Source of the DNA: Rhodoglobus sp.
Lineage (GTDB): Bacteria > Actinomycetota > Actinomycetes > Actinomycetales > Microbacteriaceae
Direction of reading: 5' to 3'
Assembly (NCBI GenBank): GCA_025463515.1
Contig: JAODAQ010000065.1
Location: forward strand, 1 to 64,000
Length of the DNA: 64,000 nt
Below the pieces are notes generated by a model that was given only the letters and a program-made list of their open reading frames with translations, did not search any database and was not told the DNA's origin. Below are positions 1 to 64,000 of the stretch, piece by piece. Each line of letters opens with the position of its first letter. Position 1 is the stretch's first letter. The translations under genes and the position numbers were made by a program.

Positions 1-807
1 CGTGGCCTGAACGGCCGTTTCGTCCTGGAGGGTGAGGCGCGCGCCGCGATTATCCGGCTCGCATCCGGGGACGCACGCCGGGGGCTGACAGCGCTGGAGG
101 CGGCATCCGTCTCGGCGGCATCGTCTGCCTCCGTTCCCGGGGAGGCTCCGGCCGAATCGGACGGTGGGAAGCCTGTGATTACGGCGGAGACAGTGTCTCT
201 TGCCGTCGATCGCGCGCTGCTGCGGTACGACCGCAACGGCGACGAACACTACGACGTGATCAGTGCGTTCATCAAATCCGTGCGTGGATCGGACGTGGAC
301 GCCTCACTGCATTACCTCGCTCGGATGATCGAGGCGGGGGAGGACCCGCGCTTCATCGCGCGCCGGATCATCGTGCTCGCTTCGGAAGATATCGGCATGG
401 CGGACCCGCAGGCGCTCGTCATCGCGGTCGCAGCCGCCGACGCGGTACAACTGATCGGGATGCCGGAAGGTCGGATCCCCCTGGCCCAAGCGGTGGTTCA
501 CCTGGCCTGTGCGCCGAAGTCCAATGCCGCCTACATGGCTCTGGACGCTGCCATCGCTGACGTTCGGGCAGGGAAGCTGGGTCGGGTTCCGAAACACCTC
601 CGTGATGCGCACTATCCGGGTGCCAAACGACTCGGGCACGGCAAGGGCTACAAGTACCCGCACGACGATGCCCTCGGCGTGCTCGGCCAGCAGTATGCGC
701 CCAACGAACTCAGCACGGTGCAGTATTACGAGCCGACGGAGCACGGCAACGAGCGGGACGTCTCAGCCCGGCTCGCAAAGCTCAGGCGGATCGTGCGTGG
801 GCACTAG
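1..807 (+). CDS. rarA: RarA/MgsA replication-associated recombination ATPase, C-terminal part (5' end outside window)
   Basis: The frame is open from base 1 to TAG at 805-807, leaving 268 residues of a protein whose start lies upstream. RarA is a clamp-loader-like AAA+ ATPase acting at stalled replication forks. What remains is the sensor-2 end of the AAA+ domain (the string [14 protein letters not shown] near the start) followed by the RarA-specific tetramerisation region, recognisable by [25 protein letters not shown] and [12 protein letters not shown]. Walker A and B motifs are not in the window. The gene ends 230 bases before rpsD, and rarA, rpsD and alaS are commonly close in actinomycetes. 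Family assignment is secure; nothing can be said about its start or regulation. Confidence 0.93.
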
Positions 808-1037
808 GCTCCCGCCGGTTCTACGACCCTGGATGTGTTAGTCTGGACGCTGCCTACAACTGGCTTTGGCGTGCGGCTGCGTCCATTTCCGGGTTGGATG
901 GGATTCGTTCATTAGCCGAGCGGCCCGTGGCAACACCCCTCTGACTTTCCCCTCGCTCTGTGTGGTGCTCCTCTTTCGAAGGGCGGCACGGTGCAGCGCC
1001 TGGGATTCCATCGTTTGAGTTCCATTGAAAGGATCCC
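808..1037 (+). promoter_or_regulatory. rarA-rpsD intergenic leader with possible promoter
   Basis: These 230 bases hold no gene. A TAGTCT hexamer at 839-844 fits a TAnnnT -10 box, but no convincing -35 box lies 16-18 bases upstream. If it is used, rpsD has a leader of about 190 nt, long enough for the autogenous control typical of ribosomal protein S4; no specific S4-binding fold was identified. GAAAGGA at 1027-1033 is the rpsD ribosome binding site. Confidence 0.3.
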
Positions 1038-1667
1038 GTGTCTACCAAGTCACGTACCCGTAGCAAGACCCGCCTCTCGCGGGCTCTCGGCATCGCCCTC
1101 ACCCCGAAGGCTGCCAAGTACCTCGAGAAGCGCCCGTACGCTCCCGGTGAGCACGGCCGCACCAAGCGCAAGCAGGACAGCGACTACGCAGTCCGCCTCC
1201 GCGAGACGCAGCGCCTGCGCGCCCAGTCCGGCATCCGCGAGGCTCAGCTGAAGATCCAGTTCGAGGAGGCCCGCAAGGCCGCCGGCCTGACCGGTGAGAA
1301 CCTGGTCGAGCAGCTCGAGATGCGTCTCGACGCGATCCTCGTCCGCTCCGCGATCGCCCGCACCACCGCGCAGTCGCGCCAGATGGTCGTGCACCGCCAC
1401 ATCCTCGTCGACGGCCAGCTCGTCGACCGCCCGTCGTTCCGCGTGAAGCCGGGCCAGCTCGTCCACGTCAAGGCCCGCAGCGAGGGCATGGAGATCTTCC
1501 AGGTCGCCGCTGCCGGCGGTCACGTCGACGTTCTCCCGAAGACCCCGGGCTACCTCGAGGTCGAGCTCGACAAGCTGCAGGCGCGCCTCGTGCGCCGCCC
1601 GAAGCGCGCAGAGGTCCCCGTGACCTGCGAAGTCCAGCTCGTCGTCGAGTACTACGCAGCCCGCTAG
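1038..1667 (+). CDS. rpsD: 30S ribosomal protein S4
   Basis: Small-subunit protein S4 binds 16S rRNA early in 30S assembly. The 209-residue product has the usual length. It begins at GTG 1038, four bases after the Shine-Dalgarno-like GAAAGGA; the N-terminus STKSRTRSKTRLSRALGI is the S4 form of many actinomycetes and lacks the cysteine-type zinc ribbon. The S4 RNA-binding fold is clear at about residues 95-160 (MRLDAILVRS, RQMVVHRHILVDGQ, RPSFRVKPGQ). It is a stand-alone gene closed by a strong terminator. S4 often represses its own mRNA, but this cannot be shown here. Confidence 0.98.
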   Translation: MSTKSRTRSKTRLSRALGIALTPKAAKYLEKRPYAPGEHGRTKRKQDSDYAVRLRETQRLRAQSGIREAQLKIQFEEARKAAGLTGENLVEQLEMRLDAILVRSAIARTTAQSRQMVVHRHILVDGQLVDRPSFRVKPGQLVHVKARSEGMEIFQVAAAGGHVDVLPKTPGYLEVELDKLQARLVRRPKRAEVPVTCEVQLVVEYYAAR

Positions 1668-1680
1668 TCGTTCCACGAGA

Positions 1681-1711
1681 GGGGCCGTGCCTTCGGGCGC
1701 GGCCCCTTTCG
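1681..1711 (+). terminator. Rho-independent terminator of rpsD
   Basis: GGGGCCGTGCC (1681-1691) pairs with GGCGCGGCCCC (1696-1706) around a TTCG tetraloop, giving an 11-bp stem with one G-U pair, followed by TTTC. It lies 14 bases after the rpsD stop codon. Confidence 0.9.
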
Positions 1712-1739
1712 CGTGCCCGGACCTGCTCGCCGCCTGCGC

Positions 1740-1819
1740 CGAAAACGCAGGAGATTCTCGCCAGAACTGCCGCGGCGAGCATCCGGAGCGCCTTGTTGGC
1801 CGTTTCTCCTGCGTTCTCG
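1740..1819. repeat. 80-bp terminal-inverted-repeat element, copy 1
   Basis: Left end CGAAAACGCAGGAGA (1740-1754) is the inverted complement of the right end TCTCCTGCGTTCTCG (1805-1819) with one mismatch. The total is exactly 80 bp with a 50-bp centre, as in the two copies at 12546-12625 and 12696-12775. The centre contains its own 6-bp stem, CTCGCC (1757-1762) with GGCGAG (1774-1779). No target duplication is visible. The function is unknown. Confidence 0.8.
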
Positions 1820-2078
1820 TCGGCGCGATTCGTCGAGGGCTCGGGCGGCCGGATGCGCGTGCGCCGGCCCGCCGAGGGAGCAGTTGCGACGGGGCCGCCG
1901 TCGGGCTGCGCAACAGCCGGTCCCTCGCCGGCCGGTTGCGGCACGAAACGCCCGCGAGCGGGGACGAATCACGGGCCGGGGCCGGCATCGAGTAGGACGC
2001 CCCCGCTCGCGAGGCCCGGGGGCTAACGTTTCCGTCTCGAAACGCTCGGCCGCGCCGCGGGGCGGGCATCCTGTTGTC

Positions 2079-2924
2079 ATGGACACGCCCGTCATCGACG
2101 CCGCGCTCGTGCGCGCGCTGGTCGCCGAGCAGTTCCCGCAGTGGAGCGCGCTGCCGGTCGAGTTCGTGCCGCAGGGCAACGACCACCGGACCTTCCGGCT
2201 GGGGGATGCCCTCTCCGTGCGTATCCCGAGCGCCGAGGGCTACGTGCCGCAGGGCGAGAAGGAGCACCGCTGGCTGCCGGTGCTCGCGCCCCAACTGCCA
2301 CTGCCCATCCCCGCGCCGATCGCACTCGGTGCTCCGAGCGGGCTCTTCCCGTACCCGTGGTCGGTCTACGGCTGGCTCGAGGGCGACGTCCTGCCCACCG
2401 ACGCGGTGGTCACCGACACGAGGCTTGCGGAGGACCTGGCGGCGTTCCTCGTCGCGCTGCAGGCCGCCGATCCCGAGGGGCCGCCGCCAGGGCTGCACTC
2501 CGCCTTCCGAGGCTGCCCGCCCTCGGTGTGGGACGAGGACGTGCGCCGGTGCATCCGGCTGCTGGCGTCTGACGCCGGTCGCGCAACGGAGGTGTGGGCC
2601 GAGGCCGCGGCCGAGACGGCGACCACCCCGGTCTGGTTCCACGGGGATGTCGCGCCCGGAAACCTGCTCCTGCGCGGCGGCCGGCTCTCCGCAGTGCTGG
2701 ACTTCGGCTGCTCGGGCGTCGGCGACCCGGCGTGCGATGTCGCCGCCGCGTGGATGATGTTCGACGGCGGCGCCCGGGCGGCCTTCCTCGAGGCCCTCGC
2801 GCCCGACGAGGGAATGCTGCGCCGAGGTCGTGGTTGGGCACTCTGGAAGGCCCTGCTGTGGGTCGAGGCCGGGGGAGCCGAGGCCGAGCGGGGCAGGCGG
2901 GTCATGGCGGCGGTGCTCGGCTAG
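2079..2924 (+). CDS. APH-family phosphotransferase (aminoglycoside phosphotransferase fold), substrate unknown
   Basis: This 281-residue protein belongs to the APH/choline-kinase-like family. The catalytic loop WFHGDVAPGNLL and the metal-binding DFGCSGVGDPACD motif are intact about two thirds along, and the N-lobe contains GNDHRTFRLGDALSVRIPS. The chosen start is ATG 2079; upstream the frame stays open but the residues do not resemble the family. No strong ribosome binding site precedes it. It stands alone between an 80-bp repeat and a DUF948 gene. Family members phosphorylate aminoglycosides, macrolides or small metabolites. Nothing in the context points to antibiotic resistance, so the substrate is left open. 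Confidence 0.85.
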   Translation: MDTPVIDAALVRALVAEQFPQWSALPVEFVPQGNDHRTFRLGDALSVRIPSAEGYVPQGEKEHRWLPVLAPQLPLPIPAPIALGAPSGLFPYPWSVYGWLEGDVLPTDAVVTDTRLAEDLAAFLVALQAADPEGPPPGLHSAFRGCPPSVWDEDVRRCIRLLASDAGRATEVWAEAAAETATTPVWFHGDVAPGNLLLRGGRLSAVLDFGCSGVGDPACDVAAAWMMFDGGARAAFLEALAPDEGMLRRGRGWALWKALLWVEAGGAEAERGRRVMAAVLG

Positions 2925-2953
2925 GCTCGACGGGTCAAGAAAGGCGGGTGCCC

Positions 2954-3331
2954 ATGTCCGGTGGAGACATTGCAGGACTCATCGCGGCCGGCGTGTTCGC
3001 CGTACTGGTCGGACTGCTCGCGATCCCGCTGCTCAAGCTCGGGCGGGTGTTCGACGAGACGAGCGCGACGATCAAGGACGTCCGGCAGGGCGTCACGCCG
3101 CTGCTCGACGAGGCGACGACCACGATCAGCGAGACGAACAAGCAGCTGGCCAGGGTCGATTCGATCACGAGCAGCGTCGAGGAGGCCACCGGCAACGTCT
3201 CGGCACTCGTGGCGCTCTTCGCCGCGACGGTCGGCGGCCCGCTGATCAAGATCGCCGGATTCTCCGCCGGCGTGCGTGCCGCAGTCGTCGGCCTGCGTCA
3301 AGACCGAAAGCCGCGGTCGTCGAAGAACTAA
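2954..3331 (+). CDS. DUF948-type membrane-anchored protein
   Basis: The 125-residue protein has one N-terminal membrane segment (about residues 5-27, rich in Ala, Val, Leu and Gly) followed by a polar helical region with the pattern DETSATIKDVRQGVTPLLDEA typical of DUF948, and a basic C-terminus (RQDRKPRSSKN). DUF948 proteins are single-pass envelope proteins of unknown role. In actinomycetes such a gene often sits just upstream of alaS together with a second small membrane protein, as here. ATG 2954 follows AAAGGCGGG. It probably shares a transcript with the next gene 38 bases downstream. Confidence 0.8.
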   Translation: MSGGDIAGLIAAGVFAVLVGLLAIPLLKLGRVFDETSATIKDVRQGVTPLLDEATTTISETNKQLARVDSITSSVEEATGNVSALVALFAATVGGPLIKIAGFSAGVRAAVVGLRQDRKPRSSKN

Positions 3332-3369
3332 GCTTGAACCAGCTTTCCGATACGAACTTAGGAGCACTC

Positions 3370-3594
3370 ATGAAGGGCATTCTTCTTCTGGCCGTCGGCG
3401 TAGTCGCAGGTTTCGTCGTCGCGCACCAGGTCGCCAAGACCCCCGAGGGCAAGAGATTCTTCGACGATGTCGACACTAAGGCCCGCGAGTTCGGCAGCGC
3501 AGTGGTCGACGGCTACAAGGCCCGCGAGGCAGAGCTCCGCGCCGCTGTCGCCGACGCCGAGGACGTCATCGCAGACCTCAAGCGCTCCCGCTAG
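3370..3594 (+). CDS. small single-pass membrane protein upstream of alaS (YtxH/DUF6167-like)
   Basis: The 74-residue product starts at ATG 3370 after a good AGGAG (3360-3364). Residues 3-20 are hydrophobic (GILLLAVGVVAGFVVAH), followed by TPEGKRFFDDVDTKAREFG and a charged helical tail (AREAELRAAVADAEDVIADL) that could form a coiled coil. This resembles small YtxH-like/DUF6167 proteins found between the DUF948 gene and alaS in actinomycetes. The function is unknown. The stop codon TAG (3592-3594) abuts a short dispersed repeat. Confidence 0.75.
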   Translation: MKGILLLAVGVVAGFVVAHQVAKTPEGKRFFDDVDTKAREFGSAVVDGYKAREAELRAAVADAEDVIADLKRSR

Positions 3595-3617
3595 ATCTCG
3601 ACTCCGCTCGATCACCG
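3594..3617 (+). repeat. short dispersed TCTCGAC..GCTCGA repeat, intergenic
   Basis: GATCTCGACTCCGCTCGATC then ACCG. It is nearly identical to the copy at 13258-13281 upstream of efp and related to copies at 25950, 28776, 34168 and 51601. The unit is a partial palindrome. It lies in the gap before alaS. Confidence 0.5.
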
Positions 3618-3670
3618 AACGCTCGACAACCGGGGTCTGGCCCCTCTCAACACCTACCCCGGGAACCTCC

Positions 3671-6325
3671 ATGTACACCGCTGACATCCAGAACCGCTGG
3701 CTCAACTTCTTCGGCGACCGCGGGCACACGATCGTGCCCTCCGCCTCGCTCGTGAGCGACGACCCCACCCTGCTCTTCACGGTCGCCGGCATGGTGCCGT
3801 TCGTGCCGTACCTCACCGGGCTGGTTCCGGCGCCGTACCCGCGCGCGACGAGCGTGCAGAAGTGCATCCGGACTCTCGACATCGAAGAAGTGGGCAAGAC
3901 CCCGCGGCACGGCACGTTCTTCCAGATGAACGGCAACTTCTCGTTCGGCGACTACTTCAAGGAGCAGGCGATCGAGTACGCCTGGGAGCTCCTGACGAGC
4001 AACGAGTCCGAGGGCGGCCTCGGCTTCGACCCGAAGGACCTGTGGGTCACCGTCTACAAGGACGACGACGACGCGGTGAACTTCTGGAAGAAGACCGCCG
4101 GCCTGCCCGACGAGCGCATCCAGCGGCTCGACATGGACACCAACTACTGGTCGACCGGCCAGCCCGGCCCCGCCGGCCCGTGCTCGGAGATCTTCTTCGA
4201 CCGCGGCCCCGCCTACGGCATCGACGGCGGCCCGGCCACCGACGACGACCGCTATGTGGAGATCTGGAACCTCGTCTTCATGCAGTACCTGCGCGGCGAA
4301 GGCAGCGGCAAGAACTTCGAGATCCTGGGCGAACTGCCCAAGAAGAACATCGACACCGGCATGGGCATGGAGCGCGTCGCGTTCCTGAAGCAGGGCGTCG
4401 AGAACATGTACGAGATCGACCAGGTGCGCCCCGTCCTCGACAGGGCGTCCGAGCTGTCGAAGCGCAAGTACGGCGCGAACCACGAGGACGACGTCCGGAT
4501 GCGCGTGATCGCCGACCACGTCCGCTCCAGCCTGATGCTCATGTCCGATGGCGTGACGCCCGCGAACGACGGCCGCGGGTACATCCTGCGCCGCCTGCTG
4601 CGCCGAACTGTGCGCTCGATGCGCCTGCTGGGCGTCGAGGACCCGACCTTCGCCGAGCTGTTCCCCGCGTCGAGGGACGCGATGAAGGCCCAGTACCCCG
4701 AGGTCGAGCGGGACTACGACCGCATCTCGCGCCTCGCGGTAGCGGAGGAGGAGACGTTCCTGCGGACGCTCGCGAGCGGGACGAGCATCCTCGATCTCGC
4801 CGTGACCCGCGCCCAGAATGCGGGCGCGAAGGAGCTGCCGAGCGAGACCACGTTCCTGCTGCACGACACCTACGGCTTCCCGATCGACCTCACTCTGGAG
4901 ATCGCGGAGGAGGCCGGCCTGAACGTCGACCGCGACGCGTTCGACACGCTCATGAACCACCAGCGCACCATCGCGAAGGCCGACGCGAAGTCGAAGAAGC
5001 AGCACCTCGCCGACCTGTCGGTGTACAGCGCGTTCCGCGCGCAGGGCGAGACGGTCTTCACGGGCTACGACTACCTCACGACGGAGACGAGCGTGCTCGG
5101 CCTCATCGTCGACGGCGAGTCGGTCACCAAGGCGACCGCGGGCCAGATCGCGGAGGTCATCCTCGCGGAGACGTCGCTCTACCCGGAATCGGGCGGTCAG
5201 GAGGCCGACGCCGGCACGATCGTGGGGGCGGGCTTCGAGCTCGAGGTCCTCGATGTGCAGCGACCGGTCAAGGGCCTCGTGAGCCACAAGGTGCAGGTTT
5301 CCTCCGGCGAGGTCGGTGTCGGGGATGCCGCCACCAGCGTCGTGGACCCGGAGTGGCGCCGCGGCGCCACCCAGGCCCACTCGGCGACCCACCTCGTCCA
5401 CGCCGCGCTGCGGCAGATCCTCGGCCCTGCGGCGCACCAGTCCGGCTCGTACAACAAGGCGGGCTACATGCGCCTCGACTTCTCCTGGAACTCGGCCCTC
5501 TCGCACGCGACGAAGAGCGAGATCGAGGAGGTGGCCAACAACGCGGTGCGCGACAACCTGGAGGTCACCACCCGCATCCTCCCGCTCGACGAGGCCAAGG
5601 CGCTCGGCGCCATGGCGCTGTTCAGCGAGAAGTACGGCGAGACCGTCCGCGTCGTCGAGATCGGCGGCCCCTGGTCGCTAGAGCTCTGCGCGGGCACCCA
5701 CGTGACACGCTCCTCCGAGGTGGGCCTCATCAACCTCGTCGGGGAGTCGTCGGTCGGCTCGTCCAACCGGCGCATCGAGTCGCTCGTCGGCATCGAGGCG
5801 TTCCGCGACCTGGCCGCTGAGCGCGCGATCGTCTCCGAGCTCACGAGCTCGCTCAAGACCCCGCGCGAGCAGCTGCCCGACCGCATCGCCTCGCTCGTCG
5901 CCGACCTCAAGGCTGCCGAGAAGAAGATCGCCGACTTCGAGTCGGCGCAGCTCGGCCAGCGCGTTCCCGCGATCATCGCGAACGCGCGCCGGGTGGGCGC
6001 CGCACTGCTCGTCGCCGAGCACGTCGGCTCGCTCGCCTCGGCTGACGACCTGCGCAGCCTCGTCACGAACGTGCGCGGCCAGCTCGGCTCCGACGCCTCC
6101 GTGGTTGCTCTCGCCGCTGACGTGGTGGGCAAGCCCGCGGTGATCGTCGCGACCAACGAGGCGTCGCGTGCGGCGGGCTTCAAGGCCGGCGCGCTCGCGA
6201 AGACCGCGGCCGGGATCCTCGGCGGCGGTGGCGGCGGCAAGGACGACCTGGCCCAGGGCGGCGGTGCGGATGTCGCGGCGATTCCCGCGGCCCTCGACGC
6301 GATCACCGCCGCAGTCGCGGGCTGA
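3671..6325 (+). CDS. alaS: alanyl-tRNA synthetase
   Basis: The enzyme charges tRNA-Ala with alanine and hydrolyses mischarged Ser/Gly products. The 884-residue length is normal for a full AlaS. The N-terminal class II core is recognisable from FFGDRGHTIVPSASLVSDDPT and GKTPRHGTFFQMNGNFSFGD. The editing-domain zinc ligands are present as HSATH (near 5383) and CAGTH (near 5687), and the C-terminal part ends in the Gly-rich GGGGGGKDDLAQGGG of the C-Ala region. ATG 3671 gives the conserved start MYTADIQNRWLNFF; longer open sequence upstream is not family-like. ruvX follows after 4 bases, suggesting coupling. Confidence 0.98.
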   Translation: MYTADIQNRWLNFFGDRGHTIVPSASLVSDDPTLLFTVAGMVPFVPYLTGLVPAPYPRATSVQKCIRTLDIEEVGKTPRHGTFFQMNGNFSFGDYFKEQAIEYAWELLTSNESEGGLGFDPKDLWVTVYKDDDDAVNFWKKTAGLPDERIQRLDMDTNYWSTGQPGPAGPCSEIFFDRGPAYGIDGGPATDDDRYVEIWNLVFMQYLRGEGSGKNFEILGELPKKNIDTGMGMERVAFLKQGVENMYEIDQVRPVLDRASELSKRKYGANHEDDVRMRVIADHVRSSLMLMSDGVTPANDGRGYILRRLLRRTVRSMRLLGVEDPTFAELFPASRDAMKAQYPEVERDYDRISRLAVAEEETFLRTLASGTSILDLAVTRAQNAGAKELPSETTFLLHDTYGFPIDLTLEIAEEAGLNVDRDAFDTLMNHQRTIAKADAKSKKQHLADLSVYSAFRAQGETVFTGYDYLTTETSVLGLIVDGESVTKATAGQIAEVILAETSLYPESGGQEADAGTIVGAGFELEVLDVQRPVKGLVSHKVQVSSGEVGVGDAATSVVDPEWRRGATQAHSATHLVHAALRQILGPAAHQSGSYNKAGYMRLDFSWNSALSHATKSEIEEVANNAVRDNLEVTTRILPLDEAKALGAMALFSEKYGETVRVVEIGGPWSLELCAGTHVTRSSEVGLINLVGESSVGSSNRRIESLVGIEAFRDLAAERAIVSELTSSLKTPREQLPDRIASLVADLKAAEKKIADFESAQLGQRVPAIIANARRVGAALLVAEHVGSLASADDLRSLVTNVRGQLGSDASVVALAADVVGKPAVIVATNEASRAAGFKAGALAKTAAGILGGGGGGKDDLAQGGGADVAAIPAALDAITAAVAG

Positions 6326-6329
6326 GCCG

Positions 6330-6791
6330 GTGCGCTCGGGAGTCCGCCTCGGCGTCGATGTGGGCACCGCCCGCATCGGGGTCGCCCGGTGCGACTTCCA
6401 CGGGATGCTCGCGACCCCGGTCGAGACCGTGAAGCGCGGCGCGGGCGACCTCGCGCGCATCGCGGAGCTCGCCACCGAGTACGAGGCGCTCGAGATCGTG
6501 GTGGGGCTTCCCCTCGCGCTCTCGGGCCGCGAGACGGCGTCCACGGGGGATGCGCGGCTGTTCGCCCGCGAGCTGGCCGGCGTGCAGCCGGCGCCGGTGC
6601 GGATGGTCGATGAGCGCCTGTCGACGGTGTCCGCGAACTCTGCGCTCCGGGCATCCGGCCGCAACGCCAAGAACTCGCGCTCGGTGGTCGATCAGGTCGC
6701 CGCCGTTATAATTCTGCAGCACGCCCTCGACTTCGAGCGCTCGGCCCAGACACCGCCCGGCGACGTTGTAAACCCGCACGAAGGATCATGA
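6330..6791 (+). CDS. ruvX: RuvX/YqgF Holliday-junction resolvase-like nuclease
   Basis: The 153-residue RNase H-fold protein is of the YqgF family, implicated in pre-16S rRNA 5' maturation and in Holliday-junction resolution. Acidic active-site positions are visible: the first Asp in LGVDVGTARIGVA, Glu in VDERLST, and Asp in SVVDQVAAVIILQ. The start is GTG 6330, four bases after the alaS stop, which removes a non-homologous N-terminal extension. The stop TGA (6789-6791) overlaps the region of the mltG start. The alaS-ruvX-mltG-aroE order is common in actinomycetes. Confidence 0.93.
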   Translation: MRSGVRLGVDVGTARIGVARCDFHGMLATPVETVKRGAGDLARIAELATEYEALEIVVGLPLALSGRETASTGDARLFARELAGVQPAPVRMVDERLSTVSANSALRASGRNAKNSRSVVDQVAAVIILQHALDFERSAQTPPGDVVNPHEGS

Positions 6792-6793
6792 TC

Positions 6794-8293
6794 ATGGCCA
6801 ACGAGCCGAGCTGGGACGACATCTTCAAGCCCACACCGGCCGCAGGCGACCCCGAACCCGGGCAGGCGGCGGCGCAGCCCGCCCCGGCGCAGGACGACCC
6901 CTTCGCGGCGCTGTTCGGGACGCCAGAGCCGCCCGCCCTCGTCGAGCCCGCGGCGCCCGCCCCGAGCACCGCACCCCCGGTGAGCGCGGCTGCTCCCAAC
7001 GACTCGTTCAGCGGGCTCTTCGGCGCACAGCCCGAGACCTACCCGCCCACCCAGGCGTACCCGACCGTCAGCGCCGAGCAGCCGATGAGCCGGCGCGAGG
7101 CGCGCGAGAACGAGGGCCGCTCGCGCGATGACAGCGGCTCGGGGCGAGGCGGCTCGGGGCGAGGCGGCTCGGGCCGAGGCAGCTCCGGCCGGGGCGGTTC
7201 GGGCGGCAAGCCCAAGCGCCGCCTGCTGTGGCTCAAGATCACCCTGCCGATCGTGCTCGTGCTGGGCGCCGTCGGCGGCGTTGCCGCGTTCGGCTGGTTC
7301 AACTACAACGAGCAGGTGCGGGCGCTGCTCGGCATCCCGCTGCCCACGGACTACGACGGCACCGGCAACGGCGAAGAGGTCGTCGTGCCGATCCGCTCGG
7401 GCGATATCGGCTCTGACGTCGCGGTCACGCTCCACGAGGCCGGCGTGACGCTGACCTACGACGCCGTCTACGACTACCTCGTGGAGAATCCGGATATCAG
7501 CTTCCTCCCGGGCAACTGGCGCCTGCAGAAGGAGATGAGCGCCGCATCGGCCGTGGCCGCCCTGCAGGACACCGACAACAAGGTGACCGACAAGCTGCTC
7601 ATCACGGAGGGCACCGTTCTGCCCAACGCGCTCGAGACCATCGCGGCGACCACGGGACTGCCCATCGAGGACGTGCAGGCAGCGGCTGCGGATGTCGCCG
7701 CCTACGGCCTGCCCGCGCAGGCGACGACACTCGAGGGCTTCCTGTTCCCGGCCACCTACGAGCTCGACGGCACTGAGACGGCGCAGGCGATCCTCCAGAA
7801 GATGGTGGACACCATGATGGAGCACCTGGACGCAGCGGGGGTCGCCCCCGAGCAGCGCTGGGACGTCATCCGGCTCGCGTCGATGGTGCAGCGCGAGGCC
7901 GGCTCGAACCTGGACGACTTTGGCAAGGTCGCGCGCGTGTTCCAGAACCGCATCGACCAGGGGATCAACCTCGAGTCCGATGCGACAGTCGCATACGGCA
8001 CGGGCCGGCTCGACAGCGTGTGGACCGAGCCCGAGGAGCGCGCGGACCCGTCGAACCTCTACAACACCTACGCGAACCCGGGGCTGCCGGTCGGGCCGAT
8101 CGGGCTGCCCGGTGATGACGCGATCAACGCCGCCCTGCACCCGACCGAGGGCCCCTGGCTGTTCTTCGTGCCGATCAACCTCGCGACGGGGGAGACGGTG
8201 TTCTCCGAGACCGTTGAGGAGCACGACGCGGCAGTCGAGCAGCTGCACGCCTGGTGCGACGAGAGCGCAGAGAACGCAACCTACTGTGAGTGA
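6794..8293 (+). CDS. mltG: endolytic peptidoglycan transglycosylase MltG
   Basis: MltG (YceG-like) cleaves nascent glycan strands at the membrane. The 499-residue protein has a cytoplasmic tail of about 140 residues rich in Ala, Pro, Gly and Ser, one membrane segment at about 146-166, then the extracytoplasmic YceG domain. The catalytic Glu is E368 in MVQREAGS, followed by VARVFQNRI and ESDATVAYGTG. Two starts are possible: ATG 6788 leaves only 2 bases after the AAGGA at 6781-6785, whereas ATG 6794 leaves 8, so 6794 is preferred. The tail contains five Gly-Ser-Gly-Arg-Gly units. It overlaps aroE by 8 bases. Confidence 0.95.
   Translation: MANEPSWDDIFKPTPAAGDPEPGQAAAQPAPAQDDPFAALFGTPEPPALVEPAAPAPSTAPPVSAAAPNDSFSGLFGAQPETYPPTQAYPTVSAEQPMSRREARENEGRSRDDSGSGRGGSGRGGSGRGSSGRGGSGGKPKRRLLWLKITLPIVLVLGAVGGVAAFGWFNYNEQVRALLGIPLPTDYDGTGNGEEVVVPIRSGDIGSDVAVTLHEAGVTLTYDAVYDYLVENPDISFLPGNWRLQKEMSAASAVAALQDTDNKVTDKLLITEGTVLPNALETIAATTGLPIEDVQAAAADVAAYGLPAQATTLEGFLFPATYELDGTETAQAILQKMVDTMMEHLDAAGVAPEQRWDVIRLASMVQREAGSNLDDFGKVARVFQNRIDQGINLESDATVAYGTGRLDSVWTEPEERADPSNLYNTYANPGLPVGPIGLPGDDAINAALHPTEGPWLFFVPINLATGETVFSETVEEHDAAVEQLHAWCDESAENATYCE
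7136..7207 (+). repeat. 15-bp tandem repeat encoding Gly-Ser-Gly-Arg-Gly in mltG
   Basis: The unit GGCTCGGGGCGAGGC is repeated almost five times in frame, with decay in the last copies. It encodes a flexible, positively charged linker just before the MltG membrane segment. Copy number is likely to vary between strains. Confidence 0.85.
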
Positions 8294-9116
8294 TGCGCGG
8301 TCGCAGCTCGCGGTCCTGGGCTCCCCGATCTCGCACTCGAAGTCGCCGGCGATCCAGCGCGCGGCCTACGCCGTCCTCGGGCTCGACTGGCAGTACGAGG
8401 CGATCGAGATCACGGGGGAGACCCTCGGCGAGTTCGTCGCCTCGCGCGACGGCACGTGGCGCGGGCTGTCGCTCACGATGCCGCTGAAGCGCGACGTGCT
8501 GCCCCTGCTCGCCTGGCGCGATGCCGTTGTCGACCTGGTCGGGGGTGCGAACACGGTGCTGTTCACCGACGACGGGCTGCGCGGCTTCAACACCGACGTC
8601 TACGGCGTGGAGCGGTCGTTCCGTGAGGCGGGCGTGCCCGCGCTCGAGAGTGTGCACGTGATCGGGGCCGGCGCGACCGCCGCCTCCGTCCTCGCGGGGG
8701 TCGCGCGCCTCGGGGCGACCGCGGTGACCGTATCAGCCCGCACACCGTCCAAGGCCGAGCCGCTCGTGGCCCTGGGCGAGGCGCTCGGCGTCTCCGTCGC
8801 GGTGCTGCCGTGGGGGGCCACCGTGTCCGCGGCCGACGCGGTCGTGAGCACCCTGCCCGGCGGCGAGTACGGCCTTGAGTTCCCGGAGGCGGTGCGCGCG
8901 GCATCCGTGCTATTCGATGTGGCCTACGACCCCTGGCCCAGTGCGCTCGCAATCCAGTGGGCGGATGCCGGCGGCACCGTCATCCCCGGAATCGAGCTGC
9001 TGCTCAACCAGGCCGTCGGCCAGGTGCGCATCTTCGTCGCCGGCGACCCCGACCTCCCGCTCTCGAACGAGGACGCCGTCGTGGCGGCCATGCGCGCGTC
9101 GGTCTGGGAGTATTGA
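8286..9116 (+). CDS. aroE: shikimate dehydrogenase
   Basis: AroE reduces 3-dehydroshikimate to shikimate with NADPH. The 276-residue product shows the substrate loop [16 protein letters not shown], the catalytic Lys in [10 protein letters not shown], the Asp in [10 protein letters not shown] and a Rossmann motif [16 protein letters not shown]; the C-terminal NQAVGQV string is typical. GTG 8286 lies inside the last codons of mltG; the overlap GTGAGTGA is the same octamer that links aroC and aroK. It is the first of four contiguous shikimate-pathway genes. The AroE homologue family also includes quinate dehydrogenases, but this operon position favours AroE. Confidence 0.95.
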
Positions 9117-9120
9117 TCCC

Positions 9121-10326
9121 ATGCTTCGTTGGTTGACTGCTGGTGAGTCGCACGGCCCTGAACTCGTGGCCATTCTCGAGGGACTGCCGGCCGGGGTCCC
9201 CGTGTCGCCCGAGGCCATCCAGGACGACCTGAAGCGCCGGTCGCTCGGCTACGGCCGCGGTGCGCGGATGAAGTTCGAGCAGGACGAGCTGGCCATCAGC
9301 GGCGGCATCCGCCTCGGGTTCTCCATGGGCAGCCCGATCGCGCTGCGCATCGGCAACACCGAGTGGCACCGCTGGGTCGACGTGATGAGCGCGACGCCGG
9401 TCGACCCCGAGAACTTCCCGAAGGGCCGCGGCGCACCCCTGACCCGCCCGCGGCCCGGCCACGCCGACCTCGTGGGCATGCAGAAGTACGACTTCCCTGA
9501 GGCGCGCAACGTGCTCGAGCGGGCATCTGCCCGGGAGACGGCGGCGCGTGTCGCGCTCGGCGCCATCGCGCGGTCGTTCCTCTCCGAGCTCGGCATCCGG
9601 ATCGTGAGCCACGTGCTGTCGATCGGCGAGGTGCGGGTTCCGGATGGCTCGGCCCTCCCCGGCCCGGACGACGTCGCCGCGCTCGACGCCGACCTCCTCC
9701 GCTGCTTCGACCCGGCGACCTCGGCACTCATGGTCGCCGAGGTGGACCGCGCCCACGACGACGGGGACACCCTCGGCGGCGTCGTGGAGGTGCTCGCGTA
9801 CGGCGTCCCTCCGGGACTCGGCTCGTACACCCACTGGGACCGCCGCCTCGACTCGCAGCTCGCGGGCGCGCTCATGGGCATCCAGGCCATCAAGGGGGTC
9901 GAGGTCGGCGACGGCTTCGAGACTGCGCGTCGCCGCGGCTCCGAAGCGCACGACGAGCTGGTCATCGGCGACGAGGGAATCACGCGGCTCTCCGACCGCG
10001 CGGGCGGCACGGAGGGTGGCATGAGCACGGGCACGCTGCTCCGGGTGCGCGCCGCGATGAAGCCGATCTCGACGGTGCCGCACGCGCTTCGCACCGTCGA
10101 TATCGCGACCGGGGCCGCGGCCGAGGCCCACCACCAGCGCTCCGACGTGTGCGCCGTGCCTGCCGCCGGCGTCGTCGCCGAGGCCATGGTCGCGCTCGTG
10201 CTCGCGAACTCCGTGCTCGAGAAGTTCGGCGGGGACTCGCTCGGCGAGACCAGGCGCAACCTCGAGGCCTACCTCGCCGCGATCCCGGATGCCCTCACCA
10301 CGGCACCAGCGTCCGCCAGTGAGTGA
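9121..10326 (+). CDS. aroC: chorismate synthase
   Basis: AroC performs the last step of the common aromatic pathway, the FMN-dependent trans-1,4-elimination of phosphate from EPSP. Its 401 residues and the signatures [33 protein letters not shown] and TEGGMSTGT are diagnostic. The start ATG 9121 follows the aroE stop by 4 bases with no obvious Shine-Dalgarno, so translation is probably coupled. It overlaps aroK by the octamer GTGAGTGA. Chorismate from this gene is the substrate for TrpE encoded 35 kb downstream. Confidence 0.98.
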
Positions 10327-10834
10327 TTCGGCACCGGGTGAGCGCGCCGTGGTCGTCCTGATCGGCGCCCCCGGCGCTGGGAAGACCCGCACGGGCAAGC
10401 GCCTCGCTCGGCTCCTCGAGGTGCCCTTCATCGACACCGACCAGCGCATCGTCGCGGCCCACGGTCCGATCGCCGCGATCTTCGAGCAGCACGGCGAGCC
10501 GCACTTCCGGGCCCTCGAGCGCGCCGAGGTGGCGAGGGCGCTGGCCGAGACCGCGGTGGTGACACTCGGCGGGGGAGCGGTACTCGATGCCGACACCCAG
10601 GCCGATCTCGAAGCGCATCGAGTAGTGCAGCTCGCCGTCTCGCCCGAGGCCGTCGAGGCCAGGATCAGCACCGGCAAGCGACCCCTCGTGAAGGACGGCA
10701 TCGGCGCCTGGATCGCCCTCGTCGAGCGCCGCCAGCCGACGTACGACCGGCTGTCGCAGCTCACTATCGACACGTCCCGACGGCCGCTCGACGGCGTCGC
10801 GAAGCAGATCGCCGAATGGTTGGAGAACGAATGA
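10319..10834 (+). CDS. aroK: shikimate kinase
   Basis: The 171-residue P-loop kinase phosphorylates shikimate with ATP. The Walker A motif GAPGAGKT is at residues 16-23, the shikimate-contacting Asp and Arg lie in FIDTDQRI and [10 protein letters not shown], and TLGGGAVLD is the conserved Gly-rich loop. The GTG start at 10319 sits within the end of aroC. It ends in a 4-base ATGA overlap with aroB. The aroC-aroK-aroB order is standard for actinomycetes. Confidence 0.95.
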
Positions 10835-11901
10835 CCGGCACCACGATCATCCCGGTGGGCGACTCGTACGACGTGCTCGTCGGCCGCGGCATCCTCGCCG
10901 ACCTCGCCGACCAGCTCGGGCCGCGAGTCGCCAAGGTGCTTATCGTGCACCCGCCGACGCTCGGCGCCAAGGCGAACGAGCTGCGCGACCAGCTGTCGGA
11001 GCGGTACGAGGTGCTGCTCGCCGAGGTGCCCGACGCCGAGGACGCCAAGCGCGTCGAGGTTGCCGCATTCTGCTGGCAGATCATGGGCCAGACCGACTTC
11101 ACGCGCACGGACGCCGTGATCGGCTTCGGCGGGGGAGCGACCACCGACCTCGCGGGCTTCGTGGCGGCGACCTGGCTGCGCGGTGTGACGCTCGTGCAGG
11201 TGCCGACGAGCGTTGCGGGCATGGTGGATGCCGCGGTCGGGGGCAAGACCGGCATCAACACGTCCGAGGGCAAGAACCTCGTCGGCTCGTTCTACGCGCC
11301 GGCCGCCGTGGTCGCCGACCTCGACGTGCTCGACACGCTGCCGCGCAACGAGATACTCGCCGGGTTCGCCGAGATCGTGAAGTGCGGCTTCATCGGCGAG
11401 CCCGAGATCCTCGACATCATCGAGGCCGACGTCGAGCGCGTGACCGACCCGGCGTCCGATGAGTTCCGCCGGGTGCTCGAGCTGTCGATCCGCCTCAAGG
11501 CGCGCGTCGTCGCCGAGGACTTCAAGGAGAACGGCCTCCGGGAGATCCTGAACTACGGCCACACGCTCGGCCACGCCATCGAGCACGCCGAGCGCTACCG
11601 CTGGCGCCACGGTGCCGCGGTCTCGGTCGGCATGGTGTTCGCCGCCGAGCTCGGGCGGATTGCGGGCACACTGCCGGATGCCGTGGTCGACCGGCACCGC
11701 AGCATCCTGTCGTCCCTGACGCTGCCGATTGACTACCAGCTCGGGCGCTGGAACACGCTCCTCGCGACCATGCAGCGCGACAAGAAGGCCCGCGCGGGGA
11801 TGATGCGCTTCATCGTGCTTGACGACGTGGGCAAGCCGCGGGTGCTCGCCGGGCCCGAGGAGGCGACGCTGTTCACGGCGTACCAGGAGGTCGGGGTATG
11901 A
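10831..11901 (+). CDS. aroB: 3-dehydroquinate synthase
   Basis: AroB converts DAHP to 3-dehydroquinate using NAD and a divalent metal. The 356-residue protein shows FGGGATTDLAGFVAATWLRG, VDAAVGGKTGIN and the metal-binding NYGHTLGHAIEH. ATG 10831 overlaps the aroK stop as ATGA and has GGAGAA 5-10 bases upstream; an earlier in-frame ATG at 10816 is less likely. It overlaps the LysE-type gene by ATGA, so the exporter is part of the same translational string. Confidence 0.97.
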   Translation: MTGTTIIPVGDSYDVLVGRGILADLADQLGPRVAKVLIVHPPTLGAKANELRDQLSERYEVLLAEVPDAEDAKRVEVAAFCWQIMGQTDFTRTDAVIGFGGGATTDLAGFVAATWLRGVTLVQVPTSVAGMVDAAVGGKTGINTSEGKNLVGSFYAPAAVVADLDVLDTLPRNEILAGFAEIVKCGFIGEPEILDIIEADVERVTDPASDEFRRVLELSIRLKARVVAEDFKENGLREILNYGHTLGHAIEHAERYRWRHGAAVSVGMVFAAELGRIAGTLPDAVVDRHRSILSSLTLPIDYQLGRWNTLLATMQRDKKARAGMMRFIVLDDVGKPRVLAGPEEATLFTAYQEVGV

Positions 11902-12530
11902 CCGTCGCCTCGGCGCTGTGGTCGTTCGCGCTCCTCGCGGGCGTTCTCACGATCATCCCGGGGCCGGACAGTGCGCTCATCCTGCGGTCGGCGCTCGTCC
12001 AGTCGCGCAAGCACGCGTACGCGACTGCGGTCGGCATCGCGAGCGGGACCTTCGTGTGGGGCGCGGCAGCCGCGGTCGGCGCGGCGGCACTGCTCGCGGC
12101 ATCCGAGGCCGCCTTCACGATCCTCAAGATCGTCGGCGCTCTGTACCTCGCCTACCTCGGCGTGAGCATGATCGTGAAGTCGTTCCGCCGGCACGTCGTC
12201 GAGACGGATGTCGCGACTCCCGTCGGCACCCTGCGGGCCGCCTTCGGCCGCGGTGCGATCACGAACCTGCTCAACCCGAAGGTCGGCGTGTTCTACATCG
12301 CGCTCATCCCGCAGTTCATCCCCGAGGGCGTACCGCCGGTCGGGATGGGCCTGCTGCTCGCGCTCGTGCACGTCGTCGAGTCGCTCGTGTGGTTCACGGG
12401 GCTGATCATCGCGGCGCATTTCGCGCGGAAGTGGCTCTCGTCGCCCCGCGTCTCGGCCTGGATCGACCGGGTGACGGGCGGCATCCTCCTCGCCTTCGGC
12501 GCGGTGCTCGCGATCGAGTCGCGCTCCTAG
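11898..12530 (+). CDS. LysE/RhtB-family exporter
   Basis: The 210-residue membrane protein has about six hydrophobic segments and the family motif IIPGPDSALILRSALVQSRKHAYATAVGIASG near the N-terminus, plus NLLNPKVGVFYIALIPQFIP. LysE/RhtB proteins export amino acids or related metabolites by proton antiport. The start ATG 11898 overlaps aroB, placing it in the aromatic operon. Inference: it may export a pathway product or relieve overflow of aromatic intermediates, but the substrate cannot be read from sequence. Two 80-bp repeat elements follow immediately. Confidence 0.88.
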   Translation: MTVASALWSFALLAGVLTIIPGPDSALILRSALVQSRKHAYATAVGIASGTFVWGAAAAVGAAALLAASEAAFTILKIVGALYLAYLGVSMIVKSFRRHVVETDVATPVGTLRAAFGRGAITNLLNPKVGVFYIALIPQFIPEGVPPVGMGLLLALVHVVESLVWFTGLIIAAHFARKWLSSPRVSAWIDRVTGGILLAFGAVLAIESRS

Positions 12531-12545
12531 TCGAAACCCACCGTC

Positions 12546-12625
12546 CGAAAACGCAGGAGATCCTTCTCCTTCGGGGCGATGGGCACTTTGGCGTGCCGAT
12601 TCGCCGCGATTCTCCTGCGTTTTCG
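12546..12625. repeat. 80-bp terminal-inverted-repeat element, copy 2
   Basis: CGAAAACGCAGGAGA (12546-12560) and TCTCCTGCGTTTTCG (12611-12625) are perfect 15-bp inverted repeats around a 50-bp centre. The centre can form GGCAC (12582-12586) with GTGCC (12593-12597). The element begins 16 bases after the exporter stop codon and has no evident target duplication. Confidence 0.88.
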
Positions 12626-12695
12626 TCGCCGGGGCCGGATCCGCGGGGCGGTCCGCGCTGCCGCGGCATCCGCCGCATCTCTCCCAGACCCGTGC

Positions 12696-12775
12696 CGAAA
12701 ACGCAGGAGATACAGCCCCTCGGTGCCCAAACTGCCCGCCTTCGTGACCTTGGGCGCGATTCTCCTGCGTTTTCG
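12696..12775. repeat. 80-bp terminal-inverted-repeat element, copy 3
   Basis: CGAAAACGCAGGAGA (12696-12710) and TCTCCTGCGTTTTCG (12761-12775) are perfect inverted repeats, again with exactly 50 bp between. The centre differs from copies 1 and 2 but can pair GCCCAA (12725-12730) with TTGGGC (12750-12755). It ends 29 bases before the aroQ start, so it could influence aroQ expression. Confidence 0.88.
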
Positions 12776-12804
12776 GCGGATGCCCCGCCGATACACTCGA
12801 ACCC

Positions 12805-13239
12805 GTGACCACAGTGCTCGTCCTCAACGGCCCCAACCTTGGGCGGCTCGGCAGCCGCGAGCCCGATGTGTACGGCAGCGGCACCCTCGACGACCTGCGA
12901 CTGCAGCTCGAGGCATCCGGTGATCTTGCAATCGACCTGCGCCAGACCAACGACGAGGCCGAGCTCATCTCGTGGCTCTACGAGGCAGTGGACACCGGCA
13001 GCCCGGTCATCCTGAACCCGGCAGCCTTCACGCACTACTCGTACGCGCTCCGGGATGCCGCGGCTCTCGTCACCAAGGCCGGGCTGCTGCTCGTCGAGGT
13101 GCACATCTCGAATCCGCACGCCCGCGAGGAGTTCCGGCACACGAGCGTCATCTCCGCCGTCGCGACCGGGGTGATCGCCGGATTCGGGTTCGACTCGTAC
13201 TGGCTCGCCCTTGAACTGGTCAAGCGCAGGCTCGGGTAG
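12805..13239 (+). CDS. aroQ: type II 3-dehydroquinate dehydratase
   Basis: The enzyme dehydrates 3-dehydroquinate to 3-dehydroshikimate. The 144-residue length and motifs [17 protein letters not shown] (with the catalytic Tyr), NPAAFTHYS, the His in [15 protein letters not shown] and ATGVIAGFG are those of the dodecameric type II family. The GTG start at 12805 is separated from the aroB-exporter string by 274 bases holding two 80-bp repeats, so it may be transcribed separately. It precedes efp and nusB, a common actinobacterial order. Confidence 0.96.
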
Positions 13240-13257
13240 ACTCGACCGCTGGTCTCT

Positions 13258-13281
13258 GATCTCGACAAGCTCGATCACCGG
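13258..13281 (+). repeat. short dispersed TCTCGAC..GCTCGA repeat, intergenic
   Basis: GATCTCGACAAGCTCGATC then ACCGG. It matches the 3594-3617 copy at nearly every position except the central AA/TCC. It lies in the leader of efp, 24 bases before its start. Confidence 0.5.
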
Positions 13282-13304
13282 CTCTCAACGAACGGATTCA
13301 TCTC

Positions 13305-13868
13305 ATGGCTTCTACAGCTGACATCAGGAACGGCGTCGTCCTCAACATGGACGGCCAGCTCTGGACGGTCATCGACTTCCAGCACGTCAAGCCCGGCAAG
13401 GGCGGCGCGTTCGTGCGCACCAAGGTCAAGAACGTCATGAGCGGCAAGGTCGTCGACCGCACCTTCAACGCCGGCGCGAAGATCGAGACCGAGACCGTCG
13501 ACCGCGCGGACTACCAGTACCTGTACGCGGACGGCGAGAACTTCGTGTTCATGGACAAGGGCAACTACGACCAGATCACGCTCACCCCCGCCCAGGTCGG
13601 CGACGCCCCCAACTTCATGCTCGAGAACCAGGACGTCACGATCGCCCTGCACAACGGCGACCCGCTCTATGTCGAGCTGCCGGCGTCCGTGGTGCTGGAG
13701 ATCACCTACACGGAGCCCGGCCTCCAGGGCGACCGGTCGACCGGCGGCACGAAGCCCGCGACGGTCGAGACCGGCTACCAGATCCAGGTCCCGCTGTTCC
13801 TCGAGCAGGGCACCAAGGTCAAGGTCGACACGCGCGACGGCAGCTACCTGGGTCGCGTCTCCGACTAG
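13305..13868 (+). CDS. efp: translation elongation factor P
   Basis: EF-P rescues ribosomes stalled at polyproline. The 187 residues form the usual three beta-barrel domains: the N-terminal KOW-like domain with the loop [13 protein letters not shown], the middle domain, and a C-terminal OB domain ([35 protein letters not shown]). The tip residue is Lys32, the position modified in some bacteria; no modification enzyme gene is in the window. ATG 13305 is the family start. The stop TAG shares its last base with the nusB start GTG. Confidence 0.97.
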
Positions 13869-14281
13869 TGGGCGCCAGAAGCAAGTCGCGCAAGCGCGCC
13901 CTCGACATCCTCTACGGGGCCGATGTGCGCGAGGAGTCCATCAACACGGTCCTGGCCGCCGAGCAGGCGCGCAACGACGCCGACCCCAAGCGGTCGAACT
14001 CATGGCCGTACGCCCGCGACATCGTCATCGGCATCACCGAGCACGGTGACGAGATCGACGAGCTCATCGAGACCTACTCGCAGGGCTGGCCGATCGCCCG
14101 GATGCCCGCTGTAGACCGCGCCCTCGTGCGCATCGGGCTGTGGGAGATCCTGTTCAACGACGAGGTGCCCGACGCCGTCGCGATCTCCGAGGCCGTGGAG
14201 TCGGCGCGCGTGCACAGCACGGACGACTCGGCAGGCTTCGTCAACGGGCTCCTCGGCCGAATCGCGGCAAGCCGCGCCTAG
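13868..14281 (+). CDS. nusB: transcription antitermination factor NusB
   Basis: NusB binds boxA RNA with S10 (NusE) in rRNA antitermination complexes. The 137-residue all-helical protein starts ARSKSRKRALDILYGADVR and contains SQGWPIARMPAVDRALVRIGLWEI and SAGFVNGLLGRIA, matching the family. GTG 13868 overlaps the efp stop by one base, so the two are coupled. In many actinomycetes the pyr operon follows nusB directly; here a 10-kb transport island intervenes. Confidence 0.96.
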   Translation: MGARSKSRKRALDILYGADVREESINTVLAAEQARNDADPKRSNSWPYARDIVIGITEHGDEIDELIETYSQGWPIARMPAVDRALVRIGLWEILFNDEVPDAVAISEAVESARVHSTDDSAGFVNGLLGRIAASRA

Positions 14282-14290
14282 TTCTCGCGC

Positions 14291-14902
14291 CTAGGCGGGC
14301 AGCACGTCCCGGGCGAATCCGCGGTAGACAGGGGCGATCGACTCCGCCACGAGATCGCTCAGCCGTCGATCGCGGGAGCGGCCGAAGGCGATGGATGCCG
14401 CCGCCACCGCGCCGCCGAGGGCCAGGGCGTACGACAGCGGAACCAGGTCGTCGGCGTCCGCGCCCAGCCGCCGCCCGACGAATCCGGCTATCGCGTCCAC
14501 CCGGCGGGCGGACCACGCCAGCGTGATCTCGCGGAGCTCGGGCGTCTCGGCGAGCACAGCCTGGTAGTCGGCCGTCGTGCGCGCCTCGTCGAGGCCGACG
14601 GCATCCGTCACATCGACGAGCGCGCGCGCCACGGCCTCGAACGGATTGGCGTCCGGGGGCGTGCGCGCGAGCCGCGCCTCGAGGTCGGCCAGCTGGTGGG
14701 CCTGGCAGCTCCAGACGACCTCGTCCTTGGTGGCGAAGTAGTTGAAGAAGGTCGAGCGGCTGACTCCCGCGCGCGCCGCGATGTCCTGTACCGAGGTGTG
14801 GGCGAAGCCGTTGTCGCGGAAGAGCCGCATCGCGCCGGCGGCCAGATCCGACTGCGAGCTCGACCGGGGGCGGCCCGGTCTCGTGGGTCCCGCGTAGGCC
14901 AT
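14291..14902 (-). CDS. TetR-family transcriptional regulator
   Basis: The 203-residue repressor has an N-terminal helix-turn-helix (TSVQDIAARAGVSRSTFFNYFATKDEVVW, about residues 36-64) and a variable ligand-binding domain. It is divergently oriented to the transport island that starts at 15077, so it probably controls that operon and itself. In the 174-base divergent region a 5-bp inverted repeat, CTCGC (14917-14921) with GCGAG (14933-14937), is a weak operator candidate. Its 3' end is 9 bases from nusB, tail to tail. The ligand is unknown; peptides or sulfur compounds are guesses from neighbours. Confidence 0.88.
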   Translation of the reverse strand: MAYAGPTRPGRPRSSSQSDLAAGAMRLFRDNGFAHTSVQDIAARAGVSRSTFFNYFATKDEVVWSCQAHQLADLEARLARTPPDANPFEAVARALVDVTDAVGLDEARTTADYQAVLAETPELREITLAWSARRVDAIAGFVGRRLGADADDLVPLSYALALGGAVAAASIAFGRSRDRRLSDLVAESIAPVYRGFARDVLPA

Positions 14903-15076
14903 CTGTTACGTCCCATCTCGCGTTTCCGGACTGCGAGCGCGGCTCCGTCCACTTACTCGCAACCTGCGTTCACGCCCCGGAGGCGGCTGCCCGCCCGTGG
15001 TTAGTCTCACAGAACCGGCTGGCCCGGCCGAGTCCTCGTGACACCCAGAGAAACATTCCACAGAAGGAACCCCCAC

Positions 15077-16723
15077 ATGACTTCCGTACGCACAAGCGGA
15101 TGGGTGGCGATCGCAGCAGGCGCCACCCTCGTCCTCGCCGGATGCAGCAGCCCCGGCACCGATTCGGCCGCGGGAACACCAGTTGACGGCGGCACGATCA
15201 CCGTCGCCATCGACTCCGACCCGAGCTCGCAGTTCGACATCCACTCGACCGCCGCCGACATCTCGGCGCTCGTGCTCCGCAACGTCTTCGACTCCCTCGT
15301 CGTGCAGGACTCCGACGGCACGATCAAGCCCTGGCTCGCCGACTCCTGGACGATCAGCGACGACGGCCTGAGCTACACCTTCGAGCTCAAGCACGACGTG
15401 ACCTTCACCGACGGCGAGGCCTTCAACGCCGAGGCGGTCAAGGCCAACTTCGACCACATCGCCGACCCTGGCACGAAGTCCCAGTACTCGGCGGCGCTGC
15501 TCGGCGGCGCGGACTACGCGGGCACCGAGGTCGTCGACGACGACACCGTGACCGTCAACTTCACCCGCCCGTTCGCCGCGTTCCTGCAGGGGGCGAGCAC
15601 GACCTACCTCGGCTTCTACGCTCCGGACGTCCTGGCGTCGAGCGCTGACAAGCTCGTGGCGGGCGGGCCGGATGTCACGGTCGGCACCGGCCCGTTCATC
15701 CTCGACAGCTTCACCCCCGGCCAGGACATCACGTTCACCAAGAACGCCGACTACAACTGGGGCCCGTCGAACGCGCAGCACACCGGTGCCGCGCACCCCG
15801 ACAAGCTGGTCTACCGCATTCTTCCGGAGAACGCGGTGCGCTCGGGCGCGCTGACGAGCGGTGAGGTGGATGTCGCGGAGAACGTCTCCCCGAACGACGT
15901 CCCCGGGCTCGAGACGGACTCCTCGATCACGGTGACCGGGACGCCCGCGCCCGGCCTGCCGTACTCGATCTTCCTGAACCACTCGCAGGGCGTCTTCCAG
16001 GACAAGCTCGTTCGCCAGGCCTTCGAGCGCGGGATCGACATCACCTCCGCCGTGCAGGCGGTCTACGGCGGCCAGTACGACCGCGCGTGGAGCGTTCTCG
16101 GCCCCACGACCCCGAACTCCTACGACTCCAGCGTCGAGGGCACGTGGGAGTACGACGCCGACCTGGCGGGCCAGCTGCTCGACGAGGCCGGCTGGACAGG
16201 CAAGGACGCTGACGGATACCGCACCAAGGACGGCGTACGGCTGAGCGCATCCTGGCCGTCGTACCAGGCGCCCCGCGAGGACCGCCAGAGCCTGGTCGAC
16301 GCCTTCCAGGCCGACCTGAAGAAGATCGGCTTCGAGCTGATCCCGAAGCCGCTGGACGGCGGGGCGTACATCGACGGGCTCTACTCGGGAAACTACGACA
16401 TCGCCGACTGGAGCTTCGTGCGCCCCGAGGGCGACATCCTCCGACTGCACCTGTTCTCGGGATTCGCGCCCGTGCAGAACGCCTCGTACGTGAACGACCC
16501 GCAGGTCGACGAGTGGGTGCAGACGGCTTCGGAGTCCACCGACCCGGCCGAGCGCAAGGACCTGTACAGCAAGGTCCAGAAGTGGGTGATCGACGACGCG
16601 GCCATCGTGCCGATCTACGTGCCCGGCAACATCGTCGCCTCGTCGTCGGCGATCGGCGGCCTGCGCTCGGACATCGCCGGCTGGCCGCTGCTCTACGACG
16701 CGTGGACGACCAAGCAGCCGTGA
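15077..16723 (+). CDS. ABC transporter substrate-binding lipoprotein, peptide/nickel family (SBP family 5)
   Basis: The 548-residue lipoprotein captures its ligand outside the membrane for the adjacent permeases. A lipobox LVLAGC puts the lipidated Cys at residue 23. The fold markers are those of SBP family 5: LVVQDSDGTIKPWLADSWTIS, YTFELKHDVTFTDGEAFNAEAVKANF, VGTGPFILDSF and the C-terminal DDAAIVPIYVP. ATG 15077 gives a proper signal peptide; AGAAGGAA (15062-15069) is its ribosome binding site. Ligands of this family include oligopeptides, dipeptides, nickel chelates and opines. It overlaps the next gene by GTGA. Confidence 0.93.
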   Translation: MTSVRTSGWVAIAAGATLVLAGCSSPGTDSAAGTPVDGGTITVAIDSDPSSQFDIHSTAADISALVLRNVFDSLVVQDSDGTIKPWLADSWTISDDGLSYTFELKHDVTFTDGEAFNAEAVKANFDHIADPGTKSQYSAALLGGADYAGTEVVDDDTVTVNFTRPFAAFLQGASTTYLGFYAPDVLASSADKLVAGGPDVTVGTGPFILDSFTPGQDITFTKNADYNWGPSNAQHTGAAHPDKLVYRILPENAVRSGALTSGEVDVAENVSPNDVPGLETDSSITVTGTPAPGLPYSIFLNHSQGVFQDKLVRQAFERGIDITSAVQAVYGGQYDRAWSVLGPTTPNSYDSSVEGTWEYDADLAGQLLDEAGWTGKDADGYRTKDGVRLSASWPSYQAPREDRQSLVDAFQADLKKIGFELIPKPLDGGAYIDGLYSGNYDIADWSFVRPEGDILRLHLFSGFAPVQNASYVNDPQVDEWVQTASESTDPAERKDLYSKVQKWVIDDAAIVPIYVPGNIVASSSAIGGLRSDIAGWPLLYDAWTTKQP

Positions 16724-17679
16724 GCACTGCCGTAGCCGGAACGAGCCGGGCAGGTGCAGCCCTCACGCTGTACCTGCCCCGGCTCGTCGGCGCGCTCATC
16801 GTGATCTGGGGAGCGGCGACCCTGGCGTTCCTCGTGCTGCACCTCGTCCCCGGCGACCCGGTGGACATCATGCTCGGCGTGCAGTCGACGGTGAGCGAGC
16901 AGGTGCGGGAGAGCATCCGTGACGAGCTCGGGCTCAACCAACCGATCCTGCAGCAGTACCTGGCGTATCTCGGCCATGTCGTCACACTCGACTTCGGCAG
17001 GTCGTACCGGCTCCAGCAGCCCGTGACTGCCGTGATCGGTGCGCAGCTGCTGCCGACCGTGCAGCTCGCGGCGCTCTCCATCGTGTTCGCCCTCGTCATC
17101 GCGCTCGCGATCGCCCTCGCGGCCCGCACGCGCGTGGCGAGAGCGATCGCCACCCTCATCGAGCTCATCGCGATCTCGTCGCCGACGTTCTGGACGGGGC
17201 TCCTGCTGCTCACGGTGTTCTCGTTCCAGCTGCGGTGGTTCCCGGTCTCCGGCGGGCAGGGACTCCCCGCGCTCGTGCTCCCGGCCCTCACCCTCGCCCT
17301 TCCGATCGCCGGCATCCTGAGCCAGGTGATCCGGCACGGGCTGGACGGCGCCAACGCCCAGCCGTTCGTGGACAGCGCCCGCGCCCGAGGGCTGACGTTC
17401 GCGGAGCAGCTCGGCCGCCACACCCTGCGGCACGCCTCGCCGCCCGCGGTGACCCTCGCGGCCTACATCGTCGGAAGTCTGCTCGGCGGGGCCGTGATCA
17501 TCGAGCAGCTGTTCGGGCGCCCCGGCATCGGCCGCGTTGCGCTCGACGCGATAAACAACCGCGACCTTCCCGTGGTCATGGCCCTCGTGATCTTCGCGGC
17601 CGTGGTCTTCGTGGTCATCAACCTGATCGTTGACCTGCTCTACCCGCTCATCGACCCTAGACTCCGGAGGACCCGATGA
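16720..17679 (+). CDS. ABC transporter permease, DppB type
   Basis: The 319-residue protein is the first membrane subunit of the peptide-type importer. It carries the DppB/OppB pattern: an N-terminal segment (RLVGALIVIWGAATLAFLVLHLVPGDPV), a second domain beginning with the inner-membrane loop, and the coupling motif region RARGLTFAEQLGRHTLRHA. The end YPLIDPRLRR is characteristic. GTG 16720 overlaps the binding-protein stop by 4 bases, and its own stop overlaps the next permease as ATGA. Confidence 0.93.
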   Translation: MSTAVAGTSRAGAALTLYLPRLVGALIVIWGAATLAFLVLHLVPGDPVDIMLGVQSTVSEQVRESIRDELGLNQPILQQYLAYLGHVVTLDFGRSYRLQQPVTAVIGAQLLPTVQLAALSIVFALVIALAIALAARTRVARAIATLIELIAISSPTFWTGLLLLTVFSFQLRWFPVSGGQGLPALVLPALTLALPIAGILSQVIRHGLDGANAQPFVDSARARGLTFAEQLGRHTLRHASPPAVTLAAYIVGSLLGGAVIIEQLFGRPGIGRVALDAINNRDLPVVMALVIFAAVVFVVINLIVDLLYPLIDPRLRRTR

Positions 17680-18542
17680 GCGTCGGCCGCCCTGACCTCC
17701 TCGAACTCGCGCGGCCCGCGGCGGGGCGGCGGCGGCGGACTGTCCCGCCGGTCGGCGCCGTGGCCGGAGTCGTTCTCGGGGTCCTCGTGCTCGCCGCCGT
17801 GCTGCCGTGGATCTTCACGGGTGCGGACCCGCTCGCGACCGCGACATCCGACTCGCAGCTGCCGCCGAGCCTCGAGCACCTGTTCGGCACCGACAAGCTC
17901 GGGCGGGATGTCTTCTCCCGCGTCGTCCACGGGGCCGGCCTGTCGCTCTCCTTCGGCTTCACCGCCACGCTTGCGGCGCTCATCCTCGGCATCCTGATCG
18001 GCGTCGCGTCCGGTCTGGCCCCGCGCCCGGTGGACAACGTCATCATGCGCGCGCTCGAGATCGCGCTCGCCTTTCCCGAGCTCCTCGTCGCGCTGGTCGT
18101 GATCGCGCTCCTGGGCCCCGGGACGACCAATGTCATCGTCGCGATCACTGTCGCCGCAGTGCCGGTCTACGCGCGGGTGGTGCGCATCACGACGATCCAG
18201 GTCCGGCAGTCGGCGTTCATCGAAGCCTCGGTCGCACTCGGGCAGCACCGCGTCGCGATCGTGCTGAAGCACCTGCTGCCGAACGTGATCGGCCCGCTTC
18301 TGGTGCTCGCCACGATCGGCATCGGCACATCGATTATCGCCGGATCAGGCCTGAGCTTCCTCGGCCTCGGCCCGGTCTCGCCGACTCCCGAGTGGGGCCT
18401 CATGCTCAGCGACGGGCGGAACTCGCTCGGCACCGCGTGGTGGATCGCCGTGTTCCCCGGGCTGGCCATCACCGTCACCGTGATCTCCACGACAGTGCTC
18501 GGGCGGTACCTGCAGGGCCGATTCGAGGGAAGGGCACGATGA
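17676..18542 (+). CDS. ABC transporter permease, DppC type
   Basis: This is the second permease subunit, 288 residues. After a basic N-terminal stretch it has the DppC signatures HLFGTDKLGRDVFSRVVHGAG and SGLSFLGLGPVSPTPEWGLML, and about five membrane helices. It starts at ATG 17676 (ATGA overlap) and ends in an ATGA overlap with the ATPase gene, so stoichiometric co-translation is likely. Confidence 0.94.
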   Translation: MSVGRPDLLELARPAAGRRRRTVPPVGAVAGVVLGVLVLAAVLPWIFTGADPLATATSDSQLPPSLEHLFGTDKLGRDVFSRVVHGAGLSLSFGFTATLAALILGILIGVASGLAPRPVDNVIMRALEIALAFPELLVALVVIALLGPGTTNVIVAITVAAVPVYARVVRITTIQVRQSAFIEASVALGQHRVAIVLKHLLPNVIGPLLVLATIGIGTSIIAGSGLSFLGLGPVSPTPEWGLMLSDGRNSLGTAWWIAVFPGLAITVTVISTTVLGRYLQGRFEGRAR

Positions 18543-20185
18543 CGGAGCAGCTCGCGAGGGTTCGGAACCTGCGGATCAGCTTCGGCGGCACGACCGTTGT
18601 CGACGGAGTGTCCTTCGAGGTCGGGGCTGGCGAGTGCCTCGCGCTGGTCGGTGAGTCGGGCTCGGGCAAGACGATCACCTCGCGCGCCCTCCTCGGGCTC
18701 GTGCCGCGCTCGGCGACGATCAGCGCCGACGAGCTGTCGGTGGCGGGGGAGGCCGCCACTGAGTTCGACGAGAGCCACTGGCAGGGCATCCGGGGCCGCC
18801 GTGTCGGGCTTGTCGCCCAGGACGCGCTCGTCTCCCTCGACCCGCTGCGCACGATCGGCCAGGAGGTCGGCGAAGTGCTGCGAGTCCACTCGCGCCGCGA
18901 GAAGAAGCCGCTCTCGCGACAGGAGCTGGCCGCCGCCGTTCAGGCCGAGCTCGCGCACGTCGCCATCCCGCAGCCGGTCTCGCGCGCCCGCCAGTACGCG
19001 CACGAGCTCTCCGGAGGACTGCGGCAGCGGGCGCTCATCGCTGCGGCGACCATCGCCCGGCCCCGCCTGCTCATCGCCGACGAGCCGACGACCGCCCTCG
19101 ACCTCGGCATCCAGGCGCAAGTGCTCGACCTCCTCGACACCCTCAAGCGCGAGGGCACCGGGCTCATCCTCATCAGCCACGACCTCGCCGTGGTCGCTCG
19201 AATTGCCGACCGCGTCGCCGTAATGCAGCACGGCCGGATCGTCGAGACCGGGGATGCCGCGTCCGTGCTCTCCGCGCCGAAGCACGAGTACACCCGCTCC
19301 CTGCTCGCCGCGACACCCGGGCTGCATGCCAAGGGCGAGCGGCTCGGGACGCTCCCGCCGGTGGTGCTCGCTCCCGCAGCACCCGTGGACCGGTCGAGCA
19401 CGGTGCTGTCGGTGCGGGGCGTGAGCCAGTCCTTCCGCCAGCCGGGCGGCGGGCGCATCCAGGCCGTCGACGCCGTGTCCTTCGACCTCAGGGCCGGGAG
19501 CACCATCGGCATCGTAGGGGAGTCGGGCTCGGGGAAGACCACCCTCGGCCGCATCATCCTCGGTCTCCAGAAGCCCGATGCCGGGGAGGTGCTGCTCGAT
19601 GGCGCCGCGTGGAGCGCGCTGCCGGAGCGCCGGCGGCGGGAGCGCCGCCACTCGATCCAAGCCGTCTACCAGGACCCGCTGAGCTCGTTCGACCCCCGGC
19701 TCACCGTCGGCGCGATCCTGCGCGAATCCCTCGCCCTCACCGGCGTCGCCCGTGCCGACCTGAAGGCGCGCGCCGCGGAGCTCGCGAGCCAGGTCGGTCT
19801 GGGCGGCGAGCTTCTGGCACGGCGCCCGCTCACCCTCTCGGGCGGGCAGCGGCAGCGCGTCGCGATCGCGAGGGCGCTCGCGCGCAATCCGCGCGTGCTG
19901 CTCTGCGACGAGCCGGTGTCGGCCCTCGACGTCTCGATCCAGGCGCAGGTGCTCGACCTGTTCGCCGACATCCAGGCCCAGCTCGGCCTCGCGATGGTCT
20001 TCATCTCGCACGACCTGGGCGTCATCCACCACGTGAGCGACGAGGTGCTCGTCATGAGCAACGGCGTCGTGGTGGAGCGCGGCCCCAGCGGTGACGTGTT
20101 CTCGTCGCCGCGGCATCCGTACACGCAGGCACTGCTCAGCGCCCTGCCCGACCCGCTGTCGACCCTTGAAGGAGCCCCGTCATGA
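18539..20185 (+). CDS. ABC transporter ATPase with two fused nucleotide-binding domains (DppD-DppF type)
   Basis: One 548-residue chain carries both ATPase halves of the peptide importer. The first domain has Walker A GESGSGKT (residues 38-45), the signature LSGGLRQRALIAAA and LLIADEPTTALD; the second has Walker A GESGSGKTTL (327-336), LSGGQRQRVAIARAL and LLCDEPVSALDVS. In most systems the two ATPases are separate; fused forms are known. Each half ends with the HEYTRSLLAATPG or HPYTQALLSALPD string typical of the oligopeptide/dipeptide subfamily. It overlaps the LanC-like gene by ATGA. Confidence 0.95.
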   Translation: MTEQLARVRNLRISFGGTTVVDGVSFEVGAGECLALVGESGSGKTITSRALLGLVPRSATISADELSVAGEAATEFDESHWQGIRGRRVGLVAQDALVSLDPLRTIGQEVGEVLRVHSRREKKPLSRQELAAAVQAELAHVAIPQPVSRARQYAHELSGGLRQRALIAAATIARPRLLIADEPTTALDLGIQAQVLDLLDTLKREGTGLILISHDLAVVARIADRVAVMQHGRIVETGDAASVLSAPKHEYTRSLLAATPGLHAKGERLGTLPPVVLAPAAPVDRSSTVLSVRGVSQSFRQPGGGRIQAVDAVSFDLRAGSTIGIVGESGSGKTTLGRIILGLQKPDAGEVLLDGAAWSALPERRRRERRHSIQAVYQDPLSSFDPRLTVGAILRESLALTGVARADLKARAAELASQVGLGGELLARRPLTLSGGQRQRVAIARALARNPRVLLCDEPVSALDVSIQAQVLDLFADIQAQLGLAMVFISHDLGVIHHVSDEVLVMSNGVVVERGPSGDVFSSPRHPYTQALLSALPDPLSTLEGAPS

Positions 20186-21567
20186 GCATCCCCGCGATCG
20201 TGATCCCCTCGCTGCGCCCGGAGGTGCTGGGCGCGCCCTTCCCGGGGACGGAGCTGCCCGAGCTGCGCACTGCTCTGGTGGAGGTCCAGCACTGGATCGA
20301 CTCGGCCGAGGAGCCCGCGGAGGGCGGCGCGAGCCGGTGGCACGCGTGGCCGGACCGGCCGGAGTTCCAGCCGATCTACGGGCCGGTGAGCCTGAACACC
20401 GGCGCTGCCGGGATCGCGTGGTACTCGCTCGCCGCCGCAGACTCCACGGGCGACCCGGAGCACACCGCCCGTGCCCGCCGGGCCGCGGACTTCGTCGTGG
20501 CCCACTGGCGCGAGCGCATCGAGGACTCGTCGCTCAACGTGCCGGGGATCGGCCTCGGGCACTACGGCGGCCTCTCGGGCATCGCCTCCGTCTTCATCGA
20601 GATGGCGGAGCGCTTCCCCGAGTACCGGCCGACAGCCGTGGCGCTCCTCGACGAGATCCTCGCGCGGACCGGGCGAACCGGCGGCCGCGACTTCGGCTGG
20701 ACCGGCGCGAACGGCAACCTGGGCGACGGCGGGATCATCATCACCCTCGTCGATGCCGCGCGCCGCCTCGACGAGCCGCGCTACCTCGAGGCCGCGGTGC
20801 GCGCAGGGGAGGGCATCCTGGCGGAGGAGCTGCAGGACGAGCACGGGTCGTACTGGCACGGTGTGGATGCCGCGGCACTCGGTATCGACTTCGAGATCGA
20901 GCTCGACGGGTTCGAACTGGGCACCATCGGCATCGCCTACGTCCTGGCCAGGCTCGGGGCGGCCACCGGGGACGAGCGGTTCACCGCCGCCGCGGCACGC
21001 GCCGCCGACCACGCGGCGAGCCAGGCGACCCTCGTGGGCGACGCGGCGGTGCTCGCCCGGATCGGCGGCACCATCTCCTTCGGATACTGCACGGGCAGCT
21101 CCGGAACTATCCGGTCGTTCCTCCAGGTGCACCGCGCGACCGGGGACGCCCAGTACCTCGAGTGGGCGCTGCGCTTCGGCCGCGGCATCCTGCGCAGCGG
21201 GGTGCCCGGCCGCCAGACCCCGGGCAACACGAACGTGTACCACCAGTGCTGCGGGTCGGCGGCCGTCCTCGAGTCGTTCATCGGCCTGTGGCTCGAGACC
21301 GGTGACAGCCTGTGGCTCGATGCCGCCACGGCGCAGGGAGACGACCTGCTGATCCGCTCCGTCGTCGACGAGCGCGGGCGCCGGTGGTACAGCGAGTCGC
21401 ACGTCCTCCCGGTCGGCACGCTGAAGGCGGAGGTGGGCCACCAGGTCGGCGCCTCCGGCATCGCCCTCTCGCTGCTGCGACTGCACGATGCCGTGGCGAG
21501 CGCGGGCGGTGGCGCTGCCTTCTCCACGCTCCGACTGCCGGACGACCCGTTCCGAGCGGCCGTGTGA
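20182..21567 (+). CDS. LanC-like zinc protein with CCG motif
   Basis: The 461-residue protein shows seven Gly-rich turns, as expected for the seven-fold alpha/alpha toroid of lanthionine synthetase C: near residues 74, 129, 180, 246, 304, 358 and 424 (for example TGAAGIA, YGGLSGI, LGTIGIA, GASGIA). The zinc ligands of LanC are matched by C303 (FGYCTGSSG) and C356-C357 (HQCCGSAA). Classical LanC has Cys-Cys-His; the Cys-Cys-Cys (CCG) form is known in some LanM enzymes such as ProcM. LanC cyclases join Cys thiols to dehydroamino acids. No precursor peptide or dehydratase is near; instead the gene is translationally coupled to a peptide importer. A related six- or seven-hairpin hydrolase remains possible. 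Substrate unknown. Confidence 0.78.
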   Translation: MSIPAIVIPSLRPEVLGAPFPGTELPELRTALVEVQHWIDSAEEPAEGGASRWHAWPDRPEFQPIYGPVSLNTGAAGIAWYSLAAADSTGDPEHTARARRAADFVVAHWRERIEDSSLNVPGIGLGHYGGLSGIASVFIEMAERFPEYRPTAVALLDEILARTGRTGGRDFGWTGANGNLGDGGIIITLVDAARRLDEPRYLEAAVRAGEGILAEELQDEHGSYWHGVDAAALGIDFEIELDGFELGTIGIAYVLARLGAATGDERFTAAAARAADHAASQATLVGDAAVLARIGGTISFGYCTGSSGTIRSFLQVHRATGDAQYLEWALRFGRGILRSGVPGRQTPGNTNVYHQCCGSAAVLESFIGLWLETGDSLWLDAATAQGDDLLIRSVVDERGRRWYSESHVLPVGTLKAEVGHQVGASGIALSLLRLHDAVASAGGGAAFSTLRLPDDPFRAAV

Positions 21568-21622
21568 CGCAGCGTTACGCGGGGATTGGCCCGGCCTCTG
21601 CGCCCGCCCCTACCGTGGAGCA

Positions 21623-22414
21623 GTGCCCACCGTCCCCGCGCTGCCCGTAGTCCTTGCGGGCGTCGGGCGCACCTTCGGCGACCGCAGGGTACTTCGCGAT
21701 ATCGACCTCGAGATCGCCGCGGGGGAGATCGTCGCGATCATCGGCGCGTCCGGCAGCGGCAAGTCGACGCTCCTGAGGCAGGTGGGCGGCCTCGACCAGC
21801 CCGACTCCGGCACCGTGACGATCGACGGCACGCCGCTCAACGGGGTCGACCAGCGCACCGCGATCGCGTTCCAGGAGCCGCGCCTGCTGCCCTGGCGCTC
21901 GGTGGCCCGCAACGTCGAGGTCGGGCTGCCTCGCTCGACGCCCCGGGCCGAGGGCCGCGCGCGAGTCGACGAGCTTCTGCGGCTCGTGCAGCTCGAGGAT
22001 GCGAAGAGCCTGCGGCCGCGACAGATCTCCGGCGGGATGGCGCAGCGCGCGTCGCTCGCCCGCGCCCTTGCCCGCGGCCCGGGAGTGCTCGTGCTCGACG
22101 AGCCGTTCGGCGCCCTCGACGCCCTGACGAGGCTCACGATGCAGGACCTGCTGCTCGAGATCCACTCCGCCGAACCCGCCACGATCCTGCTCGTCACCCA
22201 CGACGTGGACGAGGCCCTGTACCTCGCCGACCGGGTGATCCTGCTGGGGACGGAGCCCGGCTACCCGGCCAACTCCGGAGCGGTCATCCGCTCCGTCATC
22301 ACTGTTCCAGGGAAGCGGCCGCGCGACCGCGGCAGCGCATCCCTGGCTCAACTCCGGGCCGAGCTTCTCGACGGCCTGGGCGTTTCCACCCACCATCCTG
22401 CCCATACATTCTGA
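21623..22414 (+). CDS. ABC transporter ATPase, nitrate/sulfonate/taurine type
   Basis: The 263-residue ATPase resembles SsuB/TauB. It has Walker A GASGSGKST, the Q-loop in AFQEPRLLPWRSVARNV, the signature ISGGMAQRASLARAL and Walker B VLVLDEPFGALDALTR, followed by the His-switch VTHDVDEAL. GTG 21623 is chosen because sequence before it is not family-like; a GTGGAG lies only 3 bases upstream, so the start is not certain. It follows the LanC-like gene after 55 bases and probably energises the permease at 23471. Confidence 0.92.
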   Translation: MPTVPALPVVLAGVGRTFGDRRVLRDIDLEIAAGEIVAIIGASGSGKSTLLRQVGGLDQPDSGTVTIDGTPLNGVDQRTAIAFQEPRLLPWRSVARNVEVGLPRSTPRAEGRARVDELLRLVQLEDAKSLRPRQISGGMAQRASLARALARGPGVLVLDEPFGALDALTRLTMQDLLLEIHSAEPATILLVTHDVDEALYLADRVILLGTEPGYPANSGAVIRSVITVPGKRPRDRGSASLAQLRAELLDGLGVSTHHPAHTF

Positions 22415-22431
22415 CGACACTTGAGGACTTC

Positions 22432-23478
22432 ATGACTTCCCGCAAGCGCTTCATCTCCCTTGCCGCGATCGCCACAGCAACTGTGATCGCGCTGGCCGGC
22501 TGCGTGCCGGGCGAGGGCTCGAACCTCGCCGCCGACCCCGAGCCCGCGGCGACCCTGCCGGGCTCCTGGAGCAGCGACGTTCTGAACATCGACTTCGCCA
22601 CCTACAACCCGCTGAGCCTCATCATCAAGGACCAGGGCTGGCTCGAGAGCACGTTCGGCGACAAGGTCACCGTCAACTGGGTGCAGTCCGCCGGTTCGGC
22701 CGCCGCCAACGACGCCCTGCGCGCGGGCTCGATCGACGTCGGCTCCACCGCCGGTTCGGCGGCGCTGCTCGCACGCTCGAACGGCTCGCCGATCAAGGCG
22801 ATCGACATCTACTCGCAGCCGAACTGGGCAGCGATCCTGGTCGGCCCGAACTCCGACATCAAGACCGTCGACGACCTCAAGGGCAAGAACATCGCGGCGA
22901 ACGCCGGCACCGACCCGTACTTCTTCCTCCTGCAGGCGCTCGAGGAGGCGGGTATCGACCAGAGCGAGGTCACGATCACGCAGCTGGCGCACGCCGACGG
23001 CAAGACCGCGCTCGAGGCGGGAACCGTCGATGCCTGGGCCGGTCTCGACCCGCTCCTGTCGGCGAGTGTCGTGAACGCGGGCTCGAAGATCATCTACGAC
23101 AACCCCGACTTCAACAGCTACGGCTTCCTGAACGCCACCGAGACGTTCCTGTCGAAGTCTCCCGACATCGCGCAGGTCGTCGTGGACGCCTACGAGAAGG
23201 CGCGCGAGTGGGCGATCACGAACCCGGATGACGCGGCGCAGATGCTCGCGGACGTCGCCGGTATCGACATCGCCATCGCCAAGTCGGTGCTGATCGACCG
23301 CACCAACCTCGAAGTCGACCCGAAGCCGGGCAAGGCGCAGACCGATGTCCTGTCGGTCATCGGCCCGATCTTCGTCCAGTCCGGTGCGGTAGCCGACCAG
23401 GGCCAGATCGACGAGGCCCTCGACTCGCTGTACGACACGACCTACATCGACAACGTGGACACGTCCCTCATTGGCTGA
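22432..23478 (+). CDS. ABC transporter substrate-binding lipoprotein, sulfonate/nitrate type
   Basis: The 348-residue lipoprotein has a lipobox ALAGC with Cys at residue 24. The mature part shows the SsuA/NMT1-like fold: AGSIDVGSTAGSAALLAR, VDDLKGKNIAANAGTDPYFFLLQALEEAGI and AGTVDAWAGLDPLL. Homologues bind aliphatic sulfonates, taurine, nitrate or pyrimidine precursors, so the ligand is only approximate. ATG 22432 follows GAGGAC. It overlaps the permease start by 8 bases. Confidence 0.92.
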   Translation: MTSRKRFISLAAIATATVIALAGCVPGEGSNLAADPEPAATLPGSWSSDVLNIDFATYNPLSLIIKDQGWLESTFGDKVTVNWVQSAGSAAANDALRAGSIDVGSTAGSAALLARSNGSPIKAIDIYSQPNWAAILVGPNSDIKTVDDLKGKNIAANAGTDPYFFLLQALEEAGIDQSEVTITQLAHADGKTALEAGTVDAWAGLDPLLSASVVNAGSKIIYDNPDFNSYGFLNATETFLSKSPDIAQVVVDAYEKAREWAITNPDDAAQMLADVAGIDIAIAKSVLIDRTNLEVDPKPGKAQTDVLSVIGPIFVQSGAVADQGQIDEALDSLYDTTYIDNVDTSLIG

Positions 23479-24313
23479 TCAGTTCATCGCGGCAACCGGT
23501 ACGGCGGGCTCGGCATACTCCGGGCTCGCCGTATCGGCGCGCCGGAAGACTCTCCCGGGGCCGCTCTGGCTCCGGGTGCTCCTCGGCGCGATCATCCCGC
23601 TCGCGGTGCTCGGCATCTGGCAGCTCATCGTCTCGCTCGGCCTGATTCCCTCGTACCGGCTGCCCTCGCCCGCCAGCGTGGTCCTGGCCGGGGTCGATCT
23701 CGCCAATCGCGGCCTGCTGTTCTCGAGTATCGCCATCTCGGTCCAGCGCGTGCTCATCGGCTTCGTCGCCGGCTCGCTCGTCGGCCTCGTTGCCGCGTCG
23801 GCGGTCGGCCTGTCGAGGGTGGTCAGCAGCCTGCTGGCTCCGACCCTCGGCGCCCTGCGGGCCGTGCCCTCGCTCGCGTGGGTCCCTCTGCTCGGTCTCT
23901 ACCTCGGCATCAACGAGGACTCGAAGGTCGCCCTCATCGCGATCGGCGCCTTCTTCCCGGTCTACACGACGGTCTCCGCGGCACTGCGGCACGTGGATCC
24001 CCAGCTCGTCGAGGCCGGCCGTGCCTACGGCTACACGGGCACGAGGCTGCTCGGCCTCGTGCAGCTGCCCGCGGTCGTGCCATCCGTCATCTCGTCGCTC
24101 CGGCTCGCGCTGGCGCAGTCGTGGCTCTTCCTCGTCGCGGCCGAGCTTCTCGCCTCGGCGTTGGGCCTCGGGCACCTGCTCGTCGACTCGCAGAACAACG
24201 GCCGCATCGACCGCCTCTTCCTCGTGATCATCCTGCTCGGCGTCTTCGGCAAGGTGACCGACGCGCTGGTGGGACTGCTGGAGCGGTACCTGTTGAGGCG
24301 CTGGGGCAGCTGA
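23471..24313 (+). CDS. ABC transporter permease, sulfonate/nitrate type
   Basis: The 280-residue membrane subunit resembles SsuC/TauC. It begins with a TTG codon at 23471 inside the end of the binding-protein gene (TTGGCTGA overlap). Motifs include LIVSLGLIPSYRLPSP, SLAWVPLLGLYLGINEDSKVALIAIGAFFPVY and the coupling helix region EAGRAYGYTGTRLLGLVQLPAVVPSVISSLRLAL. About six membrane helices are visible. It is the last gene of the island; a hairpin at 24311-24348 lies at its end and the pyr promoter region follows. Confidence 0.92.
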   Translation: MADQFIAATGTAGSAYSGLAVSARRKTLPGPLWLRVLLGAIIPLAVLGIWQLIVSLGLIPSYRLPSPASVVLAGVDLANRGLLFSSIAISVQRVLIGFVAGSLVGLVAASAVGLSRVVSSLLAPTLGALRAVPSLAWVPLLGLYLGINEDSKVALIAIGAFFPVYTTVSAALRHVDPQLVEAGRAYGYTGTRLLGLVQLPAVVPSVISSLRLALAQSWLFLVAAELLASALGLGHLLVDSQNNGRIDRLFLVIILLGVFGKVTDALVGLLERYLLRRWGS

Positions 24314-24348
24314 GTGGTTTCGATTCGCGCGACAGAGCGCGCCACTCA
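24311..24348. repeat. imperfect hairpin / degenerate REP-like palindrome between transport island and pyrR
   Basis: TGAGTGG (24311-24317) and CGCGC (24326-24330) pair with the contiguous GCGCGCCACTCA (24337-24348), leaving the bulge TTTCGATT on the left arm. The TGAGT and TTTCGAT strings recall the longer palindrome at 42412-42489. It may end transcription of the island; there is no U tract. Confidence 0.5.
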
Positions 24349-24354
24349 ACCCGC

Positions 24355-24360
24355 TAGACT
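24355..24360 (+). promoter_or_regulatory. possible -10 box of the pyr operon
   Basis: TAGACT matches the TAnnnT actinobacterial -10 pattern and lies 56 bases before the pyrR start, giving a leader just long enough to include the PyrR-binding hairpin. No clear -35 was found. Confidence 0.35.
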
Positions 24361-24383
24361 CGCTCCAACAGATTTCCTTTAAG

Positions 24384-24405
24384 TTCCGTCCAGAGAGGCG
24401 GGGAA
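24384..24405 (+). promoter_or_regulatory. PyrR-binding RNA hairpin overlapping the pyrR ribosome binding site
   Basis: TTCCG (24384-24388) and CGGGGAA (24399-24405) bracket TCCAGAGAGG (24389-24398). This matches the loop consensus bound by PyrR in the presence of UMP (known from Bacillus and from Mycobacterium smegmatis, where it blocks translation). The 3' arm runs into the Shine-Dalgarno AAGGAGG (24404-24410) and there is no terminator hairpin, so translational repression rather than attenuation is inferred. Confidence 0.75.
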
Positions 24406-24415
24406 GGAGGTCAGG

Positions 24416-24928
24416 ATGACTGCACGCCAAGTGCTGCAGCAGGCTGACATCGCGCGTGCGCTGACCCGGATCTCCCACGAGATCCTGGAGTCCAACCGCG
24501 GCTCAGAGGGCCTCGTCCTTCTCGGCATCCCGACGCGCGGCGTGCTGCTCGCCCGCCGCCTCGGCGCGATCCTCGAGGATGTCCCGGTCGGCTCGATCGA
24601 CGTCACCATGTACCGCGACGACCTCGCCAAGAACCCCACCCGCGCGCCCAGCCCCACGGACATCCCCGCCGGCGGCATCGACGGCAAGACCGTGATCCTC
24701 GTGGACGACGTGCTGTACTCGGGCCGGACCATCCGCGCCGCGCTCGACGCGCTCAGCGACCTCGGCCGCCCGCGGGCCGTGCGCCTCGCAGTCCTGGTCG
24801 ACCGCGGCCACCGCGAGCTTCCTATCCGCGCCGACTTCGTGGGCAAGAACCTGCCGAGCTCGGCCGACGAGCGCATCAACGTGCGCCTCAGCGAGATCGA
24901 CGACAGCGAGGAGGTGACGATCCTGTGA
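24416..24928 (+). CDS. pyrR: PyrR, pyrimidine-operon RNA-binding regulator / uracil phosphoribosyltransferase
   Basis: The 170-residue PRTase-fold protein senses UMP/UTP and represses pyr expression by binding its mRNA. It shows the PRPP-binding loop [34 protein letters not shown] and the basic RNA-contact strand [29 protein letters not shown] 24416 follows a perfect AAGGAGG. A PyrR-type binding hairpin precedes it, so autoregulation is likely. The stop overlaps pyrB as GTGA. Confidence 0.96.
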
Positions 24929-25869
24929 GGCACCTCCTCTCCACCAAGGACCTCTCGCGCGACGAGGCCGTCGCGATCCTCGACATCGCCGAGGACATGG
25001 CGGGCGTCGCCGACCGCGAGGTCAAGAAGCTTCCCGCCCTGCGCGGCAAGACCGTGGTGAACCTGTTCTTCGAGGATTCCACGCGCACCCGAGTCTCCTT
25101 CGAGGTCGCGGCCAAGCGGCTGAGCGCCGACGTGATCAACTTCAGCGCGAAGGGATCGAGCGTCTCCAAGGGCGAGAGCCTCAAGGACACCGCGCAGACC
25201 CTCGCCGCGATGGGGGCCGATGCCGTGGTCATCCGGCACTCGGCATCCGGAGCGCCGAGGGTTCTCGCCGACAGCGGCTGGATCGACGCGGGCATCGTCA
25301 ACGCGGGCGACGGCACCCACGAGCATCCGACGCAGGCACTGCTCGACGCGTTCACGATCCGCCGTCGACTTCACGGCCCGGATGCCCGGGGCAAGGCCCT
25401 CGACGGCGTCACGGTCACGATCGTGGGTGACATCCTGCACTCCCGCGTCGCCCGCTCGAACGTGTGGCTGCTGACGACCCTCGGCGCCACCGTCAGCCTG
25501 GTCGCGCCCGCCACGCTGCTCCCGGTCTCGACCGCAGGGTGGCCCGTGGGAGTGAGCTACGACCTCGATGCCGCGATCGACGCCGGGCCCGACGTGGTCA
25601 TGATGCTGCGCATCCAGGCCGAGCGCATGAACGCCGCATTCTTCCCCAACGCGCGCGAGTACAGCCGCCAGTGGGGGCTCGACGACGAGCGGGCGGCCCG
25701 CCTGCCTGCGGCTAGCATTGTCATGCACCCCGGACCGATGAATCGCGGTCTCGAGATCTCCGCCAATGCCGCCGACTCGCCGCAGTCGACCGTGCTCGAG
25801 CAGGTCGCCAACGGGGTCTCGATAAGGATGGCCGTGCTGTATCACCTGATGTCCGGGAGTGACGCATGA
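24925..25869 (+). CDS. pyrB: aspartate carbamoyltransferase, catalytic chain
   Basis: PyrB makes carbamoyl-aspartate, the first committed pyrimidine step. Its 314 residues show the carbamoyl-phosphate loop [19 protein letters not shown], the mobile loop [33 protein letters not shown] and the carboxyl-end [15 protein letters not shown] 24925 overlaps pyrR by 4 bases. No regulatory chain gene (pyrI) is present, as usual in actinomycetes. It overlaps pyrC by ATGA. Confidence 0.97.
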
Positions 25870-27173
25870 GTATCCGTATCACTGGCGTGCAACTGCCCGA
25901 CGGCACGCGCAAGGACCTGTTCGTCGACGACGGCGTCTTCGTCGACAGCGTCTCGACGGGCTCGACGAGCGTGAGCGCTGACGGCCTCATCGCCCTCCCC
26001 GGTCTCGTCGACCTGCACACCCACTTGCGCGAGCCCGGCTACGAGCAGAGCGAAACCGTGCTCACGGGCTCCCGCGCCGCCGCGATCGGCGGCTTCACGG
26101 CGGTCTTCGCGATGGCCAACACGATGCCGGTGCAGGACACCACGGGCGTCGTCGAGCAGGTTCAGTCCCTCGGGGAACGGCACGGCTACGTGACTGTCCG
26201 CCCGATCGGAGCCGTCACCGCGGGGCTCGCGGGGGAGCGGCTGAGCGAGATCGGCGCGATGGCCCAATCGCGCGCGCAGGTCCGCGTGTTCTCCGACGAC
26301 GGCCACTGCGTGAGCGATGCGCTGCTCATGCGCCGGGCGCTCGAGTACGTGAAGACGTTCGGGGGAGTCGTCGCCCAGCACGCGCAGGAGCCGCGACTCA
26401 CCCTCGGTGCCCAGATGAACGAGGGCGCCCTGTCGAGCGAGCTCGGCCTCGCGGGCTGGCCGGCCGTCGCCGAGGAGTCGATCATCGCGCGGGACGTGCT
26501 GCTCGCCGAGCACGTCGACGCGCGACTGCATGTCTGCCACGTGTCGACCGCCGGCTCGGTCGAGGTCATCCGCTGGGCGAAGGCCCGCGGCGTGAAGGTC
26601 ACCGCCGAGGTCACTCCGCACCACCTGCTTCTCACCGAGGAGCTCGCCCGCGGGTACGACTCGCGCTTCAAGGTCAACCCGCCGCTGCGCCGCGATGAGG
26701 ACGTTCTGGCGCTCCGCGCCGCCCTCGCCGACGGCACCATCGACATCGTTGCGACCGACCACGCGCCGCACCCCGTCGAGTCGAAGGACTGCGCGTGGGA
26801 CGAGGCGGCCAACGGCATGCTCGGGCTGGAGTCTGCTCTGAGCGTCGTGCATGCCGCGGTCGTGGCATCCGGGCAGCTCGACTGGTCCGACCTCGCGCGC
26901 GTGCTCTCCGCCAAGCCCGCCGAGATCGGCCTGCTCGCCGGCTACGACGCGCCCTTCGCCATCGGCAGCCCCGCGAACTTCACCCTCTACGACCCCAGCG
27001 CCACCAGGACGTTCGCCACGAGCGACCTGCGCGGCAAGGGGCTCAACTCCCCGTACCTCGGCCGCGAGCTCCCCGGGCGGGTGATCGCGACCGTGCACAA
27101 CGGGTACGCGACCGTGCTCGACGGCGAGCTCGTCGACGCCGCTGCCGTTGCCAAGGAGGCACACCATGGATAG
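25866..27173 (+). CDS. pyrC: dihydroorotase
   Basis: The zinc amidohydrolase cyclises carbamoyl-aspartate. The 435-residue product carries the metal ligands in [15 protein letters not shown], further His residues in VVAQHAQEP and CHVSTAGS, and the Asp in VATDHAPH. Length and sequence fit the class I bacterial enzyme. The start ATG 25866 overlaps pyrB. An N-terminal segment [10 protein letters not shown] is encoded by a short dispersed repeat (25950-25971), which lies just before the conserved core. It overlaps the next gene by 8 bases. Confidence 0.97.
25950..25971 (+). repeat. short dispersed repeat inside pyrC
   Basis: GTCTCGACGGGCTCGACGAG then CG, a member of the TCTCGAC..GCTCGA family, read in frame as Val-Ser-Thr-Gly-Ser-Thr-Ser in the poorly conserved N-terminal strand region of dihydroorotase. 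Confidence 0.4.
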
Positions 27174-27657
27174 GCCCCAGCTCATGGCGATCGTGATCGC
27201 CATCCTCGTTCTCCTGCTGGTCCTGATGTACACCGGCTGGCGCGCCCGCAAGCGCCGTCAGCAGGGCGTCGCCGCGCCGCTCGCCGCACCCGCCGACCTG
27301 GGCGCGCCGCTCGGCACCTTCGACGGCAAGTACGTCGCGACCACCGCGGCCGACAAGCCGCTCGAGCGGATCGCCGTGCACGGCCTCGGCTTCCGCAGCG
27401 ACGCCTCGCTCACGCTTACCGACACGGGCGTGCTCGTGCAGCGACCGGGCTCCGACGACGTGTGGATCCCGCGCACCGACGTGCTCGACCGCCGGACTGC
27501 CACCTGGACCATCGACCGCGTTGTCGAGCACGACGGCCTCGAGCTCGTCCAGTGGAACCTGGGCGGCACTCCGGTCGACAGCTACTTCCGGTTCGCGGAG
27601 CCGACGGCCTTCGAGACGGCCTTCCAGCAGCTCCTCCCGAAGCGGGCAGCGGCATGA
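27166..27657 (+). CDS. membrane-anchored PH-like domain protein of the pyr operon
   Basis: The 163-residue protein has one N-terminal membrane helix (about residues 6-25, [19 protein letters not shown]), a basic stop-transfer stretch (RARKRRQQ) and a small beta-rich domain ([51 protein letters not shown]). A protein of this kind lies between pyrC and carA in many actinomycetes, for example Rv1382 of Mycobacterium tuberculosis. The function is unknown. ATG 27166 is fixed by AAGGAGG at 27152-27158. It overlaps pyrC by 8 bases and carA by ATGA. Confidence 0.85.
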
Positions 27658-28815
27658 CCGCGGCCCATCTCGTCCTCGAGGACGGCACGCGCTACACCGG
27701 CCGCGCCTACGGCGCCGAGGGCCGCACACTCGGCGAAGTGGTCTTCGCCACCGGCATGACCGGCTACCAGGAGACCCTCACCGACCCGAGCTACGCGGGC
27801 CAGATCGTCGTCATGACGGCCCCGCACATCGGCAACACCGGCGTCAACGACGAGGACCCGGAATCCTCCCGCATCTGGGTCTCCGGCTACGTCGTGCGCG
27901 ACCCCAGCCGAGTGGTCTCGAACCACCGGGCAACGGGCTCGCTCGACGACCAGCTCGTGCACGACGGAGTGGTGGGCATCAGCGGCATCGACACCCGCGC
28001 GGTGACGCGCCGTCTCCGTGACGCCGGCTCCATGCGCGGCGGCGTCTTCTCCGGGCCGGATGCCGCACTCAGCCTCGACGAGCAGCTCGCGATCGTCCGT
28101 GCCGCCGCAGGGATGGCCGGCCAGAACCTCTCGAGCGAGGTGTCCACGGCCGACGGGTACATCGTCCCGGCGACGGCGGAGAGTATCGGCCGGGTCGCCG
28201 TCCTCGACCTCGGGGTGAAGACGTCGACGCTCAACTACCTCGCCGCGCGCGGGTTCGACGTGCACGTGCTCCCGCAATCCGTCACCCTCGACGAGGTGCT
28301 CGCGATCGAGCCCGTGGCCGCGTTCTTCTCCAACGGGCCGGGCGACCCCGCCGCCTCGGATGCCCACGTCGAACTGCTGCAGGGCATCCTGCGCGCCGAC
28401 CTGCCGTTCTTCGGCATCTGCTTCGGCAACCAGCTGCTCGGGCGCGCGCTCGGCTTCTGCACGTACAAGCTGCCTTTCGGCCACCGCGGCATCAACCAGC
28501 CCGTCGTGGATGTCGCGACCGGCCGCACTGAGATCACGAGCCACAACCACGGTTTCGCGGTGGACGCGCCGATCGGCGTGGTCACCGAGAGCCCGGCGGG
28601 CTTCGGCCGCGTCGAGGTGAGCCACGTGAACCTCAACGACAACGTGGTCGAGGGCCTCAACGCCCTCGACATCCCCGCCTTCTCGGTGCAGTACCACCCG
28701 GAGGCGGCGGCCGGGCCGCACGATGCCAACTACCTGTTCGATCGTTTCCGTGACCTGGTGATCAGTCGGAACGAGCGGATTGAGCCTGTCGAAATCTCAC
28801 CTACGGAAGACACGC

Positions 28816-28823
<8 letters not shown>
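27654..28823 (+). CDS. carA: carbamoyl-phosphate synthase small (glutaminase) chain
   Basis: CarA releases ammonia from glutamine and channels it to CarB. The 389-residue chain has the N-terminal CPSase domain ([20 protein letters not shown]) and a class I glutaminase domain with the nucleophile C256 in [12 protein letters not shown] and the [10 protein letters not shown] His-Glu pair near the end. The last 15 or so residues (after RDLVISRNE) are an unusual tail, [15 protein letters not shown], encoded across a short dispersed repeat. It starts at ATG 27654 (ATGA overlap) and overlaps carB by 8 bases. Confidence 0.97.
28776..28797 (-). repeat. short dispersed repeat at the 3' end of carA
   Basis: On the minus strand this reads AGATTTCGACAGGCTCAATC then CG, related to the TCTCGAC..GCTCGA family. 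It encodes the Arg-Ile-Glu-Pro-Val-Glu-Ile-Ser part of the CarA tail. Confidence 0.45.
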
Positions 28824-32107
<3,284 letters not shown>

Positions 32108-32115
<8 letters not shown>

Positions 32116-32956
32116 TTTCGGAGAGCGGCTCGCCGACACCTTCCTGACCCGCGGGCACCTCTGCCTCGGGATCGACCCGCACTCGTTCCTGCTCGAGGAG
32201 TGGGGGCTGCCGGACACCGCCGAGGGTGCCCGGGAGTTCTCGCTGCGCGCGGTCGAGGCGGCGGCCGGCACCGTGGGCATCGTCAAGCCGCAGGTCGCGT
32301 TCTTCGAGCGGCACGGGTCGGCCGGCTATGCCGCGCTCGAGCGCGTGCTCGCCGAGGCGCGTGCGGCGGGGCTGCTCGTGATCGCGGACGCGAAGCGCGG
32401 CGACCTCGGCTCGAGTGTCGCCGCGTACGGCGAGGCGTGGCTCACGCCGGGCTCGCCGCTCGAGGCCGACGCCATGACGGTGTCCGCGTACCAGGGCGTC
32501 GGCTCCCTGCGGAGCGTCATCGCGCGCGCGAGCGCGAACGACAAGGGCGTGTTCATCCTCGCCGCGACGTCCAACCCCGAGGCATCGGAGACGCAGACCG
32601 CACTCCGCGATCGCGGGGAGCTGGCCGGTTGGACGGTGGCGGCAAGTATCGTCTCAGAGGTGGATCTGCTCAACCCCGACACCGACCGCCTCGGCTCGGT
32701 GGGCGTCGTGATCGGGGCGACGGTGGACGCCGTGGACTACGGCATCACTGCCGACCGGCTGCTCTCGACGCCCATCCTCGCCCCCGGTTTCGGCGAGCAG
32801 GGCGCGACGCTCACGGACGCGCCCGAGCTGTACGGCGAGGTGGCGCCCAACATCATCGCGAGTGTGAGCCGCGGCGCGCTCCGTGCCGGAGCCGGGGGCC
32901 TGCGGGATGCACTCCGCGCCCAGCGCGACGAGCTGGCAGAGGCCCTCGCCCGATGA
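32108..32956 (+). CDS. pyrF: orotidine 5'-phosphate decarboxylase (long form)
   Basis: PyrF produces UMP. This is the long 282-residue form found in actinomycetes, distinct from the 230-residue enterobacterial enzyme. [17 protein letters not shown] opens the protein and the catalytic Lys/Asp cluster is in [17 protein letters not shown]. The GTG 32108 start overlaps carB. pyrD and pyrE are not in the window. The stop overlaps the gmk fusion gene as ATGA, tying nucleotide kinase synthesis to the pyr operon. Confidence 0.96.
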
Positions 32957-33864
32957 CCCCGCGCCCCGCTCCTCCCGCCGACGTCGACCGCGCCGCCGCC
33001 GGCAGGGCCGCGATCGCCGCGCGACGCGCCCGAGCGGCGGTCAAGCAGGAGATCTCCTCGCGCCGGCGCACGGCGCTCGACGCGGCGCAGGCCGGGTGGA
33101 ACGACCCGGAGAGCGCCGAGGCGAGTCTGCGCGTGACGGAGCTCCTGGGCAGCGTGCCGTCCCTCGGCCCGACGCGCACGGCGCGCATCATGGGCGAGCT
33201 GGAGATCTCCGACAAGAAGCGCGTCGGCGGCCTGGGCATCCGGCAGCGCAGCAAGCTCCGCGACTGGCTCGTGCAGCGCCAGGGCGCCGAGCCGAGCCGG
33301 CTCGTCGTCCTCGCCGGCCCCACCGCGGTCGGCAAGGGCACCGTGTCGGCGTATATCCGCGACAACTACCCTGACGTGATGCTGAGCGTGTCGGCGACCA
33401 CCCGCAAGCCCCGGCCCGGCGAGGTCGACGGCGTGCACTACTACTTCGTGAGCGACGAGGAGTTCGACCGCAAGATCGCCGCACGTGAGCTGCTCGAGTG
33501 GGCGGTGGTGCACAACTCGTACCGCTACGGCACTCCGCGGCCGCCGATCGACGCCGCTCTGGCGGCCGGCCGGCGCGTCATGCTCGAGATCGACCTGCAG
33601 GGCGCGCGGCAGGTCCGTGAGGTCATGCCGGAGGCTCTTCTCGTCTTCCTGCTGCCCCCGTCGTGGGAAGAACTGGTGCGCCGGCTGATCGGCCGGGGCA
33701 CCGAGCAGCCCGAGGAGCAGCAGCGGCGACTCGACTCCGCGAAGGTGGAATTGGCCGCCCAGGACGAGTTCGACGCGAAGGTCGTGAACCGAGAAGTCGG
33801 CCAAGCGGCCCGTGAGGTCGTAGAATTGATGGATGCGCCCGCTGGCGCCCACACTTCCCGCTGA
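32953..33864 (+). CDS. gmk: fusion of actinobacterial integration host factor (mIHF) and guanylate kinase
   Basis: The 303-residue chain joins two proteins. Residues about 9-112 match mIHF, the DNA-bending nucleoid protein of mycobacteria and streptomycetes ([49 protein letters not shown]). Residues about 117-303 are guanylate kinase, which converts GMP to GDP: P-loop [10 protein letters not shown] (121-130), [40 protein letters not shown] and [16 protein letters not shown]. In mycobacteria mihF and gmk are adjacent separate genes; here no stop or start separates them. It starts at ATG 32953, overlapping pyrF. rpoZ follows after 38 bases. Confidence 0.95.
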
Positions 33865-33902
33865 CATTCGCAGCGCGGGATCCCTACGCAAGGAGCCATC
33901 TC

Positions 33903-34163
33903 ATGGTTGACCGCCACTCCGGAATCATCGACCCGCCCATCGACGAGCTGCTCTCGAAGGTCGACTCGAAGTACCAGCTCGTGATCTTCGCCTCCAAGCG
34001 CGCGCGCCAGATCAACGACTACTACGCCGACCTGCACGAGGGCTCGCTCTTCGACAACGTCGGACCGCTCGTCGACTCGACGATCGACGACAAGCCCCTG
34101 TCGGTCGCCCTCCACGAGATCAACGAGGACAAGCTCGAGCTCAAGCGGCTCTCCGAGGAGTAG
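33903..34163 (+). CDS. rpoZ: RNA polymerase omega subunit
   Basis: The 86-residue omega chain stabilises the beta-prime subunit during RNA polymerase assembly. It shows the family core [31 protein letters not shown] and [18 protein letters not shown] 33903 is preceded by AAGGAG (33890-33895). The gmk-rpoZ-coaBC-metK order is standard in actinobacteria and links nucleotide supply with transcription machinery. Confidence 0.97.
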
Positions 34164-34167
34164 GACT

Positions 34168-34191
34168 CGCTGGTCGAGCGAAGTCGAGGCC
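34168..34191 (-). repeat. short dispersed repeat between rpoZ and coaBC
   Basis: The minus strand reads GGCCTCGACTTCGCTCGACC then AGCG, a further member of the TCTCGAC..GCTCGA family. It occupies most of the 32-base gap before coaBC and ends 4 bases from its start codon. Confidence 0.5.
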
Positions 34192-34195
34192 CGAG

Positions 34196-35374
34196 ATGAA
34201 CATCGTCGTCGGAATCACCGGCGGCATCGCGGCGTACAAGGCGGTCAACGTCGTGCGCGCACTCGTCCTCGCCGGCCATGATGTGCACGTCGTCGCCACC
34301 GAGAACGCGCTGCGTTTCGTCGGGCGGCCGACGCTCGAGGCGCTCAGCCGCAATCTCGTCCATTCCGACCTCTACGAGGGCGTGGCCGAGGTGCGGCACG
34401 TCGCGATCGGCCAGGCGGCCGACCTGATCGTGGTCGCGCCCGCCACCGCGAACACGATCGCGAAGCTCGCGGGCGGCTTCGCCGACGACCTGCTCGGCAA
34501 CACGATCCTCGCGAGCACGGCGCCGCTCGTCATCGCGCCCGCGATGCACACCGAGATGTGGCAGAACCCCGCGACCGCGCACAACATCGAGGTACTGCGC
34601 GCGCGCGGCGTGACGGTGGTGGGCCCCGCAACCGGGCAGCTGACCGGCAAGGACGCGGGACCGGGCCGGATGTCCGAGCCCGACGACATCGTCGCTGCCG
34701 CCCTCGCCGTGGTGGCCCCGCGGGATCTCGCGGGCAGGCGCATCCTCGTGACCGCGGGTGGCACGCGCGAGCCGCTGGACCCGGTGCGCTTCATCGGCAA
34801 CCGCTCCAGCGGGCGGCAGGGCATCGCCCTCGCTCTCGCGGCGGCGGCCCGCGGTGCGGAGGTCACCCTGATCGCCGCGAACCTCGAGGTCGCAGCACCC
34901 GCCTCGGTGACGGTCGTCCGGGTGGGCTCGACCCTCGAGTTGGAGAAGGCGGCGACGGAGGCCGCGGCGTCCGTCGATGTCATCATCATGGCGGCGGCCG
35001 TTGCCGACTACCGACCCGAGAACGTGGCGCAGAGCAAGATCAAGAAGGAGCGGCAGGGCGACGTGCTCGACCTGCGGCTCATCAAGAACCCGGACATCCT
35101 CAAGGGACTGGCCGAGGCGCGCCGCCCGGGCCAGGTGATCATCGGCTTCGCCGCTGAGACCGAGCAGGACGATGGCGCGCTTCTTGCCCTCGGCCGCGCG
35201 AAGATCGCCCGCAAGGGCTGCGACTACCTCGTCGTCAACCGAGTGGGCTGGACAGTGGGTTTCGCCACGGAGCGCAACACTGTCGTCGTGATCGACAAGG
35301 CCGGGGATACAGTGGTTGAGGCGGCCGGGACCAAATTGTCCGTCGCCGACAGTATTCTCGACCTGCTCGCGTAA
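34196..35374 (+). CDS. coaBC: bifunctional phosphopantothenoylcysteine decarboxylase / synthetase
   Basis: CoaBC condenses 4'-phosphopantothenate with cysteine and decarboxylates it in coenzyme A synthesis. The 392-residue chain has the flavin-dependent CoaC half ([31 protein letters not shown]) and the CTP-dependent CoaB half from about residue 180 ([40 protein letters not shown]). The substrate-contact motif reads PxMHxxMW rather than the PxMNxxMW of Escherichia coli. ATG 34196 has no ideal ribosome binding site because a short repeat fills the leader. Confidence 0.96.
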
Positions 35375-35394
35375 CAATCAACTGGAGCCATCGA

Positions 35395-36588
35395 ATGAGC
35401 ACAGCCCTGCGCCTCTTCACCTCCGAGTCCGTGACCGAGGGTCACCCCGACAAGATCTGCGACCAGATCAGCGACAGCATCCTCGATGCGCTGCTGACTG
35501 TGGATCCGCGCAGTCGGGTCGCGGTGGAGACGCTCGTGACGACCGGCCTCGTGCACGTCGCGGGCGAGGTCACGACGTCGGGCTACGTGGACATCCCCAC
35601 CATCGTGCGCGAGCTCATCACCGGGATCGGGTACAACTCGTCCCTCGTCGGGTTCGACGGCGCGTCGTGCGGCGTCGAGGTCTCGATCGGGTCGCAGTCT
35701 CCCGACATCGCCCAGGGCGTCGACAAGGCGCTCGAGGCGCGCGAGGGTGCCACCGAGGACCTCGACGCGCAGGGCGCCGGCGACCAGGGCATCATGTTCG
35801 GCTTTGCGACGGTGGAGACGCCGCAGCTCATGCCGCTTCCCATCTGGCTCGCCCACCGCCTCGCCGAGAAGCTCTCCGAGGTCCGCAAGACCGGCCAGCT
35901 CGAGTACCTGCGGCCCGACGGGAAGACGCAGGTCACGATCGGCTACGAGGGCTACGTCCCGCGCACTGTCGACACCGTGGTGCTCTCCACCCAGCACTCG
36001 CCCGCTGTGGACAACGCGACCCTCTTCGCGGAGGTCGAGGAGCTCGTGATCCGCCCCGTGCTCGAGACCGCCGGCCTCGACAGTGCGGCTGCGAAGATCC
36101 TGATCAACCCCACGGGCCGGTTCGAGATCGGCGGCCCGCAGGGCGATGCAGGCTTGACCGGGCGAAAGATCATCGTCGACACCTACGGCGGTGCCTCCCG
36201 GCACGGCGGTGGCGCGTTCAGCGGCAAAGACCCGTCGAAGGTCGACCGCTCGGCCGCCTACGCGATGCGGTGGGTGGCGAAGAACGCGGTTGCCGCGGGC
36301 TTCGCCGACCGTCTCGAGGTGCAGGTTGCCTACGCGATCGGCAAGGCGGCACCCGTCGGCCTCTACGTGGAGACCTTCGGCACGGCGCACGTCGACGAGT
36401 CATTGATCATCGGGGCGATCCGCGATGTGTTCGACCTCCGCCCGGCAGCGATCATCCGCGATCTCGACCTCCTGCGCCCGATCTACTCCGCAACGTCGAC
36501 GTACGGCCACTTCGGCCGCGAGCTCCCCGACTTCACCTGGGAGCGCACCGACCGCGTCGGTGAGCTCCGCGCCGCCGTCGGCCTGTAG
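35395..36588 (+). CDS. metK: S-adenosylmethionine synthetase
   Basis: MetK makes the methyl donor SAM from methionine and ATP. The 397-residue product contains the diagnostic [29 protein letters not shown] and [19 protein letters not shown] motifs of its three-domain fold. ATG 35395 is preceded by TGGAG (35381-35385). It is followed by priA after 2 bases, so the two are almost certainly co-transcribed. Confidence 0.98.
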
Positions 36589-36590
36589 CC

Positions 36591-38555
36591 GTGCCAGCGG
36601 CGTCGATTGCCCGCGTCCTCGTCGACTCGCCGCTGCCGCAGCTTGACCGTCTCTTCGACTATGTGATCCCGCCCGAGCTCGCCGAGCTCGCCGTGCCCGG
36701 AGTGCGGGTGAAGGTCCCGCTGCGCTCTGCGGGCCGGGTGGCCGACGGCTTCCTCATCGAAGTGGTCGAGTCGGGCGAGTACGCGGGCGTGCTCAGCGAG
36801 CTCGACTCGGTGGTCTCGCCCATCCGGATCCTCGCCCCGGAGGTATGGGCGCTCGCCCGGAAGGCTGCGGACCGCGCCGCCGGTTCGGCGAGCGACATCG
36901 TGCGCCTGGCGGTTCCGACCCGGCAGGTCCGGGTTGAGAAGGCCTATCTCGCTGACGACCGCAACGAGCCCTTCCCGGCCGTCGCGGCGGCGGCCGTCGA
37001 GGGCTACGCGCCGCGCGTCATCGAGTCCGCGCTCGCGATCAACGAGCGACTCGCTGTGGACGCGGTGCCCGGAGTCCGCGAGGTTGGCGACGGCGTCTGG
37101 GTGGGGGTGTGGGCCGTCACGATGGCGGCGGCCGCGGCATCCGTGCTGGCAGACGGCCGCAGTGCGATCCTCGCCGTTCCGGACTACCGGGACCAGGAGC
37201 AGCTCGAGGCCGCCCTGCGGGCCGTGCTGCCCGAGGAGGCCGTGGTCCGGCTGGACGCGAAGCAGTCGAACCCCGACCGGTACCGCGGGCTGCTGCGCTG
37301 CCTCGGCGGCGGCCCGCTGGCCATCGTCGGCAATCGCTCGGTCGTCTACGCACCGGCGGAGAACCTCGGCCTGATCGCGATCTGGGACGACGGCGACCCG
37401 CTGCACAGCGAGCCGCTCAGCCCCTACGTGCACACCCGCGATGCCGCGCTGCTCAGGCAGGAGCTGCAGGGCTGCGCGCTCGCCTTCTTCGGCAACTCGC
37501 GCAGCACCGAGGTGGAGAGGCTCGTGGAGCTGGGCTGGCTGAGGTCCGTCTCGCCGGTACCGCTCGTGCTCCCCAAGGTCGTCCCCACGGCGCAGCAGGC
37601 CACGACCGACCGGCTCGCCGCGCAAGCGCGCATCCCTTCCGCCGCGTGGAAGATCGCGCGCACCGCCCTCGAGAGCGGCCCGGTCCTCGTGCAGGTCGCG
37701 CGCCCGGGGTATGCGCCGCGGCTCGCCTGCGCGGACTGCGGGCAGACTGCGCGCTGCCAGCGCTGCGAGGGCCCCCTGCTGCAGAAGTCTGCGCGGTCCG
37801 TGCCGGCCTGCGCGTGGTGCGGCGCCCTCGCCGTGGACTGGAAGTGCACGAACTGCGAGGGCGAGAAGCTGCGCCTGGTGGGCAACGGGGCGACCCGCAC
37901 CGCCGAAGACCTCGGCCGCGCGTTCCCCGGCGTCCGCGTGATCATCGCCGACGGCGAGCGGCAGGTGCTCGCGGTCGGCCCGGAGCCCGCGCTCGTGATC
38001 GCGACACGGGGCGCCGAGCCGGTCGCAGCGGGCGGGTACCGCGCGGTGCTCCTGCTGGACGGTGAACGGATGCTCGCGCGCGAGAGCCTGCGGGTGGGGG
38101 AGGACTGCCTGCGCTGGTGGTCGAACGCCGTGGCCCTCGGGGCGGGCGGCGCCACCACAGTTCTCGTCGGAGTCGGGGGCGCCCTCGCGACCGCCCTCGT
38201 CACCTGGCGCCACTCCGACTACGCCCGCTCCGAGCTCGCCGACCGCCGTCGACTCCGATTCCCGCCGGCGGTGCGGGTCGCGACGATCACGGGCACTGTC
38301 GAGTCGGTCGCCAAGGCCGCAACGGCCGCCGGCGTAGACCCGGAGGACGTCCTGGGCCCGGTGGATCTTGCGCCGCCCACGGTGCGCACCATCCTGCGGT
38401 TCGACTACAACCGCGGGGCCGAGGTCGCCGCATCGCTGCGCGCGGAGTTGATCCGCGCGGCAACTGCGCGGCGCCGGGGCCCGGCGTCGCGCGGCCCCGG
38501 CGCCCCGACGATGCGCGTGCGCCTCGACGACGTCGAGCCCTTCTTGGAGAGCTAG
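36591..38555 (+). CDS. priA: PriA-like primosomal protein lacking helicase ATPase motifs
   Basis: The 654-residue protein aligns with PriA along its length: the N-terminal DNA-binding domain (ARVLVDSPLPQLDRLFDYVIP), the helicase-lobe region, and the cysteine-rich zinc module at residues 380-422 (CADCGQTARCQRCEGPL, CAWCG, CTNCEG). The ATPase is degenerate: where Walker A should be the sequence is WVGVWAVTMAAAAAS with no GKT/S, and the DEAH box position reads IWDDGDPLH. Loss of these motifs is known in actinobacterial PriA, so it probably loads replication proteins without unwinding DNA. It starts at GTG 36591. Confidence 0.92.
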   Translation: MPAASIARVLVDSPLPQLDRLFDYVIPPELAELAVPGVRVKVPLRSAGRVADGFLIEVVESGEYAGVLSELDSVVSPIRILAPEVWALARKAADRAAGSASDIVRLAVPTRQVRVEKAYLADDRNEPFPAVAAAAVEGYAPRVIESALAINERLAVDAVPGVREVGDGVWVGVWAVTMAAAAASVLADGRSAILAVPDYRDQEQLEAALRAVLPEEAVVRLDAKQSNPDRYRGLLRCLGGGPLAIVGNRSVVYAPAENLGLIAIWDDGDPLHSEPLSPYVHTRDAALLRQELQGCALAFFGNSRSTEVERLVELGWLRSVSPVPLVLPKVVPTAQQATTDRLAAQARIPSAAWKIARTALESGPVLVQVARPGYAPRLACADCGQTARCQRCEGPLLQKSARSVPACAWCGALAVDWKCTNCEGEKLRLVGNGATRTAEDLGRAFPGVRVIIADGERQVLAVGPEPALVIATRGAEPVAAGGYRAVLLLDGERMLARESLRVGEDCLRWWSNAVALGAGGATTVLVGVGGALATALVTWRHSDYARSELADRRRLRFPPAVRVATITGTVESVAKAATAAGVDPEDVLGPVDLAPPTVRTILRFDYNRGAEVAASLRAELIRAATARRRGPASRGPGAPTMRVRLDDVEPFLES

Positions 38556-38583
38556 ACCGCTGCGGCACGAGAGAATGGTCGGG

Positions 38584-39510
38584 ATGTCATCTCTCCGCCT
38601 CGTCTTCGCCGGCAGTCCTGCCGCAGCCGTACCCAGCCTCACCACGCTCGCCGACTCCCGCCACGAGATCGTCGGCGTCGTCACCCGCGAGGACTCGCCG
38701 CAGGGGCGGCGCGGCGTGCTCACGCCCACACCCGTTGCCAGCGAGGCCGTGAGCCGGGGCATCCCGGTCATCAGGGCCAATCGGCTCGCGGGAGAGGCGA
38801 CCGAGCGCGTGCAGGAGCTCGCACCCGACCTCGGCGTGATCGTGGCGTACGGCGGCCTCGTGCGCGAGCCGCTGCTCTCGACCCCGAGGCTCGGCTGGAT
38901 CAACCTGCACTTCTCACTGCTCCCGCGCTGGCGGGGTGCCGCTCCGGTGCAGCGCGCGATCATCGCGGGCGACGACGTGACCGGCGCTACCGTGTTCCAG
39001 CTCGTGCCTGAGCTCGACGCCGGCGATGTGTTCGGCCGGATGACCGAGCCGGTCGGCGCCCACCAGACCGCCGGGCGGCTCCTCGAATCGCTCGCCGTGA
39101 GCGGTGCCGAGCTGCTCCTGCGCGTAGTCGACGCGCTCGCAGACGGCACCGCGCGGCCCGAGGCCCAGGTCGGGGACGTGACTCTCGCGCCCAAGCTCAC
39201 CCTGCAGGACGGCCTCATCGACTGGGCGCAGCCCTCGCAGGCGGTGCACGACCTCATCCGGGGCGTCACCCCCGAGCCCGGCGCCTTCACCACCGTCGAC
39301 GGCGCGCGGTTGAAAGTCCTCGAGGCGTCGATCGCGCGCGACGTCCCGGCTCTTGCCCCCGGTGCCTTCGCGCTCGTCGGCAAGAGCGTGCTGGTCGGAA
39401 CGGGGACCGACCCGATCGAGCTGCTGGCCGTGCATCCCGCCGGTCGGAAGGCCATGGATGCCGCGTCCTGGTGGCGCGGCAGGGCGCAGACCGAGGCGGT
39501 GCAGGCATGA
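38584..39510 (+). CDS. fmt: methionyl-tRNA formyltransferase
   Basis: Fmt formylates initiator Met-tRNA using 10-formyl-THF. The 308-residue product has the catalytic region GWINLHFSLLPRWRGAAPVQRAII and the Asp in GATVFQLVPELDAGD. ATG 38584 gives the family start MSSLRLVFAGSPAAAVPSL; an in-frame ATG at 38575 is possible. The stop overlaps rsmB as ATGA. The priA-fmt-rsmB-rpe order is widely conserved. Confidence 0.96.
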   Translation: MSSLRLVFAGSPAAAVPSLTTLADSRHEIVGVVTREDSPQGRRGVLTPTPVASEAVSRGIPVIRANRLAGEATERVQELAPDLGVIVAYGGLVREPLLSTPRLGWINLHFSLLPRWRGAAPVQRAIIAGDDVTGATVFQLVPELDAGDVFGRMTEPVGAHQTAGRLLESLAVSGAELLLRVVDALADGTARPEAQVGDVTLAPKLTLQDGLIDWAQPSQAVHDLIRGVTPEPGAFTTVDGARLKVLEASIARDVPALAPGAFALVGKSVLVGTGTDPIELLAVHPAGRKAMDAASWWRGRAQTEAVQA

Positions 39511-40862
39511 CCGCCCAGCCCGCACGCCGCATCGCGCTCGACGTGATCATGGCGGTGCGCGATTCGGACGCGTACGCCAACCTCCTGCTGCCCGTCCGCC
39601 TCGGGCGCGCCAAGCTCTCGGAGGCAGACGCGGGCCTTGCCACCGAGCTCACCTACGGCACCCTGCGCATGCAGGGCTACTACGACCGCATCATCGCGCT
39701 GGCCGCCGGGCGGGAGGTCGGCAAGATCGACCCGCCGATCCTCGATGTCCTGCGGCTCGCGTGCCACCAACTGCTGTCGATGCGCGTCGCCCAGCACGCC
39801 GCGGTCGACGAGTCGGTGGAGCTCGCGAAAACCGTCGGCTCGAACTCGGCTGTCGGATTCGTGAACGGAGTCCTGCGCACGATCACCCGTACGGACGCGG
39901 ATACCTGGCGCGAGCGGGTCCTCGCCGAGGCGGGCTCCGGGGAGGAGCGCCTCGCCCTGGAGTACTCGCACCCGCTGTGGGTCACGCGGGCGTTCCGGCA
40001 GGTGCTCACCGCGGAGGGCCGCGAGGCGGAGCTCGAGGCGCTGCTCGCGGCGGACAACGTCGCGCCCCGCGTCTCGATCGCCGCGCTGCCCGGGGAGTCC
40101 GCGCTCGAGGAGCTCGACGCGCATCCGGCCGAGTTCTCGCCGGTGGGGGCCATCCTCGACGGCGGCGACCCGCTCAAGCTCGGGCCGGTCCGAGAGGGCC
40201 GAGCGCGCGTGCAGGACGAGGGCTCGCAGCTCGCCGCGCTCGCGCTCAGCCGGGCACGCCCGATCATCCCGGGGGAGCAGTGGCTCGACCTGTGCGCCGG
40301 CCCCGGCGGGAAGGCCGCGCTGCTCGCGGCCGAGGCGCGCGGGGGCGGCGCCATCCTCACGGCCAACGAACTGGTGCCGGCGCGAGCCGAACTCGTGCGC
40401 AAGGCCCTCGCGGTGTTCGAGACCCCGCCCGAGGTCTGGGAGCTCGACGGCACCACGGTCGGCTCGTTGTATCCCGAGGCGTTCGACCGCATCCTCCTCG
40501 ACGCGCCCTGCACGGGCCTCGGCGCTCTCCGCCGACGGCCCGAGGCGCGCTGGCGAAAGCAGCCGAGCGACGTCGCCGGCCTCGGAACCCTGCAGGCGAA
40601 GCTCCTGGCGTCCGCGATCGCGGCCCTCAAGCCCGGCGGTGTCCTCGCGTACGTCACGTGCTCGCCGCATGCCGCCGAGACCAAGTCGATCGTGGCATCC
40701 GTGCTGCGAAAGGCACAGGGAGTCGAGCGGCTCGACACACCGGGGGTGCTGCAGTCGATCGTGAACGAGCCGCTCGATCTGCCCGCGGCGAGCCACGTGC
40801 AGCTGTGGCCGCACCGCCACGGCACTGATGCCATGTTCATCCAGCTGCTGGCTAAGGTCTAG
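39507..40862 (+). CDS. rsmB: 16S rRNA (cytosine-5) methyltransferase RsmB/Sun
   Basis: The enzyme methylates C967 (E. coli numbering) of 16S rRNA. The 451-residue chain has an N-terminal NusB-like RNA-binding domain (RRIALDVIMAVRDSDAYANLLLP, VDESVELAK) and a C-terminal SAM methyltransferase domain with LDLCAGPGGKAALLAAEA, the first catalytic Cys in LDAPCTGLGALRRRPEARW and the second in YVTCSPHAAET. It starts at ATG 39507 inside the fmt stop. rpe begins 3 bases after its end. Confidence 0.95.
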   Translation: MTAQPARRIALDVIMAVRDSDAYANLLLPVRLGRAKLSEADAGLATELTYGTLRMQGYYDRIIALAAGREVGKIDPPILDVLRLACHQLLSMRVAQHAAVDESVELAKTVGSNSAVGFVNGVLRTITRTDADTWRERVLAEAGSGEERLALEYSHPLWVTRAFRQVLTAEGREAELEALLAADNVAPRVSIAALPGESALEELDAHPAEFSPVGAILDGGDPLKLGPVREGRARVQDEGSQLAALALSRARPIIPGEQWLDLCAGPGGKAALLAAEARGGGAILTANELVPARAELVRKALAVFETPPEVWELDGTTVGSLYPEAFDRILLDAPCTGLGALRRRPEARWRKQPSDVAGLGTLQAKLLASAIAALKPGGVLAYVTCSPHAAETKSIVASVLRKAQGVERLDTPGVLQSIVNEPLDLPAASHVQLWPHRHGTDAMFIQLLAKV

Positions 40863-40864
40863 GG

Positions 40865-41515
40865 ATGGTACGCATCAACCCGAGCATCCTCGCCGCCGAC
40901 TTCGTCAACCTCGAGCGGGACATCGCCCGGATCTCGACCGCCGACCTCGTGCACGTCGACGTGATGGACAACCACTTCGTGCCGAACCTCACGTTCGGCC
41001 CGCAGATGGTCGGCCGCATCCAGGATGTCTCGCCGATCCCGCTCGACGTCCACCTCATGATCGACGACCCGGACCGGTGGGCGCCCGGCTACGCGGAGCT
41101 GGGCGCGTACTCCGTCACCTTCCACGCCGAGGCCGCGAAGGACGCCGTTGCGCTGGCCCGGCGGCTGCGCGAGATCGGCGCCCGAGCGGGCATCGCGCTC
41201 AAGCCCGGCACGGCCGTGGAGCCGTTCCTCGAGCTCCTGCCCGAGTTCGACCAGGTGCTCGTGATGACGGTCGAGCCCGGCTTCGGCGGCCAGAGCTTCG
41301 TGGAGTCGGTCATGCCCAAGCTCGTCGCGCTGCGCGCCGCCCGCGGCGACCGCGACGTCTGGCTGCAGGTCGACGGCGGCGTGGACGAGAACACGATCGG
41401 CATCGCTGCGGAGGCCGGCGCGGACACCTTCGTGGCGGGCTCAGCCGTCTTCAAGGGCGATCCCGCGACGCAGATCGCCGCGCTCCGAGAACGAGCGGCG
41501 ACCCACTCGCACTAG
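40865..41515 (+). CDS. rpe: ribulose-phosphate 3-epimerase
   Basis: Rpe interconverts ribulose-5-phosphate and xylulose-5-phosphate in the pentose phosphate pathway, which supplies PRPP for the pyr, his and trp genes here. The 216-residue TIM barrel shows INPSILAADFVNLERDI, HVDVMDNHFVPNLTFGP, VMTVEPGFGGQSF and LQVDGGVDENTIG. It starts at ATG 40865. The stop TAG (41513-41515) sits in CTAG, which on the other strand is also the stop of the deaminase gene. Confidence 0.97.
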   Translation: MVRINPSILAADFVNLERDIARISTADLVHVDVMDNHFVPNLTFGPQMVGRIQDVSPIPLDVHLMIDDPDRWAPGYAELGAYSVTFHAEAAKDAVALARRLREIGARAGIALKPGTAVEPFLELLPEFDQVLVMTVEPGFGGQSFVESVMPKLVALRAARGDRDVWLQVDGGVDENTIGIAAEAGADTFVAGSAVFKGDPATQIAALRERAATHSH

Positions 41516-41997
41516 TCCCAGAAGCCCGCGTGCACCTCGCGCGCGCCCGGCACGTCGTAGGGGCCGCGCACCGAGGTGGGATGACCGCCCCGGGCGAATA
41601 CCTCGCGCGCGGGCATCCCGAGGCTGAACTCCGCGGAGCCCTCGGGCAGCAGCTCGATGAGCTCGTCGCCGCCGAGGGCGAACACCACGGTGCCGATGCC
41701 GGCCCAGAAGATCGCGCCGCTGCACATCGCGCACGGCTCGGTGCTGGTGTACAGCGTGCTCGTGGCGAGCGCCTCCGTACTGAGCTCCTCCGCCGCGAGC
41801 CGCACGAGGTTTGTCTCCGCGTGGCCGGTCGGGTCTCCGAGGGCCACGACCGTGTTCTCCGCGCGGACGACACGGCCGTCGGATGCCACGACCAGCGCGC
41901 CGAACGGGTGGTTGCCGTGCTCCCGCGCGAGCCGGGCGAGCTCGACCGCCTCGGCCAGGTGTTCGCGGTCGGCGTTCTCCGGGGACACTGTGCTCAC
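41512..41997 (-). CDS. zinc nucleoside/nucleobase deaminase (CDA superfamily)
   Basis: The 161-residue protein has the full zinc site of the cytidine-deaminase superfamily: H59 and catalytic E61 in GHAETN, and C89 and C92 in TEPCAMCSGAIFWAG. The pattern is closest to guanine-deaminase or other nucleoside deaminases; TadA is less likely because the protein has a longer C-terminal tail ending GAREVHAGFWD. GTG 41997 is chosen because GAGGAAGG precedes it by about 8 bases; earlier starts would run into the FKBP gene. It is convergent with rpe and divergent from the FKBP gene. Confidence 0.85.
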   Translation of the reverse strand: MSTVSPENADREHLAEAVELARLAREHGNHPFGALVVASDGRVVRAENTVVALGDPTGHAETNLVRLAAEELSTEALATSTLYTSTEPCAMCSGAIFWAGIGTVVFALGGDELIELLPEGSAEFSLGMPAREVFARGGHPTSVRGPYDVPGAREVHAGFWD

Positions 41998-42031
41998 GGT
42001 GCGTACCTTCCTCGTCTGCTTGGATAGGAGC

Positions 42032-42406
42032 ATGACAGATTCACCCAAGACCAAGCCCGAAGTCGAGTTCTACGAGGGCCCAGAGCCCGCAGACCTCGTG
42101 ATCATCGACATCGAGGAGGGGACCGGCGCCGAGGCCAAGCCGGGCGCCACCGTCGACGTGCACTACCTGGGCGTCGACTTCGAGTCCGGCGAGGAGTTCG
42201 ACTCCAGCTGGAGCCGCGGCCAGTCCATCCAGTTTCCGCTCTCGGGCCTCATCAAGGGCTGGCAGGAGGGCATCCCCGGCATGAAGGTCGGCGGCCGCCG
42301 CCAGCTCATCTGCCCGCCGCACCTCGCCTACGGCCCCGCCGGCGGCGGACACCGACTCTCGGGCCGCACGCTCACCTTCGTCATCGACCTGCTCGGCACC
42401 AACTAG
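42032..42406 (+). CDS. FKBP-type peptidyl-prolyl cis-trans isomerase
   Basis: The 124-residue single-domain protein has the FKBP fold: [53 protein letters not shown] and the final FVIDLLGTN. There is no signal peptide or lipobox, so it is likely cytoplasmic. It aids proline isomerisation during folding. ATG 42032 follows TAGGAG. It is divergent from the deaminase gene (34-base gap) and followed by a long palindrome. Confidence 0.95.
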
Positions 42407-42411
42407 CAGAC

Positions 42412-42489
42412 GGCTGGTTGAGTAGGCCGCGCGCGGGCGTATCGAAACCCGCTACGGGTTCGATACGCCAGAGCGCTACTCAACCAGCC
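42412..42489. repeat. 78-nt REP-like palindrome (possible bidirectional terminator)
   Basis: Two nested inverted repeats: GGCTGGTTGAGTAG (42412-42425) with CTACTCAACCAGCC (42476-42489), perfect over 14 bp, and GGCGTATCGAAACCC (42436-42450) with GGGTTCGATACGCC (42456-42469), with one bulged A. Palindromes with this GGTTGAGTAG/TATCGAAACC composition are, to my knowledge, common between genes in Microbacteriaceae. Located between the FKBP gene and hisE, it may stop transcription. Confidence 0.85.
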
Positions 42490-42504
42490 AGTACGCTTGA
42501 CCAC

Positions 42505-42768
42505 GTGAAGACCTTCGACGAGCTGTTCGCTGAGCTGAGCGAGAAGGCCGTCGCGCGCCCCGAGGGCTCGGGCACCGTCGCCGAGCTCGATGCGGGCGTC
42601 CACGCGATCGGCAAGAAGATCGTCGAGGAGGCGGCCGAGGTCTGGATGGCTGCCGAGTACCAGACCGACGAGGAGACCGCTGCCGAGATCTCGCAGCTCG
42701 TCTACCACCTGCAGGTGCTCATGGTCGCGAAGGGTCTCACCCCTTCGGATGTCTGGCGACATCTATAA
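42505..42768 (+). CDS. hisE: phosphoribosyl-ATP diphosphatase
   Basis: HisE hydrolyses phosphoribosyl-ATP to phosphoribosyl-AMP, step two of histidine synthesis. The 87-residue MazG-like all-helical protein shows [16 protein letters not shown] and [17 protein letters not shown], with the acidic metal ligands. GTG 42505 gives the start [14 protein letters not shown]; sequence upstream would translate the palindrome and is rejected. hisG follows after 38 bases. Confidence 0.95.
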
Positions 42769-42806
42769 CGACGTCGCCCACATCCACCCTCGACCATAGG
42801 AAACCC

Positions 42807-43646
42807 ATGCTGAGAATCGCAGTCCCCAACAAGGGATCGCTGAGCGAGACCGCCTCCGAGATGCTCCTCGAGGCCGGATACACGGGCCGCCGCGATCCGC
42901 GCGCCCTGAGTGTGCGGGACGAGCGCAACGACGTCGAGTTCTTCTACCTCCGCCCGCGGGACATCGCGACCTACGTCGGCTCCGGCGCCCTGGACGTGGG
43001 CATCACGGGCCGCGACCTGCTGATCGACTCGCGCAGCGCCGCGAACGAGATCGCGAGCCTCGACTTCGGGGCGTCGACGTTCCGGTTCGCCGGGCCGCCC
43101 GGCGCCTTCGCCGACCTTGCGGCCCTCGCCGGCAAGCGCGTGGCCACGAGCTACCCCGCGCTTGTGGGCGACTTCCTCGCCCGCAACGGCGTGCAGGTGC
43201 AGATCGTGTCGCTGGACGGCGCGGTCGAGTCCGCGGTCAAGCTCGGCGTTGCGGATGCCGTGGCCGACGTGGTCTCGACCGGTTCAACGCTGCGCGCCCA
43301 GGGCCTCGAGATCTTCGGCCCGGTGATCCTGGATTCCACCGCCGTGCTCATCAGCACCAAGTCCGACCTGCCCGGCATCACGGTGCTGCAGCGCCGACTG
43401 CAGGGCGTGCTCGTCGCGCGGCAGTACGTGCTCGTCGACTACGACGTGCCGCTCGCGCTGCTCGAGGCCGCGACCCGCGTCACCCCGGGCATCGAGAGCC
43501 CGACGATCTCCCCCCTTCACGACCCGGAGTGGGTGGCGGTCCGGGCGATGGTCCCGCGCGCCGACACCAACCACGTCATGGACGAGCTGTACCAGATCGG
43601 CGCGCGGGCGATCCTCGTCAGCGCCATCCACGCCGCGAGGATCTGA
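42807..43646 (+). CDS. hisG: ATP phosphoribosyltransferase (long form)
   Basis: HisG joins ATP and PRPP in the first, feedback-regulated step of histidine synthesis. At 279 residues it is the long hexameric form with a C-terminal histidine-binding domain, so no HisZ partner is needed. Motifs include [51 protein letters not shown] and the regulatory end [17 protein letters not shown] 42807 follows TAGGAAA. hisF begins 2 bases after its stop. Confidence 0.97.
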
Positions 43647-43648
43647 CC

Positions 43649-44401
43649 GTGGCCGTCGCCGTGCGAGTCATCCCGTGCCTCGACGTCTCCGCGGGCCGGG
43701 TGGTCAAGGGCGTCAATTTCCTGAACCTGCGGGACGCGGGCGACCCCGTCGAGCTCGCCCGCAAGTACTACGAGCAGGGCGCCGACGAGATCACCTTCCT
43801 CGACGTGACGGCCACGGTGGACGACCGTGCGACCATGTACGACGTCGTGCGCGCGACTGCCGAGCAGGTGTTCATCCCGCTCACGGTCGGCGGTGGTGTG
43901 CGCAGCGCCGACGACGTCGCGCGGCTGCAGGCGAACGGCGCCGACAAGATCGGCGTCAACAGCGCGGCGATCGCGCGTCCGGCGCTGCTGGACGAGATTG
44001 CGGACCGCTTCGGCGCCCAGGCACTCGTCCTCTCCCTCGACGTCAAGCGCAGTGGAGGCCGCTACGTCATGACGACGCACGGCGGCCGCACCGAGACCGA
44101 GATCGATGCACTCGACTGGGCCCGCGAGGCCATCGAGCGCGGGGCGGGCGAGCTGCTCGTCAACTCGATCGACGCCGACGGCACGAAGCAGGGCTTCGAC
44201 CTGGAGCTCATCGCCGCGATGCGGGAGATCAGCAGCGTGCCGGTGATCGCGAGCGGGGGAGCCGGCGCCGTCGGGGACTTCGCCCCGGCGATCGAGGCCG
44301 GCGCGGACGCCGTGCTCGCGGCATCCGTGTTCCACAATGGCGAACTGACGGTGGGCGACGTGAAGCGCGCCCTCGACGAGGCAGGGCTGGTAGTGCGATG
44401 A
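43649..44401 (+). CDS. hisF: imidazole glycerol phosphate synthase, cyclase subunit
   Basis: HisF forms imidazole glycerol phosphate and AICAR using ammonia from HisH (not in the window). The 250-residue TIM barrel has [20 protein letters not shown] with the catalytic Asp, [13 protein letters not shown] and [16 protein letters not shown] with the second Asp. GTG 43649 is used; GTG 43661 would also leave the core intact. It overlaps hisI by ATGA. Confidence 0.97.
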
Positions 44402-44745
44402 CGACCGATGTGATCGACCGCGTGACCTTTGACGCGAACGGGCTGCTGCCCGCGATCATCCAGCAGTGGGACACGAGAGAGGTCCTCATGCTCGGCTACA
44501 TGAACGCGGAGGCGCTGCGCCGCACCCTCTCCGAGGGCCGCGTGACGTTCTGGAGCCGAAGCCGCCAGGAGTTCTGGCGCAAGGGCGACACGAGCGGCAA
44601 CATCCAGCTCGTCCGAGGTGCGGCCCTCGACTGCGACGGCGACACGATCCTCGTGACCGTCGACCAGCACGGCCCCGCCTGCCACACCGGTGCGCACGCC
44701 TGCTTCGACGTCGACCCGCTCACCCCGGTGGTCCTCGATGCATAA
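44398..44745 (+). CDS. hisI: phosphoribosyl-AMP cyclohydrolase
   Basis: HisI opens the purine ring of phosphoribosyl-AMP, step three of histidine synthesis. The 115-residue protein has the metal-binding motifs [33 protein letters not shown] and the cysteines in DCDGD and CHTGAHACF. It is unfused from HisE, which is encoded three genes upstream. The end overlaps trpE by the octamer ATGCATAA, so histidine and tryptophan genes form one translational string. Confidence 0.97.
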
Positions 44746-46261
44746 CTCCACCACAGCCGCAGACTTCACCGCCCGCCTCGAGGCCGGCCATCGCGTCGTC
44801 CCCGTCATCCGCGAGCTCTTCGCGGACGGCGAGACTCCGGTCGGCGTGTATCGCAAGCTGGCGCAGGGCAAGCCGGGCACATTCCTGCTCGAGTCGGCGG
44901 AGCAGGGCGGAATCTGGTCTCGCTTCTCCTTCGTCGGCGTCTCGAGCTTCGGGGTCCTCACCCAGACCGACGGTGCCGCCGCGTGGCTCGACTACGGCCT
45001 GCCGGTCGAGCGCGCGCTCGGCGACTCGCATCCCGCCGGGCCGCTCGACGCGGTCGCGCACCTGTACGAGCGCTGGAGCACGCCGCACGTGCCCGGCCAC
45101 CCGCCGCTCACCGGCGGTCTCGTGGGCTTCATCGGCTGGGAGGCGATCCGGCAGCTCGAGCGGCTGCCCAACGTCCCGCCAGCCGACTTCAGCGTGCCCG
45201 GCCAGGCGCTCAGCTTCGTCTCCGAGCTCGTGGTCCTCGACCACCGGTTCGGCACCGTGCTGCTGATCGCGGCGGCTCTCAACGACGGCACCGACGAGCG
45301 CGACGTGCTCTGGGGGGATGCCCAGCGCAGGCTCGACGCCATGCAGCAGGCCATCGCGAAACCCAACGAGGTGTGGCTCGCCGAGGTCGACCTCACGATC
45401 GCACCGACACCGATCCCGCGCACCCAGCCCGCCGAGTACCACGACGCGATCGAGCGCTCGAAGAAGTACATCGTCGACGGCGACGTCTTCCAGGTCGTCG
45501 TGTCGCAGCGCTTCGACCACGAGGTCACCGCAGACCCGATCGACATCTACCGGGTCCTGCGCACTCTCAACCCGTCGCCGTACATGTACCTGCTGACCCT
45601 CGTGGACGCCGCGGGGGAGTCGTACTCGATAGTGGGCTCGAGCCCTGAGGCGCTCGTGAAGGTCTCCGACCAGCGGGTGTACATGCACCCCATCGCCGGC
45701 TCGCGGCCCCGCGGCGATACGCCCGAGCGCGATCTCGAGCTCGCCGAGGAGCTCCTCGCGGACACCAAGGAGCAGGCCGAGCACCTCATGCTCGTCGACC
45801 TCGCGCGCAACGACCTGCTCAAGGTCTGCACGCCCGGCACGGTCGAGGTCACCGAGTTCATGCAGGTTGAGCGGTTCAGCCACATCATGCACCTCGTCTC
45901 CTCGGTCGAGGGCGATCTCAATGCCGACGCCAGCTCGGTGGACGTGTTCCGCGCGACCTTCCCCGCCGGCACCCTCTCCGGGGCACCGAAGCCGCGAGCA
46001 CTGGAAATCATCGACGAGCTCGAGCCCGCCCAGCGCGGCGTCTACGGCGGCGTCGTGGGCTACTTCGACTTCGCCGGCGACGCCGATCTGGCGATCGCGA
46101 TCCGCACCGCGACCATCGTGGGCGGCCTCGCGCGGGTGCAGGCCGGGGCCGGCCTCGTCGCCGACTCGGACCCCGCCGCGGAGCACCAGGAATCGCAGAA
46201 CAAGGCAGCGGCGCCCCTTCGCGCGGTTGCGGTGGCGAACGCGATGCGGAGGGTGCTGTGA
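44738..46261 (+). CDS. trpE: anthranilate synthase component I
   Basis: TrpE makes anthranilate from chorismate. The 507-residue chain has the tryptophan-binding motif FLLESAEQG near the N-terminus and the catalytic region HPIAGSRPRGDTPERDLEL, LMLVDLARNDLLKVC and AGAGLVADSDPAAEHQE. Feedback inhibition by tryptophan is expected. The glutaminase TrpG is not encoded beside it. It starts at ATG 44738 inside hisI and overlaps the next gene as GTGA. Confidence 0.97.
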   Translation: MHNSTTAADFTARLEAGHRVVPVIRELFADGETPVGVYRKLAQGKPGTFLLESAEQGGIWSRFSFVGVSSFGVLTQTDGAAAWLDYGLPVERALGDSHPAGPLDAVAHLYERWSTPHVPGHPPLTGGLVGFIGWEAIRQLERLPNVPPADFSVPGQALSFVSELVVLDHRFGTVLLIAAALNDGTDERDVLWGDAQRRLDAMQQAIAKPNEVWLAEVDLTIAPTPIPRTQPAEYHDAIERSKKYIVDGDVFQVVVSQRFDHEVTADPIDIYRVLRTLNPSPYMYLLTLVDAAGESYSIVGSSPEALVKVSDQRVYMHPIAGSRPRGDTPERDLELAEELLADTKEQAEHLMLVDLARNDLLKVCTPGTVEVTEFMQVERFSHIMHLVSSVEGDLNADASSVDVFRATFPAGTLSGAPKPRALEIIDELEPAQRGVYGGVVGYFDFAGDADLAIAIRTATIVGGLARVQAGAGLVADSDPAAEHQESQNKAAAPLRAVAVANAMRRVL

Positions 46262-46824
46262 AGCCCTCGCGCCTGAGGCTCGCGCTCATCCTCGTCGGCA
46301 TCGCCGGCGCGGGGCTCGCGCTGCTGTCGTGGACGCAGACCTGGTTCGACCTCGTGCTCGAGGGCGGGCAGCCCCTCGCGGTCGCGGGGCAGGCAGCGGC
46401 ACCCGCGCTGTCCGCACTCGGCCTCGCCTCCCTTGCGCTCCTCGGCGCACTGTCGATCGCCGGCCGCGGCGTCCGGGTTGCGCTGGGCATCCTCGAGGCC
46501 GCCATCGGCGTGCTGCTCGCGGTCGTCGCGATCGGCGCGCTCGTCGACCCGGTCGCCGCCTCGGCGAGCACCATCACCGCGACGACCGCCGTGGGCGGGC
46601 CCGAGTCGATCGCGGCTCTCGTTCTGAGCGCAGCGGTCACCCTTTGGCCCGCCGTCGGAATCGTGGCGGGCGTGCTCACGGCGCTCGTCGGGATCGCCGT
46701 GCTCTCAACCGGGCACCGCTGGCCCGGGCCGACCAAGAAGTACGAGGCGGTCCCCGCGGATGACACCGGCACGCCGGTCGGCGCGTGGGACAGCCTGAGC
46801 GACGGCTCCGACCCGACCCGCTAG
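46258..46824 (+). CDS. Trp-operon-associated membrane protein
   Basis: The 188-residue protein has four predicted membrane segments (about residues 7-29, 42-64, 67-90 and 120-145) and a soluble C-terminal tail. It matches the family of tryptophan-biosynthesis-associated membrane proteins that sits after trpE in actinobacteria. The family's conserved WxxxW element is visible as W25 and W29 (SWTQTW) at the end of the first helix. Its role is unknown; tryptophan sensing or transport has been guessed from context only. It starts at GTG 46258, overlapping trpE. Confidence 0.88.
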   Translation: MKPSRLRLALILVGIAGAGLALLSWTQTWFDLVLEGGQPLAVAGQAAAPALSALGLASLALLGALSIAGRGVRVALGILEAAIGVLLAVVAIGALVDPVAASASTITATTAVGGPESIAALVLSAAVTLWPAVGIVAGVLTALVGIAVLSTGHRWPGPTKKYEAVPADDTGTPVGAWDSLSDGSDPTR

Positions 46825-46860
46825 AATTTCACCCGTACCCCACGAAATGGAGCCCGTTCG

Positions 46861-47118
46861 ATGAGCCAGATCCACGCTGATTCCGACCCCGGCCACGGGA
46901 ACTCGCCAGCCGCCTGGACCGCAGTCATCATCATGCTGATTGCCTTCGCGATCGGCACCCTCGCCTTCTGGTTCAACATCGCGTGGCTGGTCTACGCCTC
47001 GGCCGGTCTCGTCGTCGTCGGCGGCCTCGTGGGCTTCGTGCTCGGCAAGCTCGGCTACGGCGTCGGCGGAGCCCGGCTCCAGCCCAAGGCCCAGTTGAGC
47101 CAGAGGACACAGAGCTAG
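46861..47118 (+). CDS. HGxxPAAW-family small membrane protein
   Basis: The 85-residue protein contains the defining motif HGNSPAAW at residues 12-19, followed by two membrane helices (about 21-40 and 45-65). Proteins of this family occur between trpE and trpC in many actinomycetes; the function is unknown. ATG 46861 follows AATGGAG (46846-46852). TAGAAT at 46822-46827 could be a -10 box giving an internal promoter. trpC begins directly after its stop with no gap. Confidence 0.9.
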   Translation: MSQIHADSDPGHGNSPAAWTAVIIMLIAFAIGTLAFWFNIAWLVYASAGLVVVGGLVGFVLGKLGYGVGGARLQPKAQLSQRTQS

Positions 47119-47892
47119 GTGCTAGCCGACCTCGTAGCCGGAGCAGTCGCAGACGCTTCGGAGCGTCGCGCTGCTCGCAGCCTTGCCGACGTCGAGTCGT
47201 CAGCTCTCGCTCGGGAGCCCGCACTCGACGTCCTCGCCGCGCTCGCCCCCCGTGACCGCGTGCACATCATCGCCGAGATCAAGCGCGCGAGCCCCTCGCG
47301 CGGGCCGCTCGCCGAGATAGTGGATCCGGCGGCGCTCGCGTCCGCCTACCAGCTCGGCGGCGCCTCGGCGATCAGCGTGCTGACGGAGGGCCGCAGGTTC
47401 GGCGGCTCGCTCGCCGATCTCGAGGCCGTCCGGGAGGTGGCATCCGTGCCCCTGCTGCGCAAGGACTTCATCGTCGAGCCGTACCAGGTGTTCGAGGCCC
47501 GCGCCGCGGGCGCCGACCTCGTGCTGCTCATCGTCGCCGCCCTCGATCAGGCCAAGCTCGAGGAGCTGGCGCTGCTCATCAACCAGCTCGGTATGACGCC
47601 GCTGGTCGAGACCCACAGCGCCGACGAGGTGGAGCGGGCGCTCGACCTCGGCGCCGACGTCATCGGCGTCAACGCGCGCGACCTGAGCACCTTCGAACTC
47701 GACCAGGACCTGTTCGGCAGGCTTGCGGACCAGATTCCCAGCGGGGTGATCCGCGTCGCCGAGTCCGCGGTGAAGACGCCCGCCGATGTCGCGCACTACC
47801 GCCGAGCCGGCGCGGACGTCGTGCTCGTGGGGGAGGCGCTCGTGGCCAACGGCGACCCCGTGACCACCATCCGAGAGTTCTTGGTGCACTGA
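47119..47892 (+). CDS. trpC: indole-3-glycerol-phosphate synthase
   Basis: TrpC closes the indole ring. The 257-residue TIM barrel shows [21 protein letters not shown] with the catalytic Lys, [39 protein letters not shown] and [16 protein letters not shown] 47119 follows the preceding stop immediately. It overlaps trpB by one base. trpD (anthranilate phosphoribosyltransferase) is absent from the cluster. Confidence 0.97.
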
Positions 47893-49121
47893 TGGCCCTT
47901 CGTGACGAGCTCGGCCCCTACTTCGGCGAGTACGGCGGCCGCTTCGTCCCCGAGTCGCTCATCGCCGCCCTGGACGAACTGGATGCCGCGTACACGGCGG
48001 CCAAGACCGACCCCGTGTTCCAGGCCGAGCTCGCGGAGCTGCACGCCACCTACACGGGCCGGCCGAGCATCGTCACCGAGGTGCCGCGCTTCGCGGAGCA
48101 CGCGGGCGGGGCTCGAATCATCCTCAAGCGCGAGGACCTGAACCACACGGGCTCCCACAAGATCAACAACGTGCTCGGGCAGGCGCTGCTGGCGAAGCGG
48201 CTCGGCAAGACCCGCCTCATCGCGGAGACGGGAGCCGGCCAGCACGGCGTCGCCAGCGCTACCGCTGCCGCGCTCTTCGGCATGGAGTGCGTCGTCTACA
48301 TGGGCGAGGTCGACACCGAGCGCCAGGCGCTCAACGTCGCCCGCATGCGGCTGCTCGGCGCCGAGGTCATCCCCGTGACGAACGGCTCGCGCACGCTCAA
48401 GGACGCGATCAACGAGGCGCTGCGCGACTGGGTGGCGAACGTGGGCGACACCCACTACCTGCTCGGCACCGTCGCGGGGCCGCATCCGTTCCCCGTCATG
48501 GTGCGCGACTTCCACAAGATCATCGGCGAGGAGGCGCGCCGCCAGGTGCTCGACCTCACCGGCCGCCTGCCCGACGCCGTCACGGCGTGCGTGGGCGGCG
48601 GCAGTAACGCGATGGGCATCTTCCACGCGTTCCTCGATGATCCGGATGTCGCACTGTACGGCTACGAGGCGGCGGGCGAGGGCCACCTCACGGAGCGGCA
48701 CGCCGCGACCATCACGCGCGGCCGACCGGGCGTGCTGCACGGCGCCCGCTCGTACATGCTGCAGGACGAGGACGGCCAGACCATCGAGTCGCACTCGATC
48801 TCGGCCGGCCTCGACTACCCGGGCGTCGGGCCGGAGCACGCCTGGCTCAACGACATCGGCCGCGCGAGCTACCTCCCGATCACCGACGACGAGGCGATGC
48901 AGGCGCTGCGGCTGCTGAGCCGCACGGAGGGCATCATCCCCGCCATCGAGTCGGCCCACGCCCTCGCCGGTACCATCAAGCTCGGCAAGGAGCTCGGCCC
49001 GGAGGCGATCATCCTCGTGAATCTCAGCGGCCGCGGTGACAAGGACATGGAGACCGCGGGCAAGTACTTCGACATCCTGGACACGGCGGCGCTGGCCGCC
49101 GAGGACGAGGCGCCGCTGTGA
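47892..49121 (+). CDS. trpB: tryptophan synthase beta chain
   Basis: TrpB condenses indole and serine with PLP. The 409-residue protein contains [16 protein letters not shown], the PLP Lys in [28 protein letters not shown], and the phosphate-binding GGGSNAMG. It is the TrpB1 type that partners TrpA. ATG 47892 shares its A with the trpC stop. It overlaps trpA by GTGA, consistent with equimolar alpha-beta complex assembly. Confidence 0.98.
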
Positions 49122-49915
49122 GCGCCCGCTTGTCGAGCTCGGTCGAGACGGTCATCGCTGCGCGCAAGGCCGCCGGTTCCGGGGCGCTCGTCGGCTACCT
49201 CCCGGTCGGGTTCCCCGACCTCAAGACCAGCATCGACGCGGCAGTCGCGCTCGTCGAGAACGGCGTCGACATCATCGAGCTGGGCCTGCCGTACTCCGAC
49301 CCCGTGATGGACGGCCCGGTCATCCAGAGGGCTACCCAGACGGCCCTCGCCGACGGGTTCAAGCTCGGGCACGGGTTTGAGGCGGTTGCCGCGATCACCG
49401 CGCGCGTCGACGCGCCCGTTCTCGTCATGACGTACTGGAACCCCGTCCTGCAGTACGGCGTCGACCGCTTCGCGGACGACCTGCTCGCCGCGGGCGGCGC
49501 TGGCCTGATCACGCCCGACCTCGTCGCGGACGAGGCCTCGGAGTGGCTCGCGGCATCCGACCGCACGGGCCTCGACCGGGTGTTCCTCGCGGCGCCCTCG
49601 TCGACCGATGCGCGACTGCGCCAGGCCGTCGAGCGCAGCCGCGGCTTCGTCTACGCGGTCTCGACCATGGGCATCACCGGCGCGCGCGCCGACGTAGACC
49701 AGGCCGCCCGCTCACTGGTCGCACGACTGCGGGATGCCGGCTCCACGAGCGCCTGCGTCGGGGTGGGCATCTCCACCGGCGACCAGGTGCGCGAGGTGCT
49801 CGGCTACGCGGACGGCGCCATCGTCGGATCCGCCCTCGTCTCCGCTCTCGCCGACGGGGGAGTGCCCGCTGTGGCTCGCGCTGCCGCCGCTCTGGCAGCG
49901 GGTACAGTTGCCTAG
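49118..49915 (+). CDS. trpA: tryptophan synthase alpha chain
   Basis: TrpA cleaves indole-3-glycerol phosphate to indole, which is tunnelled to TrpB. The 265-residue barrel shows [15 protein letters not shown], the catalytic Asp region [19 protein letters not shown] and the phosphate loop [10 protein letters not shown]. The GTG 49118 start overlaps trpB. It is the last trp gene; lgt follows after 18 bases and may be part of the same transcript. Confidence 0.97.
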
Positions 49916-49933
49916 TCTTATCGCTCTAGAAAG

Positions 49934-51043
49934 GTGACGAGCTTGTCGCTCCTGCCACTCAGCATCCCCAGCCCGCCCATCGACTGGCAGATCCCGTGGT
50001 CGATCCCGCTCGGCTGGCTGCACGCGATCCTGCCGTTCGTCGGTGAGAACCAGGTCATCCAGATCCACACCTACGCGCTGTGCATCCTGGTCGGCATCAT
50101 CGCCTCCGCGATCATGGTCAACCAGCGCCTCAAGGCGCGCGGCGCGGAGCCCGGCATCGTGCTCGACGTCATCATCTGGGCGATCCCGCTCGGCCTCATC
50201 GGGGCGCGCGCGTACCACGTGCTCACCCACCCCGGCGACTACTTCTTCGACGGCGCCGACCCCTTCAACATCAGCAAGCCGGGCAACGTCTTCGCGATCT
50301 GGGAGGGCGGAAACGCCCTGTTCGGCTCGCTCATCGGCGGTGCCATCGGCGCCTGGATCGGCTGCCGCGTCACGGGCCTCCGCTTCTGGACCTTCGCGGA
50401 CGCCCTCGCTCCCGCGATGCTCCTCGCCCAGGCGCTCGGCCGCCTCGGCAACTACTTCAACCACGAGCTCTTCGGCCTGCCGACCGACCTGCCGTGGGGC
50501 CTCGAGATCGAGTCGAGCAACCCGGCGTACCCGGTCGGCCTCGCCGAGGGCACGCTGTTCCACCCCACGTTCCTCTACGAGATGATCTGGAACGTCGTGG
50601 GCATCGTGTTCCTGCTCACGATGGAGCGCCAGTACCGCTTCGTGAAGAAGACGATCCTCGGCATCTCCCTGCCGGTTCCCCTGGGCGACGCCGTCCCGCG
50701 CCTGCAGTGGGGCAAGGTCTGGGCCCTGTACATGATCTGGTACGGCGTCGGCCGCGCCTGGTTCGAGTCGATCCGCATTGACCCGAGCGAGGTGTTCTTC
50801 GGCATCCGCACGAACGTGTGGGGGGCCTTCGCCGCGATCCTGCTCGGCATCATCCTGTTCCTCGTCCAGCGCCGCCGCCACCCCGGTTTCGAGCCGAGCG
50901 CCTACGTGCCCGGTCGGGAGTGGAAGCCGGAGGGTGCTGTAGACTCCGGGGAGACCTATTCGGATGCTGACGAACCCGACGACGATGTCGCCGACGCTGA
51001 CGAAAAGCTCGCCACAAGCGACTCTGGTAACACGCGCTCCTAA
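49934..51043 (+). CDS. lgt: prolipoprotein diacylglyceryl transferase
   Basis: Lgt attaches diacylglycerol to the lipobox cysteine of prolipoproteins, such as the four lipoproteins in this window. The 369-residue multi-pass membrane protein has the family signature ALGRLGNYFNHELFG and GARAYHVLTH, WEGGNALFGSLIGG. After the last helix there is an acidic tail (SGETYSDADEPDDDVADADE). GTG 49934 has no spacing for the AGAAAGG at 49928-49934; TTG 49943, 8 bases after it, is an equally plausible start and would shorten the protein by three residues. Confidence 0.95.
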   Translation: MTSLSLLPLSIPSPPIDWQIPWSIPLGWLHAILPFVGENQVIQIHTYALCILVGIIASAIMVNQRLKARGAEPGIVLDVIIWAIPLGLIGARAYHVLTHPGDYFFDGADPFNISKPGNVFAIWEGGNALFGSLIGGAIGAWIGCRVTGLRFWTFADALAPAMLLAQALGRLGNYFNHELFGLPTDLPWGLEIESSNPAYPVGLAEGTLFHPTFLYEMIWNVVGIVFLLTMERQYRFVKKTILGISLPVPLGDAVPRLQWGKVWALYMIWYGVGRAWFESIRIDPSEVFFGIRTNVWGAFAAILLGIILFLVQRRRHPGFEPSAYVPGREWKPEGAVDSGETYSDADEPDDDVADADEKLATSDSGNTRS

Positions 51044-51114
51044 TAACCGGGGGCCAGATTCCTTAGGGCCGCCGACGTCCCCCAACGCAATGCACCATCG
51101 TGAGGACGGTTCCC

Positions 51115-54100
51115 ATGGCTCTCACGCCACCCTTTGAGCGCTTCAGCTCGGTTCCGCAGGCAACGGGTCTCTACAACCCGCGCAATGAGAAGGACGCCTG
51201 CGGCCTCGCCATGGTCGCGACCCTCCGCGGCACGGCGGGGCACGACATCATCGAGACCGCTCTGAACGCCCTGCGCAACCTCGAGCACCGCGGTGCTGTC
51301 GGGTCGGATGCGGGCACGGGCGACGGCGCGGGGATCATCACCCAGATCCCGGATGCCTTCCTCAGGGCCGTCGTCGACTTCGAGCTCCCGCCCGTCGGCC
51401 GCTACGCGGTCGGCATGTCGTTCCTGCCCACGGATGCAGCGGAGCGCGAGACCCTCAAGCGGGGCCTCGCCGAGCTCGCCGCCGAGGAGAGCCTGACCGT
51501 CCTCGGCTGGCGGGAGGTGCCGGTCGAGCCGAGCAACCTCGGCAATCTCGCCCGCGACGCGATGCCAGCCTTCGAGCAGGTGTTCCTGCAGTCGACGCGA
51601 GTCTCGACGAGCTCGACCGGCGAGCAGCGCCCCGCCGGCGGCCTCGAGCTCGAGCGCCAGGTGTTCCGCCTGCGCAAGCGCGCGGAGCACCAGCTCAACG
51701 CCTACTTCCCGTCGCTCTCCGCGCGCACCCTCGTCTACAAGGGCATGGTCACGACTCTCCAGCTGGAGCCGTTCTACCCCGACCTCTCCGACGAGCGCTT
51801 CACCTCGAAGCTCGCCCTCGTGCACTCGCGCTACTCGACCAACACGTTCCCGTCGTGGCCGCTCGCCCAGCCGTTCCGCATGATCGCGCACAACGGCGAG
51901 ATCAACACCGTTCAGGGCAACCGCAACTGGATGCGCGCGCGGCAGTCCCAGCTCGAGAGCGACGTGCTCGGCGACATCCGGTCGATCCTGCCCATCAACA
52001 CGCCCGGCGCGAGCGACTCGGCGTCGTTCGACGAGGTCGTGGAACTGCTCAACCTGGCCGGCCGCTCGCTCCCGCACGCGATGATGATGATGGTGCCGGA
52101 GGCGTACGAGAACCAGACGGATGTCGACCCCGCCCGTCGCGCCTTCTACGAGTACCACTCCATGCTCATGGAGCCGTGGGACGGCCCCGCCGCCCTCGTC
52201 TTCACCGACGGCTCGCTGGTCGGCGCCACCCTCGACCGCAACGGGCTCCGCCCGGGCCGCTACCTCGTCACCGACGAGGGGCTCGTGGTGCTCGCAAGCG
52301 AGATCGGCGTGCTCGACATCGAGCCGAGCAAGGTCGTCCGCAAGGGCCGCCTTCGCCCCGGCAAGATGTTCCTCGTCGACACGGCCGAGGGCCGCATCAT
52401 CGAGGACGACGAGGTCAAGGCCGAGCTCGCAGCGTCCGAGCCGTGGGGGGAGTGGCTCGAGCAGGGCCGCATCGCCCTGAAGGACCTGCCCGAGCGCGAG
52501 CACATCGTGCACACTCCGGCCTCGGTGACCCGCCGCCAGCGCACCTTCGGCTACACCGAGGAGGAGGTGCGCATCCTCGTCATGCCCATGGCGCGATTCG
52601 CGGCCGAGCCCCTCGGCGCGATGGGTTCAGACACCCCGATCGCCGTCCTCTCGGACCGGCCGCGCCTGCTGTTCGACTACTTCACGCAGCAGTTCGCGCA
52701 AGTGACGAACCCGCCGCTCGACTCGATCCGCGAAGAGGTCGTGACCTCGATGAAGTCCGGGCTCGGGCCGGAGCGCAACCTGCTCACCGCGACCCCCGAG
52801 CACGCGAAGCAGATCGCCCTCGACTTCCCGGTGATCGACAACGACGAGCTCGCGAAGATCCAGCACTTCGAGACCGCCAGCGGCCGTCGCCCCACGGTCA
52901 CCCTCAGGGGCCTGTACCGCGTGGACAAGGGCCCGAAGGCCATGGAGAAGCGCCTCGCCAAGATGTGCGCAGAGGTCGATGAGGCGATCGCGAACGGCGC
53001 GCAGTTCATCGTGCTCTCCGACCGCGACTCCAACAAGGACCTGGCGCCGATCCCGTCGCTGCTGATGCTCGCGGCCGTGCACCACCACCTGATCCGCGAA
53101 GAGAACCGGATGAAGGTCGGAATCATCGTCGAGGCGGGCGACGTGCGCGAAGTGCACCACGTCGCGCTGCTCGTGGGCTACGGCGCCTCGGCGATCAACC
53201 CGTACCTCGCGATGGAGACCGCGGAGGAGCTGGTCCGCAGCGGGATGATCCAGGGGATCACCCCGGAGAAGGCCGTCAAGAACCTCATCAAGGCGCTCGG
53301 CAAGGGCGTGCTCAAGATCATGTCCAAGATGGGCATCTCCGTCGTCGGCTCCTACGCGGCCGCCCAGGCCTTCGAGGCGGTCGGGCTCAACCAGGAGTTC
53401 GTCGACCAGTACTTCACCGGCACCTCGAGCCTCCTCGGCGGCGTCGGCATCGACGTGATCGCCACGGAGAGCGCGGCGCGCCACGCCGCCGCCTACCCGG
53501 AGGGCGCCTCGCCGAGCGCGCACGAGCGCCTCGCCACCGGCGGCGAGTACCAGTGGCGCCGCGAGGGCCCGCCGCACCTCTTCAACCCGGAGACGGTGTT
53601 CAAGCTCCAGCACGCGACCCGCTCGCGCCGCTACGACATCTTCCGCGACTACACGAAGCTCGTGGACGAGCAGGCCGAGAACCTGATGACGCTGCGCGGG
53701 CTGTTCAAGATCAAGGACGGCCAGCGCCCCGCGGTGCCGATCGACGAGGTCGAATCGGTCGAGTCGATCGTCAAGCGCTTCAACACGGGTGCGATGAGCT
53801 ACGGCTCGATCAGCCAGGAGGCTCACGAGACGCTCGCGATCGCGATGAACCGTCTCGGTGGGCGGTCCAACACGGGCGAGGGCGGCGAGGATGTCGCGCG
53901 CCTTCTCGACCCGGAGCGCCGCAGTGCGATCAAGCAGGTGGCATCCGGCCGTTTCGGCGTCACGAGCATGTACCTGACCCACGCGACGGACATCCAGATC
54001 AAGATGGCGCAGGGCGCCAAGCCCGGCGAGGGCGGCCAGCTGCCCGCTGCGAAGGTGTACCCCTGGATCGCGCGCACTCGCCACAGCACCGCCGGTGTCG

Positions 54101-55704
54101 GGCTCATCTCGCCGCCGCCGCACCACGACATCTACTCGATCGAGGACCTCAAGCAGCTCATCTTCGACGTGAAGCGCGCCAACCCGGAGGCCCGGGTGCA
54201 CGTCAAGCTCGTGAGCCAGTCGGGCATCGGCGCGGTCGCGGCGGGCGTGACGAAGGCCCTCGCCGACGTCGTGCTGGTCTCCGGCCACGACGGCGGCACC
54301 GGATCGAGCCCGCTCAACTCGCTCAAGCACGCCGGTACCCCGTGGGAGATCGGCCTCGCCGAGACGCAGCAGACCCTCATGCTCAACGGCATGCGCGACC
54401 GCGTGGTCGTGCAGGTCGACGGGCAGATGAAGACCGGCCGCGACGTGATCATCGGCGCGCTGCTCGGGGCGGAGGAGTACGGCTTCGCGACAGCGCCGCT
54501 CGTCGTGAGCGGGTGCATCCTCATGCGCGTCTGCCACCTCGACACCTGCCCGGTCGGCGTCGCGACGCAGAACCCCGAGCTGCGCGCGCGCTTCACGGGC
54601 AAGCCCGAGTTCATCGTCAACTTCTTCGAGTTCCTGGCCCAGGAGGTGCGCGAGTACCTCTCGGAGCTGGGCTTCCGCTCGCTCGAGGAGCTCATCGGCC
54701 ACAGCGAGCTGCTCGACGTCGACCGCGCCGTGGAGCACTGGAAGGCCGACGGCCTCGACCTGACCCCGATCTTCGTGGGCCCGGAGTTCGACGACGACGA
54801 GCCGCGCACCAACCGCGTGCCCCAGAACCACGAGCTCGAGAAGCACTTCGACCAGCAGCTCATCCGCCTGAGCAGCGCGGCGCTGGAGAACGGCACCCCC
54901 GTCGTGATCGAGCTCCCGGTGCGCAACACGGAGCGCGCGGTCGGCACCATGCTCGGCCACGAGGTCACGGTGCGCCACGGCGAGAACGGCCTGCCCACGG
55001 GCACGATCGAGGTGCGGCTCACCGGCACGGCCGGGCAGTCGTTCGGCGCGTTCATGCCGGCGGGCATCCGGCTCAGGCTTGAGGGCGACAGCAACGACTA
55101 CGTCGGCAAGGGCCTGTGCGGCGGCGAGATCGTGATCCGCCCGCACCGCAACAGCGTGTTCCCGGCGGAGCGCAACGTCATCGCCGGCAACGTCATCGGC
55201 TACGGCGCGACCCAGGGCAGCATGTTCCTGCGCGGCATCGTCGGGGAGCGGTTCCTCGTGCGCAACTCCGGCGCCACCGCGGTCGTGGAGGGAGTGGGCG
55301 ACCACGCGCTCGAGTACATGACCGGCGGGCTCGCGGTCATCCTCGGCGGCACCGGGCGCAACCTCGGCGCCGGCATGTCGGGCGGCACTGCCTACATCCA
55401 CGACCTGCGGCCCGAGCGCGTCAACGCCGAGTCGCTCGCGACGGGCGAGCTCGAGCTGCTGCCGCTGGGCGGCGCGGATGTGGAGATCCTCACGGACCTG
55501 CTCACCCGCCACCGCGACGAGACCGACTCGGTGGTCGCGGCGAAGATGCTCGAGAACCTGGATGACACGATCGCGCGCTTCACCAAGGTGCTGCCGCGCG
55601 ACTACGCGGCAGTGCTGCAGACGCGGCAGACCGCGATCGACGAAGGACTGGACCCGGACGGCGACGTTACCTGGGCTCGCATCATGGAGGTGACGGGCGG
55701 TTGA
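51115..55704 (+). CDS. gltB: glutamate synthase (NADPH) large chain
   Basis: GltB transfers the glutamine amide to 2-oxoglutarate. The 1529-residue chain includes a 28-residue propeptide; processing exposes the nucleophile C29 ([12 protein letters not shown]). Then follow the class II amidotransferase domain, the central domain, the FMN domain with the 3Fe-4S cysteines [15 protein letters not shown], and the C-terminal Gly-rich beta-helix. ATG 51115 follows GAGGAC. Residues about 163-171 (VSTSSTGEQ) are encoded by a short dispersed repeat. gltD follows after 45 bases. Confidence 0.98.
51601..51622 (+). repeat. short dispersed repeat inside gltB
   Basis: GTCTCGACGAGCTCGACCGG then CG, the TCTCGAC..GCTCGA family again, in frame as Val-Ser-Thr-Ser-Ser-Thr-Gly in a loop of the amidotransferase domain just before [16 protein letters not shown]. 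Confidence 0.45.
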
Positions 55705-55749
55705 AAACACAGTCTGATCCCCAACTCCGAGCAACAATGGATGTGACAA

Positions 55750-57207
55750 ATGGCTGATCCCAAGGGCTTTCTCAAGGTGCAGGAGCGGGAGACCCCGCCC
55801 CGTCGCCCCGTCGCGCTGCGGCTCATGGACTGGAAAGAGGTCTACGAGCAGCAGGACCCGTCCGAGCTCAAGCGCCAGGCCGGCCGCTGCATGGACTGCG
55901 GCATCCCGTTCTGCCACCAGGGCTGCCCGCTCGGCAACCTGATCCCCGAGTGGAACGACCTCATGTGGCGCGGCGAGGGCGCGCAGGCCATCGAGCGCCT
56001 GCACGCGACCAACAACTTCCCGGAGTTCACCGGCCGCCTGTGCCCCGCCCCGTGCGAGTCGAGCTGCGTGCTCGGCATCAACCAGCCGGCGGTGACGATC
56101 AAGCAGGTCGAGGTCTCGATCATCGACCAGGCGTTCGCGAACGGCCTCGTCACTCCGCACCCGCCCGAGCGCCTCACCGGCAAGACCGTTGCCGTGGTCG
56201 GCTCCGGCCCCGCGGGACTCGCTGCGGCCCAGCAGCTCACGCGCGCGGGCCACACCGTCGCCGTGTTCGAGCGGGACGACCGCATCGGCGGGCTGCTGCG
56301 GTACGGCATCCCGGACTTCAAGATGGAGAAGAAGCACATCGAGGCGCGCATCGCGCAGATGCAGGCCGAGGGCACGCGCTTCCGCGCGGGCGTCGAGATC
56401 GGCGTCGACATCTCCTGGAGCGACCTCAAGGCGCGCTACGACGCGGTGGTCATCGCGACCGGCGCCATGGTTCCGCGCGATCTGCCGATCCCCGGTCGCG
56501 ACCTCCTCGGCGTGCACTTCGCTATGGAGTACCTCGTGCAGCAGAACAAGGCGGGCGCGGGCGACCTCGTCCCCGAGCAGATCAGCGCTGAGGGCAAGCA
56601 CGTCGTCGTCCTCGGCGGCGGCGACACCGGAGCCGACTGCATCGGCACCGCGCACCGCCAGTCGGCGCTCTCGGTCACCAACCTCGCGATCGGCATCCAG
56701 CCGCCGAACGAGCGCCCCGAGCACCAGCCGTGGCCGATGTCCCCGACGCTGTTCGAGGTGTCCAGCGCCCACGAGGAGGGCGGCGAGCGCGTGTACCTCG
56801 CGTCGACCGTGGAGTTCCTCTCGAACGAGGCCGGCGAGGTGCGGGCGATCCGCGTCGCCGAGACCGAGTACATCGACGGACGCCGCGTGCCGAAGTCGGG
56901 CACCGAGCGCGAGATCCCGGCCGACCTGGTGCTCCTCGCACTCGGCTTCACCGGCCCGGAGTCGCACACCATCGACGAGCAGCTTCCCGTGCCGTTCGAC
57001 GCGAAGGGTAACATCGAGCGCGACGGCGACTACCAGACCAGCGAGTCCGGCGTGTTCGTCGCGGGCGACGCCGGCCGCGGCCAGTCGCTCATCGTGTGGG
57101 CCATCGCCGAGGGTCGCGCTGCGGCATCCGCCGTCGACAAGTTCCTCGAGGGCGAGACCCAGCTGCCCTTCCCCGTGCGTCCGACCGACCACGCCATCTC
57201 GATCTAG
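55750..57207 (+). CDS. gltD: glutamate synthase small chain
   Basis: GltD passes electrons from NADPH to GltB. The 485-residue flavoprotein has two 4Fe-4S cysteine clusters near the N-terminus (CMDCGIPFCHQGCP and CPAPCESSCVLG), the FAD-binding VVGSGPAGLAAAQQL and the NADPH-binding VLGGGDTGADCIG. The C-terminal GDAGRGQSLIVWAIAEGR closes the FAD site. ATG 55750 starts the family sequence MADPKGFLKVQERETP. It is co-transcribed with gltB in all likelihood; together they assimilate ammonia fixed as glutamine. Confidence 0.98.
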   Translation: MADPKGFLKVQERETPPRRPVALRLMDWKEVYEQQDPSELKRQAGRCMDCGIPFCHQGCPLGNLIPEWNDLMWRGEGAQAIERLHATNNFPEFTGRLCPAPCESSCVLGINQPAVTIKQVEVSIIDQAFANGLVTPHPPERLTGKTVAVVGSGPAGLAAAQQLTRAGHTVAVFERDDRIGGLLRYGIPDFKMEKKHIEARIAQMQAEGTRFRAGVEIGVDISWSDLKARYDAVVIATGAMVPRDLPIPGRDLLGVHFAMEYLVQQNKAGAGDLVPEQISAEGKHVVVLGGGDTGADCIGTAHRQSALSVTNLAIGIQPPNERPEHQPWPMSPTLFEVSSAHEEGGERVYLASTVEFLSNEAGEVRAIRVAETEYIDGRRVPKSGTEREIPADLVLLALGFTGPESHTIDEQLPVPFDAKGNIERDGDYQTSESGVFVAGDAGRGQSLIVWAIAEGRAAASAVDKFLEGETQLPFPVRPTDHAISI

Positions 57208-57257
57208 TACCTTTCCCACCACCACCACCACTGCAGTACCCACATCAGAAGGAAGTC

Positions 57258-58700
57258 ATGAGACGAGCTAAAATCGTCGCGACACTCGGCCCAGCAACGT
57301 CGAGCTACGAGAACATCAGAGCGATCATCGATGCAGGTGTCGATGTGGCCCGCATGAACCTCAGCCACGGCTCCTACGCCGTGCACGAAGAGGTCTACGC
57401 CAACGTGCGCAAGGCGGCTGAGGACTCCGGTCGTGCCGTCGCCGTCATGGTCGACCTGCAGGGCCCCAAGATCCGCCTGGGCAAGTTCGAGGCCGGCCCC
57501 TACGACCTCGCCGTCGGCGACATCTTCAAGATCACCACCGAGGACGTCATCGGCACCAAGGAGCTCTCGGGCACGACGTTCAAGGGCCTGCCCGACGACG
57601 TCTCGCCGGGCGACTTCCTCCTCATCGACGACGGCAAGGTCAAGGTCAAGGTCACCTCGGTCGACGGCCCGGTCGTCACGACCGAGGTCATCGTCGCGGG
57701 CGCTGTCTCCAACAACAAGGGCATCAACCTGCCCGGCGTCGCGGTCAACGTGCCCGCCCTCTCCGAGAAGGACGAGGACGACCTCCGCTGGGGCCTCAAG
57801 CTCGGCGCCGACCTCATCGCGCTCTCGTTCGTGCGCAATGCCGAGGACATCGTGCGCGTGCACGAGATCATGGCGGAGGAGGGCCGCAAGGTCCCCGTCA
57901 TCGCCAAGATCGAGAAGCCGCAGGCCGTCGACCACCTCGAGGCCATCATCGATGCGTTCGACGCCATCATGGTCGCCCGTGGCGACCTGGGCGTCGAGCT
58001 GCCGCTCGAGGCCGTTCCGATCGTGCAGAAGCGCACTGTCGAGCTCGCGCGCCGCATGGCCAAGCCGGTCATCGTCGCGACGCAGATGCTCGAGTCGATG
58101 ATCTCCTCGCCGGTTCCGACTCGCGCAGAGACCTCGGACGTCGCGAACGCCATCCTCGACGGCGCTGACGCGGTGATGCTCTCCGGCGAGACCAGTGTCG
58201 GCGAGTATCCGGTCATCACGGTGCAGACCATGGCGCGCATCGTGGCCTCCACCGAGGACCACGGCTTGGAGCGCATCCCCCCGCTCGGCACGAAGCCGCG
58301 CACGCAGGGCGGCGCGATCACCCTCGCGGCGGCCGAGGTCGCCGACTTCGTCGACGCCAAGTACGTCTGCGTCTTCACCGAGTCGGGAGATTCGGCCCGC
58401 CGGATGTCGCGGCTCCGGTTCCGCGTTCCCATGAAGGCCTTCACGCCCGATCCCGCTATCCGCCGCCGCATGGCGCTGATCTGGGGCATCGAGTCCTTCG
58501 TCGTGGAGCGCGTCACCCACACCGATGCGATGTACCGCCAGGTGGACGAGGTGCTCCTCGCCGAGGGCCTGGCCGAGGTCGGCGACAAGGTCGTCGTGAT
58601 CTCGGGATCCCCTCCCGGCATCTCGGGCTCGACCAACGACCTGCGCGTGCACATCGTCGGCGATGCCGTGAACGCTGCAGCTCCGGTCTGGGAGAAGTAG
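57258..58700 (+). CDS. pyk: pyruvate kinase
   Basis: Pyk converts phosphoenolpyruvate and ADP to pyruvate and ATP. The 480-residue enzyme has RAKIVATLGPATSSYENI, the metal-binding strings VDLQGPKIRLG and ALSFVRNAEDI, the active-site Lys in VIAKIEKPQAV and MVARGDLGVELP, and a C-terminal allosteric domain. ATG 57258 follows AGAAGGAAG (57247-57255). A pyk gene near a PdtaR-type regulator is a familiar actinobacterial arrangement. Confidence 0.97.
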   Translation: MRRAKIVATLGPATSSYENIRAIIDAGVDVARMNLSHGSYAVHEEVYANVRKAAEDSGRAVAVMVDLQGPKIRLGKFEAGPYDLAVGDIFKITTEDVIGTKELSGTTFKGLPDDVSPGDFLLIDDGKVKVKVTSVDGPVVTTEVIVAGAVSNNKGINLPGVAVNVPALSEKDEDDLRWGLKLGADLIALSFVRNAEDIVRVHEIMAEEGRKVPVIAKIEKPQAVDHLEAIIDAFDAIMVARGDLGVELPLEAVPIVQKRTVELARRMAKPVIVATQMLESMISSPVPTRAETSDVANAILDGADAVMLSGETSVGEYPVITVQTMARIVASTEDHGLERIPPLGTKPRTQGGAITLAAAEVADFVDAKYVCVFTESGDSARRMSRLRFRVPMKAFTPDPAIRRRMALIWGIESFVVERVTHTDAMYRQVDEVLLAEGLAEVGDKVVVISGSPPGISGSTNDLRVHIVGDAVNAAAPVWEK

Positions 58701-58702
58701 TC

Positions 58703-58909
58703 CTGGAGCCCGCTCCCGGCCGCTACCGCCACTTCAAGGGCGCGGTGTACGTGGTCGTGGGCGTGGCTCGGCACAGCGAGACCGAGGAGCCGTTCGTGGT
58801 GTACCACCGCGACGGCTCTTCGGAGCTGTGGGTGCGCCCGGTCGCGATGTGGGGCGAGCGGGTCGTGCGCGACGGATACGACGGGCCGCGGTTCGCGCGA
58901 ATCGAGTAG
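58703..58909 (+). CDS. DUF1653 small protein, apparent CTG start
   Basis: This 68-codon frame reads from PGRYRHFKG through VGVARHSETEEPFVVYH and ELWVRPVAMW to GPRFARIE, an unmistakable DUF1653 protein of unknown function. No ATG, GTG or TTG precedes the conserved PGRYRHFKG in this frame; a CTG at 58703 has GGGAG (58690-58694) about 8 bases upstream, within the end of pyk. A GTG at 58745 would delete the first conserved strand. The gene begins 3 bases after the pyk stop. The start assignment is an inference; the coding frame is solid. Confidence 0.82.
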   Translation: MEPAPGRYRHFKGAVYVVVGVARHSETEEPFVVYHRDGSSELWVRPVAMWGERVVRDGYDGPRFARIE

Positions 58910-58927
58910 CCAGGGAGCGATACGATC

Positions 58928-58958
58928 TTGACTGCCCCTCACGTCAGACCGCGATAAG
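58928..58958 (+). promoter_or_regulatory. possible promoter of the secreted beta-propeller gene
   Basis: TTGACT (58928-58933) resembles a -35 box and GATAAG (58953-58958) a -10 box, 19 bases apart. GGAG (58962-58965) then provides the ribosome binding site. The spacing is slightly long. Confidence 0.4.
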
Positions 58959-58973
58959 ACCCGGAGTACCGCA

Positions 58974-61900
58974 ATGGCGCACCCTGTGCGAACGCTCGCG
59001 CTTGCAATCGCTGCAGCGGTCATCCTCACGGGTGTCCCGCTCGGCGCGGTCGCCGCGTCTCCGCTCATCTTGGGCTACTCGACCGTTGCCGTCGGCCAAG
59101 ACCCGCGTGACGTCGTGATCTCGCCCGATGGCTCGACCGCCTACGTGAGCAACTACGGTGATGACGATGCGGGCACGGTGTCCGTGGTCGACATTGCAGC
59201 GGGCTCCACGACGGCAACGATCCCCGTGGGAGAGCGACCCGCCGGTCTCGCCGTCAGTCCGGACGGCGCCCTCCTGTACGTCGCGGAGAACAGCTTCGCC
59301 CACCCGGCTGTCTCGGTGATCGCGACCGAGTCGCGATCGGTGGTCGCGACGGTCCCGCTCCCGGGCACGGGCTCCCTTCTGAATGTCGCCTTCTCTCCGG
59401 ACGGGCTGAAGGCCTACGTAGTCCACGGCTTCGACACCACGAGCGGCAGTCTCGACATCATCGATGTCACCACGAGCACCTATGAGCGGCAGATTCCGCT
59501 CACGGGCTACGGCAGCCCCTATGACATCGTCGTTTCACACGATGGCGCGACGGCCTATGTCTCGCTGGGCGATCGCGGCGTGTTCGGTGTCGACATCGCA
59601 TCCGGGACGATCACCGGAGTGCCTTCCGGCATTGCCCGGGGCCTCGCCCTCTCGCCCGACGGCACGAAGATCTACGCCGCGAGCAACATGATCTACGAGA
59701 CGGACCTGGGGACCGGAGCGACCCGCGTTCTGGGTGACGGGCTCTACCTGGGTCAGCGGCCCTTCTCCCTCACCGTCTCCCCGGACGGCGCAACGCTCTA
59801 CGTCGTTGACGCTCAGGACCCCGTCCTCGCGGTGGTCGACGTCGTGTCGGGCCACACGATCCGGAAGACCGTCGTTCACTCCGCGCTGTCCGTCGCGGTC
59901 ACCCCCGACGGCACTCGGGTGCTCGTGCCCAGCCAGAACGGGACCTCGCTCGCGATAGTGAGTGAGTCGGACCCGGAACCCTCTCCTTCCCCGCTCGAGC
60001 ACGCGAGCCGCATCGCGGCTCAGAACGCCGGAGCCGTGGCTGTCAACAGCCTCACCTCCCGGCTGTACGTCGTGAACCGGCCGGCGCACGAGCTTGCTGT
60101 GATCGACGAGACGACCCGACAGGCAGTGGCGCAGATCCCACTCGGCACTCAGGCCGCGGATGTCACCGTGAACGAGACAACCAACACGGTCTACGTCTCC
60201 GACATGCAGAGCAATACGGTGACGATCATCGACGGCGTTTCCAACACCGTGACCGCAACGGTTCCGGTCGGGAGCGGCCCGGCCAATATCGCCGTGGATG
60301 AGGAGCGCAACCGCGTTTTCGTGTCCAATGCGAACGGCAAGTCCGTGTCTGTCGTCGACGGCGCCACCCGCACGGTCGTGTCGACAATCACCGTGCAGGT
60401 GCAGCCTGAGGGCATCGTCGTCGACCCCGCAACCGACAGGGTCTTCGTGGTCAACACCTCTTCGGGCTTCCTGTCGGTCATCGACGCGACGACCCTCACC
60501 ACGATCCGGACCGAGTCGATCGGCCAGGGCTACTGGTCGATCGCCGTCGACTCGGCCCTCGGCAGGCTGTACATCGGCAACATCACCGGTGGCTTCGTCG
60601 ACGTGGCCGACGCCGGGTCGGGGGTCGTGCTCTCCCGAATCCCCTCTGATGCGAGTCCGATCGACATGATCGTCGATCCCGCTTCTCACCTCGTCTATCT
60701 CGCGAACGCGCCCGGCAGCGTCTCGGTCGTCGACGGGCCGGCCGAGGTCCTGATCTCGACGATCCCGATCGCAGCGGGAGCGTCCGGAATCGCTATCGAT
60801 GCGACCCTGCGCACGGCCTACGTCGCTGCGACGTCGGGAATCGAGGTTCTCGGTGTCGCGGCCGGCCCGACCATGACCACGTCGACCCTGCCCCGCGCGT
60901 ATGTGGGCTCCCAGTACGTCGAGACCGTCTCGGCGGAAGGGGCGCCGCGCCCATCCTTCACCATTGCCAGCGGGGCACTCCCGCAGGGGCTCGCGCTCGA
61001 CTCCGGAACCGGTGGGATCGTCGGCACGCCGACGCAGATCGGCAGCTACTCCTTCGCGATCTCGGCGACCAGCCGGATCGACACGGATACCGTCGAGTAC
61101 TCGATAGTCGTCGGAGCGGCGATTGAGCCTCCGCGGCTCATCGACGACGTCCTGCAAACGGCGCAGGTGGGCGAGGCGTACGATTTCGCACTACCGGTCA
61201 CGGGCAACCCGGTGCCCACCTTCTCGCTGGAGAGCGGTGCGCTTCCCGATGGCCTGTCCCTCGTCGCTGAGAGCGGTCACATCGTAGGTGTGCCGACCAC
61301 AGTAGGCACGAGCGTCTTCTCCTTCAACGCCACCAACGTCGGCGGTTCGATGATGGATGCCGGGCTCACGTTGACCGTGGACGGCGGCAGGTTCGCCTCC
61401 GCCCCGACACCGGTTGTCGTGGGGCCAGTGCAGGTCGACAGCCCGCTCACCGCGGACACGGGGACCTGGAGCCCCACTCCCAGCTCGTTCTCCTACCAGT
61501 GGCTGGTGGACGGCACGCCCGTCGCGGGGGCGACCGGGCGGGAGTACTCGCCGCCGCTCGCCTACGTGGGCCGAGCCCTGTCCGTGACCGTCACCGCGTC
61601 CCTCGCCAACTACATCTCGGAGTCGCGGACCTCAGATCCGACGTCCGCCGTGCGCCCGGGCGCGGTGCAGGGCCGCTCGCCGTCCGTCACCGGCTCGCGG
61701 TCCGTGGGCCAGACGCTGGTGGCCCAGACGGGGACGTGGACGCCGGCATCGACGGTCCTCACGTTCCAGTGGTTCCGAGGTTCCGAAGTCATACCGCACG
61801 CCACCGGTTCCCAGTACGAGCTCGGTGTTGAGGACCTGGGCCGGGTCGTCACCGTGCGCGTCACGGGCACGGCCGCAGGCTACGCGCCGTTGACACGGAT

Positions 61901-62936
61901 GGGCAGGCAGTTCTTCGCGACGAGCATCGGCCAGTTCACCGCGCCGTCTGGTCTCGCCCTCTCCGATTCGCCGATGGTCGGAACGCCCCTCCAGCTCCTC
62001 GACGAGCAGTTCACCCCGTCTCCGACCTCCACGGTCTACCAGTGGTCGGTCGGCGGCACTCCCGTGCCGGGCGCGACGCGGTCGTCGTACACGCCCGTCC
62101 CCACGGACGTCGGTATGAAGGTCGAGGCCCGCGTCACGGTATCGCGTGCCGGTATTGAGACCACGGAGGCGACCGTCGCAACCGCGGGCGCGGTGGCGCC
62201 GGGCACGCTGTACTCACTCGGCCCGCCCCTTATCAAGGGAACCGGCAGGGTGGGCGCCGCTCTCACGACCTCGATCGGCACCTGGTCGCCAATACCCGCA
62301 ACGTCGCAGGTCCAGTGGTACCGCGATGGCGCTCCGATCGCGGGAGCCGTCTCGTCCACCTACACGCCCGTTGCGGGCGACGTCGGCTCCTCCGTGTCAG
62401 TGGTTGTCACGGCCATCCGACCCGGATACTCGTCGGCGACCGGCGCCTCCTCCGCGGTCACCGTCCTGCCGGGCGTCGTGACCGTAGTCGCGCCTCCGAC
62501 GATCTCCGGCAGCCCCGTCGTGGGAAGCACCCTTGTCGCCTCCGCCGGTTCCTGGAGTCCAGCAGCGACGAATGTGACCTACCAGTGGTACCTCTCGGGC
62601 TCGCCCGTCCCCGGCGCGACCGGGTCGACGTTCGGCATTGCCCCGACCTACGTCGATTCCACAGTCTCCGTCATGGTGACGGCCCATCGCGCGGGATACG
62701 ACGACGGGACGAGCACCCGAACCTTCAGCTCATCGGTGACCGGCAGGGTGTACGCCACGTGCGCGGCGCTGAACGTCGACTACCCCCACGGCGTCATGCG
62801 GCCCGGGGCCATGGACCTGCGCAGCGGGACCTATCACGCGCCCTATGCGGGCACCTTCATCTCGCAGTCCGTTTACAACCTCAACGCCGCGGGCCGCGAC
62901 GCCGACAAGGACGGGATCGCCTGCGAGAAGCAGTAG
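58974..62936 (+). CDS. large secreted YVTN beta-propeller / Ig-like / Excalibur protein
   Basis: The 1320-residue exported protein has a signal peptide (residues 1-27, cleavage near GAVA-A). Residues about 30-330 form a first propeller of YVTN-type blades (VGQDPRDVVISPDGSTAYVSNYG); after the linker PEPSPSP at about 335 comes a second propeller to about 630 (SGPANIAVDEERNRVFVSNAN). Two putative-Ig (He_PIG-like) domains follow to about 808, then five repeats of about 88 residues with the pattern GTWSP...YQW...G.PV.GAT...Y.P, and a C-terminal Excalibur calcium-binding domain from C1263 to the end (GRDADKDGIACEKQ). No sortase motif is seen. The role is unknown; surface binding or scaffolding is inferred. 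Codon use looks less biased than in neighbours. Confidence 0.9.
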   Translation: MAHPVRTLALAIAAAVILTGVPLGAVAASPLILGYSTVAVGQDPRDVVISPDGSTAYVSNYGDDDAGTVSVVDIAAGSTTATIPVGERPAGLAVSPDGALLYVAENSFAHPAVSVIATESRSVVATVPLPGTGSLLNVAFSPDGLKAYVVHGFDTTSGSLDIIDVTTSTYERQIPLTGYGSPYDIVVSHDGATAYVSLGDRGVFGVDIASGTITGVPSGIARGLALSPDGTKIYAASNMIYETDLGTGATRVLGDGLYLGQRPFSLTVSPDGATLYVVDAQDPVLAVVDVVSGHTIRKTVVHSALSVAVTPDGTRVLVPSQNGTSLAIVSESDPEPSPSPLEHASRIAAQNAGAVAVNSLTSRLYVVNRPAHELAVIDETTRQAVAQIPLGTQAADVTVNETTNTVYVSDMQSNTVTIIDGVSNTVTATVPVGSGPANIAVDEERNRVFVSNANGKSVSVVDGATRTVVSTITVQVQPEGIVVDPATDRVFVVNTSSGFLSVIDATTLTTIRTESIGQGYWSIAVDSALGRLYIGNITGGFVDVADAGSGVVLSRIPSDASPIDMIVDPASHLVYLANAPGSVSVVDGPAEVLISTIPIAAGASGIAIDATLRTAYVAATSGIEVLGVAAGPTMTTSTLPRAYVGSQYVETVSAEGAPRPSFTIASGALPQGLALDSGTGGIVGTPTQIGSYSFAISATSRIDTDTVEYSIVVGAAIEPPRLIDDVLQTAQVGEAYDFALPVTGNPVPTFSLESGALPDGLSLVAESGHIVGVPTTVGTSVFSFNATNVGGSMMDAGLTLTVDGGRFASAPTPVVVGPVQVDSPLTADTGTWSPTPSSFSYQWLVDGTPVAGATGREYSPPLAYVGRALSVTVTASLANYISESRTSDPTSAVRPGAVQGRSPSVTGSRSVGQTLVAQTGTWTPASTVLTFQWFRGSEVIPHATGSQYELGVEDLGRVVTVRVTGTAAGYAPLTRMGRQFFATSIGQFTAPSGLALSDSPMVGTPLQLLDEQFTPSPTSTVYQWSVGGTPVPGATRSSYTPVPTDVGMKVEARVTVSRAGIETTEATVATAGAVAPGTLYSLGPPLIKGTGRVGAALTTSIGTWSPIPATSQVQWYRDGAPIAGAVSSTYTPVAGDVGSSVSVVVTAIRPGYSSATGASSAVTVLPGVVTVVAPPTISGSPVVGSTLVASAGSWSPAATNVTYQWYLSGSPVPGATGSTFGIAPTYVDSTVSVMVTAHRAGYDDGTSTRTFSSSVTGRVYATCAALNVDYPHGVMRPGAMDLRSGTYHAPYAGTFISQSVYNLNAAGRDADKDGIACEKQ

Positions 62937-62951
62937 TGGTCGATCCTGGCG

Positions 62952-63707
62952 TCACTGCGAGACGGTGAGCACTACCTCCGGGTACTGCGCTCCTACCGCC
63001 TCGGCGGTCGCCTTCTCCTCCGCCGTGCCGACCGTGATCTCCAGGGCCTGCGCGCCGTCGGAGAGCGTCGCCTGTACGGCCAGCGGCAGCACCCGCCCGG
63101 AGACCGCCTGCCAGAGCCTGATGGCGGAGTCCGGCTGGGCGTCGCCCTCTCCGGCGATGGTGAACTTCCCGTCCGCGGTCGATACCGAGACCGGTATGCC
63201 GCCAAGGTCGCCCCCGGCCCCGGTGTATGCCTCTATCAGGGCGGCCGGGGCATCCCTCAGGCCTGCTTGGCTGCCGACTGTGGCATGCAGCCCGGGCGTG
63301 TAGTCGGGGGAGTCCTGGAGCGACTGGTACCGGATCGTCGCCCCGACCAGGAGCGGGTTGTCCCTCAGCCGGTTGATCGCCGCGACGTCCACCCCGTCGT
63401 CGTCGACCGCGAAGCCCCACGCGTTGCCGACGATCAGGTTGATCTCGGCGGCCGCGATGCCCTGGCTGTCGGCCCGCTCCTGAAGGGTCGACGCGAGTGA
63501 GACGAGGTCGTCGTTGCTGATCGCGCCGTCGACGACGAGGTGCGCGGTCATCCCGTCAGCTCCGGCAGCGGGCTGGGCGTCGACGGATGCCACGTGCTCG
63601 AGCGTGGTCGCCCAAATGCCGAACTCGTGGGCCTTCTCGTCCGGCGAGGAGCAGCCCGCGAGAGCCACCACCGCCACGAGAACGAGGGCGGCGCGGACGA
63701 GCTTCAT
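62952..63707 (-). CDS. predicted lipoprotein of unknown function
   Basis: The 251-residue protein has a signal sequence with lipobox VALAGC, Cys at residue 19. The remainder is acidic and contains NDDLVSLASTLQERADSQGIAAAEINLIVGNAWGFAVDDDGVDVAAINRLRDNPLL and a second similar half ending LEITVGTAEEKATAEAVG. No enzyme motif is recognised. ATG 63707 gives a proper lipoprotein signal; the open frame upstream runs through the tRNA gene in antisense and is rejected. It converges with the propeller gene, leaving 15 bases between stop codons, and is divergent from tRNA-Leu. Confidence 0.82.
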   Translation of the reverse strand: MKLVRAALVLVAVVALAGCSSPDEKAHEFGIWATTLEHVASVDAQPAAGADGMTAHLVVDGAISNDDLVSLASTLQERADSQGIAAAEINLIVGNAWGFAVDDDGVDVAAINRLRDNPLLVGATIRYQSLQDSPDYTPGLHATVGSQAGLRDAPAALIEAYTGAGGDLGGIPVSVSTADGKFTIAGEGDAQPDSAIRLWQAVSGRVLPLAVQATLSDGAQALEITVGTAEEKATAEAVGAQYPEVVLTVSQ

Positions 63708-63767
63708 GGCACTCGACACTCTAACCTCCGTACCTGCGCGGCCGAGCCGCGCCCGTGCACGGTGCCT

Positions 63768-63773
63768 TAGTAT
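63768..63773 (+). promoter_or_regulatory. possible -10 box of tRNA-Leu
   Basis: TAGTAT lies 10 bases before the mature 5' end of the tRNA, the expected position of a -10 box. No clear -35 box is seen. Confidence 0.4.
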
Positions 63774-63783
63774 TGGTCGGTGC

Positions 63784-63865
63784 GCCCACCTGGCGGAATT
63801 GGCAGACGCGTCCGACTCAAACTCGGGTGCCGCAAGGCGTGCGGGTTCAAGTCCCGCGGTGGGCA
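63784..63865 (+). tRNA. tRNA-Leu (anticodon CAA)
   Basis: The acceptor stem GCCCACC (63784-63790) pairs with GGTGGGC (63858-63864), discriminator A at 63865. The anticodon arm TCCGA/TCGGG encloses the loop CTCAAAC, giving anticodon CAA (63818-63820) for the UUG codon. The T arm is GCGGG-TTCAAGT-CCCGC (63841-63857) and the variable arm is long, as required for a class II Leu tRNA. The CCA end is not encoded. The length is 82 nt. Confidence 0.96.
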
Positions 63866-63904
63866 CGAACAACCTCGTCCGGAGGAATACCGTAGGCTTT
63901 CCCC

Positions 63905-64000
63905 GTGACTGATCAGGATGCTGCTCCCTCCGCCCCTCGCCGGGTCGTCGTTGCCGAGGACGAGTCGCTCATCCGTATGGACATCGTCGAGATCCTGCGC
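63905..64000 (+). CDS. pdtaR: ANTAR-type response regulator PdtaR, N-terminal part (3' end outside window)
   Basis: Only the first 32 codons are present. After a short leader (TDQDAAPSAP) the sequence RRVVVAEDESLIRMDIVEIL is the start of a receiver domain with the acidic pocket AEDE, and closely follows the N-terminus of mycobacterial PdtaR, whose C-terminal ANTAR domain binds RNA antiterminator hairpins. Start GTG 63905; no strong ribosome binding site. The ANTAR part lies beyond the window, so assignment rests on the N-terminus and on proximity to pyk. Confidence 0.8.
   Translation, partial: MTDQDAAPSAPRRVVVAEDESLIRMDIVEILR

Follow-up and report, generated by a model that had tools for sequence, protein, structure and literature searches.

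Results

The window, by which we mean the whole 64,000-nucleotide stretch of Rhodoglobus sp. DNA that was analysed (positions 1 to 64,000 of contig JAODAQ010000065.1), carries a complete Opp/Dpp/Gsi-type importer, consisting of a family-5 solute-binding protein (SBP5), two permeases and an ATPase with oligo_HPY, together with a gene for a LanC-like protein (Table 1). Four-base overlaps join the genes of this ABC-LanC operon, and the ATPase and LanC-like genes share the ATGA at 20182-20185; the preliminary description had this overlap, the coordinates and the 461-residue length of the LanC-like protein right. A set of ssuB-ssuA-ssuC-like genes begins 55 bp 3' of the LanC-like gene; these and the divergent TetR gene upstream had been overlooked in that sequence-only reading. 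For the SsuA-family gene we took the start that fits a lipoprotein signal in place of the gene caller's 22483. A LysE-type amino-acid translocator is encoded at 11898-12530.

Table 1. Genes of the ABC-LanC locus and its flanks, in window coordinates.
Feature	Position	Strand	Remarks
Divergent TetR-family regulator	14291..14902	-	Best NCBIfam match mycofactocin MftR, 117.8 bits, under its cut-off
Family-5 solute-binding lipoprotein	15077..16723	+	Best NCBIfam model TIGR04028 (SBP_KPN_01854), 254.5 of 468.5 bits, under cut-off
Permease, Opp/Nik/Gsi type	16720..17679	+	Family match
Permease, Opp/Nik/Gsi type (second)	17676..18542	+	Family match
Fused DppD-DppF/GsiA-like ATPase	18539..20185	+	Two ABC_tran and two oligo_HPY stretches
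LanC-like protein	20182..21567	+	PF05147 match; putative zinc triad C303-C356-C357; L246, no acid His
SsuB/nitrate-type ATPase	21623..22414	+	Under NCBIfam cut-offs; start from gene caller
SsuA-family binding lipoprotein	22432..23478	+	TIGR01728, 219.1 bits vs cut-off 163.5
SsuC-type permease	23471..24313	+	Under NCBIfam cut-off; start uncertain (23471 TTG or 23576)

No operator palindrome was found in the TetR-SBP5 gap with the settings used, and the searches for promoter-like sites (0 found) and terminator-like sites (4, all on the minus strand, about 1.9 expected) were uninformative. GC content was 0.66-0.74 in 2-kb steps across the window; within the operon it was 0.68-0.73, so composition gives no hint of a foreign island. 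As to a defence role, PADLOC gave no match for the LanC-like protein, and a search for viral relatives gave 54 pattern matches, none of which was confirmed.

Within the host's family the LanC-like protein is rare, occurring in 1 of 299 genomes, namely the host's own. The five-gene order recurs in one other genome (locus L003), with identities of 74% for SBP5, 81% and 79% for the permeases, 77% for the ATPase and 65% for the LanC-like protein, which bears out the earlier claim that a peptide-type importer and a LanC-like gene form one operon. Full-length homologues are concentrated in one other actinobacterial family, here called f35 (55 of 150 genomes); the 64 f35 loci considered below comprise 62 matches in these genomes and two loci of a further genome, G949.

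A Pfam scan placed PF05147 on residues 247-437 (57 bits, cut-off 23.2). Seven Gly-rich turns had been proposed, and we found six GxxG turns, starting at G74, G130, G181, G247, G305 and G423, with CCGSAA at G358 as the seventh; across 22 homologues their glycines vary little or not at all, and the seven-hairpin toroid is predicted from these turns. C303, C356 and C357, also singled out in the preliminary description, line up, in a profile comparison, with the three zinc-binding residues of LANCL proteins, which in LANCL1 are Cys276, Cys322 and His323 (PMC9934072). A single-sequence search, unlike the profile alignment to LANCL2, gave another register for C303 too. All three cysteines are retained in f35: C303 in the 63 of 63 homologues that cover the position, C356 and C357 in 64 of 64. 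Judged by its sequence, then, the window protein, with its putative C-C-C zinc triad, belongs to the LanC-like family, which includes enzymes that form the rings of certain peptide antibiotics.

In contrast to the cysteines, the acid His (the equivalent of LANCL1 His219 and NisC His212) is missing. L246 of the window protein aligns with the His of the LANCL2 AHG motif, the position is Leu in L003, and a His is present in 1 of 63 f35 homologues and absent from the other 62; all five outgroup CCG proteins (L058, L060, L061, L063, L064) have it. We add this loss to the earlier description as a feature that, on alignment, is diagnostic of the bacterial subfamily. In known LanC enzymes, substitution of the acid His impaired catalysis and eliminated the reverse reaction (PMC9934072). 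The usual LanC chemistry should therefore not be taken for granted, and the missing residue argues against ordinary LanC catalysis in either direction. For the same reason we downgraded a retro-Michael lyase working by standard LanC chemistry.

The loss bears on two further explanations. One is general electrophile quenching as by mammalian LANCL, in which a low-molecular thiol would be coupled to dehydroamino acids or other Michael acceptors and the operon would be secondary. Among solved structures, profile A2 matches LANCL2 best (E 1.7e-19) and LANCL1 second, and the zinc-ligand positions could be mapped; against this stand the absent acid His, the harm its replacement does in the enzymes of PMC9934072 and the conservation of the importer operon in L003, and we consider this explanation unlikely. 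The other is that the protein is a non-catalytic zinc-Cys3 thiol or metal binder, acting as a sensor, carrier or transporter assembly factor. Such a role would fit zinc-ligand cysteines that are invariant though the catalytic His is gone, but E364 and W402 are invariant too (64 of 64 f35 homologues; E364 is Glu in the window protein and L003 as well), suggesting a working pocket, and we give it little weight.

A carbohydrate-active toroid, for instance one acting on sulfated or thio-sugars with a GH127-like zinc-cysteine site, was also weighed. GH127 arabinofuranosidases have a zinc-cysteine site, and their catalytic Cys presumably lies at the far end of the 376-position profile. The window protein has a weak Pfam GH127 match (24.1 bits against a cut-off of 24.9) and locus L037 passes the cut-off (33.5 bits), but the best stretches (window 261-332, which ends before the Cys pair, and L037 331-364) cover profile positions 140-206 and not the far end. 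Profile A1 (20 rows, without L047, L054 and L057) also finds glycosidases, several of the six-hairpin type at E 0.02-0.3 and one arabinofuranosidase chain at E 0.69, but LanC proteins top the solved-structure searches with the cysteines in register; profile A2 includes L059 and L062, which were excluded from the conservation count. A Mesobacillus relative has a sulfatase, a formylglycine-generating enzyme and a GH1 protein nearby and a weak GH88 match, and sulfotransferases are in excess near f35 loci (14 of 64 against 1 of 36 controls, p=0.0074). On balance we regard a carbohydrate substrate as quite improbable.

The claim that lanthipeptide partners are lacking nearby held: among 19 window proteins scanned with Pfam there was no dehydratase, protease or peptide-exporter family, and the plus strand between 14.0 and 25.0 kb has no Cys-containing ORF of 30-120 aa lying mostly outside the ten listed genes. 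The Cys ORFs on the minus strand of this interval either span the TetR-SBP5 gap or lie antisense to nusB and pyrB. One could nonetheless propose that the protein cyclizes a peptide natural product that has escaped recognition and whose precursor and dehydratase are encoded elsewhere in the genome, as a survey left 1392 LanC-like proteins unclassified, a number of them clustered with ABC transporters and proteases (PMC7268733). The absence of both partners from the regions scanned, an ABC system of importer rather than exporter type and the lost acid His make this the least probable of the readings considered.

To characterize the genomic setting of the family, we compared the f35 neighbourhoods with those of 36 control loci (16 + 20). 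The constant linkage to family-5 binding proteins that had been anticipated did not materialize: such a protein was encoded in 5 of 64 f35 loci and in 1 of the 36 control loci (p=0.29), a count made with two query proteins that could miss SBP5s distant from both, and a general link between LanC-like and family-5 binding proteins was rejected. Sulfur genes gave a different picture. In 16 of the 64 f35 loci, compared with 1 of the 36 control loci, there was an SsuA, LLM (luciferase-type monooxygenase), SsuE, TauD or sulfite-dehydrogenase-like gene in the vicinity (p=0.0029), although all these p-values are indicative only because the markers were picked after the neighbourhoods had been viewed and the loci are related. 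No significance was reached alone by LLM (7 f35 loci vs 1 control, p=0.14), TauD (4 vs 0, p=0.16), sulfite dehydrogenase (5 vs 0, p=0.1), SsuC (11 vs 2, p=0.084) or flavin reductase (10 vs 2, p=0.12). Co-directional immediate neighbours of the marker kinds or SsuC numbered 9 of 64 in f35 against 6 of 620 control genes (9 of 64 against 15 of 611 with SsuB and flavin reductase included), and those of SulP or YeiH type 7 of 64 against 0 of 627; neighbour labels came from BLAST to representatives, with an HMM check on the representatives only, several of which fell under NCBIfam cut-offs. In loci L107 and L110, LanC forms a single run with LLM monooxygenases and an importer of the type seen in the window, and L105 has LLM, SBP5 and the first permease up to the end of its stretch.

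The excess is unevenly spread. In a tree of 63 of the 64 loci (the fragment L057 was left out), marker-bearing loci make up 15 of 23 rows in one clade and 0 of 40 elsewhere, the sixteenth not being in the tree, so part of the excess could reflect shared location; the window protein falls outside this clade. The other 48 f35 loci have none of these markers within about 9 kb, the fetched stretch being short at contig ends or starts for L097, L107, L114, L118 and L136.

The host assembly itself has no match to PF01507 or PF01077, the PAPS- and sulfite-reductase families, and PF01507 occurs in 1 of 27 genomes of the genus. No TIGR03565 (SsuD) match in the host exceeded its cut-off, the best reaching 58 of 518 bits. 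Since SsuD is not found over the cut-off and sulfite would not be reducible in this host, sulfonate uptake by the ssuBAC-like genes is doubtful.

Discussion

Computation has shown the family assignment, the ligand alignment, the operon layout, the loss of the acid His, the excess of sulfur genes in f35 and a host assembly in which neither the PAPS- nor the sulfite-reductase family is represented. The sulfur-gene neighbours of about a quarter of the relatives examined suggest, without proving it, a role in obtaining sulfur. Our best explanation, to which we assign a probability of roughly one in three, is that the locus is an accessory sulfur-nutrition operon whose LanC-fold protein handles an organosulfur substrate by a C-S bond reaction or thiol transfer. 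In this model one or both ABC systems would bring in the substrate, which may be a peptide, a thioether or a thiol adduct; a cytoplasmic LanC-fold protein holding a zinc ion on C303, C356 and C357 would bind its sulfur as thiolate or thioether; and the C-S bond reaction or thiol transfer would pass reduced sulfur into metabolism. The presence of zinc, the nature of the substrate, which way the reaction runs and which residue donates a proton in place of the acid His are inferred. For this last role the candidates are E364, H420 (found in the window protein and L003) and H129, a position with His in 61 of 64 f35 homologues and in neither the window protein nor L003.

The preliminary description suggested that the protein may act on imported peptides or thiol/thioether compounds rather than make a lantibiotic. 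The thiol/thioether part gains from the f35 neighbourhoods and from a host without the two reductase families; ordinary LanC chemistry loses by the missing His. More broadly, and only tentatively, evolution may have turned one branch of the LanC fold to sulfur nutrition. A zinc-Cys3 enzyme of this branch would form or cleave C-S bonds in organosulfur compounds taken up by the cell, and a different conserved residue, for example E364, would do the work of the acid His. PMC11251773 ventures the guess that a C-C-C LanC of an alga might serve non-peptidic sulfur compounds, and LanC-like proteins outside lanthipeptide clusters are put aside as unclassified in the large survey PMC7268733. A search of the open literature for LanC and sulfur terms together gave no paper with both among the matches listed. 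A defined bacterial subfamily, with the acid His lost and sulfur-gene neighbours recurring in one clade, makes the guess in PMC11251773 testable.

Several known systems resemble parts of this locus. For the TetR plus SBP5-permease-permease-fused ATPase operon of the host's family, 20 loci were compared, namely the 19 best matches and one from the same genus. All 20 have the four ABC genes and 18 have a divergent TetR-like match (L197 lacks one, and in L204 it sits at the opposite end), but a LanC-like match occurs in 0 of 20, in contrast to the window. The stand-alone CCG LanC-like proteins of other actinobacteria, our five outgroup proteins, share the triad (5/5) and differ in keeping the acid His, at 25-28% identity to the window protein. 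ProcM is an example of a CCG class IIa LanM. The C-C-C (CCG) cyclase domains of class IIa LanM have the three-Cys triad (PMC11251773), and the acid His matters in ProcM (PMC9934072), whereas the window protein is stand-alone, without a dehydratase domain and without that His. LANCL1 and LANCL2, the glutathione-adding LanC-like proteins, share the PF05147 family and the zinc-ligand positions; the window protein differs from them in its C-C-C rather than C-C-H ligands, its lost acid His and its place in a bacterial operon with importers.

Operon and distribution

The 461-residue LanC-like protein is the sole PF05147 match of the host genome (E 0.001), with a Pfam score of 57 bits; the preliminary description had recognized it correctly. 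Its gene closes a series in which genes for a family 5 binding protein, two permeases, a fused ATPase and the LanC-like protein successively share 4-base overlaps. Genes resembling ssuB, ssuA and ssuC start 55 bases past it, and this spacing suggests that the eight plus-strand genes are co-transcribed. A phosphoribosyltransferase gene, probably pyrR judging by its neighbours, lies 102 bases past the ssuC-like gene; on the other side stand a divergent TetR-type gene, then nusB and efp.

A protein search of the host's family matched 1 of 299 genomes, the host itself. Matches in the order sample (6/396) were, the host's excepted, partial and weak (31-35% identity), and in the class sample (32/394) those below E 1e-40 came, the host's own apart, only from f35, another actinobacterial family. 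With a 20-row homologue profile at E 1e-60, we found 55 of 150 f35 genomes and, among the 296 genomes sampled from the phylum, only the host itself. A single-protein scan of genome contigs, which reaches close relatives only, gave a protein 65% identical at locus L003. Since homologues in PLSDB came from Nonomuraea gerenzanensis and Mesobacillus foraminis, f35 is probably Streptosporangiaceae and relatives extend to Bacillota. Within 9 kb of the LanC-family gene on the Mesobacillus plasmid (31% identical) lie genes of sulfatase, formylglycine-generating enzyme, GH1 and MBL-fold type. A quick ML tree places the window protein and L003 outside every f35 row; their branch is long and their placement therefore unsure.

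Coordinates of the features discussed
Locus	Position	Strand	Feature
Window	20182-21567	+	LanC-like gene
L205 (host contig C61)	4947-13005		Three NtaA/DmoA-type monooxygenases, two over cut-off; cystine-type ABC ATPase; amino-acid oxidase-like gene; by eye, adjoining lipoprotein and permease-like gene
L206 (host contig C62)	7454-10730		Adjoining genes: MsuE reductase, scoring over its cut-off; OAH/OAS sulfhydrylase-like gene; monooxygenase (the last two slightly under theirs)
L105 (f35)	8626-10320		LanC open frame as called; begins, by eye, with an ABC-ATPase-like stretch
L114 (f35)	6833-8823		Region with a sulfotransferase-like gene near LanC; similar in L039, L040, L043, L115, L116, L120, L123, L125, L126, L132, L134-L136

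Importer linkage and sulfur-related neighbours

Constant linkage of such proteins to peptide importers, as had been proposed, was not supported. L003 retains the full binding protein-permease-permease-ATPase-LanC order, and its 20.9-kb stretch yielded no ssu-like match. Of 199 genomes in the host's family, 95 (host included) encode binding proteins similar to the window's at E 1e-80; all 20 loci fetched there carry the four ABC genes and none a LanC-like match. LanC would accordingly either have joined an importer type common in the family or have dropped out of it. In f35, loci L107 and L110 each carry a single run made up of LanC, an MsnO8-like gene, two NtaA/DmoA-type monooxygenases and an importer of the window's ABC type, preceded by a YeiH-type gene; models were checked for L107 only, and there neither YeiH nor the second monooxygenase reaches its cut-off. 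L105 resembles this run, with a flavin reductase added, within reach of its stretch; the start of its LanC frame may be a fusion, a remnant or a wrong start. At a control locus, L142, family-5 importer genes and two luciferase-type monooxygenases occur without LanC, about 53 kb from the L047 LanC gene on the same contig.

Neighbour genes were called by a simple codon-usage script and labelled by BLAST to representatives, of which NtaA/DmoA monooxygenases, SsuE-like and flavin reductases, sulfite-dehydrogenase-like proteins, TauD, SsuA, sulfotransferase, SulP and YeiH were HMM-checked. SsuA, two f35 NtaA/DmoA enzymes (L038, L043) and the first of L107 scored over NCBIfam cut-offs; the remaining representatives were below them or without such a match, and over Pfam cut-offs where tested. 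On the quick tree, a neighbouring SsuA, LLM monooxygenase, SsuE, TauD or sulfite-dehydrogenase-like gene requires at least six changes, and marks 15 rows of one 23-row clade (96% SH-aLRT) and 0 of the 40 other f35 rows. SulP neighbours sit in a different clade, and sulfotransferase neighbours spread over several. The SulP proteins stay under the cut-off for sulfate permeases and give a better match to DauA, so they are only candidate sulfate transporters. Sulfotransferase-like genes lie near LanC in 14 f35 loci, often beside a protein of about 300 residues; for the L114 copy of this protein, neither Pfam nor the search of solved structures gave a clear match, with none at all in Pfam.

Host sulfur metabolism

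Neither the PAPS/APS reductase family PF01507 nor the sulfite reductase family PF01077 matched the 95% complete host assembly; control genomes were positive in 14/14 and 11/14 cases, respectively. An assembly gap is an unlikely explanation for PF01507, since only 1 of 27 genomes of the genus carries it; the PF01077 result concerns the host genome only. NtaA/DmoA-type monooxygenases lie on two other host contigs. A host unable to reduce sulfate or sulfite would require reduced sulfur, and for this reason a thiol or thioether would be favoured over a sulfonate as the operon's substrate. The proposed use of the LanC fold outside lanthipeptide biosynthesis, on sulfur compounds, is better supported than when first put forward, shorn of its constant importer partner; the putative metal, substrate and reaction are proposals.

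Comparison with known LanC enzymes

Against solved structures, a 22-homologue profile matched LANCL2 (E 1.7e-19), an 8car chain named serine/threonine protein kinase (7.6e-19), LANCL1, LicM2 and NisC. In the LANCL2 alignment, C303 matches the Cys of the first CHG motif, and the C356-C357 pair takes the place of the CH in the second motif; the LANCL1 zinc ligands are Cys276, Cys322 and His323 (PMC9934072). By contrast, the best stretch of a single-sequence search shifted residues 299-365 by one turn, so that C303 came to lie on the second CHG motif instead, in the later position; we trust the profile register. C356 and C357 are kept in 64/64 f35 homologues and C303 in all 63 reaching that position, and the triad also agrees in L003 and the Mesobacillus protein. 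It is not novel by itself, because a C-C-C variant is already known (PMC11251773).

The enolate is protonated by LANCL1 His219 (NisC His212), replacement of which was harmful in several enzymes and abolished the reverse reaction (PMC9934072). L246 of the window protein aligns here, with Leu in L003, Tyr in the Mesobacillus protein and, among the 64 f35 homologues, Ser (46), Ala (10), Pro (3), Thr (2), Arg, His and a gap (one each); five of five stand-alone CCG outgroups keep the His. E364 is Glu in the window protein, L003 and 64/64 f35 homologues, whereas the Mesobacillus protein has Asn and each of the five outgroups carries Ala or Asp. The pattern sets the subfamily apart from ordinary LanC proteins; its pocket may still be functional, and if the protein is an enzyme at all, its catalytic mechanism would have to differ from that of known LanC enzymes.
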